Assembly (NCBI RefSeq): GCF_947495735.1
Contig: NZ_CANMAA010000004.1
Location: 62,001 to 126,000 of the forward strand
From: an uncultured Pseudokineococcus sp.
Lineage (GTDB): Bacteria; Actinomycetota; Actinomycetes; Actinomycetales; Quadrisphaeraceae
Direction: 5' to 3'
Length of the DNA: 64,000 bases
Below are positions 1-64,000 of this stretch, in pieces. The notes beneath the pieces are model-generated. The model did no database searches and had not been told where the DNA came from. It was given only the letters and a program-made list of their open reading frames with translations. Every line of letters starts with the position of its first letter. The first letter of the stretch is position 1. The position numbers and the translations under genes are program-made.

Positions 1-1685
1 ACGCCGCTCACGAGCCCGCTCGCCTCGGCCACCTCGACGAACTCGTCCGGACGGACGCCGCCGAGCACGTCGTCCTGCCAGCGGGAGAGCACCTCGAAGC
101 CGCGGAGCCGGCCGGAGGACAGGTGCACGACCGGCTGCAGCTCCACGTGCAGGTCGGCCGCGGCGAGGGCCGAGCGCAGCCGCCGCTCCACCAGCGCCCG
201 CCGGCGCACCCGCTCGGCCACCTCCCCGCGGAAGAGCGCGGTCCGGTCTCCCCCGGCGCGCTTGGCCGCGCTGACGGCCGTCGCCGCCTCGGCGAGCAGC
301 TCCAGCGGCCGGGGGACCGCGGTGGAGGCGCCGGCGTCCACGCCGGAGACCCCGGCGCTGGCGACGAGCCGCACCCCGGCCGCCGCCGAGGTGGTGGCCA
401 CGAGCGCGCGCGCCTCCTCGGCCACGGCCTGCGCCGCCTCGGGCCCGCAGGCGCACAGCAGGACCAGCTCGTCACCCCCCGTGCGGTGCGTGCGGGGCTC
501 GCCGAAGCGGTCGGCGAGCCCCTCCGCCACCCGGGCCAGCAGGACGTCGGACGCCGTGCGCCCGAGCCGCTCGTCGACCTCGCCGAAGCCGTCGAGGTCG
601 AGCAGCACGAGCGAGGCCGGGGCGCCGCCCTCGGTGACCGGGGCGAGGCGCTCGGCCAGGGCGCGGGCGTTGCCGAGGCCCGTCAGGGGGTCGTGGCGGC
701 TCTCCTGCGACAGGCGTCGGAGGACGGCCACGCGGGCCCGCAGGCGCAGCACCTCCCGCAGGCCGGCGCTGGCGATGGCGAGGACGCCGAGCACGGCCGC
801 GACGGAGCTGCCGGCACCGGTCGTCGCGAAGGCGGCCAGGGCGACGAGCCAGACGACGTAGACGGCAGCCGTGGTCACCACGGTGGCGTAGGTCTCCCCC
901 TCGTCCGTGGTCGCGCCGCAGCGCCCGAGCGGGCGCCCGCGCCCGATCCCGTCCACCCCGCCCAGGATGACCGGCCAGACCAGGCACTGGACGGCGGCCA
1001 GCCGCCAGTCCCAGACGGCCGCACCGGCGACGAGCTCCCGCGTGACCGCGAGGTCGCCCACCGCGAGCGTGACCAGCCCGACCAGCACGACGAGGACGCC
1101 GGGGTCCCGGCCCACCATCGCGACCTGGGCGATCAGGCTGCAGAGCAGCAGGTACAGGAGCAGCACGCCGACGCAGAAGAGGACCAGCAGGGGCGGCCCG
1201 CCGACCGGGAAGACCGTCATCCAGACGGCCACGGCGAGCCCCAGCGCGAGGACGACCGCGTCGACCGCGAGGGTGCGCAGGGCCCCGCCGCGCCCGGTGG
1301 GACGCGGCAGCGCCAGGACGCCGAGCAGCGCGAGCGGCCCGGCGCACAGGCTCAGCGCGTCCCCGACGTTGGGGCGCGGCGGCGGGCCCGCGAGCACGAC
1401 GTCCACCAGGGCGCTCACCAGCTCCCCGCCGCACCAGGCGATCGCGGTCAGGGCGAACCACCGCCGGCACGAGCGCGCCGCCCGCGGCCCGCGCCGCGCC
1501 AGGACGAGCGCGCCGCCCGCGAGCCCCGACACGGCCACGACGAACGACGCGGTGAGGGGAGCGGCGCCGGGTTCGACCGCGGCGGTGGCCACGACGACGG
1601 CCGCGCAGGCGAGGCCCACGAGCAGCGCGACGGCGACCGGCCCCCGGCCCGCAGGAGCGGGGGCACGCGTCGGCGGAGTCCTCAC
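1..1685 (-). CDS. Membrane GGDEF-EAL cyclic-di-GMP protein (partial, C-terminus off window)
   Basis: Predicted diguanylate cyclase/phosphodiesterase of the cyclic-di-GMP network. This open frame runs off the left edge, so about 561 codons are visible. The first ~310 residues are mostly hydrophobic, with multiple predicted membrane spans. A GGDEF domain follows, with the motifs HDPLTGLGN and LLDLDGFGEVDE and a signature reading TGGDEL near residue 400; the last signature residue differs from canonical F. An EAL domain then begins near residue 480 (ELQPVVHL...GFEVLSRW) and is truncated, so its catalytic EAL residues partly or wholly lie outside. The start is taken as GTG at 1685; upstream context gives only a weak Shine-Dalgarno. 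GGDEL variants can be active, but activity cannot be judged here. It lies downstream of uvrA on the same strand, separated by a repeat-rich gap. Confidence 0.85.
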   Translation of the reverse strand, partial: MRTPPTRAPAPAGRGPVAVALLVGLACAAVVVATAAVEPGAAPLTASFVVAVSGLAGGALVLARRGPRAARSCRRWFALTAIAWCGGELVSALVDVVLAGPPPRPNVGDALSLCAGPLALLGVLALPRPTGRGGALRTLAVDAVVLALGLAVAVWMTVFPVGGPPLLVLFCVGVLLLYLLLCSLIAQVAMVGRDPGVLVVLVGLVTLAVGDLAVTRELVAGAAVWDWRLAAVQCLVWPVILGGVDGIGRGRPLGRCGATTDEGETYATVVTTAAVYVVWLVALAAFATTGAGSSVAAVLGVLAIASAGLREVLRLRARVAVLRRLSQESRHDPLTGLGNARALAERLAPVTEGGAPASLVLLDLDGFGEVDERLGRTASDVLLARVAEGLADRFGEPRTHRTGGDELVLLCACGPEAAQAVAEEARALVATTSAAAGVRLVASAGVSGVDAGASTAVPRPLELLAEAATAVSAAKRAGGDRTALFRGEVAERVRRRALVERRLRSALAAADLHVELQPVVHLSSGRLRGFEVLSRWQDDVLGGVRPDEFVEVAEASGLVSG

Positions 1686-2054
1686 CCTGGGCTCGTCGGC
1701 GGCAGCACCGCGCACCTTGAGGCGCCCCGGGGCGCGGTGGCCGTGCTCGTCGGGCGCACCATCCGTCCGGGCACGCCAGCCGTCAGGGCGCGCCAGCCCT
1801 CCGGACGGGCCAAGCGCCCGGACGGCCAGCCGTCCGGACTGCCAGCCGTCCGGGGACGCCGGACGCTCGGGACGCAGGCCGTCCGGCTCGCCCGCACGCG
1901 GGCCCGGGCTCCCCCGGTGGTCGGCGCTTCGGGTGCGCTCCGGTCCCGGTGTGCTCCGGTCCCGGTGTGCTCCGGTCCCGGTGCGCTCGGGACCGGGCGC
2001 GCCCCGGACCGGGCGCGCCCTGGACCGGGTGCGCACCGCTCTGGGCGCGCCCGG
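1686..2054. repeat. Repeat-rich intergenic gap with two facing 16-bp tandem arrays
   Basis: This 369-bp gap between uvrA and the GGDEF-EAL gene has no convincing ORF. It holds a 16-bp unit (gtgtgctccggtcccg) in three tandem copies at 1933-1980. A second 16-bp unit (ggaccgggcgcgcccc) follows in three copies at 1990-2037. The GGTCCCG core of the first array is complementary to the CGGGACC core of the second, so the arrays can pair as a long imperfect hairpin downstream of uvrA and may serve as a terminator. Positions 1790-1890 add further cgtccgg/ccggacg inverted fragments. Confidence 0.7.
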
Positions 2055-4964
<2,910 letters not shown>

Positions 4965-4970
4965 CCGCCG

Positions 4971-4976
4971 ATGGTA
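4971..4976 (-). promoter_or_regulatory. -10 box of uvrA (leaderless)
   Basis: TACCAT on the minus strand, 6 bp before the GTG of uvrA. No Shine-Dalgarno fits between them, so a leaderless mRNA is inferred. Confidence 0.55.
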
Positions 4977-5059
4977 GGCGCGCCCCCCGACAGCGCCGGT
5001 CGGCGGCCGCGGGGCCGCCCCCGCCCGACGCCGCCGACGCCGACCCGCGCCGCCGGGGC

Positions 5060-6523
5060 CTACTCCGTCGAGCCGATCTCGTGGGTGGCGGCCTCCCGCT
5101 GCGCCTGCGCCTGGGCGTCCTCGACGCACTCGCGCGCGTCGACGTCCTCCAGCAGCCCGGAGCCCCGAGGGCCCCCCGAACCGGCCGGGTAGGTCTCGAG
5201 CGGCACGCGCCCCTCGCGCCACGCCTCCACGACCGGCTCCACGACGCGCCAGCACTGCTCCGCGGTGTCGCCGCGGACCGAGAGCGTGGAGTCCCCCCGC
5301 AGGACCCCGAGGAGCACCTGCCCGTAGGCCGTGAGCTCCCCCGGGGACAGCTGCGTGGTGAGGCTGGTGCGCTCCAGGCCGAAGGCGTCGTCCTGGCCGT
5401 TGAGGTCGAGCTCGAGGGTGATCTCGTCCGGTCCGAAGCCGATGCGCAGGCGCGTCGGGGACGGCGTGCCGAGCAGCCCCGTGGGCAGGTGCGGCACGTG
5501 CTTGAAGGTGATGACCGCCTCCTTGCGCCGCCGGCCCATCGCCTTGCCCGACCGCAGCCGGAAGGGGACGCCCGCCCACCGCCACGTGTCGACCGCGAGG
5601 ACGACCTCGGCCAGCGTCTCGGTCCCGCGCTCGGGGTCGACGCCCGGCTCGTCCGCGTAGTCGCCGAGGTCGAGGTCGCCGACGCGACCCGCCGTCCACC
5701 GGGCGCGCCGGCTGCACGACGCCGGGTCGTCGACGTCCCACAGGCGCGTGGCCCGCAGCACCTCGGCCTTGCGGTCGCGCAGGTCGCGCTCGGAGATGGT
5801 CGCCGGCGGGTCCATCGCCAGCAGCGCGAGCAGCTGCAGCAGGTGGCTCTGGACCATGTCGGCGAGCGCGCCGGCGCGGTCGTAGTACCCCGCGCGCCCC
5901 GCGAGGCCGAGGTCCTCGTCGAAGACGACGTCCACCCGCTCGACGTGCGTCGCGCTCCACAGCGGCTCGAAGAGCCGGTTGGCGAAGCGCAGCCCCAGGA
6001 TGTTCAGCACCGTGGACTTGCCGAGGAAGTGGTCCACCCGGTGCACGTCGCTCTCGGGCACGAGCCGGGTCAGCACGGCGTTCAGCTCGGCCGCCGACTC
6101 CTGGTCGTGGCCGAAGGGCTTCTCCAGGACGAGCTGGGTGCCCTCGGGCACGTCCTCCGGGGACAGCGCGCGGCAGGCGGCTGCGGTCACCGACGGCGGC
6201 AGCGCGAAGTAGCAGACGACGTCCCCGTCCCGCGCGCACTCGGCCAGCAGGCGGGCGAGGTCGCCGTCGGCGGCGACGTCGGTGGCGGCGTAGCGGGTCG
6301 TCCCCAGCAGCTGCTCGACCTGCGGGCCCTCGGCCCCGGCCGTGCGCGCCGCCTCCCGGACGCGGTCCACCCACCACTGCTGGTCGTGCTCGTCGCGGTC
6401 GGCGCCCACCAGCCGGAGGTCCAGCGACTCGCCGTGGTGGCTGACGAGCAGGTCGGCGAGGCCGGGCAGCAGGAGGCGCGAGGTGAGGTCTCCCCCCGCG
6501 CCCAGGACGATGAGCGTGGTCAC
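5060..6523 (-). CDS. zwf: Glucose-6-phosphate 1-dehydrogenase
   Basis: Cytosolic NADP-dependent oxidation of glucose 6-phosphate to 6-phosphogluconolactone, the entry to the oxidative pentose phosphate pathway. It has 487 aa, a normal length. The N-terminal dinucleotide-binding motif is [15 protein letters not shown]. The substrate/catalytic segment EKPFGHD is followed by RVDHFLGK, the family RIDHYLGK motif with His retained. The C-terminal half carries RLRSGKAM and FGPDEI. The start is the GTG at 6523, preceded by AGGAG at suitable spacing; the frame stays open far upstream, but family homology begins here. The gene stands alone, divergent from a GH15 gene, instead of sitting with tkt/tal/opcA as in many actinobacteria, so it may be a second or dedicated G6PDH. 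Confidence 0.95.
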
Positions 6524-6700
6524 GGCGGCGGGCTCCTGTCCGTGGGGCGTCGGGCGTGCGCGGGCGGTCCGCCCGGCGGACCAGCGGGACCGGGGGCCAC
6601 CTTGGTGCCATCGGCGGGGAGCCGCAAGCAGCCCCGGCCACCTGCGCCGGGCGCTCCCGCCGGCGCGACGGGCCCCCCGCGCCCGTGGGAGCCTCCGGCC

Positions 6701-8497
6701 ATGCCCAGCCAGCGCATCGAGGACTACGCCCTGCTCAGCGACTGCCACAGCGCCGCCCTGGTGGGCCGGGACGGGAGCGTGGACTGGCTCTGCCTGCCCC
6801 GCTTCGACTCCCCCGCCGTCTTCAGCAGCGTGCTGGGCGGCGCCGAGCACGGCCGCTGGCTCCTGGCGCCGGTCGACGAGGACGCCACGTGCGAGCGCCG
6901 CTACCTGGGCGACTCCTTCGTGCTGGAGACGACGTGGACGACCTCGACGGGCGTGGTGCGGGTGGTCGACTTCATGCCCACGAACGACCTGCGCGCCGAC
7001 GTCGTCCGACGCGTCGAGGGGGTCGAGGGGGTCGTGCGCATGCAGCAGGAGCTCGTCGTGCGGCCCGACTACGCCAAGGTCGTGCCGTGGGTGCGCCGCG
7101 TCGTGGACCCGGACGGCCTCGACGGGCTGCTGGCCGTGGCGGGGCCGGACGCCTTCCTGCTGCGCGGCGGGCCGATCCCGCGGGCGGCGGGCCGCCGCCA
7201 CCGGGGCGAGTGGGACCTCGCGGCGGGCGAGGGCCACGACGTCAGCCTGACCTGGTACCGCTCGTTCCGGGAGATGCCGCAGCGCCTCGACGTCGGCGAC
7301 CGCCTCGCCGCCACGCTGGCGTGGTGGCAGGACTGGGCCGACCGCGCGGACCCGGGCGACCACCACCCCGCCGCCGTGCGCCGCTCGCTCCTGGTCCTGC
7401 GCGCCCTCACGCACGCCGACACCGGCGGCATCGTGGCCGCGGCGACGACGTCGCTGCCCGAGGACTTCGGGGGCGAGCGCAACTGGGACTACCGCTACGT
7501 CTGGCTCCGCGACGCGGCGCTCACGCTCGAGGCGCTGCTCACGCACGGGTACCACGAGGAGGCGGAGGCCTGGCGGCGCTGGCTCCTGCGGGCCGTGGCC
7601 GGCGAGCCGGGCGACGTGCAGATCATGTACGGCCTCGCCGGGGAGCGCGAGCTCGCCGAGCACGAGCAGCCGCAGCTCCCCGGCTACGAGGGGTCCTCGC
7701 CCGTGCGGACCGGCAACGGCGCGGTGGACCAGTACCAGGCCGACGTCCTCGGCGAGGTGCTGGTGGCGCTCGACCGGGCCCGGCGCGAGGGCGTCCCCGA
7801 GGACGAGTTCTCCTGGCCGCTGCAGCGGGCGCTCCTCGGCTACGTCGAGGAGCACTGGGAGCGCAAGGACCACGGCATCTGGGAGATGCGCGGGGAGCTG
7901 CAGCACTTCACGCACTCGCGGGTCATGGTGTGGGCGGCCTTGGACCGCGGGGTGCGCGCGGTGCGCGAGGCGGGGATGGACGGGCCGGCCGACCGCTGGG
8001 CGCAGCTGCGGGACCGGGTGCGCGAGGAGGTCGAGACCCGGGGCTGGGACGAGGACCGCGGCACCTACACCCAGGTCTACGGCTCCCCCCACGTGGACGC
8101 GTCCCTGCTCATGCTCCCCCAGGTCGGCTTCCTGCCCGCCGACGACCCGCGCATGGTCGGCACCGTGCGGGCCCTCGAGGAGGACCTGCTGCGCGACGGC
8201 CTGGTGCTGCGCTACGACACCGGCCCCGGTCTCGACGGCCTCGCGGGCGACGAGCACCCCTTCCTGGCGTGCTCGTTCTGGCTGGTGGAGCAGTACGCGC
8301 GCACCGGCCGCGTCGACGACGCCAACGCGCTGATGGAGCGCTGCCTCGCCTGCTGCAGCGACCTCGGCCTGCTGTCGGAGGAGTACGACACGGTGGCCGG
8401 ACGCCAGGCGGGCAACGTGCCCCAGGCCCTCAGCCACCTCGCGCTGGTCCGCGCCGCGGACGCGCTCAGCGACGCCACGCCCTCGGGGCCCCGGTGA
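6701..8497 (+). CDS. GH15-family glucan/trehalose glycoside hydrolase
   Basis: Glycoside hydrolase of family 15 (glucoamylase or bacterial/archaeal trehalase type), 598 aa, no signal peptide, so probably cytosolic. The N-terminus ([20 protein letters not shown], with [17 protein letters not shown] after it) is the trehalase-like N-terminal domain that precedes the (alpha/alpha)6 barrel. The barrel holds the conserved [16 protein letters not shown] segment and a tryptophan-rich acidic region [14 protein letters not shown] that likely includes the general acid. Substrate (trehalose versus alpha-glucan) cannot be settled from sequence. The ATG at 6701 has a GGGAG upstream. Its stop overlaps the GTG of the next gene by 4 bp, so the two are translationally coupled. 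Confidence 0.9.
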
Positions 8498-9135
8498 CCG
8501 GGCCCGTCGACGGCGACGCGGCGGTGCGGCCGCTCGAGGCGGTCCGCCTGGCCACCGCGCGGGTCTCGGCGATGGACAACGCCTGCTACCTGCTGGAGTG
8601 CCGAGCCACGGGCGCGCGCCTGCTCGTCGACGCCGCGGACGACGCCCCGCGGCTCCTGGAGCTCTGCGACGGCCGGCTGGACGTCGTCGTCACGACGCAC
8701 GGGCACTGGGACCACCACCGGGCGCTGCCCGCGGTGGTCGCCGCCACGGGCGCCCGGGTGCTGGTGGGCGCCGAGGACGCGGGCGACCTGCCGGTGCCGG
8801 CGGACCGGCTGCTGCGGCACGGGGACGTCGTCGAGGTGGGGCACCTGCGCCTGGACGTCGTGGCCCTGCGCGGGCACACCCCCGGCTCCGTGGCGCTCGT
8901 GCTGCGGGACCCGTCCGGCCGGGTGCTGGCGCTGACCGGTGACAGCCTCTTCCCCGGTGGCGTCGGCGCCACGGGGGGCGACGCCGACCGGTTCCGGCAG
9001 CTGCTCGACGACGTCGAGGCCCGGCTGCTCGCCGTGCTCCCCGACCGCACCGAGGTGCTGCCCGGCCACGGCGAGCCGACCACCCTCGGCGCGGAGCGGC
9101 CCGGCGTGCCGCAGTGGCGCTCCCGCGGCTGGTGA
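8494..9135 (+). CDS. Metallo-beta-lactamase-fold hydrolase
   Basis: 213-aa MBL-fold protein, probably a hydrolase of the glyoxalase II-like type. The metal site motif HxHxDH appears as TTHGHWDHH around residue 70. A second ligand region is RGHTPGSVAL (His), followed by LTGDSLFPGGVG (Asp) and LPGHGEPT (His) near the C-terminus, so a dinuclear site looks complete. The GTG start overlaps the GH15 stop codon (GTGA), implying coupled translation. No substrate can be assigned; detoxification of a thioester or lactone is possible but only inference. Confidence 0.88.
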   Translation: MTGPVDGDAAVRPLEAVRLATARVSAMDNACYLLECRATGARLLVDAADDAPRLLELCDGRLDVVVTTHGHWDHHRALPAVVAATGARVLVGAEDAGDLPVPADRLLRHGDVVEVGHLRLDVVALRGHTPGSVALVLRDPSGRVLALTGDSLFPGGVGATGGDADRFRQLLDDVEARLLAVLPDRTEVLPGHGEPTTLGAERPGVPQWRSRGW

Positions 9136-9142
9136 CGCGCGG

Positions 9143-9176
9143 GCCCCGGTCGGAGGGACGCCCCTGCGACCGGGGC
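9143..9176. terminator. Hairpin between convergent MBL and terC genes
   Basis: Inverted repeat CCCCGGTCG / CGACCGGGG (9144-9152 and 9167-9175) with a 14-nt loop, lying in the 69-bp gap between convergent genes. There is no U-tract, as is common in actinobacteria; it could serve both strands. Confidence 0.55.
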
Positions 9177-9204
9177 GCCCCTCGTGCCGGGGCGACCGCG
9201 TCGG

Positions 9205-10197
9205 TCAGCCGCGCTGGGCGGCCCGCTCCCGCCGGCCGCTCACGAGCAGGGACACCGCGGCCGTCGTCCCGAGGATGACGACGATCGCCGACAGCGAGAG
9301 CCAGATGGGCACCTCGGGCGCCCACTCGACGTGCTCGCCGCCGTTGAGGAACGGCAGCGTGTTCTCGTGCAGCGCCTCGAGGATGAGCTTGACGCCGACG
9401 AAGGCGAGCAGGACGGCCAGGCCGATGTCGAGGTAGATCAGCTTCTTCAGCAGGTCGCCGACGAGGAAGAAGAGCTGGCGCAGCCCCATCAGCGCGAAGA
9501 GGTTGGCCGTCAGCACGATGTAGGGCTCGCTGGTGAGCCCGAAGATCGCCGGGATCGAGTCGAGCGCGAAGAGCAGGTCCGTCGTCCCGAGCGCCACGAG
9601 CACGAGGAGCATCGGGGTGACGGCGCGCCGTCCGCCGTCGGAGACCACGAGGGTCGTCCCGCGGTAGTCGGGCGTGACGGGCACCACCCGGCGCACGAGC
9701 CCGACGAGGCGGTTCTCGGTGAACTCCTCCTCCGCATCGTGGCCGGAGCCCCGCACCAGGTTCACGGCGGTGAGGAGCAGGAAGGCGCCGAAGAGGAAGA
9801 ACACCCAGCTGAAGGCCGAGATGAGCGTGGCGCCGACGGCGATCACGACGGCGCGCAGGACCAGCGCCAGCACGATGCCGATGAGCAGCGCGTTCTGCTG
9901 CAGCTCCCGCGGGACGGCGAAGCGCCGGAAGATCAGCAGGAAGATGAACAGGTTGTCGACCGAGAGCGAGTACTCGGTGAGCCAGCCGGCGTAGAACTCC
10001 CCCGCCGCCTGGCCGCCGGCGAACCACCACAGCCCCAGGCCGAAGAGCACGGCCGCGCCGACGAACCCCGCGAGGTGCGTCGCGCTCTCCCGCGTGCTCG
10101 GCACGTGCGGGCGGGCGCGGCTGTGCAGCACGTCGGCGGTGAGGAAGAGCACCGCCGCGACGATCGTCGCGGCCCAGAGCCAGCCCGGGACGCTCAC
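9205..10197 (-). CDS. TerC-family integral membrane protein, second paralog
   Basis: 330-aa TerC/Alx-family membrane protein, a family associated with tellurite resistance and, in characterised members, Mn2+ export that helps metalation of exported proteins. Hydrophobic helices run through the protein. The family motifs EYSLSVDNLFIF and DLLFALDSIPAIFGLT carry the conserved membrane acidic residues expected to bind metal. The GTG start at 10197 overlaps the stop of the upstream terC paralog (GTGA), so it is co-translated from the riboswitch-controlled transcript. It is shorter than its partner because it lacks the acidic/Ser-rich C-terminal tail. The substrate is inferred from the family and the upstream manganese riboswitch. 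Confidence 0.93.
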   Translation of the reverse strand: MSVPGWLWAATIVAAVLFLTADVLHSRARPHVPSTRESATHLAGFVGAAVLFGLGLWWFAGGQAAGEFYAGWLTEYSLSVDNLFIFLLIFRRFAVPRELQQNALLIGIVLALVLRAVVIAVGATLISAFSWVFFLFGAFLLLTAVNLVRGSGHDAEEEFTENRLVGLVRRVVPVTPDYRGTTLVVSDGGRRAVTPMLLVLVALGTTDLLFALDSIPAIFGLTSEPYIVLTANLFALMGLRQLFFLVGDLLKKLIYLDIGLAVLLAFVGVKLILEALHENTLPFLNGGEHVEWAPEVPIWLSLSAIVVILGTTAAVSLLVSGRRERAAQRG

Positions 10198-11333
10198 CCG
10201 GAGTGCCGGCCGCTACGGGTGCTGCCGCCGCTGGGCGCGTCGTCCGGCAGGTCGCTGAGCGCCCCGCCGTCGCGCTGGCCCTCACCCACCGGGCCGCGCG
10301 TCGGCGAGGGGGCGTCCTGCGGGCGCGCGGCGCCCGGCTCCTCGGCGCCCCGCTCCGCCGCCGCGCGCTTGTTCTCGCGCAGGGACAGGACCGTGGTGAT
10401 GCCGAGAGCCACGACGATGAAGAGCAGCGACAGCCAGGTGGGGATCTCCCAGACCGGCACGTGCTCACCCCCGTTGATGAAGGGCAGCTCGTTCTCGTGC
10501 AGGGCGTGCAGCAGGAGCTTGACGCCGATGAACGCGAGGATGGCGGCCAGGCCGTAGTGCAGGTAGACGAGGCGGTCGAGCAGCCCGTCGATGAGGAAGT
10601 ACAGCTGGCGGAGCCCCAGCAGGGAGAACGCGTTCGCCGTGAAGACGAGGTAGGGCTCCTGCGTCAGCCCGAAGATGGCCGGGATCGAGTCGACGGCGAA
10701 CAGCAGGTCGGCGCTGCCGATGGCGATCATCACCACGAGCAGGGGCGTCACGAGGCGCTTGCCGTCCAGCTTCACGGTGAACTTGTCGCCGTGGTACTCG
10801 TCCGTCGTCGGGAGCACGCGCTTGGCCAGGCGCAGGACGACGTTCTCCTTGAACTCGTCGTCGGCGTGCGAGTCGGTGCGCCCGGCCTTGGCCTGCGCGT
10901 ACGCGGTGTAGATGAGGAAGGCGCCGAAGATGTAGAAGACCCAGGCGAAGTTCTCGATCACGGCGGTGCCGAGGGCGATGAAGACGGTGCGGAAGACGAG
11001 CGCCAGCGCGATCCCGATGAGGAGCACCTTCTGCTGGTACTCCCGCGGCACCGCGAAGCCGCTCATGATCAGCACGAACACGAAGAGGTTGTCGATCGAC
11101 AGGCTCTTCTCCGTGATGTACCCGGCGAAGTACTCGCCGCCGTAGGTACTCCCGGTGAGCACGAGGACGCCGACGCCGAAGAGGACGGCGATCCCGATGT
11201 AGACGGAGGACCAGACGGCCGCTTCCTTGATGCTGGGGCTGTGCGGCGTGCGCACGTGCACGACGAAGTCGTAGGCGATCATCCCGATGATGCCGGCGAC
11301 GGTGACCGCCCACACCCAGATGGGCACGTCCAT
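10194..11333 (-). CDS. TerC-family integral membrane protein, first paralog
   Basis: 379-aa TerC/Alx-family protein, the probable manganese efflux/handling partner of the adjacent paralog. Motifs EKSLSIDNLFVFVLI and DLLFAVDSIPAIFGLT contain the conserved Asp residues in membrane helices. About 320 residues of membrane core are followed by a hydrophilic tail of ~50 residues rich in Gly, Ser, Asp and Pro. The ATG at 11333 has a strong GGAGG 6 nt upstream, and that GGAGG is the 3' arm of the riboswitch expression-platform hairpin. Two tandem TerC genes under one riboswitch may form a heteromer or serve different compartments, which is conjecture. Confidence 0.95.
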   Translation of the reverse strand: MDVPIWVWAVTVAGIIGMIAYDFVVHVRTPHSPSIKEAAVWSSVYIGIAVLFGVGVLVLTGSTYGGEYFAGYITEKSLSIDNLFVFVLIMSGFAVPREYQQKVLLIGIALALVFRTVFIALGTAVIENFAWVFYIFGAFLIYTAYAQAKAGRTDSHADDEFKENVVLRLAKRVLPTTDEYHGDKFTVKLDGKRLVTPLLVVMIAIGSADLLFAVDSIPAIFGLTQEPYLVFTANAFSLLGLRQLYFLIDGLLDRLVYLHYGLAAILAFIGVKLLLHALHENELPFINGGEHVPVWEIPTWLSLLFIVVALGITTVLSLRENKRAAAERGAEEPGAARPQDAPSPTRGPVGEGQRDGGALSDLPDDAPSGGSTRSGRHSG

Positions 11334-11339
11334 GAAGTT

Positions 11340-11478
11340 CCTCCGGTTGGCTGAGCTGCTCGACCGGAGGTCTCTCCCGCCCGACCGCTGCGCGGCCCGG
11401 ACCGACGGCCCCGGAGCTCCCCGGCGGACCGCGGGAGCGTCGTGTTGACGAGACCGCCGCGCAGGGATACTCCCCTCC
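11340..11478 (-). promoter_or_regulatory. yybP-ykoY manganese riboswitch with RBS-sequestering platform
   Basis: The minus-strand leader of terC matches the yybP-ykoY Mn2+ riboswitch. The conserved GGGGAGTA (ending 11468) follows the P1 5' strand GGAGG (11478-11474). The other end reads GAGACCTCC, with P1 3' strand CCTCC (11370-11366). Between them lie the GTCAACACG-type loop and the CGGGCGGGAGAGA region. Downstream, CCTCCGGT (11370-11363) is perfectly complementary to ACCGGAGG (11347-11340), which contains the terC Shine-Dalgarno. P1 and this hairpin compete for the same CCTCC strand. Metal-stabilised P1 should therefore free the RBS and turn translation on. The family assignment rests on consensus recall; the pairing is read directly. 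Confidence 0.93.
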
Positions 11479-11557
11479 TCGACGTTGAGGAGTATGCGGC
11501 CGGCGCCGGGGCTGCGCCAACCTGGCCCCTCCGGCGCGGCGGTCGGCCCGGGCGGCG

Positions 11558-13663
11558 TCAGCCCGTCGCGGCGTGCATGCCCCGGAGCTCCTTCTTCAGG
11601 TCGCCGATCTCGTCGCGCAGCCGCCCCGCCAGCTCGAACTGCAGCTCGGCGGCGGCGGCGTGCATCTGGTCGGTGAGCTGCTGGATGAGGTCGGACAGGT
11701 CGGCTGCCGGCATGGCCGCGAGGTTCCGGCGCTGCCCGTCCTCGCCGCCCCGCGAGGCCATGCCGGGCACCGGCGTCTTGCCGCGGGACTGCTGGCGCCC
11801 CGCCCCGCCGAGCAGCTCGGCCGTGTCGGCGTCCTCGCGGGCGAGCATGTCGGTGATGTCGCGGATCTTCTTGCGCAGGGCGGTGGGGGTGATGCCGTGC
11901 TCGCGGTTGTAGGCCACCTGCGTCTCCCGGCGCCGGTTGGTCTCGTCGATGGCCTGGGCCATCGACGGCGTGATCCGGTCGGCGTACATGTGCACCTGGC
12001 CGGAGACGTTGCGCGCCGCGCGCCCGATCGTCTGGATGAGCGAGGTGCCGCTGCGCAGGAAGCCCTCCTTGTCGGCGTCCAGGATGCTCACGAGGGACAC
12101 CTCCGGCAGGTCCAGGCCCTCGCGCAGGAGGTTGATGCCGACCAGGACGTCGAACTCGCCCTGCCGCAGCTCGCGGAGCAGCTCGACGCGGCGCAGGGTG
12201 TCGACCTCGGAGTGCAGGTAGCGCACCTGGACGCCGTGCTCGAGCAGGTAGTCGGTGAGGTCCTCGGCCATCTTCTTCGTGAGCGTCGTCACGAGGACCC
12301 GCTCGTCCTTCTCGGTGCGCCGGCGGATCTCCTCGAGCAGGTCGTCGATCTGGCCCTTCGTCGGCTTGACCACGACCTCGGGGTCGACCAGGCCGGTGGG
12401 CCGGATGATCTGCTCCACGTGCCCGTCCCCGCGGCCGAGCTCGTACTTGCCGGGGGTGGCCGACAGGTAGACCGTCTGCCCGATGCGCTCGAGGAACTCC
12501 TCCCACTTCAGCGGGCGGTTGTCCATGGCGCTCGGCAGGCGGAACCCGTGGTCGACGAGGGTGCGCTTGCGGGACATGTCTCCCTCGTACATCGCCCCGA
12601 TCTGCGGCACGGTGACGTGGCTCTCGTCGAGGACGAGCAGGAAGTCCTCGGGGAAGTAGTCGATCAGCGTGTTGGGGGCCGTCCCGCCCTCGCGCCCGTC
12701 GATGTGGCGCGAGTAGTTCTCGATACCCGAGCAGGAGCCGACCTGGCGCATCATCTCGATGTCGTAGGTGGTCCTCATCCTCAGCCGCTGGGCCTCCAGG
12801 AGCTTGCCCTGCTGCTCCATCTCGGCCAGCCGGGCGGCCAGCTCGGCCTCGATGGACCCGATGGCCCGCTCCATGCGCTCGGGCCCGGCCACGTAGTGGG
12901 TCGCGGGGAAGACGTACATCTCCTGCTCCTCCGCCACGACCTCCCCCGTCAGCGGGTTCAGCGTGTACAGCGACTCGATCTCGTCGCCGAAGAACTCGAT
13001 GCGCAGCGCGAGCTCCTCGTACACCGGGATGATCTCGACGGTGTCCCCGCGCGCGCGGAAGGTGCCGCGCGTGAAGGCCAGGTCGTTGCGCGTGTACTGC
13101 ATGCCGACGAACTTGCGGAGCAGCTCGTCGCGCTCGACCGTCTGCCCGACGTGCAGGCGCGCCATCCGGTCCACGTACTCCTGCGGGGTGCCCAGGCCGT
13201 AGATGCAGGAGACGGACGCGACCACCACGACGTCCCGGCGCGTCAGCAGGGAGTTCGTGGCCGAGTGCCGCAGGCGCTCGACCTCGTCGTTGATGGAGCT
13301 GTCCTTCTCGATGTAGGTGTCCGTCTGCGGGACGTACGCCTCGGGCTGGTAGTAGTCGTAGTAGGAGACGAAGTACTCGACCGCGTTGTTCGGCAGGAGC
13401 TCGCGGAACTCGTTGGCCAGCTGGGCCGCGAGGGTCTTGTTCGGCGCCATGACGAGCGTGGGCCGCTGCAGCTTCTCGATCATCCACGCCGTCGTCGCCG
13501 ACTTGCCGGTGCCGGTGGCGCCGAGCAGGACGACGTCCTTCTCCCCCGCCCGCACCCGCTGCTCCAGCTCGGCGATGGCCGTCGGCTGGTCCCCGCTCGG
13601 CGAGAACTCCGACACCACCGTGAAGGGGGCGACGCGTCGCTGGAGGTCGGTCACCGGTCTCAT
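11558..13663 (-). CDS. uvrB: UvrABC excinuclease subunit B
   Basis: Helicase-like damage-verification subunit of nucleotide excision repair, 701 aa, a normal length. Walker A is [10 protein letters not shown] near residue 45. The beta-hairpin that clamps one DNA strand is [12 protein letters not shown], and the DEAD-like box is LVLDESHVT. The helicase C-terminal motifs [12 protein letters not shown] and QTIGRAARN are intact. A C-terminal UVR domain ([15 protein letters not shown]) provides the UvrC contact. The ATG at 13663 is preceded by TACCGT 7 bp upstream with no Shine-Dalgarno, so a leaderless mRNA is likely. It sits between coaE and the terC pair on the same strand. Confidence 0.98.
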
Positions 13664-13670
13664 GCCGCCA

Positions 13671-13676
13671 ACGGTA
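13671..13676 (-). promoter_or_regulatory. -10 box of uvrB (leaderless)
   Basis: TACCGT on the minus strand, 7 bp before the ATG; leaderless transcript inferred. Confidence 0.55.
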
Positions 13677-13734
13677 GGCCTCGCCACCGACAGCGGCGTC
13701 GCGAGCCGGTCCCCGGGCCGGCGCGCCGAGGGGC

Positions 13735-14889
13735 CTACCCGGTGGCGCGGGCGCGCTCGAGCGCGGCGCGGATCCAGGGCCCCTTGCGGGAGGCGTACTC
13801 GTCGACGCTCGCGTGCGGCTCGGCCGCGAGCCGGGCCTTGAGGGCGGCGTAGGCGGCGCGCTCGGCCGGGTGCGCCCGCAGGTGGTCCCGCAGGGCGAGG
13901 ACGTCCGAGGCCCGCCCCACCCGCGGGCGCACGTGGCAGTTGACGGCCCGCTCGGGGTCGGCGTTCGCGGCGAAGCACTTGGGCGTGGTCCCGCCGCCGG
14001 GCAGCTCGTCGGCCCACTCCCCCGGCAGCCGGACGAGCCCCGCCTCGCGCAGGTCGTCCGCCACCCGCTGCGCCGTCGCCAGGTCGTCGACGACCACCTG
14101 CACGTCCAGGACGTCCTTCGCCGGGAGCCCGGGCACGGACGTCGAGCCGACGTGCTCCACCGACAGGGCGCGCTCCCCCGCCGCGCGGCGCACCCGGGCG
14201 AGCACCCGCTCGGCCTGCGCGGGCCAGGTCGGGTCGGGCGGGACGAGCACCGCCCGGGCGTCGCGCGCCGCCCGGCGCCCGAGGCGCAGGCCCTCCTCGA
14301 ACGGCACCAGCCGCTCGCGCCAGAGCTGCTCGACGGCCTCGCGCAGCTCCTGCGCGCCGCCGTCGTTGGCCAGCACCACGTCGGCCGCGGCCCGCCGCTC
14401 GTCGTCCCCGGCCTGGGAGGCGATGCGCGCGCGGGCGTCCGCCTCGGCCATGCCCCGGGAGGCCACGAGCCGCGCCACCCGGACCTCGACCGGGGCGTCG
14501 ACGACCACGACGAGCGGCCACTCCGCGCCCCGGCCGGTCTCCACCAGGAGCGGGATGTCGTCGACGACGACGGCGGACGCCGGCGCCGCGGCCACGAGCT
14601 CCTCCCGCCGTGCGCGCACGAGCGGGTGCGTGATCGCCTCCAGCGCCCGGCGGCGGTCCGCGTCGGCGAAGACGACCGCTCCGAGCGCGGGCCGGTCCAG
14701 CGCGCCGTCCCCCGTGAGCACGTGCTCGCCGAACTCGCGGACCACGGCGTCGAGCCCCGGGGTCCCGGGCTCGACGACCTCGCGCGCGATCGCGTCGGCG
14801 TCCACGACGACCGCCCCCAGCTCGGACAGCCGGCGGGCCGCCGTGCTCTTGCCCGCGCCGGTCCCGCCCGTCAGCCCCACCCTCAGCAC
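13735..14889 (-). CDS. coaE: Dephospho-CoA kinase fused to GrpB-family domain
   Basis: Bifunctional-looking 384-aa protein. Residues 1 to ~200 are dephospho-CoA kinase, which phosphorylates the 3'-OH of dephospho-CoA in the last step of CoA synthesis. The P-loop is GGTGAGKST (residues 8-16), then [10 protein letters not shown] and the THPLVRAR lid-type segment. From ~213 a GrpB/UPF0157 domain follows, related to the nucleotidyltransferase fold, with [20 protein letters not shown] and [17 protein letters not shown]. Stand-alone CoaE is ~200 aa. The same fusion is known in mycobacteria and other actinobacteria, where the C-terminal domain is reported to assist folding. The GTG at 14889 has TAGGCT 7 bp upstream and no RBS. 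Confidence 0.95.
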
Positions 14890-14896
14890 GACGGCG

Positions 14897-14902
14897 AGCC
14901 TA
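14897..14902 (-). promoter_or_regulatory. -10 box of coaE (leaderless)
   Basis: TAGGCT on the minus strand, 7 bp before the GTG. The identical hexamer at the same spacing is found before pdtaR, hisF and rpe. Confidence 0.6.
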
Positions 14903-14935
14903 CGAGCGCGAGCGCCCCGTCGCGCGGACCCGTGA

Positions 14936-14987
14936 GCGCGGACCGGGCGCGCGGACCGGGCGCGCAGACCGGGCGTGCGGACCGGGG
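14936..14987. repeat. Four tandem 13-bp repeats (gcgcggaccgggc)
   Basis: Four consecutive 13-bp units at 14936-14948, 14949-14961, 14962-14974 (one change) and 14975-14987 (two changes), in the gap between rpsA and coaE. The GGACCGGGC core recurs in the arrays next to uvrA. No coding role is seen. Confidence 0.8.
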
Positions 14988-15006
14988 AGCGCCGGCCCCG
15001 GACGCG

Positions 15007-15044
15007 CCGCGGGGGCCCGGCGCCGTGGCGCCGGACCCCCGCGG
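15007..15044 (-). terminator. Terminator-like hairpin downstream of rpsA
   Basis: CCGCGGGGG/CCCCCGCGG (9 bp) enclosing CCGGCGCC/GGCGCCGG (8 bp), with one mismatch and a 2-nt loop, 28 bp after the rpsA stop. It is very GC-rich with no T-run. Confidence 0.6.
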
Positions 15045-15072
15045 GTCGTGCTGGTGGTGCGTCAGCCGGAGA

Positions 15073-16650
15073 TCAGCTGCCGGCGCCGGTGAGCTTCTCG
15101 CGCAGGGCCGCGAGCGCCTCGTCCGAGGCCAGCGTGCCCTCGCCGCCGCCCGAGGACGGGGCGGAGGACGGCGCCGAGGAGCCGCGGTCGTCCTGCTCGT
15201 CGTCGTCGCGCCCGCCGCGGTCGCCGCCGCGGTCGCCGCCGCGGTCGGAGGAGCTCGACGTGGACGGGCCGCCCGAGGAGTAGGACGTCGCCGGGGCGTC
15301 GCCCGCGGTGACGGCCTCGGCCTCGGCCTCGCTGGCCGAGACGACCTGGCGCTTGTGCGCCTCCCAGCGCGCCTGGGCCTCGGCGTACTGCCGCTCCCAC
15401 TCCTCGCGCTGGGTCTCGAAGCCCTCGAGCCACTCGTTGGTCTCGGGGTCGAAGCCCTCGGGGTACTTGTAGTTCCCCGCCTCGTCGTACTCCTGCGCCA
15501 TGCCGTACAGCGACGGGTCGAACTCGTCGCTGGTCGGGTCGAGGCCCTCGTTCGCCTGCTTCAGCGACAGCGAGATGCGGCGGCGCTCGAGGTCGATGTC
15601 GATGACCTTGACGAAGATCTCGTCACCGACGCCGACGATCTGCTCCGGCACCTCGACGTGGCGCACGGCCAGCTCGGAGATGTGGACCAGGCCCTCGATG
15701 CCCTCCTCGACGCGCACGAACGCACCGAAGGGGACGAGCTTGGTGACCTTGCCCGGCACGACCTGCCCGATGGCGTGCGTGCGGGCGAACTGCTGCCACG
15801 GGTCCTCCTGCGTCGCCTTCAGCGACAGCGAGACCCGCTCGCGGTCCATGTCGACGTCGAGGACCTCGACCGTGACCTGCTGGCCCACCTCGACGACCTC
15901 GGAGGGGTGGTCGATGTGCTTCCAGGACAGCTCGGAGACGTGCACGAGCCCGTCCACGCCGCCCAGGTCGACGAACGCGCCGAAGTTGACGATCGAGGAG
16001 ACGACGCCCGAGCGGACCTGGCCCTTCTGCAGGGTCTGCAGGAAGTTGTGGCGCACCGCCGACTGGGTCTCCTCGAGCCACGCGCGGCGCGAGAGGACGA
16101 CGTTGTTGCGGTTCTTGTCCAGCTCGATGATCTTCGCCTCGAGCTCCTGGCCGACGTACGGCTGCAGGTCGCGCACGCGGCGCATCTCGACGAGGGAGGC
16201 CGGCAGGAAGCCGCGCAGGCCGATGTCGAGGATGAGGCCGCCCTTGACGACCTCGATGACGGTGCCGGTGACGACACCCTCCTCCTCCTTGATGCGCTCG
16301 ATCGTGCCCCAGGCGCGCTCGTACTGGGCGCGCTTCTTGGACAGGATCAGCCGGCCCTCCTTGTCCTCCTTCTGGAGGACCAGGGCCTCGACCTCGTCAC
16401 CGACGCCGACGACCTCGTTGGGGTCGACGTCGTGCTTGATCGACAGCTCGCGCGAGGGGATGACGCCCTCGGTCTTGTAGCCGATGTCGAGGAGCACCTC
16501 GTCGCGGTCGACCTTGACGATCGTCCCGGAGACGATGTCGCCGTCGTTGAAGTACTTGATGGTCGCGTCGATCGCGGCGAGGAAGTCCTCGGCCGTGCCG
16601 ATGTCGTTGATGGCGACCTGAGGCGCGGTGCGCTCGGTGGTGATGGACAT
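15073..16650 (-). CDS. rpsA: 30S ribosomal protein S1
   Basis: RNA-binding ribosomal protein that helps mRNA docking, 525 aa. Four S1 RNA-binding domains can be traced: GDIVSGTIVKVDRDEVLLDI (~37), EEGVVTGTVIEVVKGGLILD (~125), KGQVRSGVVSSIVNFGAFVD (~210) and IGQVVPGKVTKLVPFGAFVR (~297). That is the actinobacterial four-domain form; E. coli S1 has six. The last ~90 residues are an acidic, Ser/Gly/Asp-rich tail with repeated DRGG, probably disordered. The ATG at 16650 has GGAG about 12 nt upstream and lies ~175 nt after a good promoter. Translation starts well inside a structured leader, so autoregulation by S1 binding its own leader is possible but unproven. Confidence 0.97.
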   Translation of the reverse strand: MSITTERTAPQVAINDIGTAEDFLAAIDATIKYFNDGDIVSGTIVKVDRDEVLLDIGYKTEGVIPSRELSIKHDVDPNEVVGVGDEVEALVLQKEDKEGRLILSKKRAQYERAWGTIERIKEEEGVVTGTVIEVVKGGLILDIGLRGFLPASLVEMRRVRDLQPYVGQELEAKIIELDKNRNNVVLSRRAWLEETQSAVRHNFLQTLQKGQVRSGVVSSIVNFGAFVDLGGVDGLVHVSELSWKHIDHPSEVVEVGQQVTVEVLDVDMDRERVSLSLKATQEDPWQQFARTHAIGQVVPGKVTKLVPFGAFVRVEEGIEGLVHISELAVRHVEVPEQIVGVGDEIFVKVIDIDLERRRISLSLKQANEGLDPTSDEFDPSLYGMAQEYDEAGNYKYPEGFDPETNEWLEGFETQREEWERQYAEAQARWEAHKRQVVSASEAEAEAVTAGDAPATSYSSGGPSTSSSSDRGGDRGGDRGGRDDDEQDDRGSSAPSSAPSSGGGEGTLASDEALAALREKLTGAGS

Positions 16651-16703
16651 GAAGTCGTTGGGCTCCGATGCGGGCGGGGGCTTCGCGGCGGCACCGCGAC
16701 GTG

Positions 16704-16734
16704 CGGCGCCACCTCGTGGACAGGTGGTGCGCCG
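16704..16734 (-). promoter_or_regulatory. Stem-loop in the rpsA 5' leader
   Basis: On the minus strand CGGCG-(2-nt bulge)-CCACCT pairs with AGGTGG-CGCCG around a 7-nt loop (GTCCACG), giving 11 bp. It lies ~55 nt upstream of the ATG, inside the transcribed leader. The role is unknown. Confidence 0.5.
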
Positions 16735-16829
16735 ACCTCCGCGCGGTCCGCCACCTCGGTGCCGCGCGCCCGGGACGAGCCGGGGCCGTGGCGAGAGGGC
16801 GGTGCCGCGCGCAGGACGCGCGCACGTCA

Positions 16830-16859
16830 AGCCTACGCGGGCCCGTTCCGGGGGGTCAA
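16830..16859 (-). promoter_or_regulatory. Sigma-A-type promoter of rpsA
   Basis: -35 TTGACC (16859-16854), an 18-bp spacer and -10 TAGGCT (16835-16830) on the minus strand. Predicted transcription start is near 16823, leaving a ~175-nt leader before the rpsA ATG. Confidence 0.7.
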
Positions 16860-16907
16860 AGGGAGCCGCGGCCCGCAGCGGGTGCGGACGTGCGCGACCA
16901 TGCCCGC

Positions 16908-17738
16908 GTGGCCGACTCCCCCTCCGCAGCAGGACAGCCCGCACCCCGCAGCGCCCTGGCGGCGGCCGGCTACCGCGACGTCGACCCGGGGGCCACCGTG
17001 CGCGCGAACCGCGGCTGGTGGGACGAGGCGGCGCCGGGCTACCTCGCCGAGCACGCCGACCACCTGGGCGACCGCGAGCTGGTCTGGGGCCCGGAGGGGC
17101 TGCGCGAGGCCGACGCCCGCCTGCTCGGCGACGTCCGCGGCCGGCGCGTCCTCGAGGTCGGCTGCGGCGCGGCCCAGGGCAGCCGGTGGCTGGTCGACGC
17201 GGGGGCTGAGGTCGTCGGGCTGGACCTGTCGGCGGGGATGCTCGCGCAGGGCCGCCGCGCCGACCCGGACCTGCCCCTCGTGCAGGCCGACGCCGGCCGC
17301 ATCCCGCTCGCGGACCGCTCCGTCGACGTCGCGGCGTCGGCGTACGGCGCCCTGCCGTTCACCGCGGAGCCCGAGCGCGTGCACGCCGAGGTGGCCCGCG
17401 TGCTGCGCCCCGGCGGGCGGTGGGTGTTCAGCCTCACCCACCCGGTGCGCTGGGCGTTCCCCGACGACCCCGGCGAGGCGGGGCTGACGGCGACGAGCTC
17501 CTACTTCGACACCACGCCCTACGCGGAGACCGGCGAGGACGGCGAGGTGCTCTACGCCGAGCACCACCGGACGCTCGGCCAGCGGGTGCGCGAGGTCGTC
17601 GCCGCGGGCTTCGACCTCGTCGACCTCGTCGAGCCGCGCTGGCCCGCCGGCCGGGACGTCGTCTGGGGCGGCTGGAGCCCCCTGCGCGGCCGGCTGCTGC
17701 CCGGCACGGCGGTCTTCGTCTGCGACCTGCCCGCCTGA
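16908..17738 (+). CDS. Class I SAM-dependent methyltransferase
   Basis: 276-aa Rossmann-fold methyltransferase. Motif I is VLEVGCGAAQG (about residue 80), motif II is VGLDLSAGML, and a D/N-rich post-motif appears as LVQADAGRIPLADRSVDV, all typical of the UbiE/Methyltransf_11 group. The N-terminus NRGWWDEAAPGYLAEH is characteristic of an actinobacterial subfamily of uncharacterised methyltransferases encoded near polA/rpsA. The start is uncertain: GTG 16908 gives VADSPSAAG, and an in-frame GTG at 16890 is possible. It is convergent with polA across a strong hairpin. Substrate unknown. Confidence 0.9.
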   Translation: MADSPSAAGQPAPRSALAAAGYRDVDPGATVRANRGWWDEAAPGYLAEHADHLGDRELVWGPEGLREADARLLGDVRGRRVLEVGCGAAQGSRWLVDAGAEVVGLDLSAGMLAQGRRADPDLPLVQADAGRIPLADRSVDVAASAYGALPFTAEPERVHAEVARVLRPGGRWVFSLTHPVRWAFPDDPGEAGLTATSSYFDTTPYAETGEDGEVLYAEHHRTLGQRVREVVAAGFDLVDLVEPRWPAGRDVVWGGWSPLRGRLLPGTAVFVCDLPA

Positions 17739-17739
17739 C

Positions 17740-17773
17740 GCGCGGCGCCCCGGGAGCCGGGGGGACGCCGCGC
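17740..17773. terminator. Hairpin between methyltransferase and polA
   Basis: GCGCGGCGCCCCGG / CCGGGG...CGCCGCGC: outer 8 bp (17740-17747 with 17766-17773) and inner 6 bp, in the 40-bp convergent gap. Probably a bidirectional terminator. Confidence 0.65.
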
Positions 17774-17778
17774 GGGGC

Positions 17779-20616
17779 TCAGTGCCCGGCCTCGTGCCAG
17801 GACGTCCCGACGCCGACGGAGACGTCGAGGGGGACGCTCAGCTCGGCGGCGCCGCCCATCTGGGCGCGCACCAGCGCCTCGAGCTGCTCGCGCTCCCCCG
17901 GGGCCACCTCGAGGACGAGCTCGTCGTGGACCTGGAGGAGCATCCGCGAGCGCAGGCCCTGCTCGGCGAGCGCGTGCTCCACCCCGAGCATCGCCACCTT
18001 GATGACGTCGGCCGCCGAGCCCTGGATGGGCGCGTTGAGGGCCATCCGCTCGGCCATCTCGCGGCGCTGCCGGTTGTCGCTGGTGAGGTCGGGCAGGTAG
18101 CGGCGGCGGCCGAGGATCGTCTCGGTGTACCCCGTGGTGCGCGCCTCGTCCACGACGCCGCGCAGGTAGTCGCGCACCCCGCCGAAGCGCTCGAAGTAGT
18201 CGTCCATGAGCCCGCGGGCCTCGTCGACCCCGATGCGCAGCTGGCGGGAGAGGCCGAAGGCGGACAGTCCGTAGGCCAGCCCGTACGACATCGCCTTGAT
18301 CTTGCTGCGCATCGCCGGCGTGACCTCCGCCGGCTCCACCTCGAAGACGCGGCTGCCCACGAAGGAGTGCAGGTCCTCCCCGGAGCGGAAGGCCTCCACC
18401 AGGCCCTCGTCGCCCGACAGGTGCGCCATGATCCGCATCTCGATCTGGCTGTAGTCGGCCGTCAGCAGGCTCTCGTAGCCCTCGCCGACCACGAAGGCCT
18501 GCCGGATGCGGCGGCCCTCCTCGGTGCGGATGGGGATGTTCTGCAGGTTCGGGTCCGTGGAGGAGAGCCGGCCCGTGGCGGCGATGGTCTGCTGGTAGGT
18601 GGTGTGGATGCGCCCGTCCGGCGCCACCGTCTTGAGCAGGCCCTCGACCGTCTGGCGCAGCCGGCTGACGTCGCGGTGCGCCAGCAGGTGCACGAGGAAG
18701 CCGCTGCCGGGCTGGCCGTCGGTCTTGACGAGCAGGTCCGCCAGCGCCTCGGCGTCGGTGGTGTACCCCGTCTTGATGCGCTTGGTCTTGGGCATCCCCA
18801 GCTGGTCGAAGAGGACCTCCTGGAGCTGCTTGGGCGAGCCCAGGTTCACCCTCCGGTCGATGACGGCGTAGGCCGCCTCGGCCTGCTCCTCCACCGCGGC
18901 GGCGAACTGCTGCTCCAGCGCCTCCAGGTGCGCCCGGTCGGCCGCCACCCCCCGCGCCTCCATGCGGGCGAGGACGCCGACGAGCGGCAGCTCGAGCTCG
19001 TCCAGCAGCGCGGTGCCGCCCCGCTCGGCCAGCTCGGCCGCGAGGACGGACGACAGCTCGACGACGGCCGACGCGCGGACGGCCGCCAGCGGCGCCGGGT
19101 CGGGGGCACCGCCCTCGGGGCCGACGTCGAGGGAGAGCTGGTCCTCGGCCGCGGGCGCCTCGGGCTCCTCGGCGCGGAGCTCGCGGTGCAGGTGGCGCAC
19201 CGACAGGTCGGCCAGGTCGTAGGAGCGCTGGTCGGGCCGGGACAGGTACGCCGCCAGCGCGGTGTCGTCCACCAGGCCGGCCAGGGGCAGGCCCGCTCCG
19301 GCGAGGGCCTGCAGGGGGCCCTTGGCGTCGTGCAGGACCTTGGGGCGGTCCGGGTCGGCCAGCCAGGCGCCCAGCGCGGCGCGCCCCTCGTCGTCCAGGG
19401 CCTCCTCGCCGCCCTCCTCGGCCACCAGCGGCAGCCAGGCGCCGGCGCCGTCCGCCGCGGCCAGCGCGACCGCCGTCGCGAGGCCCGCCCCGGCGCCCCA
19501 GCGACCGAGCACGTGGAGGCCGACGAGGTCGTCGCCCCGGGCCCGCAGCCAGGAGGCCACCTCCGCGCCGCGGGGGCGCGCGACGTCGACCTCGAACCCG
19601 CCCTCGGCCTCCGCCTCGGCCTCGGCCTCGGGGACGGTCAGCGTGGCGAACAGGCGCTCGCGCAGGACCCGGAACTCCAGGGAGTCGAAGACGCGGTGCA
19701 CCTCCTCGCGGTCCCACGCCGCGACCACGAGGTCGTCGACGACGACGGGCAGGTCGAGGTCGGCCACCAGCTGGTTCAGCCGCCGGTTGCGCAGCACCTG
19801 GTCGAGGTGGTCGCGCAGGGACTGGCCGGCCTTGCCCGTGATGCGGTCCACGTTCCCCACGACGCCGTCGAGCCCGTCGTGCGCCGCCAGCCACTTGGCC
19901 GCCGTCTTCGGGCCGACGCCGGGGACGCCCGGCAGGTTGTCGCTCGTCTCCCCCACGAGCGCCGCGAGGTCGGGGTAGCGGTGCGGGCGCACCCCGTACT
20001 TCTCCTCCACGACGTCCGGCGTCATCCGCACGAGGTCGGAGACGCCCTTGCGGGGGTACAGGACCGTGGTCGCCTCGTCGACGAGCTGGAGCGCGTCGCG
20101 GTCCCCCGTCGAGATGGCCACCTCGAAGCCCTGGGCGCGCGCCTGGGTGGCCAGCGTCGCGATGACGTCGTCGGCCTCGAAGCCCTCCTTCTCCACCACG
20201 GGGACGCGCAGCGCGGCGAGGACCTCCTTGACGAGGCCGACCTGCCCGGAGAACTCGACGGGCGTCTTCGCCCGGCCCGCCTTGTACTCCGCGTACTCGG
20301 CCGCCCGGAACGTCTCGCGCGAGACGTCGAAGGCCACGGCGACGTGGGTCGGCGCCTCGTCGCGCAGCACGTTGATCAGCATCGAGGTGAAGCCGTAGAC
20401 CGCGTTCGTCACCTGGCCCGTGGTGGTGGAGAAGTTCTCCACCGGCAGGGCGAAGAAGGCGCGGTAGGCCATGGAGTGGCCGTCCACCAGCAGCAGCTTG
20501 GGGCGGGGCCCCCCGCTGCCGGGCGCCCGGGGGGAGTCCGCGGCGGCCTCCAGCGGGGGCGCCACGAGCGAGTCGTCGGCGGCGGCGTCGGGGCGGAGGA
20601 GGGCGCTGTCGCTCAC
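17779..20616 (-). CDS. polA: DNA polymerase I
   Basis: Repair and Okazaki-fragment polymerase, 945 aa. The N-terminal 5'-nuclease domain (from ~35) has VDGHSMAYRAFFALP, GDRDALQLVD and the helix-hairpin-helix LPGVPGVGPKTAAKWL. The middle domain lacks a recognisable DxE exonuclease motif (it reads VGLHVLGRWGAGAG), so proofreading is probably absent, as in other actinobacterial Pol I. The polymerase domain has motif A DYSQIEMRIMAHLSGD, O-helix KAMSYGLAYGLSAFGL and motif C LLQVHDELVLEV. The GTG at 20616 is preceded by TAGTCT 7 bp upstream, indicating a leaderless mRNA. It diverges from a thioesterase gene with only 19 bp between start codons. An N-terminal ~35-residue acidic/Ala-rich extension precedes the nuclease. 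Confidence 0.97.
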   Translation of the reverse strand: MSDSALLRPDAAADDSLVAPPLEAAADSPRAPGSGGPRPKLLLVDGHSMAYRAFFALPVENFSTTTGQVTNAVYGFTSMLINVLRDEAPTHVAVAFDVSRETFRAAEYAEYKAGRAKTPVEFSGQVGLVKEVLAALRVPVVEKEGFEADDVIATLATQARAQGFEVAISTGDRDALQLVDEATTVLYPRKGVSDLVRMTPDVVEEKYGVRPHRYPDLAALVGETSDNLPGVPGVGPKTAAKWLAAHDGLDGVVGNVDRITGKAGQSLRDHLDQVLRNRRLNQLVADLDLPVVVDDLVVAAWDREEVHRVFDSLEFRVLRERLFATLTVPEAEAEAEAEGGFEVDVARPRGAEVASWLRARGDDLVGLHVLGRWGAGAGLATAVALAAADGAGAWLPLVAEEGGEEALDDEGRAALGAWLADPDRPKVLHDAKGPLQALAGAGLPLAGLVDDTALAAYLSRPDQRSYDLADLSVRHLHRELRAEEPEAPAAEDQLSLDVGPEGGAPDPAPLAAVRASAVVELSSVLAAELAERGGTALLDELELPLVGVLARMEARGVAADRAHLEALEQQFAAAVEEQAEAAYAVIDRRVNLGSPKQLQEVLFDQLGMPKTKRIKTGYTTDAEALADLLVKTDGQPGSGFLVHLLAHRDVSRLRQTVEGLLKTVAPDGRIHTTYQQTIAATGRLSSTDPNLQNIPIRTEEGRRIRQAFVVGEGYESLLTADYSQIEMRIMAHLSGDEGLVEAFRSGEDLHSFVGSRVFEVEPAEVTPAMRSKIKAMSYGLAYGLSAFGLSRQLRIGVDEARGLMDDYFERFGGVRDYLRGVVDEARTTGYTETILGRRRYLPDLTSDNRQRREMAERMALNAPIQGSAADVIKVAMLGVEHALAEQGLRSRMLLQVHDELVLEVAPGEREQLEALVRAQMGGAAELSVPLDVSVGVGTSWHEAGH

Positions 20617-20623
20617 GCGCGCC

Positions 20624-20629
20624 AGACTA
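20624..20629 (-). promoter_or_regulatory. -10 box of polA (leaderless)
   Basis: TAGTCT on the minus strand, 7 bp before the polA GTG and inside the 19-bp gap to the divergent gene. Confidence 0.55.
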
Positions 20630-20635
20630 GGCGCC

Positions 20636-21151
20636 GTGACCGACAGCGCCCCCGTCCCGCAGGACCCCGCGCTCGGGCCGGGGGCCGCGACCGGCGACGC
20701 GCGGGCGCTGCTCGCGCTCGCCTCCCGCGACCCCGCCGCGGCGGCGCGCGCGGCGACGGCCTGGTGCGCGGGGACGCTGGCCGAGCGCACCGGGACCGAG
20801 TTCGTGTCCGTGGCGCCCGACGTGCTGGTGGCGCGCATGCCGGTGGCGGGCAACACCCAGCCCATGGGGTTGCTGCACGGGGGCGCCTCCGCAGCCCTGG
20901 CCGAGACGGTCGGGTCCGTGCTCGCCTCCCTGGCCGCCGGCCCCGGTCTCGCGGCGGTCGGCGTCGACCTCAGCGCCACGCACCACCGCGCGGTCTCCCC
21001 CGCGCGCTCGACCTGGGTGACGGCGACCGGGCGACCGCTGCACGTCGGGCGCCGGGTCGTCAGCGTCGAGGTCGTCCTGGCCGACGACGACGGCCGCCGC
21101 GTGTGCACGGCGCGGCTGACCTGCCAGCTCGTCCCCCTCCCCCGGGACTGA
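20636..21151 (+). CDS. Hotdog-fold thioesterase, PaaI family
   Basis: 171-aa hotdog-fold acyl-CoA thioesterase of the PaaI/YdiI group. The diagnostic segment QPMGLLHGGASAALAETVGS (about residues 75-95) carries the substrate-proximal His-Gly-Gly and the catalytic Glu on the long helix. GVDLSATHHRAV follows in the beta sheet. About 40 residues precede the domain. The GTG start at 20636 lies 19 bp from the polA start on the other strand, so its promoter must overlap polA's 5' end. Such genes are often found next to polA in actinobacteria. The acyl-CoA substrate is unknown. Confidence 0.9.
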   Translation: MTDSAPVPQDPALGPGAATGDARALLALASRDPAAAARAATAWCAGTLAERTGTEFVSVAPDVLVARMPVAGNTQPMGLLHGGASAALAETVGSVLASLAAGPGLAAVGVDLSATHHRAVSPARSTWVTATGRPLHVGRRVVSVEVVLADDDGRRVCTARLTCQLVPLPRD

Positions 21152-21238
21152 CCCGGGCTGCGGCCCCGGCGTCCTCGGCGGCGCAGGGCCGGGGGTGCAG
21201 GGCCGGGGGGCAGGACCGGGGTCGCCAGGGCGGTGCGG

Positions 21239-21955
21239 TCAGGCGGTCCCGGTCAGCCCGCGCTCGCGGCGCCGGCGGCTGAGGAGCCGCTCGACGGCGT
21301 CGCGGCGCGAGGCGTCGTCGTCCCGGGCCTCGAGGCGCCTGGTCGCCTGCAGGCGCAGCGACCTCCGGAGCGCGGGCACCGACGCGCAGCGCTGGACGAC
21401 GAGCGGGGCGAAGCCCAGCCGCGCGAGGAAGCGCTGGGCCTCGCGCGCCCCGGGCGGCGCCGACACGACGATGCGCTCGACCCCGTCCGCCTCCGCGGCG
21501 CGCGCGGCGGCCGCCAGGAGCGCGCGCCCGACACCGCGACGCCGCTCGGCCGGTGCGACGGCCAGCTGGTCGACGTGCGCCGCCGGCAGGTCCGACAGCG
21601 GCAGGACCTCGCCGCGCCGCAGGACGAGGACGCCCACCGCGCGCTCCGCGGCCTCGGCGAGCAGGACGACGACGTCCGGCCGGCGCAGCGCCTCCGCGAT
21701 GACGTCCTCGGCCACCACGGGAGAGGGCGCCCCGTCGGCCACCAGCCCGTCGGCCACGAGCTCGACGGGCTCGACGTCGACGGGGTCCGCCAGGACCAGC
21801 ACGTCGGCCGCCACCGCGGCGCCGGGCAGCGCCGCGGCCCGCGGGGCACCGCTGCGCCCCGGCCGACCGGGCGCGCGGACGGCCGCCACCACGGCGGCCA
21901 CGCGGGCGACGTCCGACGGACCGGCCACGCGCACCACGACCCTCGACCTGCTCAC
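21239..21955 (-). CDS. GNAT-family N-acetyltransferase
   Basis: 238-aa protein with a GNAT acetyl-CoA-binding core. Motif A is DQLAVAPAERRRGVGRALL (about residues 128-147), with the Q/RxxGxG/A loop as RRRGVG. It is followed by ERIVVSAPPGAREAQRFLAR and LGFAPLV, the usual beta5/alpha4 end. The last ~45 residues are Arg-rich (LRRSLRLQATRRLEARDDD...) and may bind nucleic acid. The GTG at 21955 has a TACGCT -10-like element about 36 bp upstream. It is a single gene, convergent with the thioesterase and divergent from the liv operon. Substrate unknown. Confidence 0.85.
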   Translation of the reverse strand: MSRSRVVVRVAGPSDVARVAAVVAAVRAPGRPGRSGAPRAAALPGAAVAADVLVLADPVDVEPVELVADGLVADGAPSPVVAEDVIAEALRRPDVVVLLAEAAERAVGVLVLRRGEVLPLSDLPAAHVDQLAVAPAERRRGVGRALLAAAARAAEADGVERIVVSAPPGAREAQRFLARLGFAPLVVQRCASVPALRRSLRLQATRRLEARDDDASRRDAVERLLSRRRRERGLTGTA

Positions 21956-22223
21956 GCGCCCACCTCGTCGTCGTCGCCTCCGGCCGCGCGCAGCGTAGTG
22001 CGGCCGTCCCCGGTCGGGGTCTCCCGGTCGTGCCCGCTCACCCGACCGAGGGCCTCGGGTCCGGGCGGCTGCTCGGGACGGGGCCCGGGAGCCGCCTCAC
22101 GACGCCGGGTGACGCGTTCGGCGGGGCGACCCCCGGTGCGCGCGTCCGCGTGGTTGAGTACGCCCGCTCGTCCCGGGCCGGCCGCCGCTGCGGCGCCGCG
22201 CGCCGTCCTGCCGTAGGGAGACC

Positions 22224-23570
22224 GTGTTGCCGACGCTCGCCGCCCCCCGGGCGCTGCTCGCCCTCGTGGCGCTCGCGCTCCTGCTCGTCCTCGCCCCCGC
22301 CCTGCCCGACGGCGCCGGCCGGGCCGCCGCCGCGACGGCCACCCCGGGCCCCGCGGCCACGGCGCCCACCGACGTCGAGGGCGAGACCCTCCGGGTCCGG
22401 GTGCGCACCTCCGAGGGCGAGGACGTCCCGGGCGCCGCCGTCACCGCGACCGGCGCCGGCGCCGACCCGGTCACCGGGACCACCGGCGACGACGGGGTCG
22501 CCGAGCTGGTCGTCCCGGGGGCCGGCTCCTACGAGGTGCAGCTGGACGTCGACACCCTCGAGGGGCCGGCGGCGGGGCTCGTCCCCCGGCAGAACCCCGT
22601 CCAGCGCGACGTCACGGCCGGGAGCGCCAACAACTACGTCTTCCAGGTCGCCGAGGAGGGCGCCGAGCAGGCCGCCGCCGGCGGCGTCAGCGCGGGCCAG
22701 GTCGCCCAGCTGGTGGCCAACGGGCTGCGCTACGGCCTCATCATCGCGCTCGCCGCGATCGGCCTGTCGCTCGTCTTCGGCACGACGGGGCTGACCAACT
22801 TCGCCCACGGCGAGCTCATCACGTTCGGCGCCATCGCGACGTACTTCCTCAACGTGGGAGCGGGGATCCCGTTCCTCCTGGCGGCGCCGCTCGCCGTGGT
22901 CGCCGGCGCGGCCGCCGGCTACGCCAACGACAGGCTGCTGTGGAGACCGCTGCGACGGCGGGGCACCGGGCTCGTCGCGATGATGATCGTCTCGATCGGG
23001 CTCGCCCTGCTCCTGCGCTACTTCTTCCTGTACCTCTTCGGCGGCTCGACGCAGACCTACGCCGAGTACCAGGGCCAGCGGGGCCTGGACCTCGGGCTCT
23101 TCACGCTCCGCCCGATCGACCTCATCAGCATGGTGATCGCCGCGGTGGTGCTGGTGGTCGTCGGCCTGGTGCTGGTCCGCACCCGCCTCGGCAAGGCCAC
23201 CCGCGCGGTGTCGGACAACCCCGCCCTCGCCGCCGCCTCGGGCATCGACGTGAACCGCGTGATCCTCGTCGTGTGGGTCGCCGGAGCCGCCCTCGCGGCG
23301 CTGTCCGGGGTCCTGCTCGGGCTCGCCCAGCAGGTCCAGTACCAGATGGGCTTCCAGATCCTGCTGCTCGTGTTCGCCGCGGTGACCCTCGGCGGGCTCG
23401 GCACGGCCTTCGGCGCCATGGTCGGCGCGCTCGTCATCGGCGTCTTCCTCGAGGTGAGCACGATCATCGTCCCGACCGAGCTCCGCAACGTCGGCGCGCT
23501 CCTCGTCCTGATCCTCGTCCTCCTCGTGCGACCGCAGGGCATCCTCGGGCGCGCCTCGCGCATCGGCTGA
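22224..23570 (+). CDS. livH: Branched-chain amino acid ABC permease LivH with N-terminal Ig-like domain
   Basis: Membrane subunit of the branched-chain amino acid importer, 448 aa instead of the usual ~300. Residues 1-38 form a signal/anchor sequence ending near AAAATATP. Residues ~50-115 resemble a carboxypeptidase-regulatory/SpaA-like beta-sandwich (LRVRVRTSEGEDVPGAAV...GDDGVAELVVPGAGSYEV). Residues ~165-448 are the LivH permease, with GLSLVFGTTGLTNFAHGEL near the start, the coupling-helix region RAVSDNPALAAASGID and the C-terminal RPQGILGR. The GTG at 22224 is used; an adjacent in-frame TTG at 22227 gives better spacing from AGGGAG. It is first in livHMGF. The extracytoplasmic domain may contact LivK or the cell wall. 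Confidence 0.95.
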   Translation: MLPTLAAPRALLALVALALLLVLAPALPDGAGRAAAATATPGPAATAPTDVEGETLRVRVRTSEGEDVPGAAVTATGAGADPVTGTTGDDGVAELVVPGAGSYEVQLDVDTLEGPAAGLVPRQNPVQRDVTAGSANNYVFQVAEEGAEQAAAGGVSAGQVAQLVANGLRYGLIIALAAIGLSLVFGTTGLTNFAHGELITFGAIATYFLNVGAGIPFLLAAPLAVVAGAAAGYANDRLLWRPLRRRGTGLVAMMIVSIGLALLLRYFFLYLFGGSTQTYAEYQGQRGLDLGLFTLRPIDLISMVIAAVVLVVVGLVLVRTRLGKATRAVSDNPALAAASGIDVNRVILVVWVAGAALAALSGVLLGLAQQVQYQMGFQILLLVFAAVTLGGLGTAFGAMVGALVIGVFLEVSTIIVPTELRNVGALLVLILVLLVRPQGILGRASRIG

Positions 23571-23584
23571 GCGGAGCACACCCC

Positions 23585-24569
23585 GTGGACTGGTCCTCGA
23601 TCCTCAGCAACGCCGCGCGGTCGGCCATCGGCCTGGAGACGGTGATCTACGCCCTCGCCGCCATCGGCCTCAACGTCCAGTTCGGCTACGCCGGGCTGCT
23701 CAACTTCGGCCAGGCCGCCTTCGTGGCCGTCGGCGCCTACGGCCTGGCCATCACGGTCACCGTGCTGGGGCTGCCCTTCTGGCTCGGCGTCGTCGTCGGC
23801 CTGCTCGGCGCCGTCCTGCTCGCCGTCCTGCTCGGCATCCCCACGCTGCGCCTGCGCGCCGACTACCTGGCCATCGCCACCATCGCGGCCGCGGAGATCG
23901 TCCGCCTGACCGTGCGCAGCGCCACGCTGCGCGAGCAGACCGGCGGGTCCAGCGGGCTCTCGGGCTTCGCGGAGGGCTTCTACGCCCTGAGCCCCCTCGA
24001 GCAGGGGCGGTCCTACGGCTTCGGGCCGTGGGTCTTCAGCGCCCGGCTGGCGTGGATCCTCCTCGTCGGGTGGGTCCTCATCGCGCTGTGCTGCACCGTC
24101 GTCTTCCTCCTCATGCGCAGCCCGTGGGGCCGGGTGCTCAAGGGCATCCGGGAGGACGAGGACGCGGTGCGCAGCCTCGGCAAGAACGTCTACGCCTACA
24201 AGATGCAGGCGCTGGTGATCGGCGGCGTCATCGGCGCGCTCGCCGGCTTCGTCTTCGGCATCGGCCGCGCCTCGGTGCAGCCGGACCTCTACGGCACCGA
24301 GCTGACGTTCTTCATCTACACCGTCCTGCTCCTGGGCGGAGCGGCGAGGGTGCTCGGGCCGGTGGTCGGCGCCGCCGTCTTCTGGGTGGCCCTCGTCCTC
24401 ATCGAGAACGTCCTCATCCAGGCGGTCGGCGCCGGCTTCATCCCCAGCGCCGTCATGGACTCGACCCAGGTGGGGCAGGTGCGCTTCATGCTCGTGGGCC
24501 TCGCGCTCATGCTGCTCATGATCTTCAGGCCGCAAGGCATCTTCGGCGACCGCAGGGAGCTGGCCATCG

Positions 24570-24580
<11 letters not shown>
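23585..24580 (+). CDS. livM: Branched-chain amino acid ABC permease LivM
   Basis: Second membrane subunit of the importer, 331 aa. Multiple hydrophobic helices with the family segments LNVQFGYAGLLNFGQAAFVA (N-terminal), GIPTLRLRADYLAIATIA, the EAA-like coupling loop GIREDEDAVRSLGKNVYAYK, and the terminal RPQGIFGDRREL. The GTG at 23585 lies 14 bp after livH with GGAG upstream. The 3' end overlaps livG by 11 bp. It works with LivH to form the transmembrane channel. Confidence 0.96.
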
Positions 24581-25615
<1,035 letters not shown>

Positions 25616-25619
<4 letters not shown>

Positions 25620-26392
25620 GCGCGCGCGAGACGACGACGCAGGACCGCAGCGAGCACCTCGCCGCCGCGGAGGGGGCGGTGCTCCGGGCCGACGAGCTGG
25701 TCGCCGGCTACCTGCCCGGGGTGGACATCCTCAACGGGTGCGACCTGCACGTCCGCCCCGGTGAGCTCGTCGCCATCATCGGCCCCAACGGGGCCGGGAA
25801 GTCGACCCTGCTCAAGGCGATGTTCGGCCTCGTGAAGATCCGGTCCGGCAGCGTGCGCCTCGGGGACGCGGACATCACCGGGCTCGGGGCCGACAAGCTC
25901 GTGCGCCGGGGGGTCGGCTTCGTGCCGCAGTCGAACAACGTCTTCCCCTCGCTCACCATCGCCGAGAACCTCCAGATGGGCATCTACCAGGCCCCCAAGC
26001 GCTTCCCCGAGCGCTTCGACGCCGTGGTCGACCTGTTCCCGACCCTGGGCAAGCGCCGCAACCAGCGCGCCGGGTCGCTGTCCGGCGGTGAGCGCCAGAT
26101 GGTGGCGATGGGGCGCGCGCTGATGATGGAGCCGCAGGTGCTGCTGCTCGACGAGCCCTCCGCGGGCCTGTCCCCCGCCCTGCAGGACGAGGTCTTCATC
26201 CGGACGCGGCAGATCAACCGCACCGGCGTGTCCGTCGTCATGGTCGAGCAGAACGCCCGGCGCTGCCTGCAGATCTGCGACCGCGGCTACGTGCTCGACC
26301 AGGGCCGCAACGCCTACAGCGGCTCCGGCCGCGAGCTCGCGGAGGACCCCAAGGTCATCCAGCTCTACCTCGGGACCCTGGCGACCTCCTGA
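25616..26392 (+). CDS. livF: Branched-chain amino acid ABC ATPase LivF
   Basis: Second ATPase of the importer, 258 aa. Walker A is GPNGAGKST, Q-loop region GFVPQSNNVFPSLTIAENLQ, signature LSGGERQMVAMGRALM, Walker B LLLDEPSAGLSP and H-loop MVEQNARRCL, where His is replaced by Gln as is normal for LivF. The ATG overlaps the livG stop by 4 bp. It is last in the livHMGF operon; livK faces it across a hairpin-rich gap. Confidence 0.96.
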
Positions 26393-26420
26393 CGCTCCCC
26401 CGGCGGCCGCCGGACCCCGC

Positions 26421-26453
26421 GACGCCCGGCTCCTCCTCGAGGGGCCGGGCGTC
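26421..26453 (+). terminator. Terminator of livHMGF
   Basis: GACGCCCGGC / GCCGGGCGTC, a 10-bp perfect stem with a 13-nt loop that can extend partly, 29 bp after the livF stop. Confidence 0.6.
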
Positions 26454-26491
26454 CTCGTGCGGGGCGTCCTCGTGCAGGGCGTCCCCGTCCA
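26447..26491. repeat. Three tandem 15-bp repeats (gggcgtcctcgtgcg)
   Basis: Units at 26447-26461, 26462-26476 and 26477-26491 (the last with changes), beginning inside the 3' arm of the livF terminator. Non-coding gap between livF and livK. Confidence 0.7.
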
Positions 26492-26591
26492 GCGGTGCCC
26501 TGGTGCGCGGGCGTCCCGGTGCGGCGGACGCCCGTCACGGCTCCCGCCCGGTCAGAGCGCCGGGCGATCCCTCCACCGGCCGGACGCGCCG

Positions 26592-26624
26592 GAGCCCCGG
26601 CCCCCGCGAGGGGGACCGGGGCTC
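26592..26624 (-). terminator. Terminator of livK
   Basis: GAGCCCCGGCCCCC / GGGGG(A)CCGGGGCTC: a 14-bp stem with one bulged A and a GCGA tetraloop, 22 bp after the livK stop on the minus strand. Confidence 0.7.
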
Positions 26625-26646
26625 GGGCGCTCGAGCGGTGGGCGGC

Positions 26647-27996
26647 TCAGTCGAGCGAGCCCTCCACGTACGACTCGTTCTCGTAGCTGTTGTCCTCGAC
26701 GTAGGAGTAGATGCCGATGGTGGCCTGCGTCGGGTCACCCAGGTCGGAGAACTCGACCGGGCCGGAGACGCCCTGGTAGTCGATGTCCTCCCCGGCCTCC
26801 AGCAGCTCCAGGCACTCGACGTAGGCCGAGCACGCGGTGCCGTCGCGGCTGACGGCGGGCAGCTGCGAGGCGATGCTGGCCCCGCTGTCGTCGCCCGCGG
26901 CCACCGCGGCCAGCGCGGTCATGATGACGGCGTCGTAGGACTCGGGCGCGTAGCTGAACTGGTCGAGCGCGGGGTCGACCTCCAGGAGCCGCTCGCGGAA
27001 GTCGCCCGTGGCCGCCGCTCCCGGGAGCGTGCCCTTGGTGTTCAGCAGCGCGCCCGGCTCGAGGCCGTCGCCGCTGTAGTTGGCCAGGTTGCCGTCGACC
27101 AGGTAGAGCGGCACCTCGCTCGGCCCGATGCCCTGGGAGATCAGCTCGGGGATGACCCGCAGCGACTCGTCGAAGCCGATGAGGACGATCGCCTCGGGGT
27201 TCGTCTCGGCGAGCTGCGCCACCTCGGCGCTGTAGTTCGGCGCCTGCGGGTTGTAGATGATCGGGTCGCCGCCGGCGATGCTGCCGCCGCCCGCCTCGAC
27301 CGCCCCCCGCACGTTGGCCGCGAGGCCGGTGCCGTAGGGGTCGTCGATCGCCATCACGCCGATGTCGACGTAGCCGTCGCCGACGACCAGGTCGCCCATC
27401 ACCCGGCCCTGGAGCACGTCGGAGGGCGCGGTGCGGAAGTACAGCCCGGAGTCCGAGGCGCACGTGAAGTCCGGGGCGGTGTTCGCCGGGGAGATCTGGA
27501 CAACGCCGGCGCCCGTGATGGCGTCGAGGATCGTGAAGGAGACGCCCGAGGACGCCGCACCGACGATCGTGTCCACGTCCGCCGACAGCAGCCGCTGGAC
27601 CGTCGAGGAGGCGATGTCGGTGTTCGTGTCGCCCGAGTCGCCCTCGAGGTAGACGACGTCCTGGCCGTTGTACCCGCCGTTCTCGTTGATCTCGTTCACC
27701 GCGAGCTGCACGGCGGCGAACTCGGGCGGGCCGAGGAAGGCGAGGTTGCCCGTCTGCGGCAGCACGGAGCCGATGGTGAGGACGCCGTCGCCCTCCGCCT
27801 CGGTCGGGGTCTCGGGCTCGCACTCCTGCGCGGAGGCCGACGAGCTCTCCGACGTCGAGCCGGCGGTGCTGGCGGGGTCGGAGCCGCCGCCCGCGCTGCC
27901 GCCGTCCGAGCTGCCGCTGTCGCCGCACCCGGCGAGCGCCAGGACCGAGATGCCGGCGACTGCGACGGAGCGCCGGGCCAGGGTGGTTCGCTTCAT
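26647..27996 (-). CDS. livK: Branched-chain amino acid ABC substrate-binding lipoprotein
   Basis: Extracytoplasmic receptor of the importer, 449 aa. The signal peptide ends in the lipobox LALAGC with Cys24 as the lipidated residue. A Ser/Gly/Thr-rich linker follows to ~65, then a type I periplasmic-binding fold (Peripla_BP_6) starting IGSVLPQTGNLAFLGPPE. Internal family segments are VDTIVGAASSGVSF and ISPANTAPDFTC. Several Cys pairs (FTCASDS, GTACSAYVECLE) may form disulfides. The ATG at 27996 has AAGGAGAG at good spacing. It is convergent with livHMGF and separately transcribed, which permits higher receptor expression. The lgt gene in this window would lipidate it. Ligand specificity within the hydrophobic amino acid/amide class is not certain. 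Confidence 0.93.
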   Translation of the reverse strand: MKRTTLARRSVAVAGISVLALAGCGDSGSSDGGSAGGGSDPASTAGSTSESSSASAQECEPETPTEAEGDGVLTIGSVLPQTGNLAFLGPPEFAAVQLAVNEINENGGYNGQDVVYLEGDSGDTNTDIASSTVQRLLSADVDTIVGAASSGVSFTILDAITGAGVVQISPANTAPDFTCASDSGLYFRTAPSDVLQGRVMGDLVVGDGYVDIGVMAIDDPYGTGLAANVRGAVEAGGGSIAGGDPIIYNPQAPNYSAEVAQLAETNPEAIVLIGFDESLRVIPELISQGIGPSEVPLYLVDGNLANYSGDGLEPGALLNTKGTLPGAAATGDFRERLLEVDPALDQFSYAPESYDAVIMTALAAVAAGDDSGASIASQLPAVSRDGTACSAYVECLELLEAGEDIDYQGVSGPVEFSDLGDPTQATIGIYSYVEDNSYENESYVEGSLD

Positions 27997-28168
27997 GCAG
28001 GGCTCTCCTTCGTCCCGGCGGACGCGTCCGCCGAGGTCCAGTGGGTGCCCGGACGCTAGTCCACCGCAGGGGCCCGCAGGCCCTCCCCCGCCGAACCGGA
28101 GACGGCCGTTGCCGGTTCGTGACCGGGTCGGCGTCGGTCGCCGGGCGAGCGCCCTCGCGGGCCCGCCG

Positions 28169-28819
28169 TCAGCGCTTGCCGCCCACCTGCTCCAGCACCA
28201 CGTCGGCGACCTCGCGCATCGTCAGCCGGCGGTCCATCGACGTCTTCTGGATCCACCGGAAGGCCTCCGGCTCCGACAGGCCCATCTGCTGCATCAGCAG
28301 GCCCTTCGCCCGCTCGACCCGCTTGCGCGTCTCGAACCGCTCGGTCAGGTCGGAGACCTCGTCCTCGAGGGCGCGGAGCTCCGCGTGCCGGCTGAGCGCG
28401 ATCTCCACGGCTGGCAGCAGGTCGGCCGACGTGAACGGCTTGACGACGTACGCCATGGCGCCCGCGTCCCGAGCCCGGTCCACGAGCTCCTTCTGCGAGA
28501 ACGCCGTCAGCAGCACGACCGCCGACCGACCGGTGCGACCGATCCGCTCGGCGGCCGAGATGCCGTCCAGGACGGGCATCTTGACGTCCATGACCACCAG
28601 GTCCGGCGTCATCTCCTCGACGATGCGGACGGCGCTCTCGCCGTCGCCCGCCTCGCCGACGACGTCGAAGCCCGCCTCGGTCAGCGTCTCGACGACGTCG
28701 AGGCGGATGATCGCCTCGTCCTCGGCGACGACGACGCGGCGGCGCGGGCCCTGCGGGACGGCGGCGTCCTCGTCGGTCCCGTCGGTGCTGGCCTCGGTGC
28801 TGGGGGGCTGCTCGGTCAC
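28169..28819 (-). CDS. pdtaR: ANTAR response regulator, PdtaR type
   Basis: 216-aa two-component response regulator that acts on RNA. The receiver domain spans ~27-150, with acidic pocket VVVAEDEAIIRLD, phospho-acceptor Asp78 in VVMDVKMP, and conserved Thr/Lys in LLTAFSQK and VVKPF. The C-terminal ANTAR domain (ERFETRKRVERAKGLLMQQM...EAFRWIQKTSM) binds paired hairpins in nascent mRNA and prevents termination. The order and size match mycobacterial Rv1626 (PdtaR), whose partner kinase PdtaS is usually encoded elsewhere, as here. The GTG at 28819 has TAGGCT 7 bp upstream (leaderless). Confidence 0.93.
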   Translation of the reverse strand: MTEQPPSTEASTDGTDEDAAVPQGPRRRVVVAEDEAIIRLDVVETLTEAGFDVVGEAGDGESAVRIVEEMTPDLVVMDVKMPVLDGISAAERIGRTGRSAVVLLTAFSQKELVDRARDAGAMAYVVKPFTSADLLPAVEIALSRHAELRALEDEVSDLTERFETRKRVERAKGLLMQQMGLSEPEAFRWIQKTSMDRRLTMREVADVVLEQVGGKR

Positions 28820-28826
28820 GTCGGCT

Positions 28827-28832
28827 AGCCTA
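28827..28832 (-). promoter_or_regulatory. -10 box of pdtaR (leaderless)
   Basis: TAGGCT on the minus strand, 7 bp before the GTG. Confidence 0.6.
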
Positions 28833-28907
28833 TCCGCGCATCCGGGCGCCGACGCCCGGCCCGCCGCACGACCGCACCGCGCACCGCGGACGGCCACCGC
28901 GCGGCTC

Positions 28908-28981
28908 GCCCCGGTATCCCAACCGGCAGAGGAAGTGGCCTCAAAATCCACGCAGTGTGGGTTCGAGTCCCACCCGGGGCA
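28908..28981 (+). tRNA. tRNA-Leu(CAA), short variable arm
   Basis: 74-nt cloverleaf. The acceptor GCCCCGG/CCGGGGC is perfect (7 bp) with discriminator A28981. The T arm GTGGG-TTCGAGT-CCCAC is perfect. The anticodon loop CTCAAAA (28940-28946) has anticodon CAA, reading UUG. The anticodon stem GTGGC/TCCAC has one C-T mismatch next to the loop, and the D stem TCCC/AGGA has one C-A mismatch. The variable loop is only 5 nt (GCAGT), whereas Leu tRNAs normally have a long class II arm. CCA is not encoded. The identity follows from the anticodon; the missing long arm is the odd feature. It is divergent from pdtaR. Confidence 0.85.
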
Positions 28982-29213
28982 CCTCGTCGGCGGGTGAGCC
29001 GTCCGCCCGACCGGCGGTCGTCCACCGGGACGCCCCACGACCGGCTCGGCTCGGGTCCGGGTGCCGCATCCCGCTGGGGCCCTGGCTCCGACGACTCGAC
29101 GGGCTGCCGCCCGTGCTCCTCGTCGGGCCTCACGCGCCCCGGGAGGACCCCGCACCCGGCCGGTCCGGCTCACCTGTCCAGCGCTCGCCGGTGCGTCGAC
29201 CCTCCACGCAGGC
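28982..29213. other. Gap between tRNA-Leu and the pyk terminator: nothing recognised
   Basis: No ORF with family resemblance, no clear promoter and no repeat were seen in these 232 bp. Apparent ORFs here are high-GC shadows. Confidence 0.5.
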
Positions 29214-29247
29214 GTCCCACCCGGTCACGTCGGTGACCGGGTGGGAC
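29214..29247 (-). terminator. Terminator of pyk
   Basis: GTCCCACCCGGTCAC / GTGACCGGGTGGGAC, a perfect 15-bp stem with a GTCG tetraloop, 33 bp after the pyk stop on the minus strand. Confidence 0.75.
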
Positions 29248-29279
29248 GGAGTGTCGGAGAGCGCCTGCCGGCGCCGGTC

Positions 29280-30770
29280 TCAGCCGGCGTTCGGGGCGCC
29301 GAGCTGGCGGGCGGTCGAGTCGCGGCGGGTCTCGCGGTAGGCCTGGGTGACGCCGTGGACGGCGTCGCCCATGCGGTGGGCCCGCAGGGCGTTCGTGGAG
29401 CCCGGGATGCCCGGGGGCGCCCCGGCGACGACCACGACGAGCTCGCCCTCGGTGGCCACGCCGCTGTCGAGGAGCACCTCGTCCATGGCGAGGACCATCT
29501 CGTCGGTGTGGGTGACGTAGGGCATGAGGAAGGTCTTCACGCCCCAGGTCAGCGCGAGCTGGGCGCGCACGGCGGGCTCGGGCGTGAAGACGATGAGCGG
29601 GATCTCCGAGCGCAGGCGCGACATCCGCCGCGCCGAGTCGCCGGTGGTGGTGAAGACGACGAGGTGCTTCGCGCCCAGGTTGACCCCGACGTCCAGCGCG
29701 GCGCGGGTGATGGCGCCGCCCCGGGTGTGCGGGTTCGTGCCGAGGGGGCTGATCCGGTCGAGGCCGTGCTCCTCGGTGCTCTCGATGATGCGCGCCATCG
29801 TCCGGACGGCGTCGAACGGGTACTGCCCGACGCTGGTCTCGCCGGACAGCATGATCGCGTCGGCGCCGTCGAGCACCGCGTTGGCGCAGTCGGACGCCTC
29901 GGCGCGCGTCGGCCGCGGCGCCGAGATCATCGACTCGAGGACCTGCGTGGCCACGATGACCGGCTTGGCCGCGCGGCGGCAGAGGTCGACGGCGCGCTTC
30001 TGGACGAGCGGCACCTGCTCCAGCGGCAGCTCCACGCCGAGGTCACCGCGCGCCACCATGACGCCGTCGAAGGCGTCCACGACCGCCTCGAGGTTGTCGA
30101 CGGCCTGCGGCTTCTCGACCTTGGCGATGACGGGGAGACGGATGCCCTCCTCGTCCATGATCCGGTGGACGTCCACGACGTCCGAGGCGTCGCGGACGAA
30201 CGAGAGCGCGATGAGGTCGGCGCCCACGCGCAGGCCCCAGCGCAGGTCGTCGATGTCCTTCTCCGACATGGCGGGCACGCCCACGGCCACGCCCGGCAGG
30301 TTGAGCCCCTTGTTGTCCGAGACGACCCCGGGCACCTCCACCTGCGTGGTGACGCGGGGACCCTCCACGGCGGTGACGAGCAGCGTGACCTTGCCGTCGT
30401 CGACCAGGACCCGGTCACCGGGCGCGACGTCACCGGGCAGGCCCTTGTGGGTGGTGGAGACCTCGCGGGCGTCCCCGGGGACGTCCTCGGTGGTGATGGT
30501 GAACACGTCACCGACGGCGAGGGCCTGGGGGCCGGAGGCGAAGCGGCCCAGGCGGATCTTCGGGCCCTGGAGGTCCACGAGGACGGCGACGGCGCGCCCC
30601 GCCTCCTCGGCGGCCCGGCGGACGTCGTGGTACCGCTCCTCGTGCTCGGCGTGCGAGCCGTGGCTGAGGTTGAAGCGGGCGACGTCCATGCCCGCGTCGA
30701 CCAGCTCCCGCAGCTGCTCGGGGGAGGAGACGGCGGGGCCGAGTGTGCAGACGATCTTCGCGCGACGCAT
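29280..30770 (-). CDS. pyk: Pyruvate kinase
   Basis: Glycolytic conversion of phosphoenolpyruvate and ADP to pyruvate and ATP, 496 aa, a normal length. The N-terminus is MRRAKIVCTLGPAVSSPEQL. The substrate/K+ region is ARFNLSHG, metal ligands lie in VIAKVEKPQAVDN and VMVARGDLGVELP, and the C domain has MLSGETSVGQYP. It lacks an appended PEP-utiliser domain. The ATG at 30770 has TAAGGT 7 bp upstream and no Shine-Dalgarno, so it is probably leaderless. It lies downstream of gltBD but has its own promoter. A Lys occupies the position that favours K+-independence in some enzymes only if confirmed by alignment. Confidence 0.97.
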   Translation of the reverse strand: MRRAKIVCTLGPAVSSPEQLRELVDAGMDVARFNLSHGSHAEHEERYHDVRRAAEEAGRAVAVLVDLQGPKIRLGRFASGPQALAVGDVFTITTEDVPGDAREVSTTHKGLPGDVAPGDRVLVDDGKVTLLVTAVEGPRVTTQVEVPGVVSDNKGLNLPGVAVGVPAMSEKDIDDLRWGLRVGADLIALSFVRDASDVVDVHRIMDEEGIRLPVIAKVEKPQAVDNLEAVVDAFDGVMVARGDLGVELPLEQVPLVQKRAVDLCRRAAKPVIVATQVLESMISAPRPTRAEASDCANAVLDGADAIMLSGETSVGQYPFDAVRTMARIIESTEEHGLDRISPLGTNPHTRGGAITRAALDVGVNLGAKHLVVFTTTGDSARRMSRLRSEIPLIVFTPEPAVRAQLALTWGVKTFLMPYVTHTDEMVLAMDEVLLDSGVATEGELVVVVAGAPPGIPGSTNALRAHRMGDAVHGVTQAYRETRRDSTARQLGAPNAG

Positions 30771-30777
30771 GTGACGC

Positions 30778-30783
30778 ACCTTA
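30778..30783 (-). promoter_or_regulatory. -10 box of pyk (leaderless)
   Basis: TAAGGT on the minus strand, 7 bp before the ATG. Confidence 0.55.
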
Positions 30784-30891
30784 CAGAGCCGAGCAGGCCA
30801 CCACGGCGCCCCGACGCCCGTGCCCGGGCGACCAGCGGGTGACCGGGCGGTGACGGCGCCGGACCCGTGCAGGGCGGGTCCGGCGCCGCGC

Positions 30892-32377
30892 TCAGACCAC
30901 GAGGGGGCGGTCCGCGGGCCGCACGGGCGCGTGCAGCGTGCTGGGGCTCCCCGTGAGGTGGGTGTCCACGGCCGCGGCCGCGGCGCGCCCCTCGGCGATG
31001 GCCCAGACGATGAGCGACTGGCCCCGCCCGGCGTCCCCGGCGACGAAGACGCCCGGGACGGAGGTGGCGTAGGAGCCGTCGCGGGCGATGTTGCCCCGCT
31101 CGTCCAGCTCCAGCCCGAGCTCGTCGAGCAGCGGCCCCTTCTCCGGCCCGGTGTACCCGGTGGCGATGAGCACGAGCTGGGCGTCGACGACCTCCTCGGT
31201 GCCCTCGACCGGGCGGACCTCGCGGCCGACACGCTCGGCCCGGACCAGCTCCAGCCCGCTGAGCCGCCCGTCCCCGTCGGCGACGAAGCGGGTCGTGGAG
31301 GCGGTGAAGCGCCGGTCCCCGCCCTCCTCGTGGGCGCTCGTCACCTCGAACAGGCGCGGGTCGACCGGCCACGGCTCACCGGCCGAGCGCTCCGCCGCCG
31401 GCTGCGGGCCGTGGGCGAGCTGGGTGACCGAGCGGGCGCCCTGGCGCAGCGCCGTCCCCAGGCAGTCCGCTCCGGTGTCGCCGCCGCCGATGATGACGAC
31501 GTCGCGGTCCCTCGCGTCGAGGTGCGGGGGCACGTCGCGGCCCTCGGGCCCCTCCCCCGCGCCGCGCGCGGCGCGGTTGGCGGGCACCAGGTACTCCATC
31601 GCGGGCATCACCCCGGGCAGGTCGCGCCCGGGCACCGGCAGGTCGCGCGGCTCGGTCGCGCCGACGGCCACGAGGACCGCGTCGTAGCGCGCGACGAGCG
31701 CGGCGCCGGAGACGGCGCCGGGGGCGCTGCCGCCCACCGGCGTGCCGGGCCGGAAGCGCGTGCCCTCGGCCGCCATCTGCGCCAGGCGGGCGTCGAGCAG
31801 GTCCTTCTCCATCTTGAACTCGGGGATGCCGTAGCGCAGCAGCCCCCCGATGGCGTCGTCGCGCTCGTAGACCGCCACCGTGTGCCCGGCGCGCGTCAGC
31901 TGCTGGGCGGCGGCGAGGCCGGCGGGACCGGAGCCGACGACCGCCACCGTCCGGCCCGTGAGGCGGTCGGGCGGCTGCGGGACGACCCACCCCTCGGCGA
32001 AGGCGCGGTCGGCGATGGACACCTCGACCTGCTTGATCGTCACGGGCGGCTGGTTGATGCCCAGCACGCACGCGCTCTCGCACGGCGCCGGGCACAGCCG
32101 CCCCGTCACCTCGGGGAAGTTGTTCGTCGCGTGCAGCCGCTCGACCGCCTCGGCCCAGTCGCCGCGCCACGTGAGGTCGTTCCACTCGGGGATGAGGTTC
32201 CCGAGCGGGCAGCCCTGGTGGCAGAAGGGGATGCCGCAGTCCATGCAGCGCCCGGCCTGCCGCAGCAGGGCGCCCTCCTCCTGCCTCTCGTACACCTCGC
32301 GCCAGTCCATGATGCGGACGTCGACGGGACGGCGCCGCGGCAGCTCACGCTCGCGCTGGGTGAGGAAGCCCTTGGGG

Positions 32378-32385
<8 letters not shown>
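30892..32385 (-). CDS. gltD: Glutamate synthase (NADPH) small subunit
   Basis: Small subunit of GOGAT, 497 aa, which passes electrons from NADPH to the large subunit. N-terminal cysteine clusters [13 protein letters not shown] and CPAPCESAC ligate the [4Fe-4S] centres. The FAD-binding motif is [13 protein letters not shown] and the NADPH-binding motif is [12 protein letters not shown]. The C-terminal FAD segment is [13 protein letters not shown]. The GTG at 32385 overlaps the gltB stop by 8 bp, so synthesis of the two subunits is coupled. Together they convert 2-oxoglutarate and glutamine to two glutamates. Confidence 0.97.
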
Positions 32386-37021
<4,636 letters not shown>

Positions 37022-37124
37022 GCGTCGCACCATCCTCACGGGGACCGCCGGGGCGGTCGACGTGCCCCACCGGTGGGTGGGACGGGGGGACGGAAAGGGG
37101 ACGTCGTCGGCCCCGGGTCGGAAG

Positions 37125-37130
37125 AAGGTA
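37125..37130 (-). promoter_or_regulatory. -10 box of gltB
   Basis: TACCTT (within TGTACCTTC) on the minus strand, ~104 bp before the gltB ATG. No good -35 is seen at 17-18 bp, consistent with activator dependence. Confidence 0.45.
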
Positions 37131-37200
37131 CACCGCGGGACGCGGCGTCCTGGCGGTGGATCCACCCCGCGAGACCGCCCCGCAGGGGCGGACCGGAGCC

Positions 37201-37238
37201 GTGACCGGGGTGTGACCCCGACGTGACCGGAGCGCGAC
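37201..37238 (-). promoter_or_regulatory. GlnR-like box array upstream of gltBD
   Basis: The plus strand reads GTGAC-n6-GTGAC-n6-GTGAC-n6-GCGAC, starting at 37201, 37212, 37223 and 37234, an exact 11-bp period. On the gltB strand this is GTCAC-n6 repeats, which fits the gTnAC half-sites with 6-bp spacers recognised by the actinobacterial nitrogen regulator GlnR. It lies ~70-110 bp upstream of the candidate gltB -10, an activator-like position. Confidence 0.55.
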
Positions 37239-37247
37239 CGCCGGGCC

Positions 37248-38303
37248 TCAGGCCCGGGGGTCCTCGCCGTCGCCGGCGGGGACGCCGGCGTCCTGCGGCC
37301 GGCCGTCGCCGGGCCGCTCGGACGCTGCCCGCGCCTCGGCGCGCCGGCCCTCCTCGGCCGCCTCCCGCGGCTCGGCGCCGGCGTCCAGCGCCTCGACCTC
37401 GGCGGCGCTGCCGGCCTCGGCCGCCGGCGGCTCGCGCAGGGCGGTGGCCTCGCGGCCCGGGTGGCGCATCGCGCTGACGAGGAGGCCGATCACGGCCACC
37501 AGGCCCACCACCACGGACGTCCAGACGTTCAGACGCAGGCCGGCGATGATCTCGGCCTGGTCGATCCGCAGCGTCTCGATGAAGCCCCGGCCGATGACGT
37601 AGAGCAGCACGTAGGTCAGGAACACCCGGCCGTGCCCGAGCTTCAGCACGCGCTCCAGCAGGAGCAGCAGGAGCAGCGCCACCAGGCACCAGAGCGCCTC
37701 GTAGAGGAACGTCGGGTGGAAGGTCTCGAACTCGGCGTAGCCGGCCGGGCGGTTCGCCGGGTCGATCTCCAGGCCCCAGGGCAGGGTCGTCGGACGACCG
37801 AACAGCTCCTGGTTGAAGTAGTTCCCCACGCGGCCCACCGCCTGCGCCAGCAGGAGGCCGGGAGCCATGGCGTCGGCCACGACGCCGACGCGCAGGCCGA
37901 GCTGCCGGATCGGGACGAGCGCCCCCAGGAAGCCCGCGGGGATGGCGCCCCAGATGCCCAGGCCGCCCTCCCAGACGTAGAGCGCCCGGACGAGGTCGCC
38001 CCCCTCGCCGAAGTAGGCGTCCGGGGAGGACAGGACGTGGTAGACCCGCGCGCCGACGATGCCGAACAGCACGGCCCAGATGGCGATGTCCACCACGGCG
38101 CCGGGCGGTCCCCCGCGGGCCCGCAGCCGCCGCTCGCTGAGGGCGACGCCGAGGACGATGCCCAGGATGATCGCCAGCGCGTACGCGCGGATCGGCACCG
38201 GGCCGAGGTGCCAGACGCCCTGCGCGGGGCTGGGGATGGACGTCAGGACCGCGGCGGGCACCGACGCCAGGGCGCCGGGGACGGCCGCCAGCGCGCCCGT
38301 CAC
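37248..38303 (-). CDS. lgt: Prolipoprotein diacylglyceryl transferase
   Basis: Membrane enzyme that transfers diacylglycerol to the lipobox Cys of prelipoproteins, 351 aa. About seven membrane helices. The signature [16 protein letters not shown] contains the essential Arg/Asn/Glu, and [10 protein letters not shown] is the C-terminal conserved block. The N-terminus [12 protein letters not shown] leads into helix 1. The last ~75 residues are a hydrophilic Glu/Ala-rich cytoplasmic tail, common in actinobacterial Lgt. The GTG at 38303 overlaps the trpA stop by 4 bp, so it is the last gene of the trpC-trpB-trpA-lgt operon. LivK in this window is one clear client. Confidence 0.96.
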
Positions 38304-39117
38304 CGGTGCACCCCGGCGGCGAGCTCGGCGGCCAGGGAGCCGACGGCCGGGACGCCGCCGTCGCCCAGGGCGCGCACGAGGGCCGAGCCCACGATCACGC
38401 CGTCGGCGAAGGAGGCCACCTCGGCGGCCTGCTCGGCGCTCGAGACGCCGAGGCCGACGCAGACGCGCTCCGCCCCGGCGGCGCGGGTCGCCTCCACCAG
38501 CCCGGCGGCGGCGCTGCCCACGGCGGCGCGCACGCCCGTGACGCCCATCGTGGACGCGGCGTAGACGAAGCCCCGGCACGAGGCGGCCGTGCTGGCGAGG
38601 CGGTCCGGCGTCGAGGACGGGGCCACCAGGAAGACGCGGTCCAGGTCGTGGGCCTCCGAGGCGGCGAGCCAGTCGGCGCCCTCGTCGGGGATGAGGTCGG
38701 GCGTGATGAGGCCCGCTCCCCCGGCGGCCGCGAGGTCGCGCGCCCACGCGTCCACCCCGTAGCGGACGACCGGGTTCCAGTACGTCATCACGAGCACGGC
38801 GGCGCCGGTCTCGGCGACCTGCTCGACGGCGGTCAGGACGTCGCGGACCCGCAGGCCGCCCTCCAGCGCGGCCTGCGCCGCGGCCTGGATGACGGGGCCG
38901 TCCATGACGGGGTCGGAGTAGGGCAGGCCGAGCTCGACGACGTCGACGCCCTCGGCCACCATCGCGCGCGCCGCCTCGACCGAGGTGGCGAGGTCGGGGA
39001 AGCCGACGGGCAGGTAGCCGACGAGCGCGGCGCCGCCGCGCGCGCGGGCGGCGTCGATCGCGGCGCCCGTCCGGCTGGTGCCCGTGCCGGTGGCGCCCGG
39101 CGCCGTCGCGGCGGCGC

Positions 39118-39121
<4 letters not shown>
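38300..39121 (-). CDS. trpA: Tryptophan synthase alpha subunit
   Basis: Cleaves indole-3-glycerol phosphate to indole and glyceraldehyde 3-phosphate, 273 aa. A TIM barrel with catalytic Glu in [20 protein letters not shown] and catalytic Asp in the loop [14 protein letters not shown]. The phosphate-binding segment is [12 protein letters not shown], with GVIVGSALV near the end. The GTG at 39121 overlaps the trpB stop by 4 bp, and its own stop overlaps lgt by 4 bp. It functions as an alpha2beta2 complex with TrpB, channelling indole. Confidence 0.97.
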
Positions 39122-40532
<1,411 letters not shown>

Positions 40533-40536
<4 letters not shown>

Positions 40537-41363
40537 GCGCGTCCTGCTCGGGTCGAGGGGTGGTTGCCGGCGGCGACGAGGTCCGCCACGGCCGAGCGCG
40601 GGTGGCCTCCGGTGACGAGGGCCTCGCCGACCAGCACGGCGTCGGCGCCGGCGCGGGCGTAGTCGAAGACGTCGTGCGAGCCGCGCACGCCCGACTCGGC
40701 GACGACGACCACGCCGTCCGGGACGGCGGGCCGCACGGTCGCGAAGGTGGAGCGGTCGACGGCCAGGGTCCGCAGGTCGCGCGCGTTGACCCCGACGACA
40801 CGGGCCCCGGCGTCGACCGCGCGGGCCACCTCGTCGACGTCGTGGACCTCCACGAGCGCCGTCATGCCGAGGGAGTGGACGCGCTCGACGAGGGAGACCA
40901 GCGCCGGCTGCTCGAGGGCCGCGACGATGAGGAGCACGACGTCGGCCCCGTGGGCCCGCGCCTCCCACACCTGGTAGGCGGTCGTGATGAAGTCCTTGCG
41001 CAGGACGGGGATCTCCACGGCCGCGCGCACGGCGTCGAGGTCGTCCAGGCTGCCGCCGAAGCGGCGGCGCTCGGTGAGCACGCTGATGACGGCAGCGCCG
41101 CCCGCCTCGTAGTCGCGCGCCAGCCCGGCCGGGTCGCCGATGGCCGCCAGCGCGCCCTTGCTCGGGCTGGAGCGCTTGACCTCCGCGACGACCTTCACGG
41201 CCCCGCGGTCGTCGTCGCCGTCGACCCGGCGCAGCCGCTCCACGGCGTCGAGGGCGCCGGGACGGCGCGACGCGAGCTCCTTGAGCTCGTCGAGACCGGT
41301 GGCCGCCTGGCGCTCGGCGAGGTCTTCGTGGACGCCGGCGAGGATGTCGTCGAGCACGCTCAC
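40533..41363 (-). CDS. trpC: Indole-3-glycerol-phosphate synthase
   Basis: Ring closure of CdRP to indole-3-glycerol phosphate, 276 aa. A TIM barrel with [15 protein letters not shown] (catalytic Lys), [19 protein letters not shown] (catalytic Lys and Asp) and [14 protein letters not shown] (Glu/Ser phosphate site). It is monofunctional: no PRAI (TrpF) domain is attached, and no trpF or priA-type isomerase gene is seen in the window. The GTG at 41363 has GAGGAG at good spacing. First gene of trpC-trpB-trpA-lgt, with a ~120-nt GC-rich leader from the upstream promoter. Confidence 0.97.
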
Positions 41364-41445
41364 GTGAGGGGCTCCTCTGCTGGACCGCGGTCGAGGGGGC
41401 GAGCGGCGGCACCGCACCCGCGCCGTCGGCGGGCCGCCGGCGCGG

Positions 41446-41476
41446 GGTGGACGCCCGGGCGCGCGCCCGGTCCACC
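41446..41476 (-). promoter_or_regulatory. Stem-loop at the start of the trpC leader
   Basis: GGTGGAC...GTCCACC inverted repeat (7 bp at the ends) with an inner GCCCG/CGGGC pairing, directly after the predicted trpC transcription start. No leader peptide with tandem Trp codons follows, so classic attenuation is unlikely. Confidence 0.45.
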
Positions 41477-41486
41477 GCTGCGCAGG

Positions 41487-41492
41487 ACTCTA
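41487..41492 (-). promoter_or_regulatory. -10 box of trpCBA-lgt
   Basis: TAGAGT on the minus strand, ~124 bp before the trpC GTG, in the 282-bp divergent gap shared with the DUF4190 gene. Confidence 0.5.
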
Positions 41493-41645
41493 GTGCGTGA
41501 CCGCCGTCGCTCCCCGCGCCCCCGGGCGCGCCGCACGGCAGCGGCGCCGGCGCGCCGATACCGTCGGCGGCACCGCCGCGGCGACGCGCCGCCCGATCCG
41601 ACCGTCGACGACGGGCTCCTCGCGAGCCCAGCCAGGAGGCCATCC

Positions 41646-42263
41646 GTGAGCACCCCGAACGACCCCGACCAGCCCCGCTACGGGCAGGATCCGACGGGCG
41701 GCGAGCCGCCGCGCTACGGCGACGCCCAGCCCGGCTACGGCGACGCCCAGCAGCAGCCCGGCTACGGCCAGCAGCAGCCCGGCTACGGCCAGGACAGCGG
41801 CTACGGCCAGACCCCGTCGGGGTACGGGGCCGCCGGCGCCGGCGCCGAGGCGGGTCGCTACGGCGGCGACGCCGGGACCCCGGGCTCCTACGACGGCGGG
41901 CGCCCCGAGCCGCGCAACGGGCTCGGCGTGGCCGCGCTGGTCGTCGGCATCGTGGCGCTCGTCTCCGTGTGCGTCGCCCTGCTCCCCTTCTTCGGCGTCC
42001 TCACGGCCGTCATCGCCGTCGTCGGGATCGTCCTCGGCATCATCGGGCGCAAGCGCGCCACGCGCGGCGAGGCCACCAACAAGGGCGTCGCCACGACCGG
42101 CCTCGTGCTGTCGGTCGTCGCCCTGCTCATCGGCATCGGCAGCGTCATCGCCTGGGGCGCCGGGATCAACGCGCTGGGGCCGGTGATGCAGGAGTGCGAG
42201 CAGCTCGACGGCCCCGCGTACCAGCAGTGCGTCGAGGAGCAGGCGCAGGAGATGTTCGGCTGA
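41646..42263 (+). CDS. DUF4190-type membrane protein with GYGQ-rich N-terminus
   Basis: 205-aa small membrane protein of unknown function. Residues 1-90 are low-complexity and probably disordered, with tandem [14 protein letters not shown] repeats rich in Gly, Tyr, Gln and Pro. Residues ~98-165 contain two hydrophobic helices ([20 protein letters not shown] and [21 protein letters not shown], the latter ending in a basic stop-transfer) and a third near [20 protein letters not shown], a DUF4190-like arrangement. The C-terminus has two Cys (MQECEQL, YQQCVEE) that could pair. The GTG at 41646 follows a strong AGGAGG, and a TACCGT -10-like box lies about 70 bp upstream. It ends at a very strong terminator. 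Confidence 0.85.
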
Positions 42264-42273
42264 CCGGACGCCG

Positions 42274-42322
42274 CGCAGACGACAGCCCCCCGGACCCCTG
42301 GTCCGGGGGGCTGTCGTCTGCG
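42274..42322. terminator. Perfect 23-bp terminator hairpin between convergent genes
   Basis: 42274-42296 is fully complementary to 42300-42322 with a 3-nt CCT loop; the stem includes GACAGCCCCCCGGACC. It lies 10 bp after the DUF4190 stop, facing the DUF2752 gene. The longest perfect hairpin noted in the window. Confidence 0.85.
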
Positions 42323-42430
42323 GGGGATCGCGCGCCGGGACCGGTGCTCCGGCGGCCGCGTGCTCCGGGGAGGTCGGGCGGCGGATGCCGCGCACCCCCG
42401 GCTGACCTCCCGCACCGGGGAGAGCGCGGA

Positions 42431-42895
42431 TCAGGGGCCGAGGACAGCCGAGGCCCCGGGGAGCCAGCGCACGACGGTGAAGGCGGCCAGCACCACGGCC
42501 AGGGCCAGGGCGCCGCGGTCGGTGACGGCGTCGACCAGGCGCAGCGGGCGCCGGCGCAGCGCGGCGACCAGCCAGACGCCCCAGACGGCGACCGCTGCGC
42601 CCACCAGGACGACGGCGAGGGCGTTGCTGCCCAGCGCCGCCAGCGGCTGACCGGCGAGGACGTCGGAGACGGCGCGGAGCCCGCCGCAGAAGGGGCACGG
42701 CAGACCGGTGAGGGCGAGCACGGGGCACGCCCCCCAGCTGCCGGGGACGTGCGGGTCGCGCAGGGCGACCGCGCCCAGCGCGGCCGCGCCGGCGACCCCG
42801 AGCAGCAGCGGCGGCCAGCGCCGCGGGACCCGCGCGGGGGACGAGCCGGAGCGCTCCTCGGGTCGACGCGTCGCAGGAGCCCCGGGCGAGGTCAG
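42431..42895 (-). CDS. DUF2752 membrane protein, CTG start
   Basis: 154-aa DUF2752-family membrane protein. The hallmark CPVLALTGLPCPFCGGLRA is present with its CPFCG motif, flanked by hydrophobic helices (LLLGVAGAAALGAVAL before, ALAVVLVGAAVAVWGVWLVA after). From the in-frame stop at 42918 region to GTG 42721 there is no ATG, GTG or TTG, yet conserved family sequence (RDPHVPGSWGACP) lies upstream of that GTG. CTG at 42895-42893 overlaps the stop of the preceding gene in the same 4-bp pattern (CTGA) used by other gene pairs here, so it is proposed as the start. Function unknown; often found beside trp/his genes in actinobacteria. Confidence 0.75.
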   Translation of the reverse strand: MTSPGAPATRRPEERSGSSPARVPRRWPPLLLGVAGAAALGAVALRDPHVPGSWGACPVLALTGLPCPFCGGLRAVSDVLAGQPLAALGSNALAVVLVGAAVAVWGVWLVAALRRRPLRLVDAVTDRGALALAVVLAAFTVVRWLPGASAVLGP

Positions 42896-43263
42896 CGGGG
42901 GCCGTGCGCGGTGTCAGTGCGCCCCTCGGCGGAGCGCCCCGCACCGGCCTGGCTGTCGTGGGTGTCGTCGCCCGGGCGGTCCGAGGACTGCTTCGGCGTC
43001 CCGGCCCCGTGTCCCTTCATCGCCAGGACCTTGCCGACGACGGGTCCCGTGAAGGCGACGAGGAAGCCGGCCGCGAGCATCCACCAGATGGTGAAGACGA
43101 CGGCGAGGGAGGCGATCAGCGCGCCCAGGATGCAGATGCCCACGCCCGCCCAGGCCGCGAGGCTGTGCCCGTGGTCCTCGGCGTGGGGCGGCAGCTGGGG
43201 CTGGTGCTGGTGCGCCGGCTGCTGACCCCGGTCCTGCTCCCGGCTCTGGGTGCGCTCGGCCAT
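42892..43263 (-). CDS. HGxxPAAW-like small membrane protein
   Basis: 123-aa membrane protein with two hydrophobic helices, GVGICILGALIASLAVVFTI and WWMLAAGFLVAFTGPVVGKV. Just before the first is HGHSLAAWAGV, resembling the HGxxPAAW motif of an actinobacterial family encoded in trp operons. His/Gln-rich N-terminus and a hydrophilic C-terminal tail. The ATG at 43263 is preceded by GAGGAGG. Function unknown. It is followed by the DUF2752 gene with a 4-bp overlap. Confidence 0.85.
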   Translation of the reverse strand: MAERTQSREQDRGQQPAHQHQPQLPPHAEDHGHSLAAWAGVGICILGALIASLAVVFTIWWMLAAGFLVAFTGPVVGKVLAMKGHGAGTPKQSSDRPGDDTHDSQAGAGRSAEGRTDTAHGPR

Positions 43264-43480
43264 GGGGTCCTCCTCGCCGCGCCCCGGGCGGGCCCGGTGC
43301 GGCTGCTCTGGTGCGGGTGGTCTCGTCGAGCTGGGCTGGTGCGGTCGGTGGCGGTCCAGGCCTCCGGGCCGGCCGCCGACCTGCGGCCCATCATGCCAGC
43401 AGCCCCGGGCCGGGGCGCCCGCGCCGGGCCGGTCGAGGGGCTCTCGCCTCCCGCGGACGGCTCCCGGGGGCGCCGCGGGG

Positions 43481-44245
43481 TCAGCGCCGCTCGGGACGGT
43501 CCTCGCGGGCGCTCGGGGGCGGGCGCACCGGCGTCGCGGTCTCCCCGGTGGGGTCCTCGCCGCGGGTGAGGGAGTCCCACGCGTCGAAGGACTCGCCCCG
43601 GCGCCGGGCGCGCTCGGCCGCGGGGTCCCCGGCCGGCGGGAGGTCCTCCCCCGGCCCCGGGGCCGCCGGGGCCTCGTAGCGCCGTCCGGAGGGCCAGCGG
43701 CGGGAGGCCGCGGCCCCCGCCGCGGCGAGGACCGCGAGCAGGACGCCGAGGAGGGCCGCCACCCAGGGCCAGGCCGTCGTCGTCGCCGTCGCGCTGCCGG
43801 GCTCCACCGAGCCGGCCGTCACGCCCAGGGCCTCGCCGACCTCGGCGGCGGTCGCCGACAGCGGGTCGACCAGGACGCCGACCGCGCCGGCGACGACGCC
43901 GGCGCCCGCCAGGGCCACGAGCCCGAGGGCGACGGCCGACCCGGCGCGGCGCGTGGTGGTCGCCGCGCCGGCGCCCGCCAGGGCGACCAGCCCGAGCGCC
44001 GGCACGAGGGGGGCGGCCGCCCCCCCGGTGGCCTCCACGACGCCCGCCCCGGCGAGGGCGCCCTCCACGACGGCGCGCGTCCACACCACCGCGCCCGTGA
44101 CGACGACGAGCGCGCCGAGGACCAGCAGGCCGAGGACGGTCCGCCCGCGCGGCAGCCGCTGGGGCCGGCCCGCGCGCTCGCCGTCCCGGCGCTCGTCGTC
44201 CCGGCGCTCGCCGTCCCGGGACCGGTCGCCCGCCGTCGGGCTCAT
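43481..44245 (-). CDS. Trp-biosynthesis-associated membrane protein (TIGR02234 type)
   Basis: 254-aa membrane protein. After a charged Arg/Asp-rich N-terminus (~35 residues) come four hydrophobic segments: VLGLLVLGALVVVTGAVVWT, APLVPALGLVALAGAGAA, GSAVALGLVALAGAGVVAGA and WPWVAALLGVLLAVLAAAG. This matches the four-helix Trp_oprn_chp family found next to trpE in actinobacteria. A ~65-residue hydrophilic tail follows, with SFDAWDSLTRGEDPT, a family-typical motif (W-D-x-L-x-x-G-x-D-P-T). The ATG at 44245 overlaps the trpE stop by 4 bp. Role unknown; association with Trp synthesis is positional. Confidence 0.88.
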   Translation of the reverse strand: MSPTAGDRSRDGERRDDERRDGERAGRPQRLPRGRTVLGLLVLGALVVVTGAVVWTRAVVEGALAGAGVVEATGGAAAPLVPALGLVALAGAGAATTTRRAGSAVALGLVALAGAGVVAGAVGVLVDPLSATAAEVGEALGVTAGSVEPGSATATTTAWPWVAALLGVLLAVLAAAGAAASRRWPSGRRYEAPAAPGPGEDLPPAGDPAAERARRRGESFDAWDSLTRGEDPTGETATPVRPPPSAREDRPERR

Positions 44246-45807
44246 CGGGCGGCGTCGACCCGGCCGGCGGCCGGCGGCCGCAGCGTGCGGGCGGCCGCGA
44301 CGGCGCGCAGCACCGCGGCGGCCTTCGCGCGGCACTCGGCGTCCTCGCTCTCGGGCACCGAGTCCGCGACGACGCCGGCGCCGGCCTGGACGTGCGCGAC
44401 GCCCCCGGACAGGACGGCCGTGCGGATGGCGATGGCCATGTCCAGGTCCCCTGCGAAGTCGAGGTAGCCGACGACGCCGCCGTACACCCCGCGCCGCACC
44501 GGCTCGAGGGCGTCGATGAGCTCCATCGCCCGGGGCTTGGGCGCCCCCGAGAGCGTCCCGGCGGGGAAGGCCGCCCGCAGCACCTCCATCGCGACCGTCC
44601 CCGGCCGCGCGTCGCCGACCACCGTCGACACCAGGTGCATGACGTGGCTGTAGCGCTCCACGGCCATGAACTCCACGACGTCGACCGTCCCGGGGGCGCA
44701 CACCCGCGCGAGGTCGTTGCGCGCCAGGTCCACGAGCATGAGGTGCTCCGAGCGCTCCTTGGCGTCGTCGAGGAGGTCCTCGGCCAGGCGCACGTCGTCC
44801 TCGGGCTTCGCCCCCCGCGGCCTCGTGCCGGCGATCGGGTGCGCCAGGACCCGCCCGGACTCGACCTTCACCAGCGCCTCCGGGCTCGAGCCGACGACGT
44901 CGACGCGGCTGCCGTCCGGGCGCTGCCCGCGGAAGAGGTACATGTACGGGCTCGGGTTGGACGCGCGCAGGCACCGGTAGACGTCCAGGGCGTCCGCCGG
45001 GCAGTCCAGCTCGAACCGCTGGGAGAGCACGACCTGGAACACCTCGCCGTCGACGATGGCCTCCTTGCCGCGCCGCACGGCGTCCAGGTAGTCCTCGCGG
45101 GCGGTGCGCTCGCGCGGCGCCGGGGGCTCCTCCTCGAAGCCGTCGTGGACGGCGACCGTGGAGGGCGCCGGGGCGGCGAGCTCGCCGACCATCCGGTCCA
45201 GGCGGCCGACGGCGTCGGCCCACGCCTCGTCGACGCGCTCGTCGGTGCCGTCGTGGTTGACGGCGTTGGCGACGAGCAGCAGCGTCCCGTCGCTGTGGTC
45301 CAGCACGGCGACGTCGGTGGCCAGCGCCATCATCACCGCGGGCGCGCCGAGCTCGTCGGGCGAGCGCACCGGCAGGCGCTCCCACGCCCGGACGACGTCG
45401 TAGCCGAGGACGCCGACCATCCCCCCGGTCAGCGGGGGCAGGCCCGGCAGGCGCGGCGTGTGCAGCGCCTCCATCACCGCGGCGAGCACCTCGGTCGGCT
45501 CCCCCGACGTCGGCACGCCCGCCGGCGGCTCCCCGACCCACTGCGACGCGCCGTCGCCGCCGAGCAGCATCGCGCCCGAGCGCGCGCCCACGATCGACCA
45601 GCGCGACCAGCGCCCGCCCTCGGCCGACTCCAGGAGGAAGGAGCCCGGCGCGTCCCCGGAGAGCTTGCGGTACAGGCCCACCGGGGTCTCGCCGTCGGCG
45701 AGCACGCGGCGCACGACGGGGACGACCCGGCGGTCGCGCGCCAGCTCGCGGAAGACCTCCAGCGACGGCCAGGTGCCGCCGAGGCGGCCGTCGGGCCCGG
45801 CGCTCAC
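44242..45807 (-). CDS. trpE: Anthranilate synthase component I
   Basis: Converts chorismate and ammonia (from TrpG) to anthranilate, 521 aa. The N-terminal regulatory domain has [17 protein letters not shown], the region where the Trp-feedback LLES motif lies. The chorismate-binding core has [42 protein letters not shown] and [32 protein letters not shown] near the end is typical. The GTG at 45807 overlaps the hisI stop by 4 bp. No trpG or trpD is in the window, so the glutaminase subunit is encoded elsewhere. Feedback inhibition by Trp is expected from the intact LLES element. Confidence 0.97.
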
Positions 45808-46211
45808 TCCGGCCCCCCCGCCGAGCCGGCCGACCCGGCCAGCGCGTCCACGGCGCCCAGGTCCCGGCCGTCGAAGCAGGTGCGCGTGCCCGTGTGGCAG
45901 GCGACGCCCACCTGGTCGACCCGCACGAGCAGCGCGTCGCCGTCGCAGTCCAGGCTCACCGAGCGCACGTGCTGGACGTGCCCCGAGGTGTCGCCCTTGC
46001 GCCACAGCTCACCGCGGCTGCGGCTCCAGTAGGTGGCGCGCCCGGTGGTCAGCGTCTGCGCCAGCGCTGCGTCGTCCATCCACGCGAGCATCAGCACCTC
46101 GCCGGTGTCGTGCTGCTGGACCACCGCGGCGACCAGCCCGTCGGTCGTGCGGCGCAGGCGGGCGGCCACGGCCGGGTCCAGCGAGGAGGCGGGGGGCGTC
46201 GTCGAGCTCAC
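45804..46211 (-). CDS. hisI: Phosphoribosyl-AMP cyclohydrolase
   Basis: Third step of histidine synthesis, 135 aa, a monofunctional HisI without a HisE domain, consistent with a separate hisE at 55.4 kb. Conserved blocks are [33 protein letters not shown], the metal-binding DCDGDALLV and the zinc ligands CHTGTRTCF. The GTG at 46211 heads a coupled run hisI-trpE-TIGR02234. hisF lies 5 kb away instead of next to it, because two ABC exporter genes and a TIGR03085 gene intervene. Confidence 0.97.
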
Positions 46212-46289
46212 GCCGCGATCCTCCCACTGCGCCGGGGCTCCCCCGCGGCGCCGCGACTCCCCCGCGGCGCCCCCGGCCGCCCGCCCGCC

Positions 46290-48152
46290 TCAGCCGACGG
46301 GATCCAGCTGGGCGGCCCAGGCGCGGTGCAGCTCGGCGTAGTGGCCGCCGGCGCCGACGAGGTCGGCGTGGCGGCCGGTCTCGGTGACCCGCCCGCCCGA
46401 GACCACGACGACGAGGTCGGCGCGCTCGGCCGTCGACATGCGGTGGGCGATGGTCACCGACGTCCGCCCGGCCATCAGGCGCTCCAGGGCCGCGCCGATC
46501 GCGACGTCCAGGGCGGGGTCGACGGCGGAGGTGGCCTCGTCGAGCACCAGGACGTCGGGGTCGGCCAGGCGCGCCCGGGCCAGCGCCACGAGCTGGCGCT
46601 CCCCCGCCGACAGCGTCTCCCCGCGCTGGCCCACCCGCGTGCCCAGCCCGTCGGGCAGCCCCGCGGCCCAGGCGCCGAGCCCGAGCTCCTCCAGGGCGCG
46701 GCGCACGTCCTGCTCGGTGCTGCCCTCGCGGCCCAGCGCCACGTTCTCCGCGATCGTCCCCTCGAAGAGGAACCCCTCCTGGGGCACCATCGCGACGCGC
46801 CGGCGCAGGCTCGCCGCGCGCACCTCCCGCAGGTCGGCGCCGCCGACCAGCACCCGCCCGGTGTCCGGGTCCTGCAGCCGGGTCAGCAGCTTGGCGAGCG
46901 TCGTCTTGCCCGACCCCGTGCGCCCGACCACGGCGACGCGCGTGCCCGCGGGCACGTCCAGGTCGACGTCGGAGAGGGCCGGGGGGCCGCCCGGGTAGGC
47001 GTACCCCACCCCGTCCACGCGCACGTCGAGCGGGCCGTCGGGAAGGTCGGTCCCCGCCGCGCCCGGGTCGGCGAGGTCCACCGGGGTGTCCAGGAGGGCG
47101 AGCACGCGCCGCCAGCCGGCGACGGCGTTCTGCAGCTCGTTGAGCACCTCGGTCAGGCTCTGGACCGGGCCGGTGAACAGCTGCACGAGCAGCAGCACGG
47201 TCGTCAGCTCGCCCAGCGTCAGGTCGCCGCCCAGGCCCAGGAGCGCGCCGACGACGACGACCGCCGCCACGACCAGGCCCGAGGCGAGCACCCCGGTGGA
47301 GAAGCTCGTGGCGACGAGGGTCTGCGCCCGGACCTGCGCCCGCCGCTGGTCCTCCACGGCGGCGTCGACCCGCTCGCGGGTGCGCTGCTCGGCGCCGTAG
47401 GCGCGGATGGTGTCGGCGCCGACGACGGTCTCGGAGATGCCGCCCAGCACCCGCCCGACGCGGGCGCGGACCTCGCTGAAGGCCGCGGACAGCCGCGGCT
47501 GCATCCAGCGGCCGAAGAGCACCACCGGGACGAAGCAGGCGAGCACCAGCAGCATGAGCGGCCAGGAGATGACGCCGAGGAGCACGGTGACGACGAGCAG
47601 CTGGCCCACCGACAGCACGAGCAGCAGACCGCCGAACTGCAGGAACGTCGAGATGGTGTCGACGTCGCTGGTCACGCGGGCGACGAGGGAGCCGCGCTGG
47701 TCGGACCCCTGGGTGAGGGCCGAGAGGTCGTGCACGCGGCGGAACGCCGTGGTCCGCAGCTCCGCCAGGCCCGCCTCGGTGGCGGTGAACAGGCGGCGGT
47801 TCACCAGGTAGGAGACGACCGCCGTCGCGAGCACCACGGCCGCCCCGACGAGCGCGAGGCGCCAGACCAGTCCGGGGTCGGGGCCGTCCGGCCCGTCGAT
47901 GCCGACGTCGATGGTGCGCCCCGCCGCCAGGGGGACGACGACCCGACCGGCCGTCGCGAGCATCCCGAGCGCGAGCGTGCCCAGCAGGCCCTGGCGCATG
48001 AGCGGGGACAGGGCGAGCCCGCGGCGGACCGTCGCCACGACGCCGTCCCCGGCCTCCCGGGAGATGCGGGTGCCGCCCGCGGGCGGGGTGCCCCCGCTCT
48101 GCGGGGTCGGCTCGGCCTGCGGGGTCGCCGGCGGAGGCGTGCGGCGGCTCAC
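46290..48152 (-). CDS. ABC exporter half-transporter, subunit with canonical Walker B
   Basis: 620-aa fused membrane/ATPase half-transporter. Six predicted helices at ~45-330, then the ATPase: Walker A GRTGSGKTT, Walker B VLVLDEATSAVD with catalytic Glu, and H-loop TIAHRMST. Its signature is LSAGERQ, a degenerate LSGGQ. The partner gene has the opposite pattern, so the pair should form a heterodimer with one working and one degenerate ATP site, like TM287/288 or BmrCD. The GTG at 48152 overlaps the partner's stop by 4 bp. The substrate (drug, lipid or peptide) cannot be told from sequence. A Pro/Gly/Thr-rich N-terminus of ~35 residues precedes the membrane domain. Confidence 0.93.
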   Translation of the reverse strand: MSRRTPPPATPQAEPTPQSGGTPPAGGTRISREAGDGVVATVRRGLALSPLMRQGLLGTLALGMLATAGRVVVPLAAGRTIDVGIDGPDGPDPGLVWRLALVGAAVVLATAVVSYLVNRRLFTATEAGLAELRTTAFRRVHDLSALTQGSDQRGSLVARVTSDVDTISTFLQFGGLLLVLSVGQLLVVTVLLGVISWPLMLLVLACFVPVVLFGRWMQPRLSAAFSEVRARVGRVLGGISETVVGADTIRAYGAEQRTRERVDAAVEDQRRAQVRAQTLVATSFSTGVLASGLVVAAVVVVGALLGLGGDLTLGELTTVLLLVQLFTGPVQSLTEVLNELQNAVAGWRRVLALLDTPVDLADPGAAGTDLPDGPLDVRVDGVGYAYPGGPPALSDVDLDVPAGTRVAVVGRTGSGKTTLAKLLTRLQDPDTGRVLVGGADLREVRAASLRRRVAMVPQEGFLFEGTIAENVALGREGSTEQDVRRALEELGLGAWAAGLPDGLGTRVGQRGETLSAGERQLVALARARLADPDVLVLDEATSAVDPALDVAIGAALERLMAGRTSVTIAHRMSTAERADLVVVVSGGRVTETGRHADLVGAGGHYAELHRAWAAQLDPVG

Positions 48153-50326
48153 CGGGCGCTCCCCGAGGCCGCCGGGCGCTGGTCGGCGGCGGGCGCACCG
48201 CCGTCGCCCTCGCCGCCGCCAGGTGGCCGGGCGGAGGCCAGGGCGGCCTCCTCGTAGGCGGTCACGAGGTGCCGGTAGCCGGGCTGGCGCTCCAGCAGCT
48301 CGGCGTGCGTGCCCTCGTCGACCACGCGGCCGCCGTCCATCCACGCGACCCGGTCGGCCAGGGCGATCGTGGCGCGGCGGTAGGCGACGAGCAGCACGGT
48401 GGGCTTCGGGGCGCCCGGCGCGGGCGGGCGGCGCAGCGCGGAGAGGATCTGCGCCTCGACGGCCGGGTCGACCGCCGACGTCGCGTCGTCCAGCACCAGC
48501 AGCCGCGGGCTGCGCAGCAGCGCCCGCGCCAGGGCGATCCGCTGGCGCTGGCCCCCGGACAGGGAGGCGCCGCGCTCGCCCACGCGCGTGTCGAGCCCGT
48601 CGGGCAGGACGTCGACGAACTCCGCCGCGTGCGAGGTCTCCAGCGCGGCGCGCAGCCGCGCCTCGTCGACGTCCGCCCCGAGGGTGATGTTGCCGCGGAC
48701 GGTGTCGTCGAAGATGAAGGTGCCCTGGGGCACGAGGGAGACCTCCGCGGGCAGGCTGCCCTCGGCGAGCTCGCGCACGTCCACCCCGCCGAGGCGCACG
48801 ACGCCGGCGTCCGGGTCGACCAGGCGCACGGCCAGCGCCGCCAGCGTGGACTTGCCCGAGCCGGTCGGGCCGACCAGGGCCGTGGTCGAGCCCGCGGGCA
48901 CGTCGAGGTCCACGTCCACGAGCGCGGGCACCCGGACCTCCTCGACGGTCGGCGCGTCCGGGTCCGTCGTCTCGTCGAGGTCCTCGTCGACGCTGCGCAC
49001 GTGCGCCAGGCGGACGCCGCGCATGCTCAGCGACAGCCCGCCCTCGGGCAGCGGCTGCGAGCCCCACCGGGTGCGCCCGGTGGCCTCCAGCACGGACCGC
49101 ACCCGCCCGAAGCCGACGGCGGAGCGCGGCAGCTCGGCGAGCACCCAGCCGAAGGCCCGCACGGGGGCCGCGAGGATGGTGAGCAGGTAGACGACCTGGA
49201 CGATGTCGCCGACCTGCACGTCGCCCGAGGCCGCACGGGCGGCGCCGACGGCGAGGACGGCGAGGCTGGCGAGGCTCGGCAGCGCCTCGACGACGGGGTC
49301 GAAGGCGCCGCGGGTGCGGCCGACGTCGACGTTGGCCTCGCGCAGCCGGTCGGCCGCGCCGCCGAAGCGCTCGGTCTCCGCGCCCTCGCGGCCGAGGGTC
49401 TTGACGACGACGGCGCCGTCGAAGCTCTCGTGGGCCATGGCGGCCACCTCGCCGCGCAGCGCCTGGGCCCGCACGACCCGGGGCGACATGGCCTTCTGGT
49501 AGGCGATGTTCGCCGCCGCCATGGCCGGGATCGTCAGCAGGCCGACGGCCGCGAGCACGGGGTCGGCGGCCACCATGGCGACCGAGGCGACCAGCGCCAT
49601 GACGACGACGCCGAGGGCCATCGGCAGGGGCTGGAAGATCTGGAAGCTCGCCTCGACGTCGGAGCTCGCGTTCGACAGCAGCTGGCCGGCCGGGTGGCGG
49701 TGGTGCCAGGCGATGGGCAGCCGCAGGTACTGGTGCGCCAGCCGCCGGCGGTACCGCGCCTGGAGGTTGGCGAACACCCGCCCCGCGATCATCCGGCGCA
49801 GGGCGACGGCGACCGCGGTGACCACGGCGACGCCCGCGAGGGCGAGGCCCGCCCCCGCGATGTCGGCGCCGCCCACGCCCGGGTCCCCTGCGAAGAGTGG
49901 CACCAGGACGCCGTCCGTCGTGCGCCCCAGCAGCCACCCCGCCGCAGCCGTGCCGGCGCCGTAGACCGCCGAGACGAGCACGGCCAGGCCGAGGACCAGC
50001 GGCTCGTCCCGGGCCCCGCGCACCACCACGCGCAGTCCCCGTCGGGTGGCGCTCTCACCGCGCCGCCGTCCGCGCCCCGCTCCGGGCGCACGCCGCGCCC
50101 CGCCCTCGTGCTCGCCGTCGTGCCGCTCGCCGCCCTCGCCCGGGCGCGCGCGAGCACCGGCCGCGTCGTGCGGCGGCGCGACGACGACGGCCTCGGAGCG
50201 GGGGCGGGGCGCCGTCTCGGCGGCCCGAGGGGTCCGGTCGTCGGCGAGGGCGTCGGGAGGCGCGTCGGTCCGGGAGCGGGCCGTGCGCGGGGGCGTGGGG
50301 CGGGTCGGGGTGGAACGGCGGTGCAC
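48149..50326 (-). CDS. ABC exporter half-transporter, subunit with degenerate ATP site
   Basis: 725-aa half-transporter encoded just upstream of its partner. Residues 1-~95 form a charged Arg/Pro/Ala-rich extension. Six helices follow, with HQYLRLPIAWHHRHPAGQLL typical of ABC exporter domains. The ATPase has Walker A GPTGSGKST and a canonical signature LSGGQRQRIALARA. The residue after Walker B Asp is Asp, not Glu (VLDDATSAVD), and the H-loop His is Tyr (LVAYRRAT). These changes place the non-hydrolytic site on this subunit. The GTG at 50326 is chosen because AGAGG lies upstream; longer in-frame readings run into a tandem repeat. It has a ~300-bp repeat-rich upstream region. Confidence 0.92.
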   Translation of the reverse strand: MHRRSTPTRPTPPRTARSRTDAPPDALADDRTPRAAETAPRPRSEAVVVAPPHDAAGARARPGEGGERHDGEHEGGARRAPGAGRGRRRGESATRRGLRVVVRGARDEPLVLGLAVLVSAVYGAGTAAAGWLLGRTTDGVLVPLFAGDPGVGGADIAGAGLALAGVAVVTAVAVALRRMIAGRVFANLQARYRRRLAHQYLRLPIAWHHRHPAGQLLSNASSDVEASFQIFQPLPMALGVVVMALVASVAMVAADPVLAAVGLLTIPAMAAANIAYQKAMSPRVVRAQALRGEVAAMAHESFDGAVVVKTLGREGAETERFGGAADRLREANVDVGRTRGAFDPVVEALPSLASLAVLAVGAARAASGDVQVGDIVQVVYLLTILAAPVRAFGWVLAELPRSAVGFGRVRSVLEATGRTRWGSQPLPEGGLSLSMRGVRLAHVRSVDEDLDETTDPDAPTVEEVRVPALVDVDLDVPAGSTTALVGPTGSGKSTLAALAVRLVDPDAGVVRLGGVDVRELAEGSLPAEVSLVPQGTFIFDDTVRGNITLGADVDEARLRAALETSHAAEFVDVLPDGLDTRVGERGASLSGGQRQRIALARALLRSPRLLVLDDATSAVDPAVEAQILSALRRPPAPGAPKPTVLLVAYRRATIALADRVAWMDGGRVVDEGTHAELLERQPGYRHLVTAYEEAALASARPPGGGEGDGGAPAADQRPAASGSAR

Positions 50327-50376
50327 GGGCGTCCTCTCGCGGCATGCCCACCGGTGTGGACGGACCTCACACTGCC

Positions 50377-50452
50377 ACGAGCCCCCGACACCCACGAGCG
50401 CGCCGACACCCACGAGCGCGCCGACACCCACGAGCGCGCCGATGCCCACGAG
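50377..50452. repeat. 18-bp tandem repeats (cacgagcgcgccgacacc)
   Basis: Full copies at 50393-50410, 50411-50428 and 50429-50446 (two changes), flanked by partial copies. The promoter-proximal location upstream of the ABC exporter is notable. Confidence 0.8.
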
Positions 50453-50497
50453 CCACCGGGACCCCCGAGCGCCGGACCCCCGTCCGCCCGCGCGCCC

Positions 50498-50557
50498 GGT
50501 CGCGGGGCGGGAGGGGGCGGTCGCGGGGCGGGAGGGGGCGGTCGCGGGGCGGGAGGG
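50498..50557. repeat. 21-bp tandem repeats (ggtcgcggggcgggagggggc)
   Basis: Copies at 50498-50518 and 50519-50539 and a partial copy 50540-50557. Runs of G3-G5 separated by short spacers could fold as G-quadruplex DNA on the plus strand. Confidence 0.8.
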
Positions 50558-50628
50558 CGGCGCGCCCTCTGGTGGGGCGGTCGGGCCGGCGCGCGGCCGG
50601 GCGCGGGCGCCGGGGGCACGATGGGCCC

Positions 50629-51267
50629 ATGACCCCCTCCGCGTCCGAGCGCGCCGCCCTGGCCTCCGAGCTGCTCCGGCGCGGGCCGGACGCCCCCACC
50701 CTCTGCGAGGGCTGGCGCGCCCGGGACCTCGCCGCCCACCTGGTCGTGCGCGAGCGCCGGCCCGACGCCGCGCTGGGCGTGGTGCTCGCCCCGATGGCCG
50801 CGCACGGGGAGCGGGTGCGCGCCGCCGTCGCCGCCCGGCCCTTCGCCGAGCTCGTCGCCGCGGTCGCCGACGGCCCCCCGCGGCTGTCGCCCTTCTCGCT
50901 GCCGGGCGTGGACGGCGCCGTCAACACCGGCGAGCACTTCGTCCACCTCGAGGACCTGCGCCGCGCGGGCGAGCACCCGCAGGAGCCGCGCGAGCTCGCC
51001 GAGGACGTGCGGCGGGCGCTGTGGTCGGGCCTGCGCGGCCGGGCGACGCTGCTCTACCGCAAGGCCCCCGTCGGGGTCGTCCTCGAGACGCCCGAGGGCC
51101 GCGCCGTCGTGCGCCGGGCGCCCGGAGGCGCCGGGGAGGTCGTCATCCGCGGCGACGTCGGCGAGGTGCTGCTGCACAGCTTCGGCCGGGAGGCGGTCGC
51201 GCGCGTGGAGCTCGACGGCGCACCCGAGCACGTCCGCGCGCTCGCGGGCGTCAGCCGCGCCGTCTGA
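50629..51267 (+). CDS. TIGR03085-family metal-binding protein (DinB/MDMPI-like)
   Basis: 212-aa protein of the maleylpyruvate-isomerase/DinB-like helical-bundle superfamily, in the actinobacterial TIGR03085 group. The N-terminal block ALASELLRRGPDAPTLCEGW is followed by RDLAAHLVVRERRPDAALG, where the His is the first metal ligand. NTGEHFVHLEDLRRAGEH supplies further His/Glu ligands. The substrate is unknown; mycothiol-dependent chemistry is known for relatives. The ATG at 50629 is chosen over an out-of-frame ATG at 50621. It lies between the ABC exporter and hisF on the opposite strand; a TIGR03085 gene near hisF-hisI-trpE is common in actinobacteria as far as I recall. Confidence 0.85.
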   Translation: MTPSASERAALASELLRRGPDAPTLCEGWRARDLAAHLVVRERRPDAALGVVLAPMAAHGERVRAAVAARPFAELVAAVADGPPRLSPFSLPGVDGAVNTGEHFVHLEDLRRAGEHPQEPRELAEDVRRALWSGLRGRATLLYRKAPVGVVLETPEGRAVVRRAPGGAGEVVIRGDVGEVLLHSFGREAVARVELDGAPEHVRALAGVSRAV

Positions 51268-51360
51268 GAGACCCCGGTGGACGGCGCGGGCGCGGACGAC
51301 TCCGGCGTGGAGGGCTCGCGGGCGGTGGGCTCGGGAGACGTGGCCTCGGGGGCGGGGCGC

Positions 51361-52215
51361 TCAGGGGCGGGGCGCGGACCCGAGGTCCTCGGCGCCGCGG
51401 GCGCCCTCCCCCGCGTGGACGGCGGCGCCCGCCCGGCGGACGGGGTGGCCGGCCTCGGCGAGCGCGTCCTTGACCTGGCCGACCCGCAGCACGCCGAAGT
51501 GGAAGACCGAGGCGGCGAGGACCGCGTCGGCGCCGGCGTCGACGGCCGGGGCGAAGTCCTCGAGCCGCCCGGCGCCGCCGCTGGCGATGACGGGGACGCC
51601 CACGACGCCGCGCACGGCGCGGAGCATGTCGAGGTCGAAGCCGCCGGTGGTGCCGTCGGCGTCGACGGAGTTGAGCAGGATCTCCCCCGCGCCGAGCCGG
51701 GCGGCCTGCTCGGCCCAGGCGACGGCGTCGACACCGGTGCCGCGGCGCCCGCCGTGGGTGGTGACCTCGAAGCCCGACGGCGTGCGCTCGCCCTCGGGGG
51801 TCCCGGGCGGGCAGCGCCGGGCGTCCACGGACAGCACGAGGACCTGGGCGCCGAACCGGTCGGCGATCTCGGCGACCAGCTGCGGGCGGGCGACCGCGGC
51901 GGTGTTGACGCCTACCTTGTCGGCGCCGGCGCGCAGCAGCCGGTCGACGTCCCGGACGGCGCGGACCCCTCCCCCGACCGTCAGGGGGACGAAGACCTGC
52001 TCGGCGGTGCGCGCGACGACGTCGTAGGTGGTGGCCCGCTCGTCCGTGCTCGCCGTGACGTCGAGGAAGACGAGCTCGTCCGCGCCGTCGTCGCCGTACT
52101 GGCGCGCGAGCTCGACCGGGTCGCCCGCGTCCCGCAGGCCGGCGAAGCGGACGCCCTTGACGACGCGCCCGGCGTCGACGTCGAGGCAGGGGACGACGCG
52201 GACGGCGAGGCTCAC
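51361..52215 (-). CDS. hisF: Imidazole glycerol phosphate synthase, cyclase subunit
   Basis: Cyclase half of IGP synthase, 284 aa including a ~20-residue acidic/Ala-rich C-terminal extension over the usual ~255. The TIM barrel starts [18 protein letters not shown], where Asp and Lys are catalytic and phosphate-binding. [43 protein letters not shown] (second catalytic Asp) and VIASGGAG follow. The partner HisH is not in the window. The GTG at 52215 has TAGGCT 7 bp upstream and no RBS, so it is probably leaderless. Confidence 0.97.
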
Positions 52216-52222
52216 GCGGCCC

Positions 52223-52228
52223 AGCCTA
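52223..52228 (-). promoter_or_regulatory. -10 box of hisF (leaderless)
   Basis: TAGGCT on the minus strand, 7 bp before the GTG. Confidence 0.6.
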
Positions 52229-52275
52229 GGGACACCGCGACGAGGGCCGCGACGACGAGGGGCGGGCCGCGGCTC

Positions 52276-52758
52276 GTGGTCGTCGAGGGGCGCAGCGGGG
52301 CCGGCAAGACGACGCTCGCCGCCGCGCTGGGTCGAGACCTCGGGGCCCCGGTCCTGCGGATGGACGACCTCTACCCCGGGTGGGACGGCCTGGCCGCCGC
52401 GTCCGCGCGCCTGGCCCGCGACGTGCTGCCGGGGTGGCGCCGCGGGCGCCCGGTGCGGGCCCGGCGCTGGGACTGGGCGCTCGGGCGCTGGTCCGTCGAC
52501 GTCGCCGACGACGTCGTGGTGCCCGCGTGCCCGCTGCTGGTCGTCGAGGGCGTCGGGGCCGGCGTCCTCGACGCGGCGGCGGCCCCGGACGTCCTCGTCT
52601 GGGTGGAGGCGCCCGACGACGTCCGCCGCCGGCGCGCCCTGGTCCGCGACGGCGACGCCTACGCCCCGCACTGGGACCGCTGGGCGGCCCAGGAGGCGGA
52701 GCACCTCGCCGCCTGCGACCCGCGCTCGCGCGCCGACGTCGTCGTCCGCACCGCGTAG
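52276..52758 (+). CDS. P-loop kinase, uridine kinase-like
   Basis: About 160 aa. Walker A is [10 protein letters not shown] near the N-terminus, followed by the acceptor-site segment [13 protein letters not shown] found in actinobacterial uridine/(d)CMP kinase-like proteins. [13 protein letters not shown] forms the Walker B strand and [20 protein letters not shown] the lid with arginines. The start is doubtful: GTG 52276 is the only standard start near the domain, but it trims the first beta strand, and the frame is open upstream into hisF antisense. A non-standard start around 52240-52260 is possible. It diverges from hisF and precedes the FUSC gene. Substrate uncertain. Confidence 0.7.
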
Positions 52759-52845
52759 GTCGCCTCCGCGGCCGCGAGCACCCGGTCGTGCTCGCCGGCG
52801 AGCACCTCCGGCTGCGGACGGGGCCGGTGCTGGGACCATCGGGGC

Positions 52846-53979
52846 GTGCCGAGCAGCCCTGCGAGCGAGCGCCTGGACCTCCAGCGCGTCTGGCCCCTGC
52901 GCGCCGCCGTCCGCGGCCGGCGCTCGGCCCGCGAGCGCGTCGCCCGGCTGCGGCGCCGCGGGCCCAACATCGTCCAGTGCGCGCTCGCGGCGGCGGCCGC
53001 CTGGGCCATCGCGCACGTGCTCCTCGGCCACGAGGCGCCCTTCTTCGCCCCCGTGGCGGCGGTCATCGTGCTCGGGCAGTCCTACGAGGGGCGGCTGCGC
53101 CGCACCGGCGAGGTGGTCGTCGGCGTCGCCCTGGGCATCGCCGTGGGCGACCTGCTCGTCTCCTGGCTCGGCAGCGGCGTCTGGCAGCTCGCCGTCGTCG
53201 TGGGCCTGTCCATGGCGCTCGCGGTCCTCCTGGACGCCGGCCAGCTGCTCGTCACGCAGGCGGGCGTGCAGGCCAGCATCGTGACGTCCCTGGCCGCGCC
53301 GGCCGCGGTGGGCCTGGACCGCTGGGTCGACGCCCTGGTCGGCGGCGCGGTGGCCCTGGTGGTGGCGGCGCTCCTGCCCACCGCGCCCCTGATGCGGCCG
53401 CGCCGGCTCGCCGCCGCGGCCGCCGGCGAGCTGGCCGTGCTGCTCGGCGAGGCGGCCCGCGCCGCCAAGGAGGCCGACGGCGACCGGGCCCAGGCCGCCC
53501 TCGACCGCGCCCGCGCGGGGCAGCGGGCCTTCGAGGACCTGCGCCCGGCCGCCGAGGAGGCGCTGGAGGGGCTGCGGCTGTCCCCGTTCCGCCACCGCCA
53601 CCGGCCCGGGCTGGAGACCGTCCGCGACCTCGCCGTCCCCCTCGACCGCGCGATGCGCAACGTCCGCGTGCTGCTGCGCCGGGTCACCGTGGCCGAGCAG
53701 CGCGGCGAGCCGCTGCCCGCCGAGCTGTGGTCGCTGCTCGAGGAGCTGGCCACGAGCGCGCGCCTGATGTCCGAGGCCGTGGACGCCGGCCGACGCGACG
53801 ACGAGCTGCAGGACGACCTCGTGGACCTCGGGCGCCGCGCCGGCGTCCTCGGCACCCAGCGCCTCGGCCTGTCGGGCGCCGTCTGCGTCGGGCAGCTGCG
53901 CAGCACCGTGGTCGACCTGCTCCAGGTGGGCGGCTGGACCACGGAGCAGGCCTCGGACGCCGTGCCGCCGGTCGACTGA
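52846..53979 (+). CDS. FUSC-family / aromatic acid exporter-like membrane protein
   Basis: 377-aa membrane protein. The N-terminal half has about six hydrophobic helices, including [40 protein letters not shown] (a FUSC/ArAE-type motif) and [18 protein letters not shown]. The C-terminal half (from ~185) is a long helical cytoplasmic region ([20 protein letters not shown]...). This arrangement fits FUSC/DUF2955-type permeases implicated in aromatic carboxylate efflux. The GTG at 52846 follows gaccat 6 bp upstream, similar to the uvrA -10 context. Substrate unknown. Confidence 0.85.
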
Positions 53980-54028
53980 CGCCGTCCGTCCCGACGCCGG
54001 GGTCCGGTCGCGCGCCCCGGTCGGCGGC

Positions 54029-54517
54029 TCAGCCGCGGTCGCGGGGCCCGTGCAGCGCGACGAGCGTGGCCAGGCGCTGCGCCTCGGCCTCGGCGGCGGC
54101 GCCGTCGGCCCGCTGGACGGCCATGACGGGCAGGACGTCCCCGTCGGACAGGTCGAGCTGCAGCCAGGGCTGCCCACCGCCGAAGCGGACCTCGACCACC
54201 TCGGCCCACTCCAGGCGCCGGGACAGGAAGAGGTTGCGGACGGCCAGGCCCTGCTCGTCGACGTGGACGGCGACCATGGCCTGCCGCGCCATGAAGGCGG
54301 CCACGAGCGCGCCGATGCCGAGGAAGCCCAGGCGGTCCAGCGGCCCGATGTCGGGCAGCACGAACGCGAGGACCAGCCCGCCCAGCAGCGCCAGGGCGCC
54401 GATCACCACGGCGACGACGCGGGCTCGTCGGGGCGCGAAGTCGCGGTGCAGCCGCGCGCGCTCGGACCCCGGCTCGGGCACCCGGTCGTCCCGCCCACGG
54501 GGCGCGGAGGGGGCCAC
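54029..54517 (-). CDS. PH-domain membrane protein
   Basis: 162-aa protein with a basic N-terminus, two hydrophobic helices ([20 protein letters not shown] and [20 protein letters not shown]) and a C-terminal bacterial PH-like domain ([20 protein letters not shown] then [20 protein letters not shown]). This matches the small PH-domain proteins encoded after hisG in mycobacteria and relatives. The GTG at 54517 is 2 bp after the hisG stop, so it belongs to hisE-hisG. Role unknown. Confidence 0.85.
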
Positions 54518-54519
54518 GA

Positions 54520-55368
54520 TCAGATCCGGCAGGCGTGGATCGTCGTCATGAGGATGGCGCGCGCGCCGATCTCGTACAGCCTGTCCATCACCGCGTTGAC
54601 CTCCGAGCGCCGCACCATCGAGCGGACGGCGACGTAGCTGGCGTCGCGCAGCGGCGAGACCGTCGGGGACTCCAGGCCGGGCGTCACCGCGGAGGCGGCG
54701 TCCAGGAGGTCGACGTGCACGTCGTAGTCGACCATCACGTACTCGCGGGCCACCAGGACGCCCTGCACGCGGCGCACGAGCACGTCCAGCCCGGCCGGCG
54801 CGGGGACCCCCCGGCGCTGCACGAGGACGGCCGAGGACTGCAGGAGCGGGTCGCCGAAGACCTCGAGGCCGGCGGCGCGCAGGGTCGAGCCGGTCTCCAC
54901 CACGTCGGCGATGACGTCGGCGACCCCGAGCGCCACGGAGACCTCCACGGCGCCGTCGAGGCGCACCACGGACGCCTCGACGCCGAGGTCCGCGAGGTGC
55001 GCGCGCACGAGCCCGTCGTAGCTCGTGGCGATGCGGCGCCCGGCGAGCCCCGCGGCGTCCGCGGGCGCCTCCCCGGCGCGGGCGGCGAACCGGAAGGTCG
55101 AGGCGGCGAAGCCCAGCTCGAGGGCCTCCTCGGCGTCGGCGCCGGAGTCCAGCAGCAGGTCGCGGCCCGTGATGCCGGCGTCGAGCGTGCCGGCGCCCAC
55201 GTACAGCGCGATGTCGCGGGGCCGCAGGAAGTACAGCTCCACGTCGTTCACCCGGTCGTGCAGGACGAGCTCGCGACCGGTGCGGCGCTCGGCGTAGCCG
55301 GCCTCGCGAAGGAGGGCGGCGGCGGGCTCGGCGAGCGAGCCCTTGTTCGGGACGGCGATGCGCAGCAC
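54520..55368 (-). CDS. hisG: ATP phosphoribosyltransferase (long form)
   Basis: First and feedback-regulated step of histidine synthesis, 282 aa, the long hexameric form. RIAVPNKGSLAEPAAALL begins the catalytic domain, and ALYVGAGTLDAGITGRDLL and the PRPP-binding ADVIADVVETGSTLRAAGL follow. The C-terminal ACT-like domain (~210-282) includes YVMVDYDVHVDLLDAASAVT, the His-binding allosteric region, so histidine feedback is expected; HisZ is not needed. The GTG at 55368 has AGGAG at good spacing. It lies 59 bp after hisE. Confidence 0.97.
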   Translation of the reverse strand: MLRIAVPNKGSLAEPAAALLREAGYAERRTGRELVLHDRVNDVELYFLRPRDIALYVGAGTLDAGITGRDLLLDSGADAEEALELGFAASTFRFAARAGEAPADAAGLAGRRIATSYDGLVRAHLADLGVEASVVRLDGAVEVSVALGVADVIADVVETGSTLRAAGLEVFGDPLLQSSAVLVQRRGVPAPAGLDVLVRRVQGVLVAREYVMVDYDVHVDLLDAASAVTPGLESPTVSPLRDASYVAVRSMVRRSEVNAVMDRLYEIGARAILMTTIHACRI

Positions 55369-55427
55369 GAGCGGTGCTCCTCAGGAAGGGCGAGCGGAAG
55401 GGGGTGCCGGGGTGGCGGGTGGCCGGC

Positions 55428-55691
55428 TCAGAGGTGGGCGTAGACGTCCTCGAGCGTCAGGCCGCGGGCGAGCAGCAGCACCTGCAGGTGGTACAGGAGC
55501 TGGGAGACCTCCTCGGCGGTGCGCTCGTCGCTCTCGTGCTCGGCGGCCATCCAGACCTCGGCGGCCTCCTCGACGACCTTCTTGCCGATGGAGTGGACCC
55601 CCGCGTCCAGCTCGGCGACCGTGCGCGAGCCGTCGGGGCGCTGCTGCGCCTTCGTCGAGAGCTCGGCGAACAGGTCCTCGAAGGTCTTCAC
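55428..55691 (-). CDS. hisE: Phosphoribosyl-ATP diphosphatase
   Basis: Second step of histidine synthesis, 87 aa, an all-alpha MazG-like fold. Metal-binding motif [19 protein letters not shown] (EExxE then ExxD type), followed by [19 protein letters not shown]. It is a separate gene, as in other actinobacteria, instead of being fused to HisI. The GTG at 55691 has TAGCCT 8 bp upstream and no RBS, suggesting a leaderless hisE-hisG-PH mRNA. Confidence 0.96.
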
Positions 55692-55699
55692 GAGGCCCC

Positions 55700-55705
55700 A
55701 GGCTA
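55700..55705 (-). promoter_or_regulatory. -10 box of hisE (leaderless)
   Basis: TAGCCT on the minus strand, 8 bp before the GTG. Confidence 0.5.
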
Positions 55706-55740
55706 GAGCGCCGCGCGGGGTGCCCCCCGCGCGGGACCGC

Positions 55741-56463
55741 TCAGCCCCCGGAGGTGCCGTCCAGGGCGGCGCGGGCCCGCGCTCGCAGGTCGTCGACGGC
55801 CGCCGCGGCGTCCTCCTGGCCGTAGACGGCCGAGCCGGCCACGAACACGTCCGCGCCGGCCTCCGCCGCGCGCCCGACCGTCGCGGCGCTGACGCCCCCG
55901 TCCACCTGCACGGCGACCTGCAGGTGCGCCGCGGAGATGGCCGCCCGCAGCCGGCGGATCTTGGGCAGCGTGACGTCGAGGAAGGACTGGCCGCCGAAGC
56001 CCGGCTCGACGGTCATCACGAGCACCATGTCGACCTCGCCGAGCAGGTCGAACCACGGCTCGACGGGGGTCGCCGGGTTCAGGGCCACCCCCGCCCGCGC
56101 GCCGAGGCGGCGCAGCTCGCGCGCCAGCCGGACGGGCGCCGCGGCCGCCTCGGCGTGGAAGGTGACGCCCTGCGCCCCCGCCTCGGCGTACTCCGGGGCC
56201 CACCGGTCCGGCGCCTCGACCATGAGGTGGCAGTCCAGGGGCAGCGCGCTCACCTGTGCGAGGCGCTCGACCACGGGCAGCCCGAGCGTGAGGTTGGGGA
56301 CGAAGTGGTTGTCCATCACGTCCACGTGCACGGCGTCCGCGGTCGAGATGCGGCGCACCTCGGCGGCGAGGTCGGTGAAGTCAGCCGACAGGATGCTCGG
56401 GTGGACCCGCAGGTCCCGCTGCGGCGTCGTGGGGCGGTCGGCGTGGCTGTCGGCGTCCGTCAC
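55741..56463 (-). CDS. rpe: Ribulose-phosphate 3-epimerase
   Basis: Interconverts ribulose 5-phosphate and xylulose 5-phosphate in the pentose phosphate pathway, 240 aa. A TIM barrel starting [13 protein letters not shown], with metal ligands in [13 protein letters not shown] and [12 protein letters not shown], the flexible loop [12 protein letters not shown], and [12 protein letters not shown] and FVAGSAVYG for phosphate. An extra ~20 hydrophilic residues precede the barrel. The GTG at 56463 has TAGGCT 7 bp upstream (leaderless). It lies downstream of def-fmt-rsmB beyond a large hairpin. It complements zwf in the same window. Confidence 0.97.
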
Positions 56464-56470
56464 GGCGGGG

Positions 56471-56476
56471 AGCCTA
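56471..56476 (-). promoter_or_regulatory. -10 box of rpe (leaderless)
   Basis: TAGGCT on the minus strand, 7 bp before the GTG. Confidence 0.6.
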
Positions 56477-56508
56477 CGAGCCCGGCGACCGCGCCACGCG
56501 CCCGAGCG

Positions 56509-56564
56509 CGGCAGGTGGCGGCCCCTCCTCGCGCTCTGCCACGACGAGGGGTCGCCACCTGCCG
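56509..56564 (-). terminator. Large inverted repeat after rsmB
   Basis: CGGCAGGTGGCG (56509-56520) is the perfect complement of CGCCACCTGCCG (56553-56564), extended inward by CCCCTC/GAGGGG, with a ~18-nt loop. It lies 9 bp after the rsmB stop and before the rpe promoter; a terminator, although an operator is possible. Confidence 0.65.
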
Positions 56565-56572
56565 GTCGGTCG

Positions 56573-58681
56573 TCAGGCGGTCCGGCGCAGCAGGGCGACG
56601 AACATCGCGTCGGTGCCGTGGGCGTGCGGCCAGAGCTGGGCCGTGCGCCCCGCGCCCGCGGCGTCCTCGAGGACGGCGGGCGCCGTCCCCGGCACGGGGG
56701 CGCCCGCCGCGGCGTCCACGGCGGCCGGGGCGTCCAGCAGCTCGACGCCGCCGCGGCGCACGGCGTCGCGCACGACCGCGAGGGTCTCCGCGGGGTGCGG
56801 CGAGCACGTCACGTAGGCCACGACGCCGCCGACGCGCACCGCGGCGAGCGCGGAGGCGAGCAGGTCGCGCTGCAGGGGCCCGAGTCCGGCGAGGTCCGAG
56901 GGCCGGCGCCGCCACCGCGCCTCGGGACGGCGGCGCAGCGCACCGAGCCCGGTGCACGGGGCGTCGACGAGGACCCTGTCGTAGGCCCCCGGCTCGTCCT
57001 CGCCGACCGAGCGCCCGTCCTCGGTGCGCACCTGCACCGCCGGACCGGTCGACAGCGCCTGGGAGACCAGCCGCGCCCGGTGCTCGCTCACCTCGACGGC
57101 GACCAGCTCGGCCCCCCGCTGGGCGCCGACGGCCGAGAGCAGCGCCGCCTTGCCGCCCGGGCCCGCGCACAGGTCGAGCCAGCGCTCGTCGCGGCCCTCC
57201 AGCGGCGCCGCGGCGAGGGACAGGGCGGCCAGCTGGCTGCCCTCGTCCTGCACGCGCGCCCGTCCGTCCCGGACCGCGGGCAGCGACCCCGGGTCGCCCT
57301 CCTCGAGCCGGACCGCCTGCGGCGACCACGCGCCCGCGGTGCTGCGCAGCACCGACGCCCGGGCGGACTCGACGAGCTCGTCGGGGGTCGAGAGCCCCGG
57401 GCGCGCCGCGAGGACCACCTCGGGCGCGGTGTTGTCGGCGCGCAGCAGCGCCTCCAGCTCGCCGACGTCGCGGCCGTGCGCGACGAGGGCCTCGCGCATC
57501 GCGCGCACGATCCAGCCGGGGTGGCTGTGCAGGACGGCCAGGTGCTCGGCGGCGTCGCTCCCGGCGTCGGGGACGACCTCGGCGGCCCACCCGGCGCGGT
57601 CGCGCCCGGCGACCTTGCGCAGCACGGCGTTGGCGAACCCGCCGGGGCCGGGGCCGACGCGCGTGCGCACGAGCCCGACGGTCTGGCTCACGGCCGCGTG
57701 CGGCGGGACCCGCGTGGCCAGGAGCTGGTGGACGCCCATGCGCAGCGCGTCGAGCAGCGGCGGGTCCACCTGCTCCAGCGACCGGTCGAGGCAGGCCGCG
57801 AGCACGGCGTCGTAGAAGCCGCGGCCGCGCAGGGTCCCGTAGGCGAGCTCGGTGGCCAGGGAGGCCTCGCGCGCGTCGAGGCGGTGGCGCCGCAGCAGCG
57901 CGGGCAGCACGAGGTTGGCGTAGGCGTCGTCCTCGCGGACGGCCACCAGGACGTCGAAGGCCACCTCGCGGGCCGGCCCGCCGCCGCGCGAGCGCTGGGA
58001 CGGCTTCTGGGTGGACCAGCGCTGGCGGTCGGGACCGGTCCGCTCCCCGGCGTCCTCCCCGCCCGAGGCGGGACCGCCCGAGCGCGGGGCGCCCGACGCG
58101 GGGCTCCCGGAGCGGGGGCCACCCGCACGGGGACCACCGGACCGGGGAGCACCGGGACCGGAGCCGCCCGTGCGAGGGCCGCCGGCCGCGGGTCCACCGG
58201 CGCGCGGACCGCCCGAGGCGGGACCACCCGTGCGCGGAGCACCCGTGCGCGGACCGCCCGAGCGGGTCTCGCCGGACGCGGGTCCACCGGTGCGCGGCCC
58301 ACCTGAGGCAGGACCGCCCGCGCGCGGCCCACCTGAACGGGGACCGTCGGCACGAGGACCACCGGCACGAGGACCACCTGCACGAGGACCACCGGCACGA
58401 GGACCGGGGCCGCCGTCCGTGCCCGTGCCGGGCCGGTCGGGGCGTCCGCCGGCCGGCGAGCCCGGAGCGCCGTCGCGCCGCGGTCCCCGCGCCGACGGGC
58501 CCCGGTCGGCGCCGCCGCGGGCGTCGTCACCGCGACCAGGGCCCCCGCGCCCGGCCCCCCCGCGAGGAGGACCCCCGGGGCTGCTGGGACGGCCCCCGCC
58601 GGTGCCGCGGCCCCGGCCGTCGCCGCGGCCTCCGCGGCCCGGACCCGCTCCGGCCCCTCGGCCGCTCTCGTCGTCGCTCAC
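56573..58681 (-). CDS. rsmB: 16S rRNA m5C967 methyltransferase RsmB with long repeat N-terminus
   Basis: rRNA (cytosine-5) methyltransferase of the Fmu/NOL1 family, 702 aa versus ~450-480 usual. Residues ~238-380 form the NusB-like RNA-binding domain ([26 protein letters not shown]). The Rossmann domain follows with motif [20 protein letters not shown], motif [19 protein letters not shown] and motif [15 protein letters not shown]; the TCS Cys is the nucleophile. The first ~237 residues are low-complexity, with about 20 pentapeptide units of the form (R/A)(A/S/T)GGP. The GTG at 58681 overlaps the fmt stop by 4 bp. The def-fmt-rsmB order is conserved in bacteria. Confidence 0.95.
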
Positions 58682-59616
58682 GCGCCCTCCCCCAGCACCT
58701 CGTCGGCCGCGGGGCGGACGCCCCGGGCCCAGTCCTGCGCCGCCATGGCCCGCTTGCCCGCGGGCTGCACGTCGCCGAGGACGACCGGCGTCGTCCCCGT
58801 CCCCACCAGCACGCCCGCCCGCGTGGCGCGCAGCGCCCCCGGCGCGAGCGGCTCCCCCGCGGCGTCGGCGGGAGCCGCAGGCCCCAGGCGCAGCCGCTCG
58901 CCGCGGAAGGTCGTCCAGGCGCCGGGTGCCGGCGTGCAGCCCCGCACCCGGCGGTCCACGGCGTCGGCGGTCTCGTCCCAGCGCACCCGAGCGTCCTCGG
59001 GGCGCAGCTTCGGGGCCAGCAGCACGCCGTCCTCCGGCTGCGGGACGGGGCGCGCCGCACCGCTCTCCAGCTCGTCGAGGACCCGCACCAGGAGCTCGGC
59101 GCCGGTCGGCGCCAGGCGCTCGAGCAGGTCTCCCGCGGTGTCGCGCTCCCCCACCGGCTCGACCAGCGAGCCGAGCACCGGGCCGGTGTCCAGGCCCTCC
59201 TCGAGCTGGAAGGCGCAGGCCCCCGTCCGCGCGTCGCCGGCGATCACGGCGTGCTGCACGGGCGCCGCCCCGCGCCAGCGCGGCAGCAGGCTGAAGTGGA
59301 GGTTGACCCAGCCGAGGCGGGGAACGTCGAGGGCCCGGCGCGGCACGAGGGCGCCGTAGGCGACGACGGGCACGCAGTCGGGCGCCAGCTCGGCGAGCTC
59401 GGCGAGGAAGACCTCGTCGCCGGGCCGCTCGGGCGCCAGCACGGGCAGACCCGCCTCGAGCGCGAGCTCCTTGACCGGGCTGGTGACGGCCCGGCGCCCG
59501 CGGCCGGCCCGGGCGTCGGGGCGCGTGACGACGGCGACCACGTCGTGGGAGGAGTCGAGCAGGGCGCGCAGGGACGGCACGGCCGGCGCGGGGGTGCCGG
59601 CGAGGACGACGCGCAC
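58678..59616 (-). CDS. fmt: Methionyl-tRNA formyltransferase
   Basis: Formylates initiator Met-tRNA using 10-formyl-THF, 312 aa. [20 protein letters not shown] opens the Rossmann domain. The catalytic triad block is [17 protein letters not shown] (Asn, His), and Asp lies in [12 protein letters not shown]. The C-terminal OB-fold has [20 protein letters not shown]. The GTG at 59616 is 3 bp after the def stop, and its stop overlaps the rsmB start by 4 bp. With def it forms the N-terminal formylation cycle. Confidence 0.97.
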
Positions 59617-59619
59617 GGG

Positions 59620-60168
59620 TCAGGTCACCCGGCCGAAGACGGCGTGCGGGCTCGTGCGCACGACCGGCGCGGGCTCGCCCGCCGCCCAGGCCGCCTCGCG
59701 GATGGCCCGCATCGCGAGCTTGCGCTCCTCGCGCTCCATCCGGTCGATGAACAGGATGCCGTCGAGGTGGTCGGTCTCGTGCTGGATGGCCCGCGCCAGC
59801 AGCTCGCTCCCCTGCAGGACGACGTCCTCGCCGTGGCTGTCCTGGCCGCGGGCGACGACGTGCAGGCTGCGCCGGGTGCTCGCGAAGACCCCGGGGAAGC
59901 TCAGGCACCCCTCGTCGCCCTCCTGGCACTCCTCGGAGAGCTCCAGGCGCGGGTTGACCAGGTGCCCCAGGACGCCGTCGACGTGGTAGGTGAACACGCG
60001 GAGGCCGACGCCGATCTGGGGCGCGGCCAGGCCGGCGCCCCGCTGCTCGAGCATCGTGTGCTCGAGGTCGGTGACGAGGCGCTGCAGCTCGCGGTCGAAG
60101 TCGACGACCTCGGCGGCGCGCTGGCGCAGGACGGGGTCGCCGAACAGGCGGACGGGCTGGACGGCCAC
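59620..60168 (-). CDS. def: Peptide deformylase
   Basis: Removes the formyl group from nascent N-termini, 182 aa. All three motifs are intact: GAGLAAPQIG, EGCLSFPG (Cys metal ligand) and QHETDHLDG (HExxH-type, two His ligands and catalytic Glu). An ~20-residue C-terminal extension after RKLAMRAIREAAW is typical of actinobacterial type I enzymes. The start is GTG 60168 (VAVQPVRLFGD) with GAAGGG at good spacing; an in-frame GTG at 60183 is an alternative giving 5 more residues. First gene of def-fmt-rsmB. Confidence 0.96.
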   Translation of the reverse strand: MAVQPVRLFGDPVLRQRAAEVVDFDRELQRLVTDLEHTMLEQRGAGLAAPQIGVGLRVFTYHVDGVLGHLVNPRLELSEECQEGDEGCLSFPGVFASTRRSLHVVARGQDSHGEDVVLQGSELLARAIQHETDHLDGILFIDRMEREERKLAMRAIREAAWAAGEPAPVVRTSPHAVFGRVT

Positions 60169-60331
60169 GGGAGAGCCCTTCACTAGCGGCGGGGAGACCC
60201 CGAGCGTAGGGGCGCGCACCGACGGCGCTGCGCGCCCCGGGTGCGGCACGGACGGGCGAACCCGCCCGCCCCACCCGCCCCGGACGGGTGCATCGCGCCG
60301 GCGACGCGCCGACCTGCCCCCGCTCGGTGCC

Positions 60332-60337
60332 TAGCGT
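60332..60337 (+). promoter_or_regulatory. -10 box of the acyltransferase leader ORF
   Basis: TAGCGT on the plus strand, 6 bp before the GTG at 60344, matching the spacing of the other leaderless genes in the window. Confidence 0.5.
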
Positions 60338-60343
60338 CACCGC

Positions 60344-60415
60344 GTGCTGAGAAGACTGCTCGAGCCGCCCCGCGACGCCGAGGGGGGCCGCCGCACGACG
60401 GTCGTGACCCGATGA
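60344..60415 (+). CDS. Possible 23-aa leader peptide upstream of the acyltransferase
   Basis: GTG-initiated 24-codon ORF (MLRRLLEPPRDAEGGRRTTV...) whose TGA overlaps the ATG of the acyltransferase as ATGA. It starts 6 bp after a TAGCGT -10 box, so it would be the first thing translated on a leaderless mRNA and would deliver ribosomes to the acyltransferase start, which lacks an obvious Shine-Dalgarno. Arg-rich, no known family. It may simply be a coupling ORF without a functional product. Confidence 0.5.
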   Translation: MLRRLLEPPRDAEGGRRTTVVTR

Positions 60416-61518
60416 GGGCCCGCTCGGCCAACGTCGACGGCCTCCGGGTCCTCGCGCTCGTGGCCATCGTGGTGGGCCACGTGTACACGGAGTCCGAGCC
60501 GGCGGAGCGGCTGGTCCAGAGCTGGCGGCTCCCCCTGTTCTTCGTCCTGGCCGGGTACTTCTGGCGCCCCGGCCTCGCCTGGGTCTCCGACCTGTCCGGG
60601 CGCTGGCGCAGCACCGCCGTCCCGTACCTGGCTTGGCTCGCGGTCCTCACCGCCGTGGCGCTCCCGGCGAGCGAGGACCCCGTCGACCGGCTGGTGGAGG
60701 CCCTCCTCGGGGGCTCCTACGCCCTCCGGCCGCTCACGACGTTCTGGTTCCTGTCCTGCCTGTTCTTCGCCGCGCTGCTCTACCGGGCCCTGGAGCGGGT
60801 GCCCCCCGCGGTGCGCGCAGCGCTCTGCCTCGCGGGTCTCGTCGTGAACGTCCTGGCGGGTGAGCTGCTGGCGCGGGTGCCGCTCAGCGCCGGGACGGCC
60901 CTCGGCGCCGTCGCCCTCCTCTGGTGCGGGGACGAGCTCCGCCGTCGGGCGCTGGACCGGCCGGCGCTGACCCGTCGGCGCGCGGCGTGGGCGCTGCTCC
61001 TCCCCCCGGTGGTCCTGCTCGCCGTCGTCGACGACTTCACCCCGCTCGACATGGAGGACGGCGAGCTGCCGGTGCTCGCCGTGGTCGTCGCGCTGCTGCT
61101 CTCCTGCGGGTTCGTGGTGCTCGCCGACGCGGCGCCGGCGCCGCCGGCGAGGGTGGCCGCGGCCTACCGCGCCCTGACGCGCCCCGCCGTCGTCGTCGTG
61201 CTCGTCCACCCCCTGGTGCTCGCCGTCCTGCCGCCGGACTCGGCGCTCCTGCCGTCGCCCGTCGTCGCCGCGCTCGCCTTCGTCCTGCCGCTGGTCCTCG
61301 GGCTCGGGCTCGCCGGCACCCGCGCCGCACCCCTGCTGCTCGGTCGACCGAGCACCGGCCGCCTCGGTGCGGGCCCGGCGCAGGCACCGCGCCCTGACGG
61401 CCGCCCGGCGCTCGCCGCGGAGGCGAGCGCAGGAGCGCTCGCCGACGGGACGCCGGACGACGGAGGACCACCGGACCGGCACCGGCCGCGGGAGGCGAGG
61501 CCACCGGCTGAGGGCTGA
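60412..61518 (+). CDS. Membrane acyltransferase (acyltransferase-3 / fucose 4-O-acetylase-like)
   Basis: 368-aa integral membrane protein of the acyltransferase-3 superfamily, which O-acetylates cell-surface glycans. The N-terminus RSANVDGLRVLALVAIVVGH carries the early conserved Arg and the His of VVGH in helix 1. LPLFFVLAGYFWRPG is the second helix hallmark and TTFWFLSCLFFAALLYRAL the third conserved block. About 10 helices span to ~325, then a ~45-residue hydrophilic Pro/Arg-rich tail. The ATG at 60412 is the only standard start between the promoter and the conserved helix and overlaps a short upstream ORF. The stop codon lies inside a 7-bp repeat array. Single gene divergent from def. Confidence 0.85.
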   Translation: MRARSANVDGLRVLALVAIVVGHVYTESEPAERLVQSWRLPLFFVLAGYFWRPGLAWVSDLSGRWRSTAVPYLAWLAVLTAVALPASEDPVDRLVEALLGGSYALRPLTTFWFLSCLFFAALLYRALERVPPAVRAALCLAGLVVNVLAGELLARVPLSAGTALGAVALLWCGDELRRRALDRPALTRRRAAWALLLPPVVLLAVVDDFTPLDMEDGELPVLAVVVALLLSCGFVVLADAAPAPPARVAAAYRALTRPAVVVVLVHPLVLAVLPPDSALLPSPVVAALAFVLPLVLGLGLAGTRAAPLLLGRPSTGRLGAGPAQAPRPDGRPALAAEASAGALADGTPDDGGPPDRHRPREARPPAEG

Positions 61519-61554
61519 GGGCTGAGGGCTGAGGGCTGAGGGCTGAGGGCTGAG
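61506..61554. repeat. 7-bp tandem repeat array (ggctgag) x7 spanning a stop codon
   Basis: Seven consecutive perfect copies of ggctgag. The acyltransferase stop TGA (61516-61518) lies in the second copy. All three frames of the array reach TGA within 21 bp, so copy-number changes alter only the last few residues. Confidence 0.9.
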
Positions 61555-61583
61555 GGTCCGCCCCGGGCGCGCCCGGCCGCCGA

Positions 61584-63953
61584 TCACCAGCCCTCGAGCG
61601 GGTCCAGCGGGTCGACGACGACGCGGACGGCCGGCTCCTTGCGCGCCGACGTCGTCGCCCGCGCCGCTCTCAGCGCGCCGGCCAGCGCGGCGGCGCGCTC
61701 CGGCCCGACCCGCAGCAGGGCCTGCACCGGCTGCATCGCCGCCTCGTCCGGTCCGGTCCCGTCCCGGGCTGCGCCCTCCTGCCCCGCGCTGCCCCGGTCG
61801 TCGCCGTCCGACCCCGCACCACCGCGCGGGCGCCCTGCCGCGGGCGCCCGCTGCCCCGGCGCCCCGGGCAGCGCGTCGTCGCCGGCGCGCGGGCGTCGGG
61901 ACAGCGGCGCGCGGCCCCGGGCGCGACCCGCGGCAGGAGAGGGGCCGGCACCCGAGCCCGCCGCGGCGTCGCCGGCGGCCCCCGAGCCGCTCCCGGCGGC
62001 CCCCGGGCCCACCCAGGCGCGCCGCACGACCGGCGCGGGCCCGAGCACGGAGGTGCCCGGGGGCAGCTCGGCGACGGCGAGCAGCGCCCGGACGCCGGCC
62101 GCCGGGCCGCTGACGGTCGCGACGGACACCGCCGGCGGCAGGGAGAGCTCGACGCGCTCGGCCAGCTCGCGCTCGGCGTGGCCGCCCGGGTCCCAGCGGA
62201 CCAGGGCCTGCAGCGGCGCCAGACCGGCCTCGCCGACCGCGAGGACCCGCCCGCCCTCGCCCGCCGGGCGCACGAGGCACGCCGCCTGCAGCCAGCGGCG
62301 CAGCGCCTCCTCGGCCGAGCGGAGGTCGGCGCGCGTCAGCAGGGCCCAGGTGTCGAGCAGGAGCGCGGCGCTGTACCCGCCCTCGGCCACGGGCTCGGCG
62401 CCCGGGGTGGCCACGACCAGGGCCGGGGCGCTCGGCACCGACGAGAGCACGTCGACGGCGCCGCCCGAGCGGCGCACCGTCGTCCCCGGCAGGGCGCGCC
62501 CCAGCTCCTCGGCCGTGCGGCCCGACCCGACGACGAGGGAGCGCAGCGCGCGCCCCCCGCAGTGGGCGCACGCCCACGCGGGCGCCTGCGTGGCGCACCA
62601 GCGGCACACCGGGGCGCTGGCGCCCCCGGGCTCGTCGGGCTGGGGCAGGGCCAGCGGCCCGCCGCAGCGCCCGCACCGCGCCGGGTGGCGGCACCGCTGG
62701 CACGCCGTGGCCGGCAGGTAGCCGGCCCGGGGCACCTGCACGAGCACGGGGCCGTGCGGCAGCGACTCGCGCACCAGGCGCAGCGCGCTCGCGGGCAGGC
62801 GCGCGCCGGGCCCTGCCGGGTCGCGCCCGTCGTCCTCGGCCACGGCGACCCGCGGGGTCCGGGTGCGCACGACGTCGCGCGCCGCGACGACGGGGCGGGC
62901 CCAGCCCGTGGCGAGCAGCTGCTGCGCAGCCGCGGTGCGGGCCGGGGAGCCCACCACGGCGGCCGCGCCCACCAGCTGCGCGCGCTCGACGAGCACGTCG
63001 CGGGCGTGCGGGTAGGGCGCGCGCGGCTCGACGTGCAGGTCGTCGCCGTCGTCCCAGCAGACGACGAGGCCGAGGTCGGCCACCGGCGCGAGCGCCGCCG
63101 CCCGGGTGCCCACGACCACCCGGACGCGGCCGCGCCGCAGGGCGAGGAAGGCGCGGTAGCGGGCCGTCGGCCCGTCGTCCGCCACCAGCCGCACGTGCCG
63201 CCCCGGCCCGAGCGCGGCGGTGAGCGCGGCGTCCACCCGGGCGACGTCGCGGTGGTCGGGGACGACGAGCAGCGCGCCGCGGCCACCGGCGAGCGCCGCG
63301 GCGGCGAGCACGGCGAGCGCCGCGGCCCAGTCCTCGCCGGGGCCCCCCGGCAGGGCCGTCCACACCGCGCGGGGCGCCCCGCCCGCCGCCGTCCGCGCCA
63401 CCAGGGCGGGCCCGCCCGCGTAGGCGCGCCAGGGCCCGGGGTCGGGCAGCGGGAGCGGCCCGAGCGGTGGCCCGGGGCGCTCCTCGGTCTCGACGGCAGC
63501 GCGTCGCGGGGGCACCGCGAGCCGCAGGACGTCAGCGGTCGTGCCGGCCCAGCGCCGGGCGACGGCGCGGGCGAGGGCGAGCACCTGCGGGTCCAGCACC
63601 GGCTCGGCCGAGACGACGCGACGCAGCGGCAGGAGCGCCCCCGCGTGGTCGGTCGTGGCGCGCCGCTCGACGACGAACCCCTCGACCTCGGTGCCGGCGA
63701 AGCGCACCCGCACCCGCGCCCCCGGCACCGCCGCCGCCGCGGCGGAGACCGGCACGGCGTAGTCGAAGACCCGGTCCAGGTGCGGCAGCGGGACGTCCAG
63801 CACGACGCCGGCGACCGGGTCGACCTCCGCGGCCCCCTCCGGCGCCCGGGGACGGCGTCCGCGCACCGACGCCCGCAGCAGGGAGAGCTGCTCGGGGCCG
63901 GTCTCGTCGGCGTCGTCCGCCGCCCCGGTCACGCCCGCTCCCGTCTCCTGCAC
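61584..63953 (-). CDS. priA: Primosomal protein PriA, helicase-motif-deficient form
   Basis: Replication-restart protein N', 789 aa. The N-terminal DNA-binding region has VVLDVPLPHLDRVFDYAVP, VRVRFAGTEVEGFVVER and the winged-helix block (RRWAGTTADVLRLAVPPR). The Walker A GKT is absent: the aligned segment reads ALPGGPGEDWAAAL. The DEEH box is replaced by WDDGDDLHVEP. Zinc-binding cysteines remain (CQRCRHPARCGRCGG, CRWCATQ, CAHCGG). Loss of the helicase motifs is a known feature of actinobacterial PriA. An Ala/Gly/Arg/Pro-rich insertion of ~85 residues interrupts the C-terminal domain near residue 660. The GTG at 63953 is used; GTG 63932 is an alternative. Confidence 0.92.
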   Translation of the reverse strand: MQETGAGVTGAADDADETGPEQLSLLRASVRGRRPRAPEGAAEVDPVAGVVLDVPLPHLDRVFDYAVPVSAAAAAVPGARVRVRFAGTEVEGFVVERRATTDHAGALLPLRRVVSAEPVLDPQVLALARAVARRWAGTTADVLRLAVPPRRAAVETEERPGPPLGPLPLPDPGPWRAYAGGPALVARTAAGGAPRAVWTALPGGPGEDWAAALAVLAAAALAGGRGALLVVPDHRDVARVDAALTAALGPGRHVRLVADDGPTARYRAFLALRRGRVRVVVGTRAAALAPVADLGLVVCWDDGDDLHVEPRAPYPHARDVLVERAQLVGAAAVVGSPARTAAAQQLLATGWARPVVAARDVVRTRTPRVAVAEDDGRDPAGPGARLPASALRLVRESLPHGPVLVQVPRAGYLPATACQRCRHPARCGRCGGPLALPQPDEPGGASAPVCRWCATQAPAWACAHCGGRALRSLVVGSGRTAEELGRALPGTTVRRSGGAVDVLSSVPSAPALVVATPGAEPVAEGGYSAALLLDTWALLTRADLRSAEEALRRWLQAACLVRPAGEGGRVLAVGEAGLAPLQALVRWDPGGHAERELAERVELSLPPAVSVATVSGPAAGVRALLAVAELPPGTSVLGPAPVVRRAWVGPGAAGSGSGAAGDAAAGSGAGPSPAAGRARGRAPLSRRPRAGDDALPGAPGQRAPAAGRPRGGAGSDGDDRGSAGQEGAARDGTGPDEAAMQPVQALLRVGPERAAALAGALRAARATTSARKEPAVRVVVDPLDPLEGW

Positions 63954-64000
63954 GACCCGATCCCATCAGCCGCCGCCGACACCGCGCGCGGCCCGTCCCC

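Follow-up and report, generated by a model that had tools for sequence, protein, structure and literature searches.

Crystallized members of the yybP-ykoY class of Mn2+ riboswitches contain a four-way junction, and in the Xanthomonas member Mn2+ is described as stabilizing the switch helix against strand invasion (PMC6754395). Targets reported elsewhere include TerC and mneA genes that follow a Mn-sensing riboswitch (PMC13274385), meeY (PMC10550928) and a Mn2+/Ca2+ ATPase. A leader of this class preceding an actinobacterial terC gene has already been annotated in Corynebacterium glutamicum (PMC3890552).

The DNA analysed here is a 64 000 nt stretch from an uncultured Pseudokineococcus sp. (the window), in which two genes with Pfam matches to the TerC family overlap (Table 1). 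The stop codon of terC1 and the GTG start codon of terC2 share the tetranucleotide GTGA, and no Shine-Dalgarno (SD) sequence of its own is evident for terC2, the translation of which would be coupled to that of terC1 through this overlap. The leader lies between terC1 and a gene (stop at 11558) that we take to be uvrB-like from its translation. All of the leader features and both terC genes are on the minus strand, which the preliminary description had not given. The nearest named contigs are those of Pseudokineococcus, to which the TerC of the window is 88% identical. A tRNA on the plus strand (28908-28981) is the sole Rfam match at gathering level in the window. Judged from sequence comparison, the leader is very probably a Mn2+ riboswitch of the yybP-ykoY class, in a P2-less form resembling that of Escherichia coli alx, which would act at the level of translation to switch terC1 and terC2 on.

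Table 1. Positions in the window of the terC genes and of the elements of their leader.
Feature	Positions	Strand	Basis or remark
terC1, 379 aa	10194..11333	-	Pfam PF03741, 176.6 bits
terC2, 330 aa, GTG start	9205..10197	-	Pfam PF03741, 159.2 bits
SD strand of the sequestering hairpin, ACCGGAGG	11340..11347	-	Sequence, covariation
Switch helix 3' strand (CCTCC, 11366-11370) and anti-SD strand, CCTCCGGT	11363..11370	-	Sequence, covariation
Whole aptamer	11363..11481	-	Covariance models R1 and R2
L1 loop 3' side, GAGA	11371..11374	-	Alignment
P1.2 3' strand, GGGA	11375..11378	-	Covariation test
Variable P4 hairpin region, putative	11379..11402	-	Length varies across the alignment
P3 3' strand	11403..11410	-	Covariation test
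L3 loop 3' side, CGG	11411..11413	-	Alignment
Distal hairpin above L3	11414..11441	-	First three pairs covary
L3 metal-sensing loop, TCGTCAACAC	11442..11451	-	Alignment
P3 5' strand	11452..11459	-	Covariation test
P1.2 5' strand, TCCC	11464..11467	-	Pairs with 11375-11378
L1 loop 5' side, GGAGTA	11468..11473	-	Invariant in the 55-row alignment, the rows of which were picked by a pattern requiring GGAGTA
Switch helix 5' strand, GGAGG (published name P1.1)	11474..11478	-	Read in sequence, alignment, covariation
CATACT, putative -10-like hexamer	11492..11497	-	Near the TANNNT peak of relatives; without the leading T

The ends of the aptamer, GGAGG/GGAGTA and GAGA/CCTCC, are present as the preliminary description had proposed, on the minus strand. 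The internal loop L1 (GGAGTA/GAGA) separates the switch helix from P1.2 as is usual for the class, and GGAGTA is also seen in phylum matches that were gathered without a pattern requiring it. Above P3, L3 carries both the proposed discriminator adenosine, within GUCA, and the GG of its 3' side; CGTCA and CGG of the window align with CGTCATTACG and CCGG of alx. By position, adenosine 11446 would correspond to the published A41/A48 (PMC6754395) and is thus the putative Mn2+ discriminator. The distal hairpin of the window has an unpaired C/C at its third position. P1.2 and L3 are 13 nt apart, within the 11-15 nt of most members, and since the P3 strand fills most of this stretch there is no room for a P2; judged by this spacing, the P2 and four-way junction of the crystallized members are absent from the window. 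The window element would therefore share the P2-less form of alx, presumably with a three-way junction; if alx is counted in the class, then the class can do without P2.

Neither the individual strings nor the predicted stability distinguishes the element. Over both strands of the 64 kb CCTCCGGT occurs four times and GGGGAGTA twice, so that single strings are not rare, and the fold energy is unremarkable and weak evidence (z of -1.69, with ten of 200 shuffles equally good). The element stands above chance because it is conserved in place and covaries in relatives. The leader DNA matches all 13 family genomes at E <= 0.001, some of these matches being short stretches elsewhere, and both the order of the blocks upstream of terC and the position before Mn2+ export or TerC genes that is typical of the class recur in relatives.

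For comparison, a collecting pattern returned 122 stretches, of which two were spurious and were dropped; the remaining 120 gave 72 non-redundant stretches, and 55 were aligned. As the pattern demanded GGAGTA and CGTCA, the conservation of these motifs among the 120 is in part a product of selection. With rows treated as unrelated and shared descent thus ignored, both here and in the anti-SD statistics below, standard pairs make up 94.7% of those of the named structure in the 55-row alignment (81.3% when shuffled), both sides have changed in 172 cells (54.8 when shuffled and at most 28 when slid) and the covariation score is 0.484 (0.229 when shuffled). There are 37 further pair types, a number reached by 19 of 500 shuffles. 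The number of pairs showing a change on both sides, 14, was reached by 82 of 500 shuffles and, unlike the other measures, is not exceptional. Within P1.2 both sides have changed at three of the four pairs, and TCCC/GGGA, CTCC/GGAG, TTCC/GGAA and CCCC/GGGG all occur. The switch helix shows such a change at one of its five pairs (GC to AU, in 13 rows), and all five pairs are standard in 174 of 198 distinct members.

The check put forward in the preliminary description, a search with the family covariance model, went against the proposal when taken literally. RF00080 returned nothing at the gathering cut-off in the window, nothing at E <= 10 in a 351 nt stretch and nothing at E <= 0.001 in the genome of origin; its gathering score is a curated threshold and not a structural feature. 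In the same order, seven of 149 genomes match RF00080 at E <= 0.001, none of them over the cut-off. A rescan of four of these seven loci (L001, L002, L003 and L006; those left out, L004, L005 and L007, have partial matches) gave full-length matches of 23-32 bits. The same element precedes the terC start in L001, L002 and L003, and three terC leaders from the order score 29-32 bits, below the cut-off. RF00080 alone was therefore rejected as a verdict, as homologues from the same order match it weakly and a better model exists.

Two covariance models were built, R1 from all 55 rows including the window and R2 from 47 rows after removal of the eight belonging to the family of the window. R1 gives 74.7 bits for the window, a score that is partly by construction, and 40.3 bits for alx. 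With R2 the window scores 71.0 bits, the other copy in the genome of origin 50.4 bits and alx, a member with a reported Mn2+ response, 39.9 bits; E. coli mntP has no match to R1 or R2 at E <= 1. At E <= 0.001, R1 matches 62 of 296 Actinomycetota genomes and RF00080 matches ten, one of them over its cut-off, both counts being lower bounds owing to strict filters. R1 recognizes ten of the 11 RF00080 places in the phylum, with 14-38 bits (E <= 1), and misses L231. The two sets differ, and R1 thus models one form and not the whole class. The detection of both the window and alx by R2, a model drawn from other families, together with the covariation of the aptamer, bears out the proposed family: sequence comparison supports the window element as a yybP-ykoY-class aptamer, probably of the P2-less, alx-like form. 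Membership of this family points to Mn2+ as the ligand.

The core of the proposed control is a choice of partner. CCTCCGGT, which includes the CCTCC of the switch helix, has two possible partners, GGAGG (11478-11474) and ACCGGAGG, and the two pairings are mutually exclusive. The complementarity to ACCGGAGG extends over all 8 nt and the SD strand is separated from the ATG at 11333 by 6 nt (11339-11334), as first noted from the sequence; the two strands enclose a 15 nt loop. To see how widely this arrangement is shared, 178 of the 198 members were scored (ten without a recognized gene, nine with a start more than 110 nt away and one without a GG were dropped). All eight positions form standard pairs in 92, seven in 46, six in 14 and fewer in 26. 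At least six of eight pairs form in 143 of 157 TerC leaders, five of 11 P-type ATPase leaders and four of ten GDT1 leaders; in the phylum set excluding GDT1, 52 of 81 could be scored and 35 reach six.

The pairing also covaries. Across 65 distinct strand pairs of all target classes there are 362 Watson-Crick pairs, compared with 324.7 ± 6.3 after permutation, and none of 2000 permutations is as high as the observed count (maximum 351); the phylum matches alone, with 51 distinct strand pairs, give 272 compared with 243.8 ± 5.7 (maximum 265). Scoring required a final GG in the SD strand and preferred strands resembling GGAGG, which favours positions 1-3 by construction, and positions 4-8 alone give 184 pairs compared with 146.9 ± 6.5, above every permutation. 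In tests on 168 rows, from which all 13 GDT1 leaders were left out, sliding the SD strand lowered the proportion of standard pairs from 78.8% to at most 57.6% (56 distinct pairs), and the bases on the two strands were associated at position 4 (C/T with G/A; Fisher 2.4e-7) and at position 8 (T/C with A/G; 1.2e-8). Capture of the SD is therefore the rule before terC, and we limit this claim to terC leaders, the window among them. The exclusivity of the switch helix and the SD hairpin, claimed from the primary sequence, is visible there, and this hairpin covaries in relatives; the translational mechanism is well supported by the comparative evidence, and the ON direction and the coupling of terC2 are probable.

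Folding calculations, in a model that ignores metal and tertiary contacts, place the minimum free energy (MFE) of the free state at -89.7 kcal/mol with the SD hairpin formed, compared with -80.7 kcal/mol when the switch and aptamer helices are forced; P1.2 and P3 coexist with the SD hairpin at -87.0 kcal/mol. The lower energy of the free state with the SD hairpin makes OFF the predicted default. In this state the SD bases are unpaired at most 2% of the time, and forcing the aptamer raises this to 58-66% at 11347-11345 and to 94% at 11340. Positions 11344-11341, which are held in a local 4 bp stem, are unpaired just 10-17% of the time even then, so that the freed SD is not predicted to be fully open. 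In the mechanism that we propose, CCTCCGGT would pair with ACCGGAGG at low Mn2+ and hide the SD of terC1. A rise in cytosolic Mn2+ would allow the ion to bridge L1 and L3, the GGAGG/CCTCC switch helix would be stabilized and CCTCC would be withdrawn from the SD, on which ribosomes could then load to make TerC1 and, by coupling, TerC2. The two proteins may export Mn2+, pass it to secreted enzymes or do both.

The preliminary description also raised the possibility that a CTCCTC/GAGGAG hairpin upstream competes with the switch helix, which would add a further layer of control. Both strands are present on the minus strand (11492-11487 and 11480-11475), and the hairpin forms part of the MFE structure of a stretch starting at 11500. 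Its relevance depends on where the transcript begins. A simple sigma-70 scan found no promoter here. Of the 198 members, 116 have a TANNNT motif that ends 5-20 nt upstream of the switch helix, compared with 12 at 21-36 nt and eight at 37-52 nt, and it falls within the 5-20 nt range in 61 of the 81 places of the phylum set. The looser [TC]ANNNT, which fits the CATACT of the window, gives 131, 29 and 31 for the same three ranges. CATACT is separated from the switch helix by 13 nt, a placement that would put the RNA start near 11485, downstream of CTCCTC, which is then probably not transcribed. In C. glutamicum the mapped terC start is reported to lie 6 nt inside the element predicted with Rfam (PMC3890552), which also argues against a transcribed hairpin. 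A 6 nt complement of the CTCCTC type is found in two of the 198 members (the window and L011), and a complement of the 5 nt switch strand within 30 nt upstream in four. The suggestion thus finds no support in the relatives; the hairpin probably lies outside the transcript, and a role for it in control is highly improbable.

Transcriptional control, with intrinsic or Rho-dependent termination as the main output and SD pairing secondary, would have precedent in the Xanthomonas switch, which is described as transcriptional (PMC6754395), and, judged by eye, a T-tailed hairpin seems to capture the 3' strand of the switch helix in L227 and L230, two GDT1 leaders from Actinomycetota. Before terC1, however, there is no terminator-like site between 11300 and 11600, and the downstream strand that competes for CCTCCGGT is the SD itself, which covaries; we regard this alternative as unlikely. 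The alx riboswitch is also reported to respond to alkaline shock (PMC9603457), which might point to pH, or to a divalent ion other than Mn2+, as the chief signal. This is very unlikely given that the L3 core retains the proposed discriminator adenosine and that the targets recognized in the phylum are TerC, GDT1 and P-type ATPases. A Mn2+-responsive translational switch remains the reading that we favour.

The 81 places that R1 matches in the phylum were gathered without the GGAGTA/CGTCA pattern, and the next gene, sought up to 1.6 kb downstream on that strand, resembles TerC at 45 places, a P-type ATPase (labelled from sequence, without Pfam) at 13 and GDT1/UPF0016 at another 13; ten have no recognized target, three of these loci ending at contig ends. 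As R1 was trained on terC leaders alone, the ATPase and GDT1 targets were not built in. The second aptamer in the genome of the window (G000:C3:383318-383445, plus strand; L147:1501-1628) scores 50.2 bits with R1 and precedes a gene with a GDT1 match in Pfam (135.7 bits) and a likely GTG start at L147:1705. Its loop is GTCGACACAC, not CGTCANNAC, and the SD is paired less strongly, with six of eight pairs. This difference follows the target gene across the phylum matches: the loop GTCRACANAC occurs in 11 of 13 GDT1 leaders and in none of 45 TerC leaders, whereas CGTCANNAC occurs in 40 of 45 TerC, 12 of 13 P-type ATPase and one of 13 GDT1 leaders. E. coli mntP and alx show the same split. Two TerC leaders matched by RF00080 (L229 and L231) have the loop CGACANTACG, an intermediate form. 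Some Geodermatophilus, Blastococcus and Modestobacter loci hold additional terC-like genes, every one of which has a riboswitch copy to itself (L044:3441-3547 and L065:3737-3842 on the plus strand; L060:1599-1701 and L110:3384-3485 on the minus strand), on the opposite strand in two; the window, by contrast, has one switch for two overlapping terC genes. Tentatively, Actinomycetota might possess two tuned Mn2+ sensors, a P2-less form with the CGTCANNAC loop before P-type ATPase genes and before TerC, where SD capture would be the readout, and a form with the GTCRACANAC loop before GDT1-type exporters, mirroring alx and mntP and mostly overlooked by the current family model. If so, metal delivery and efflux would have different Mn2+ thresholds, set by the type of loop.

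Taken on its own, the switch is expected biology and an ordinary member of its class. No description of the actinobacterial anti-SD form, or of loop subtypes that follow the target, was found in titles and the openings of abstracts, a survey that covered few subscription papers. The difference between the ten genomes matched by RF00080 and the 62 matched by the phylum-tuned model, out of 296, indicates that the regulation of TerC, GDT1 and P-type ATPase genes by Mn2+ is probably under-annotated in this phylum. In C. glutamicum, cg2157 (terC) likewise has an actinobacterial terC leader with a start mapped near its 5' end, but that leader was annotated with RF00080 at 49.13 bits using the then-current model (PMC3890552), whereas the window has no RF00080 match. 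The mntP leader shares with the window the GGGGAGTA and GAGACC ends, and differs in its GTCAACATAC loop and in the spacing from P1.2 to L3, which is 25 nt and in which a P2 hairpin is visible by eye. The likeness to alx is extensive: its leader has GGGGAGTA, the P1.2 stem, P3, the CGTCATTACG loop, CCGG and GTGAGACC, with 14 nt between P1.2 and L3 compared with 13 nt in the window, and a target that we take to belong to the TerC family. The alx leader is richer in AT, and the stretch read lacks a CCTCCGGT/ACCGGAGG hairpin ahead of the start of alx. The window element offers a case in which a probable ON mechanism can be read in the sequence and in which both competing helices covary in support of it.
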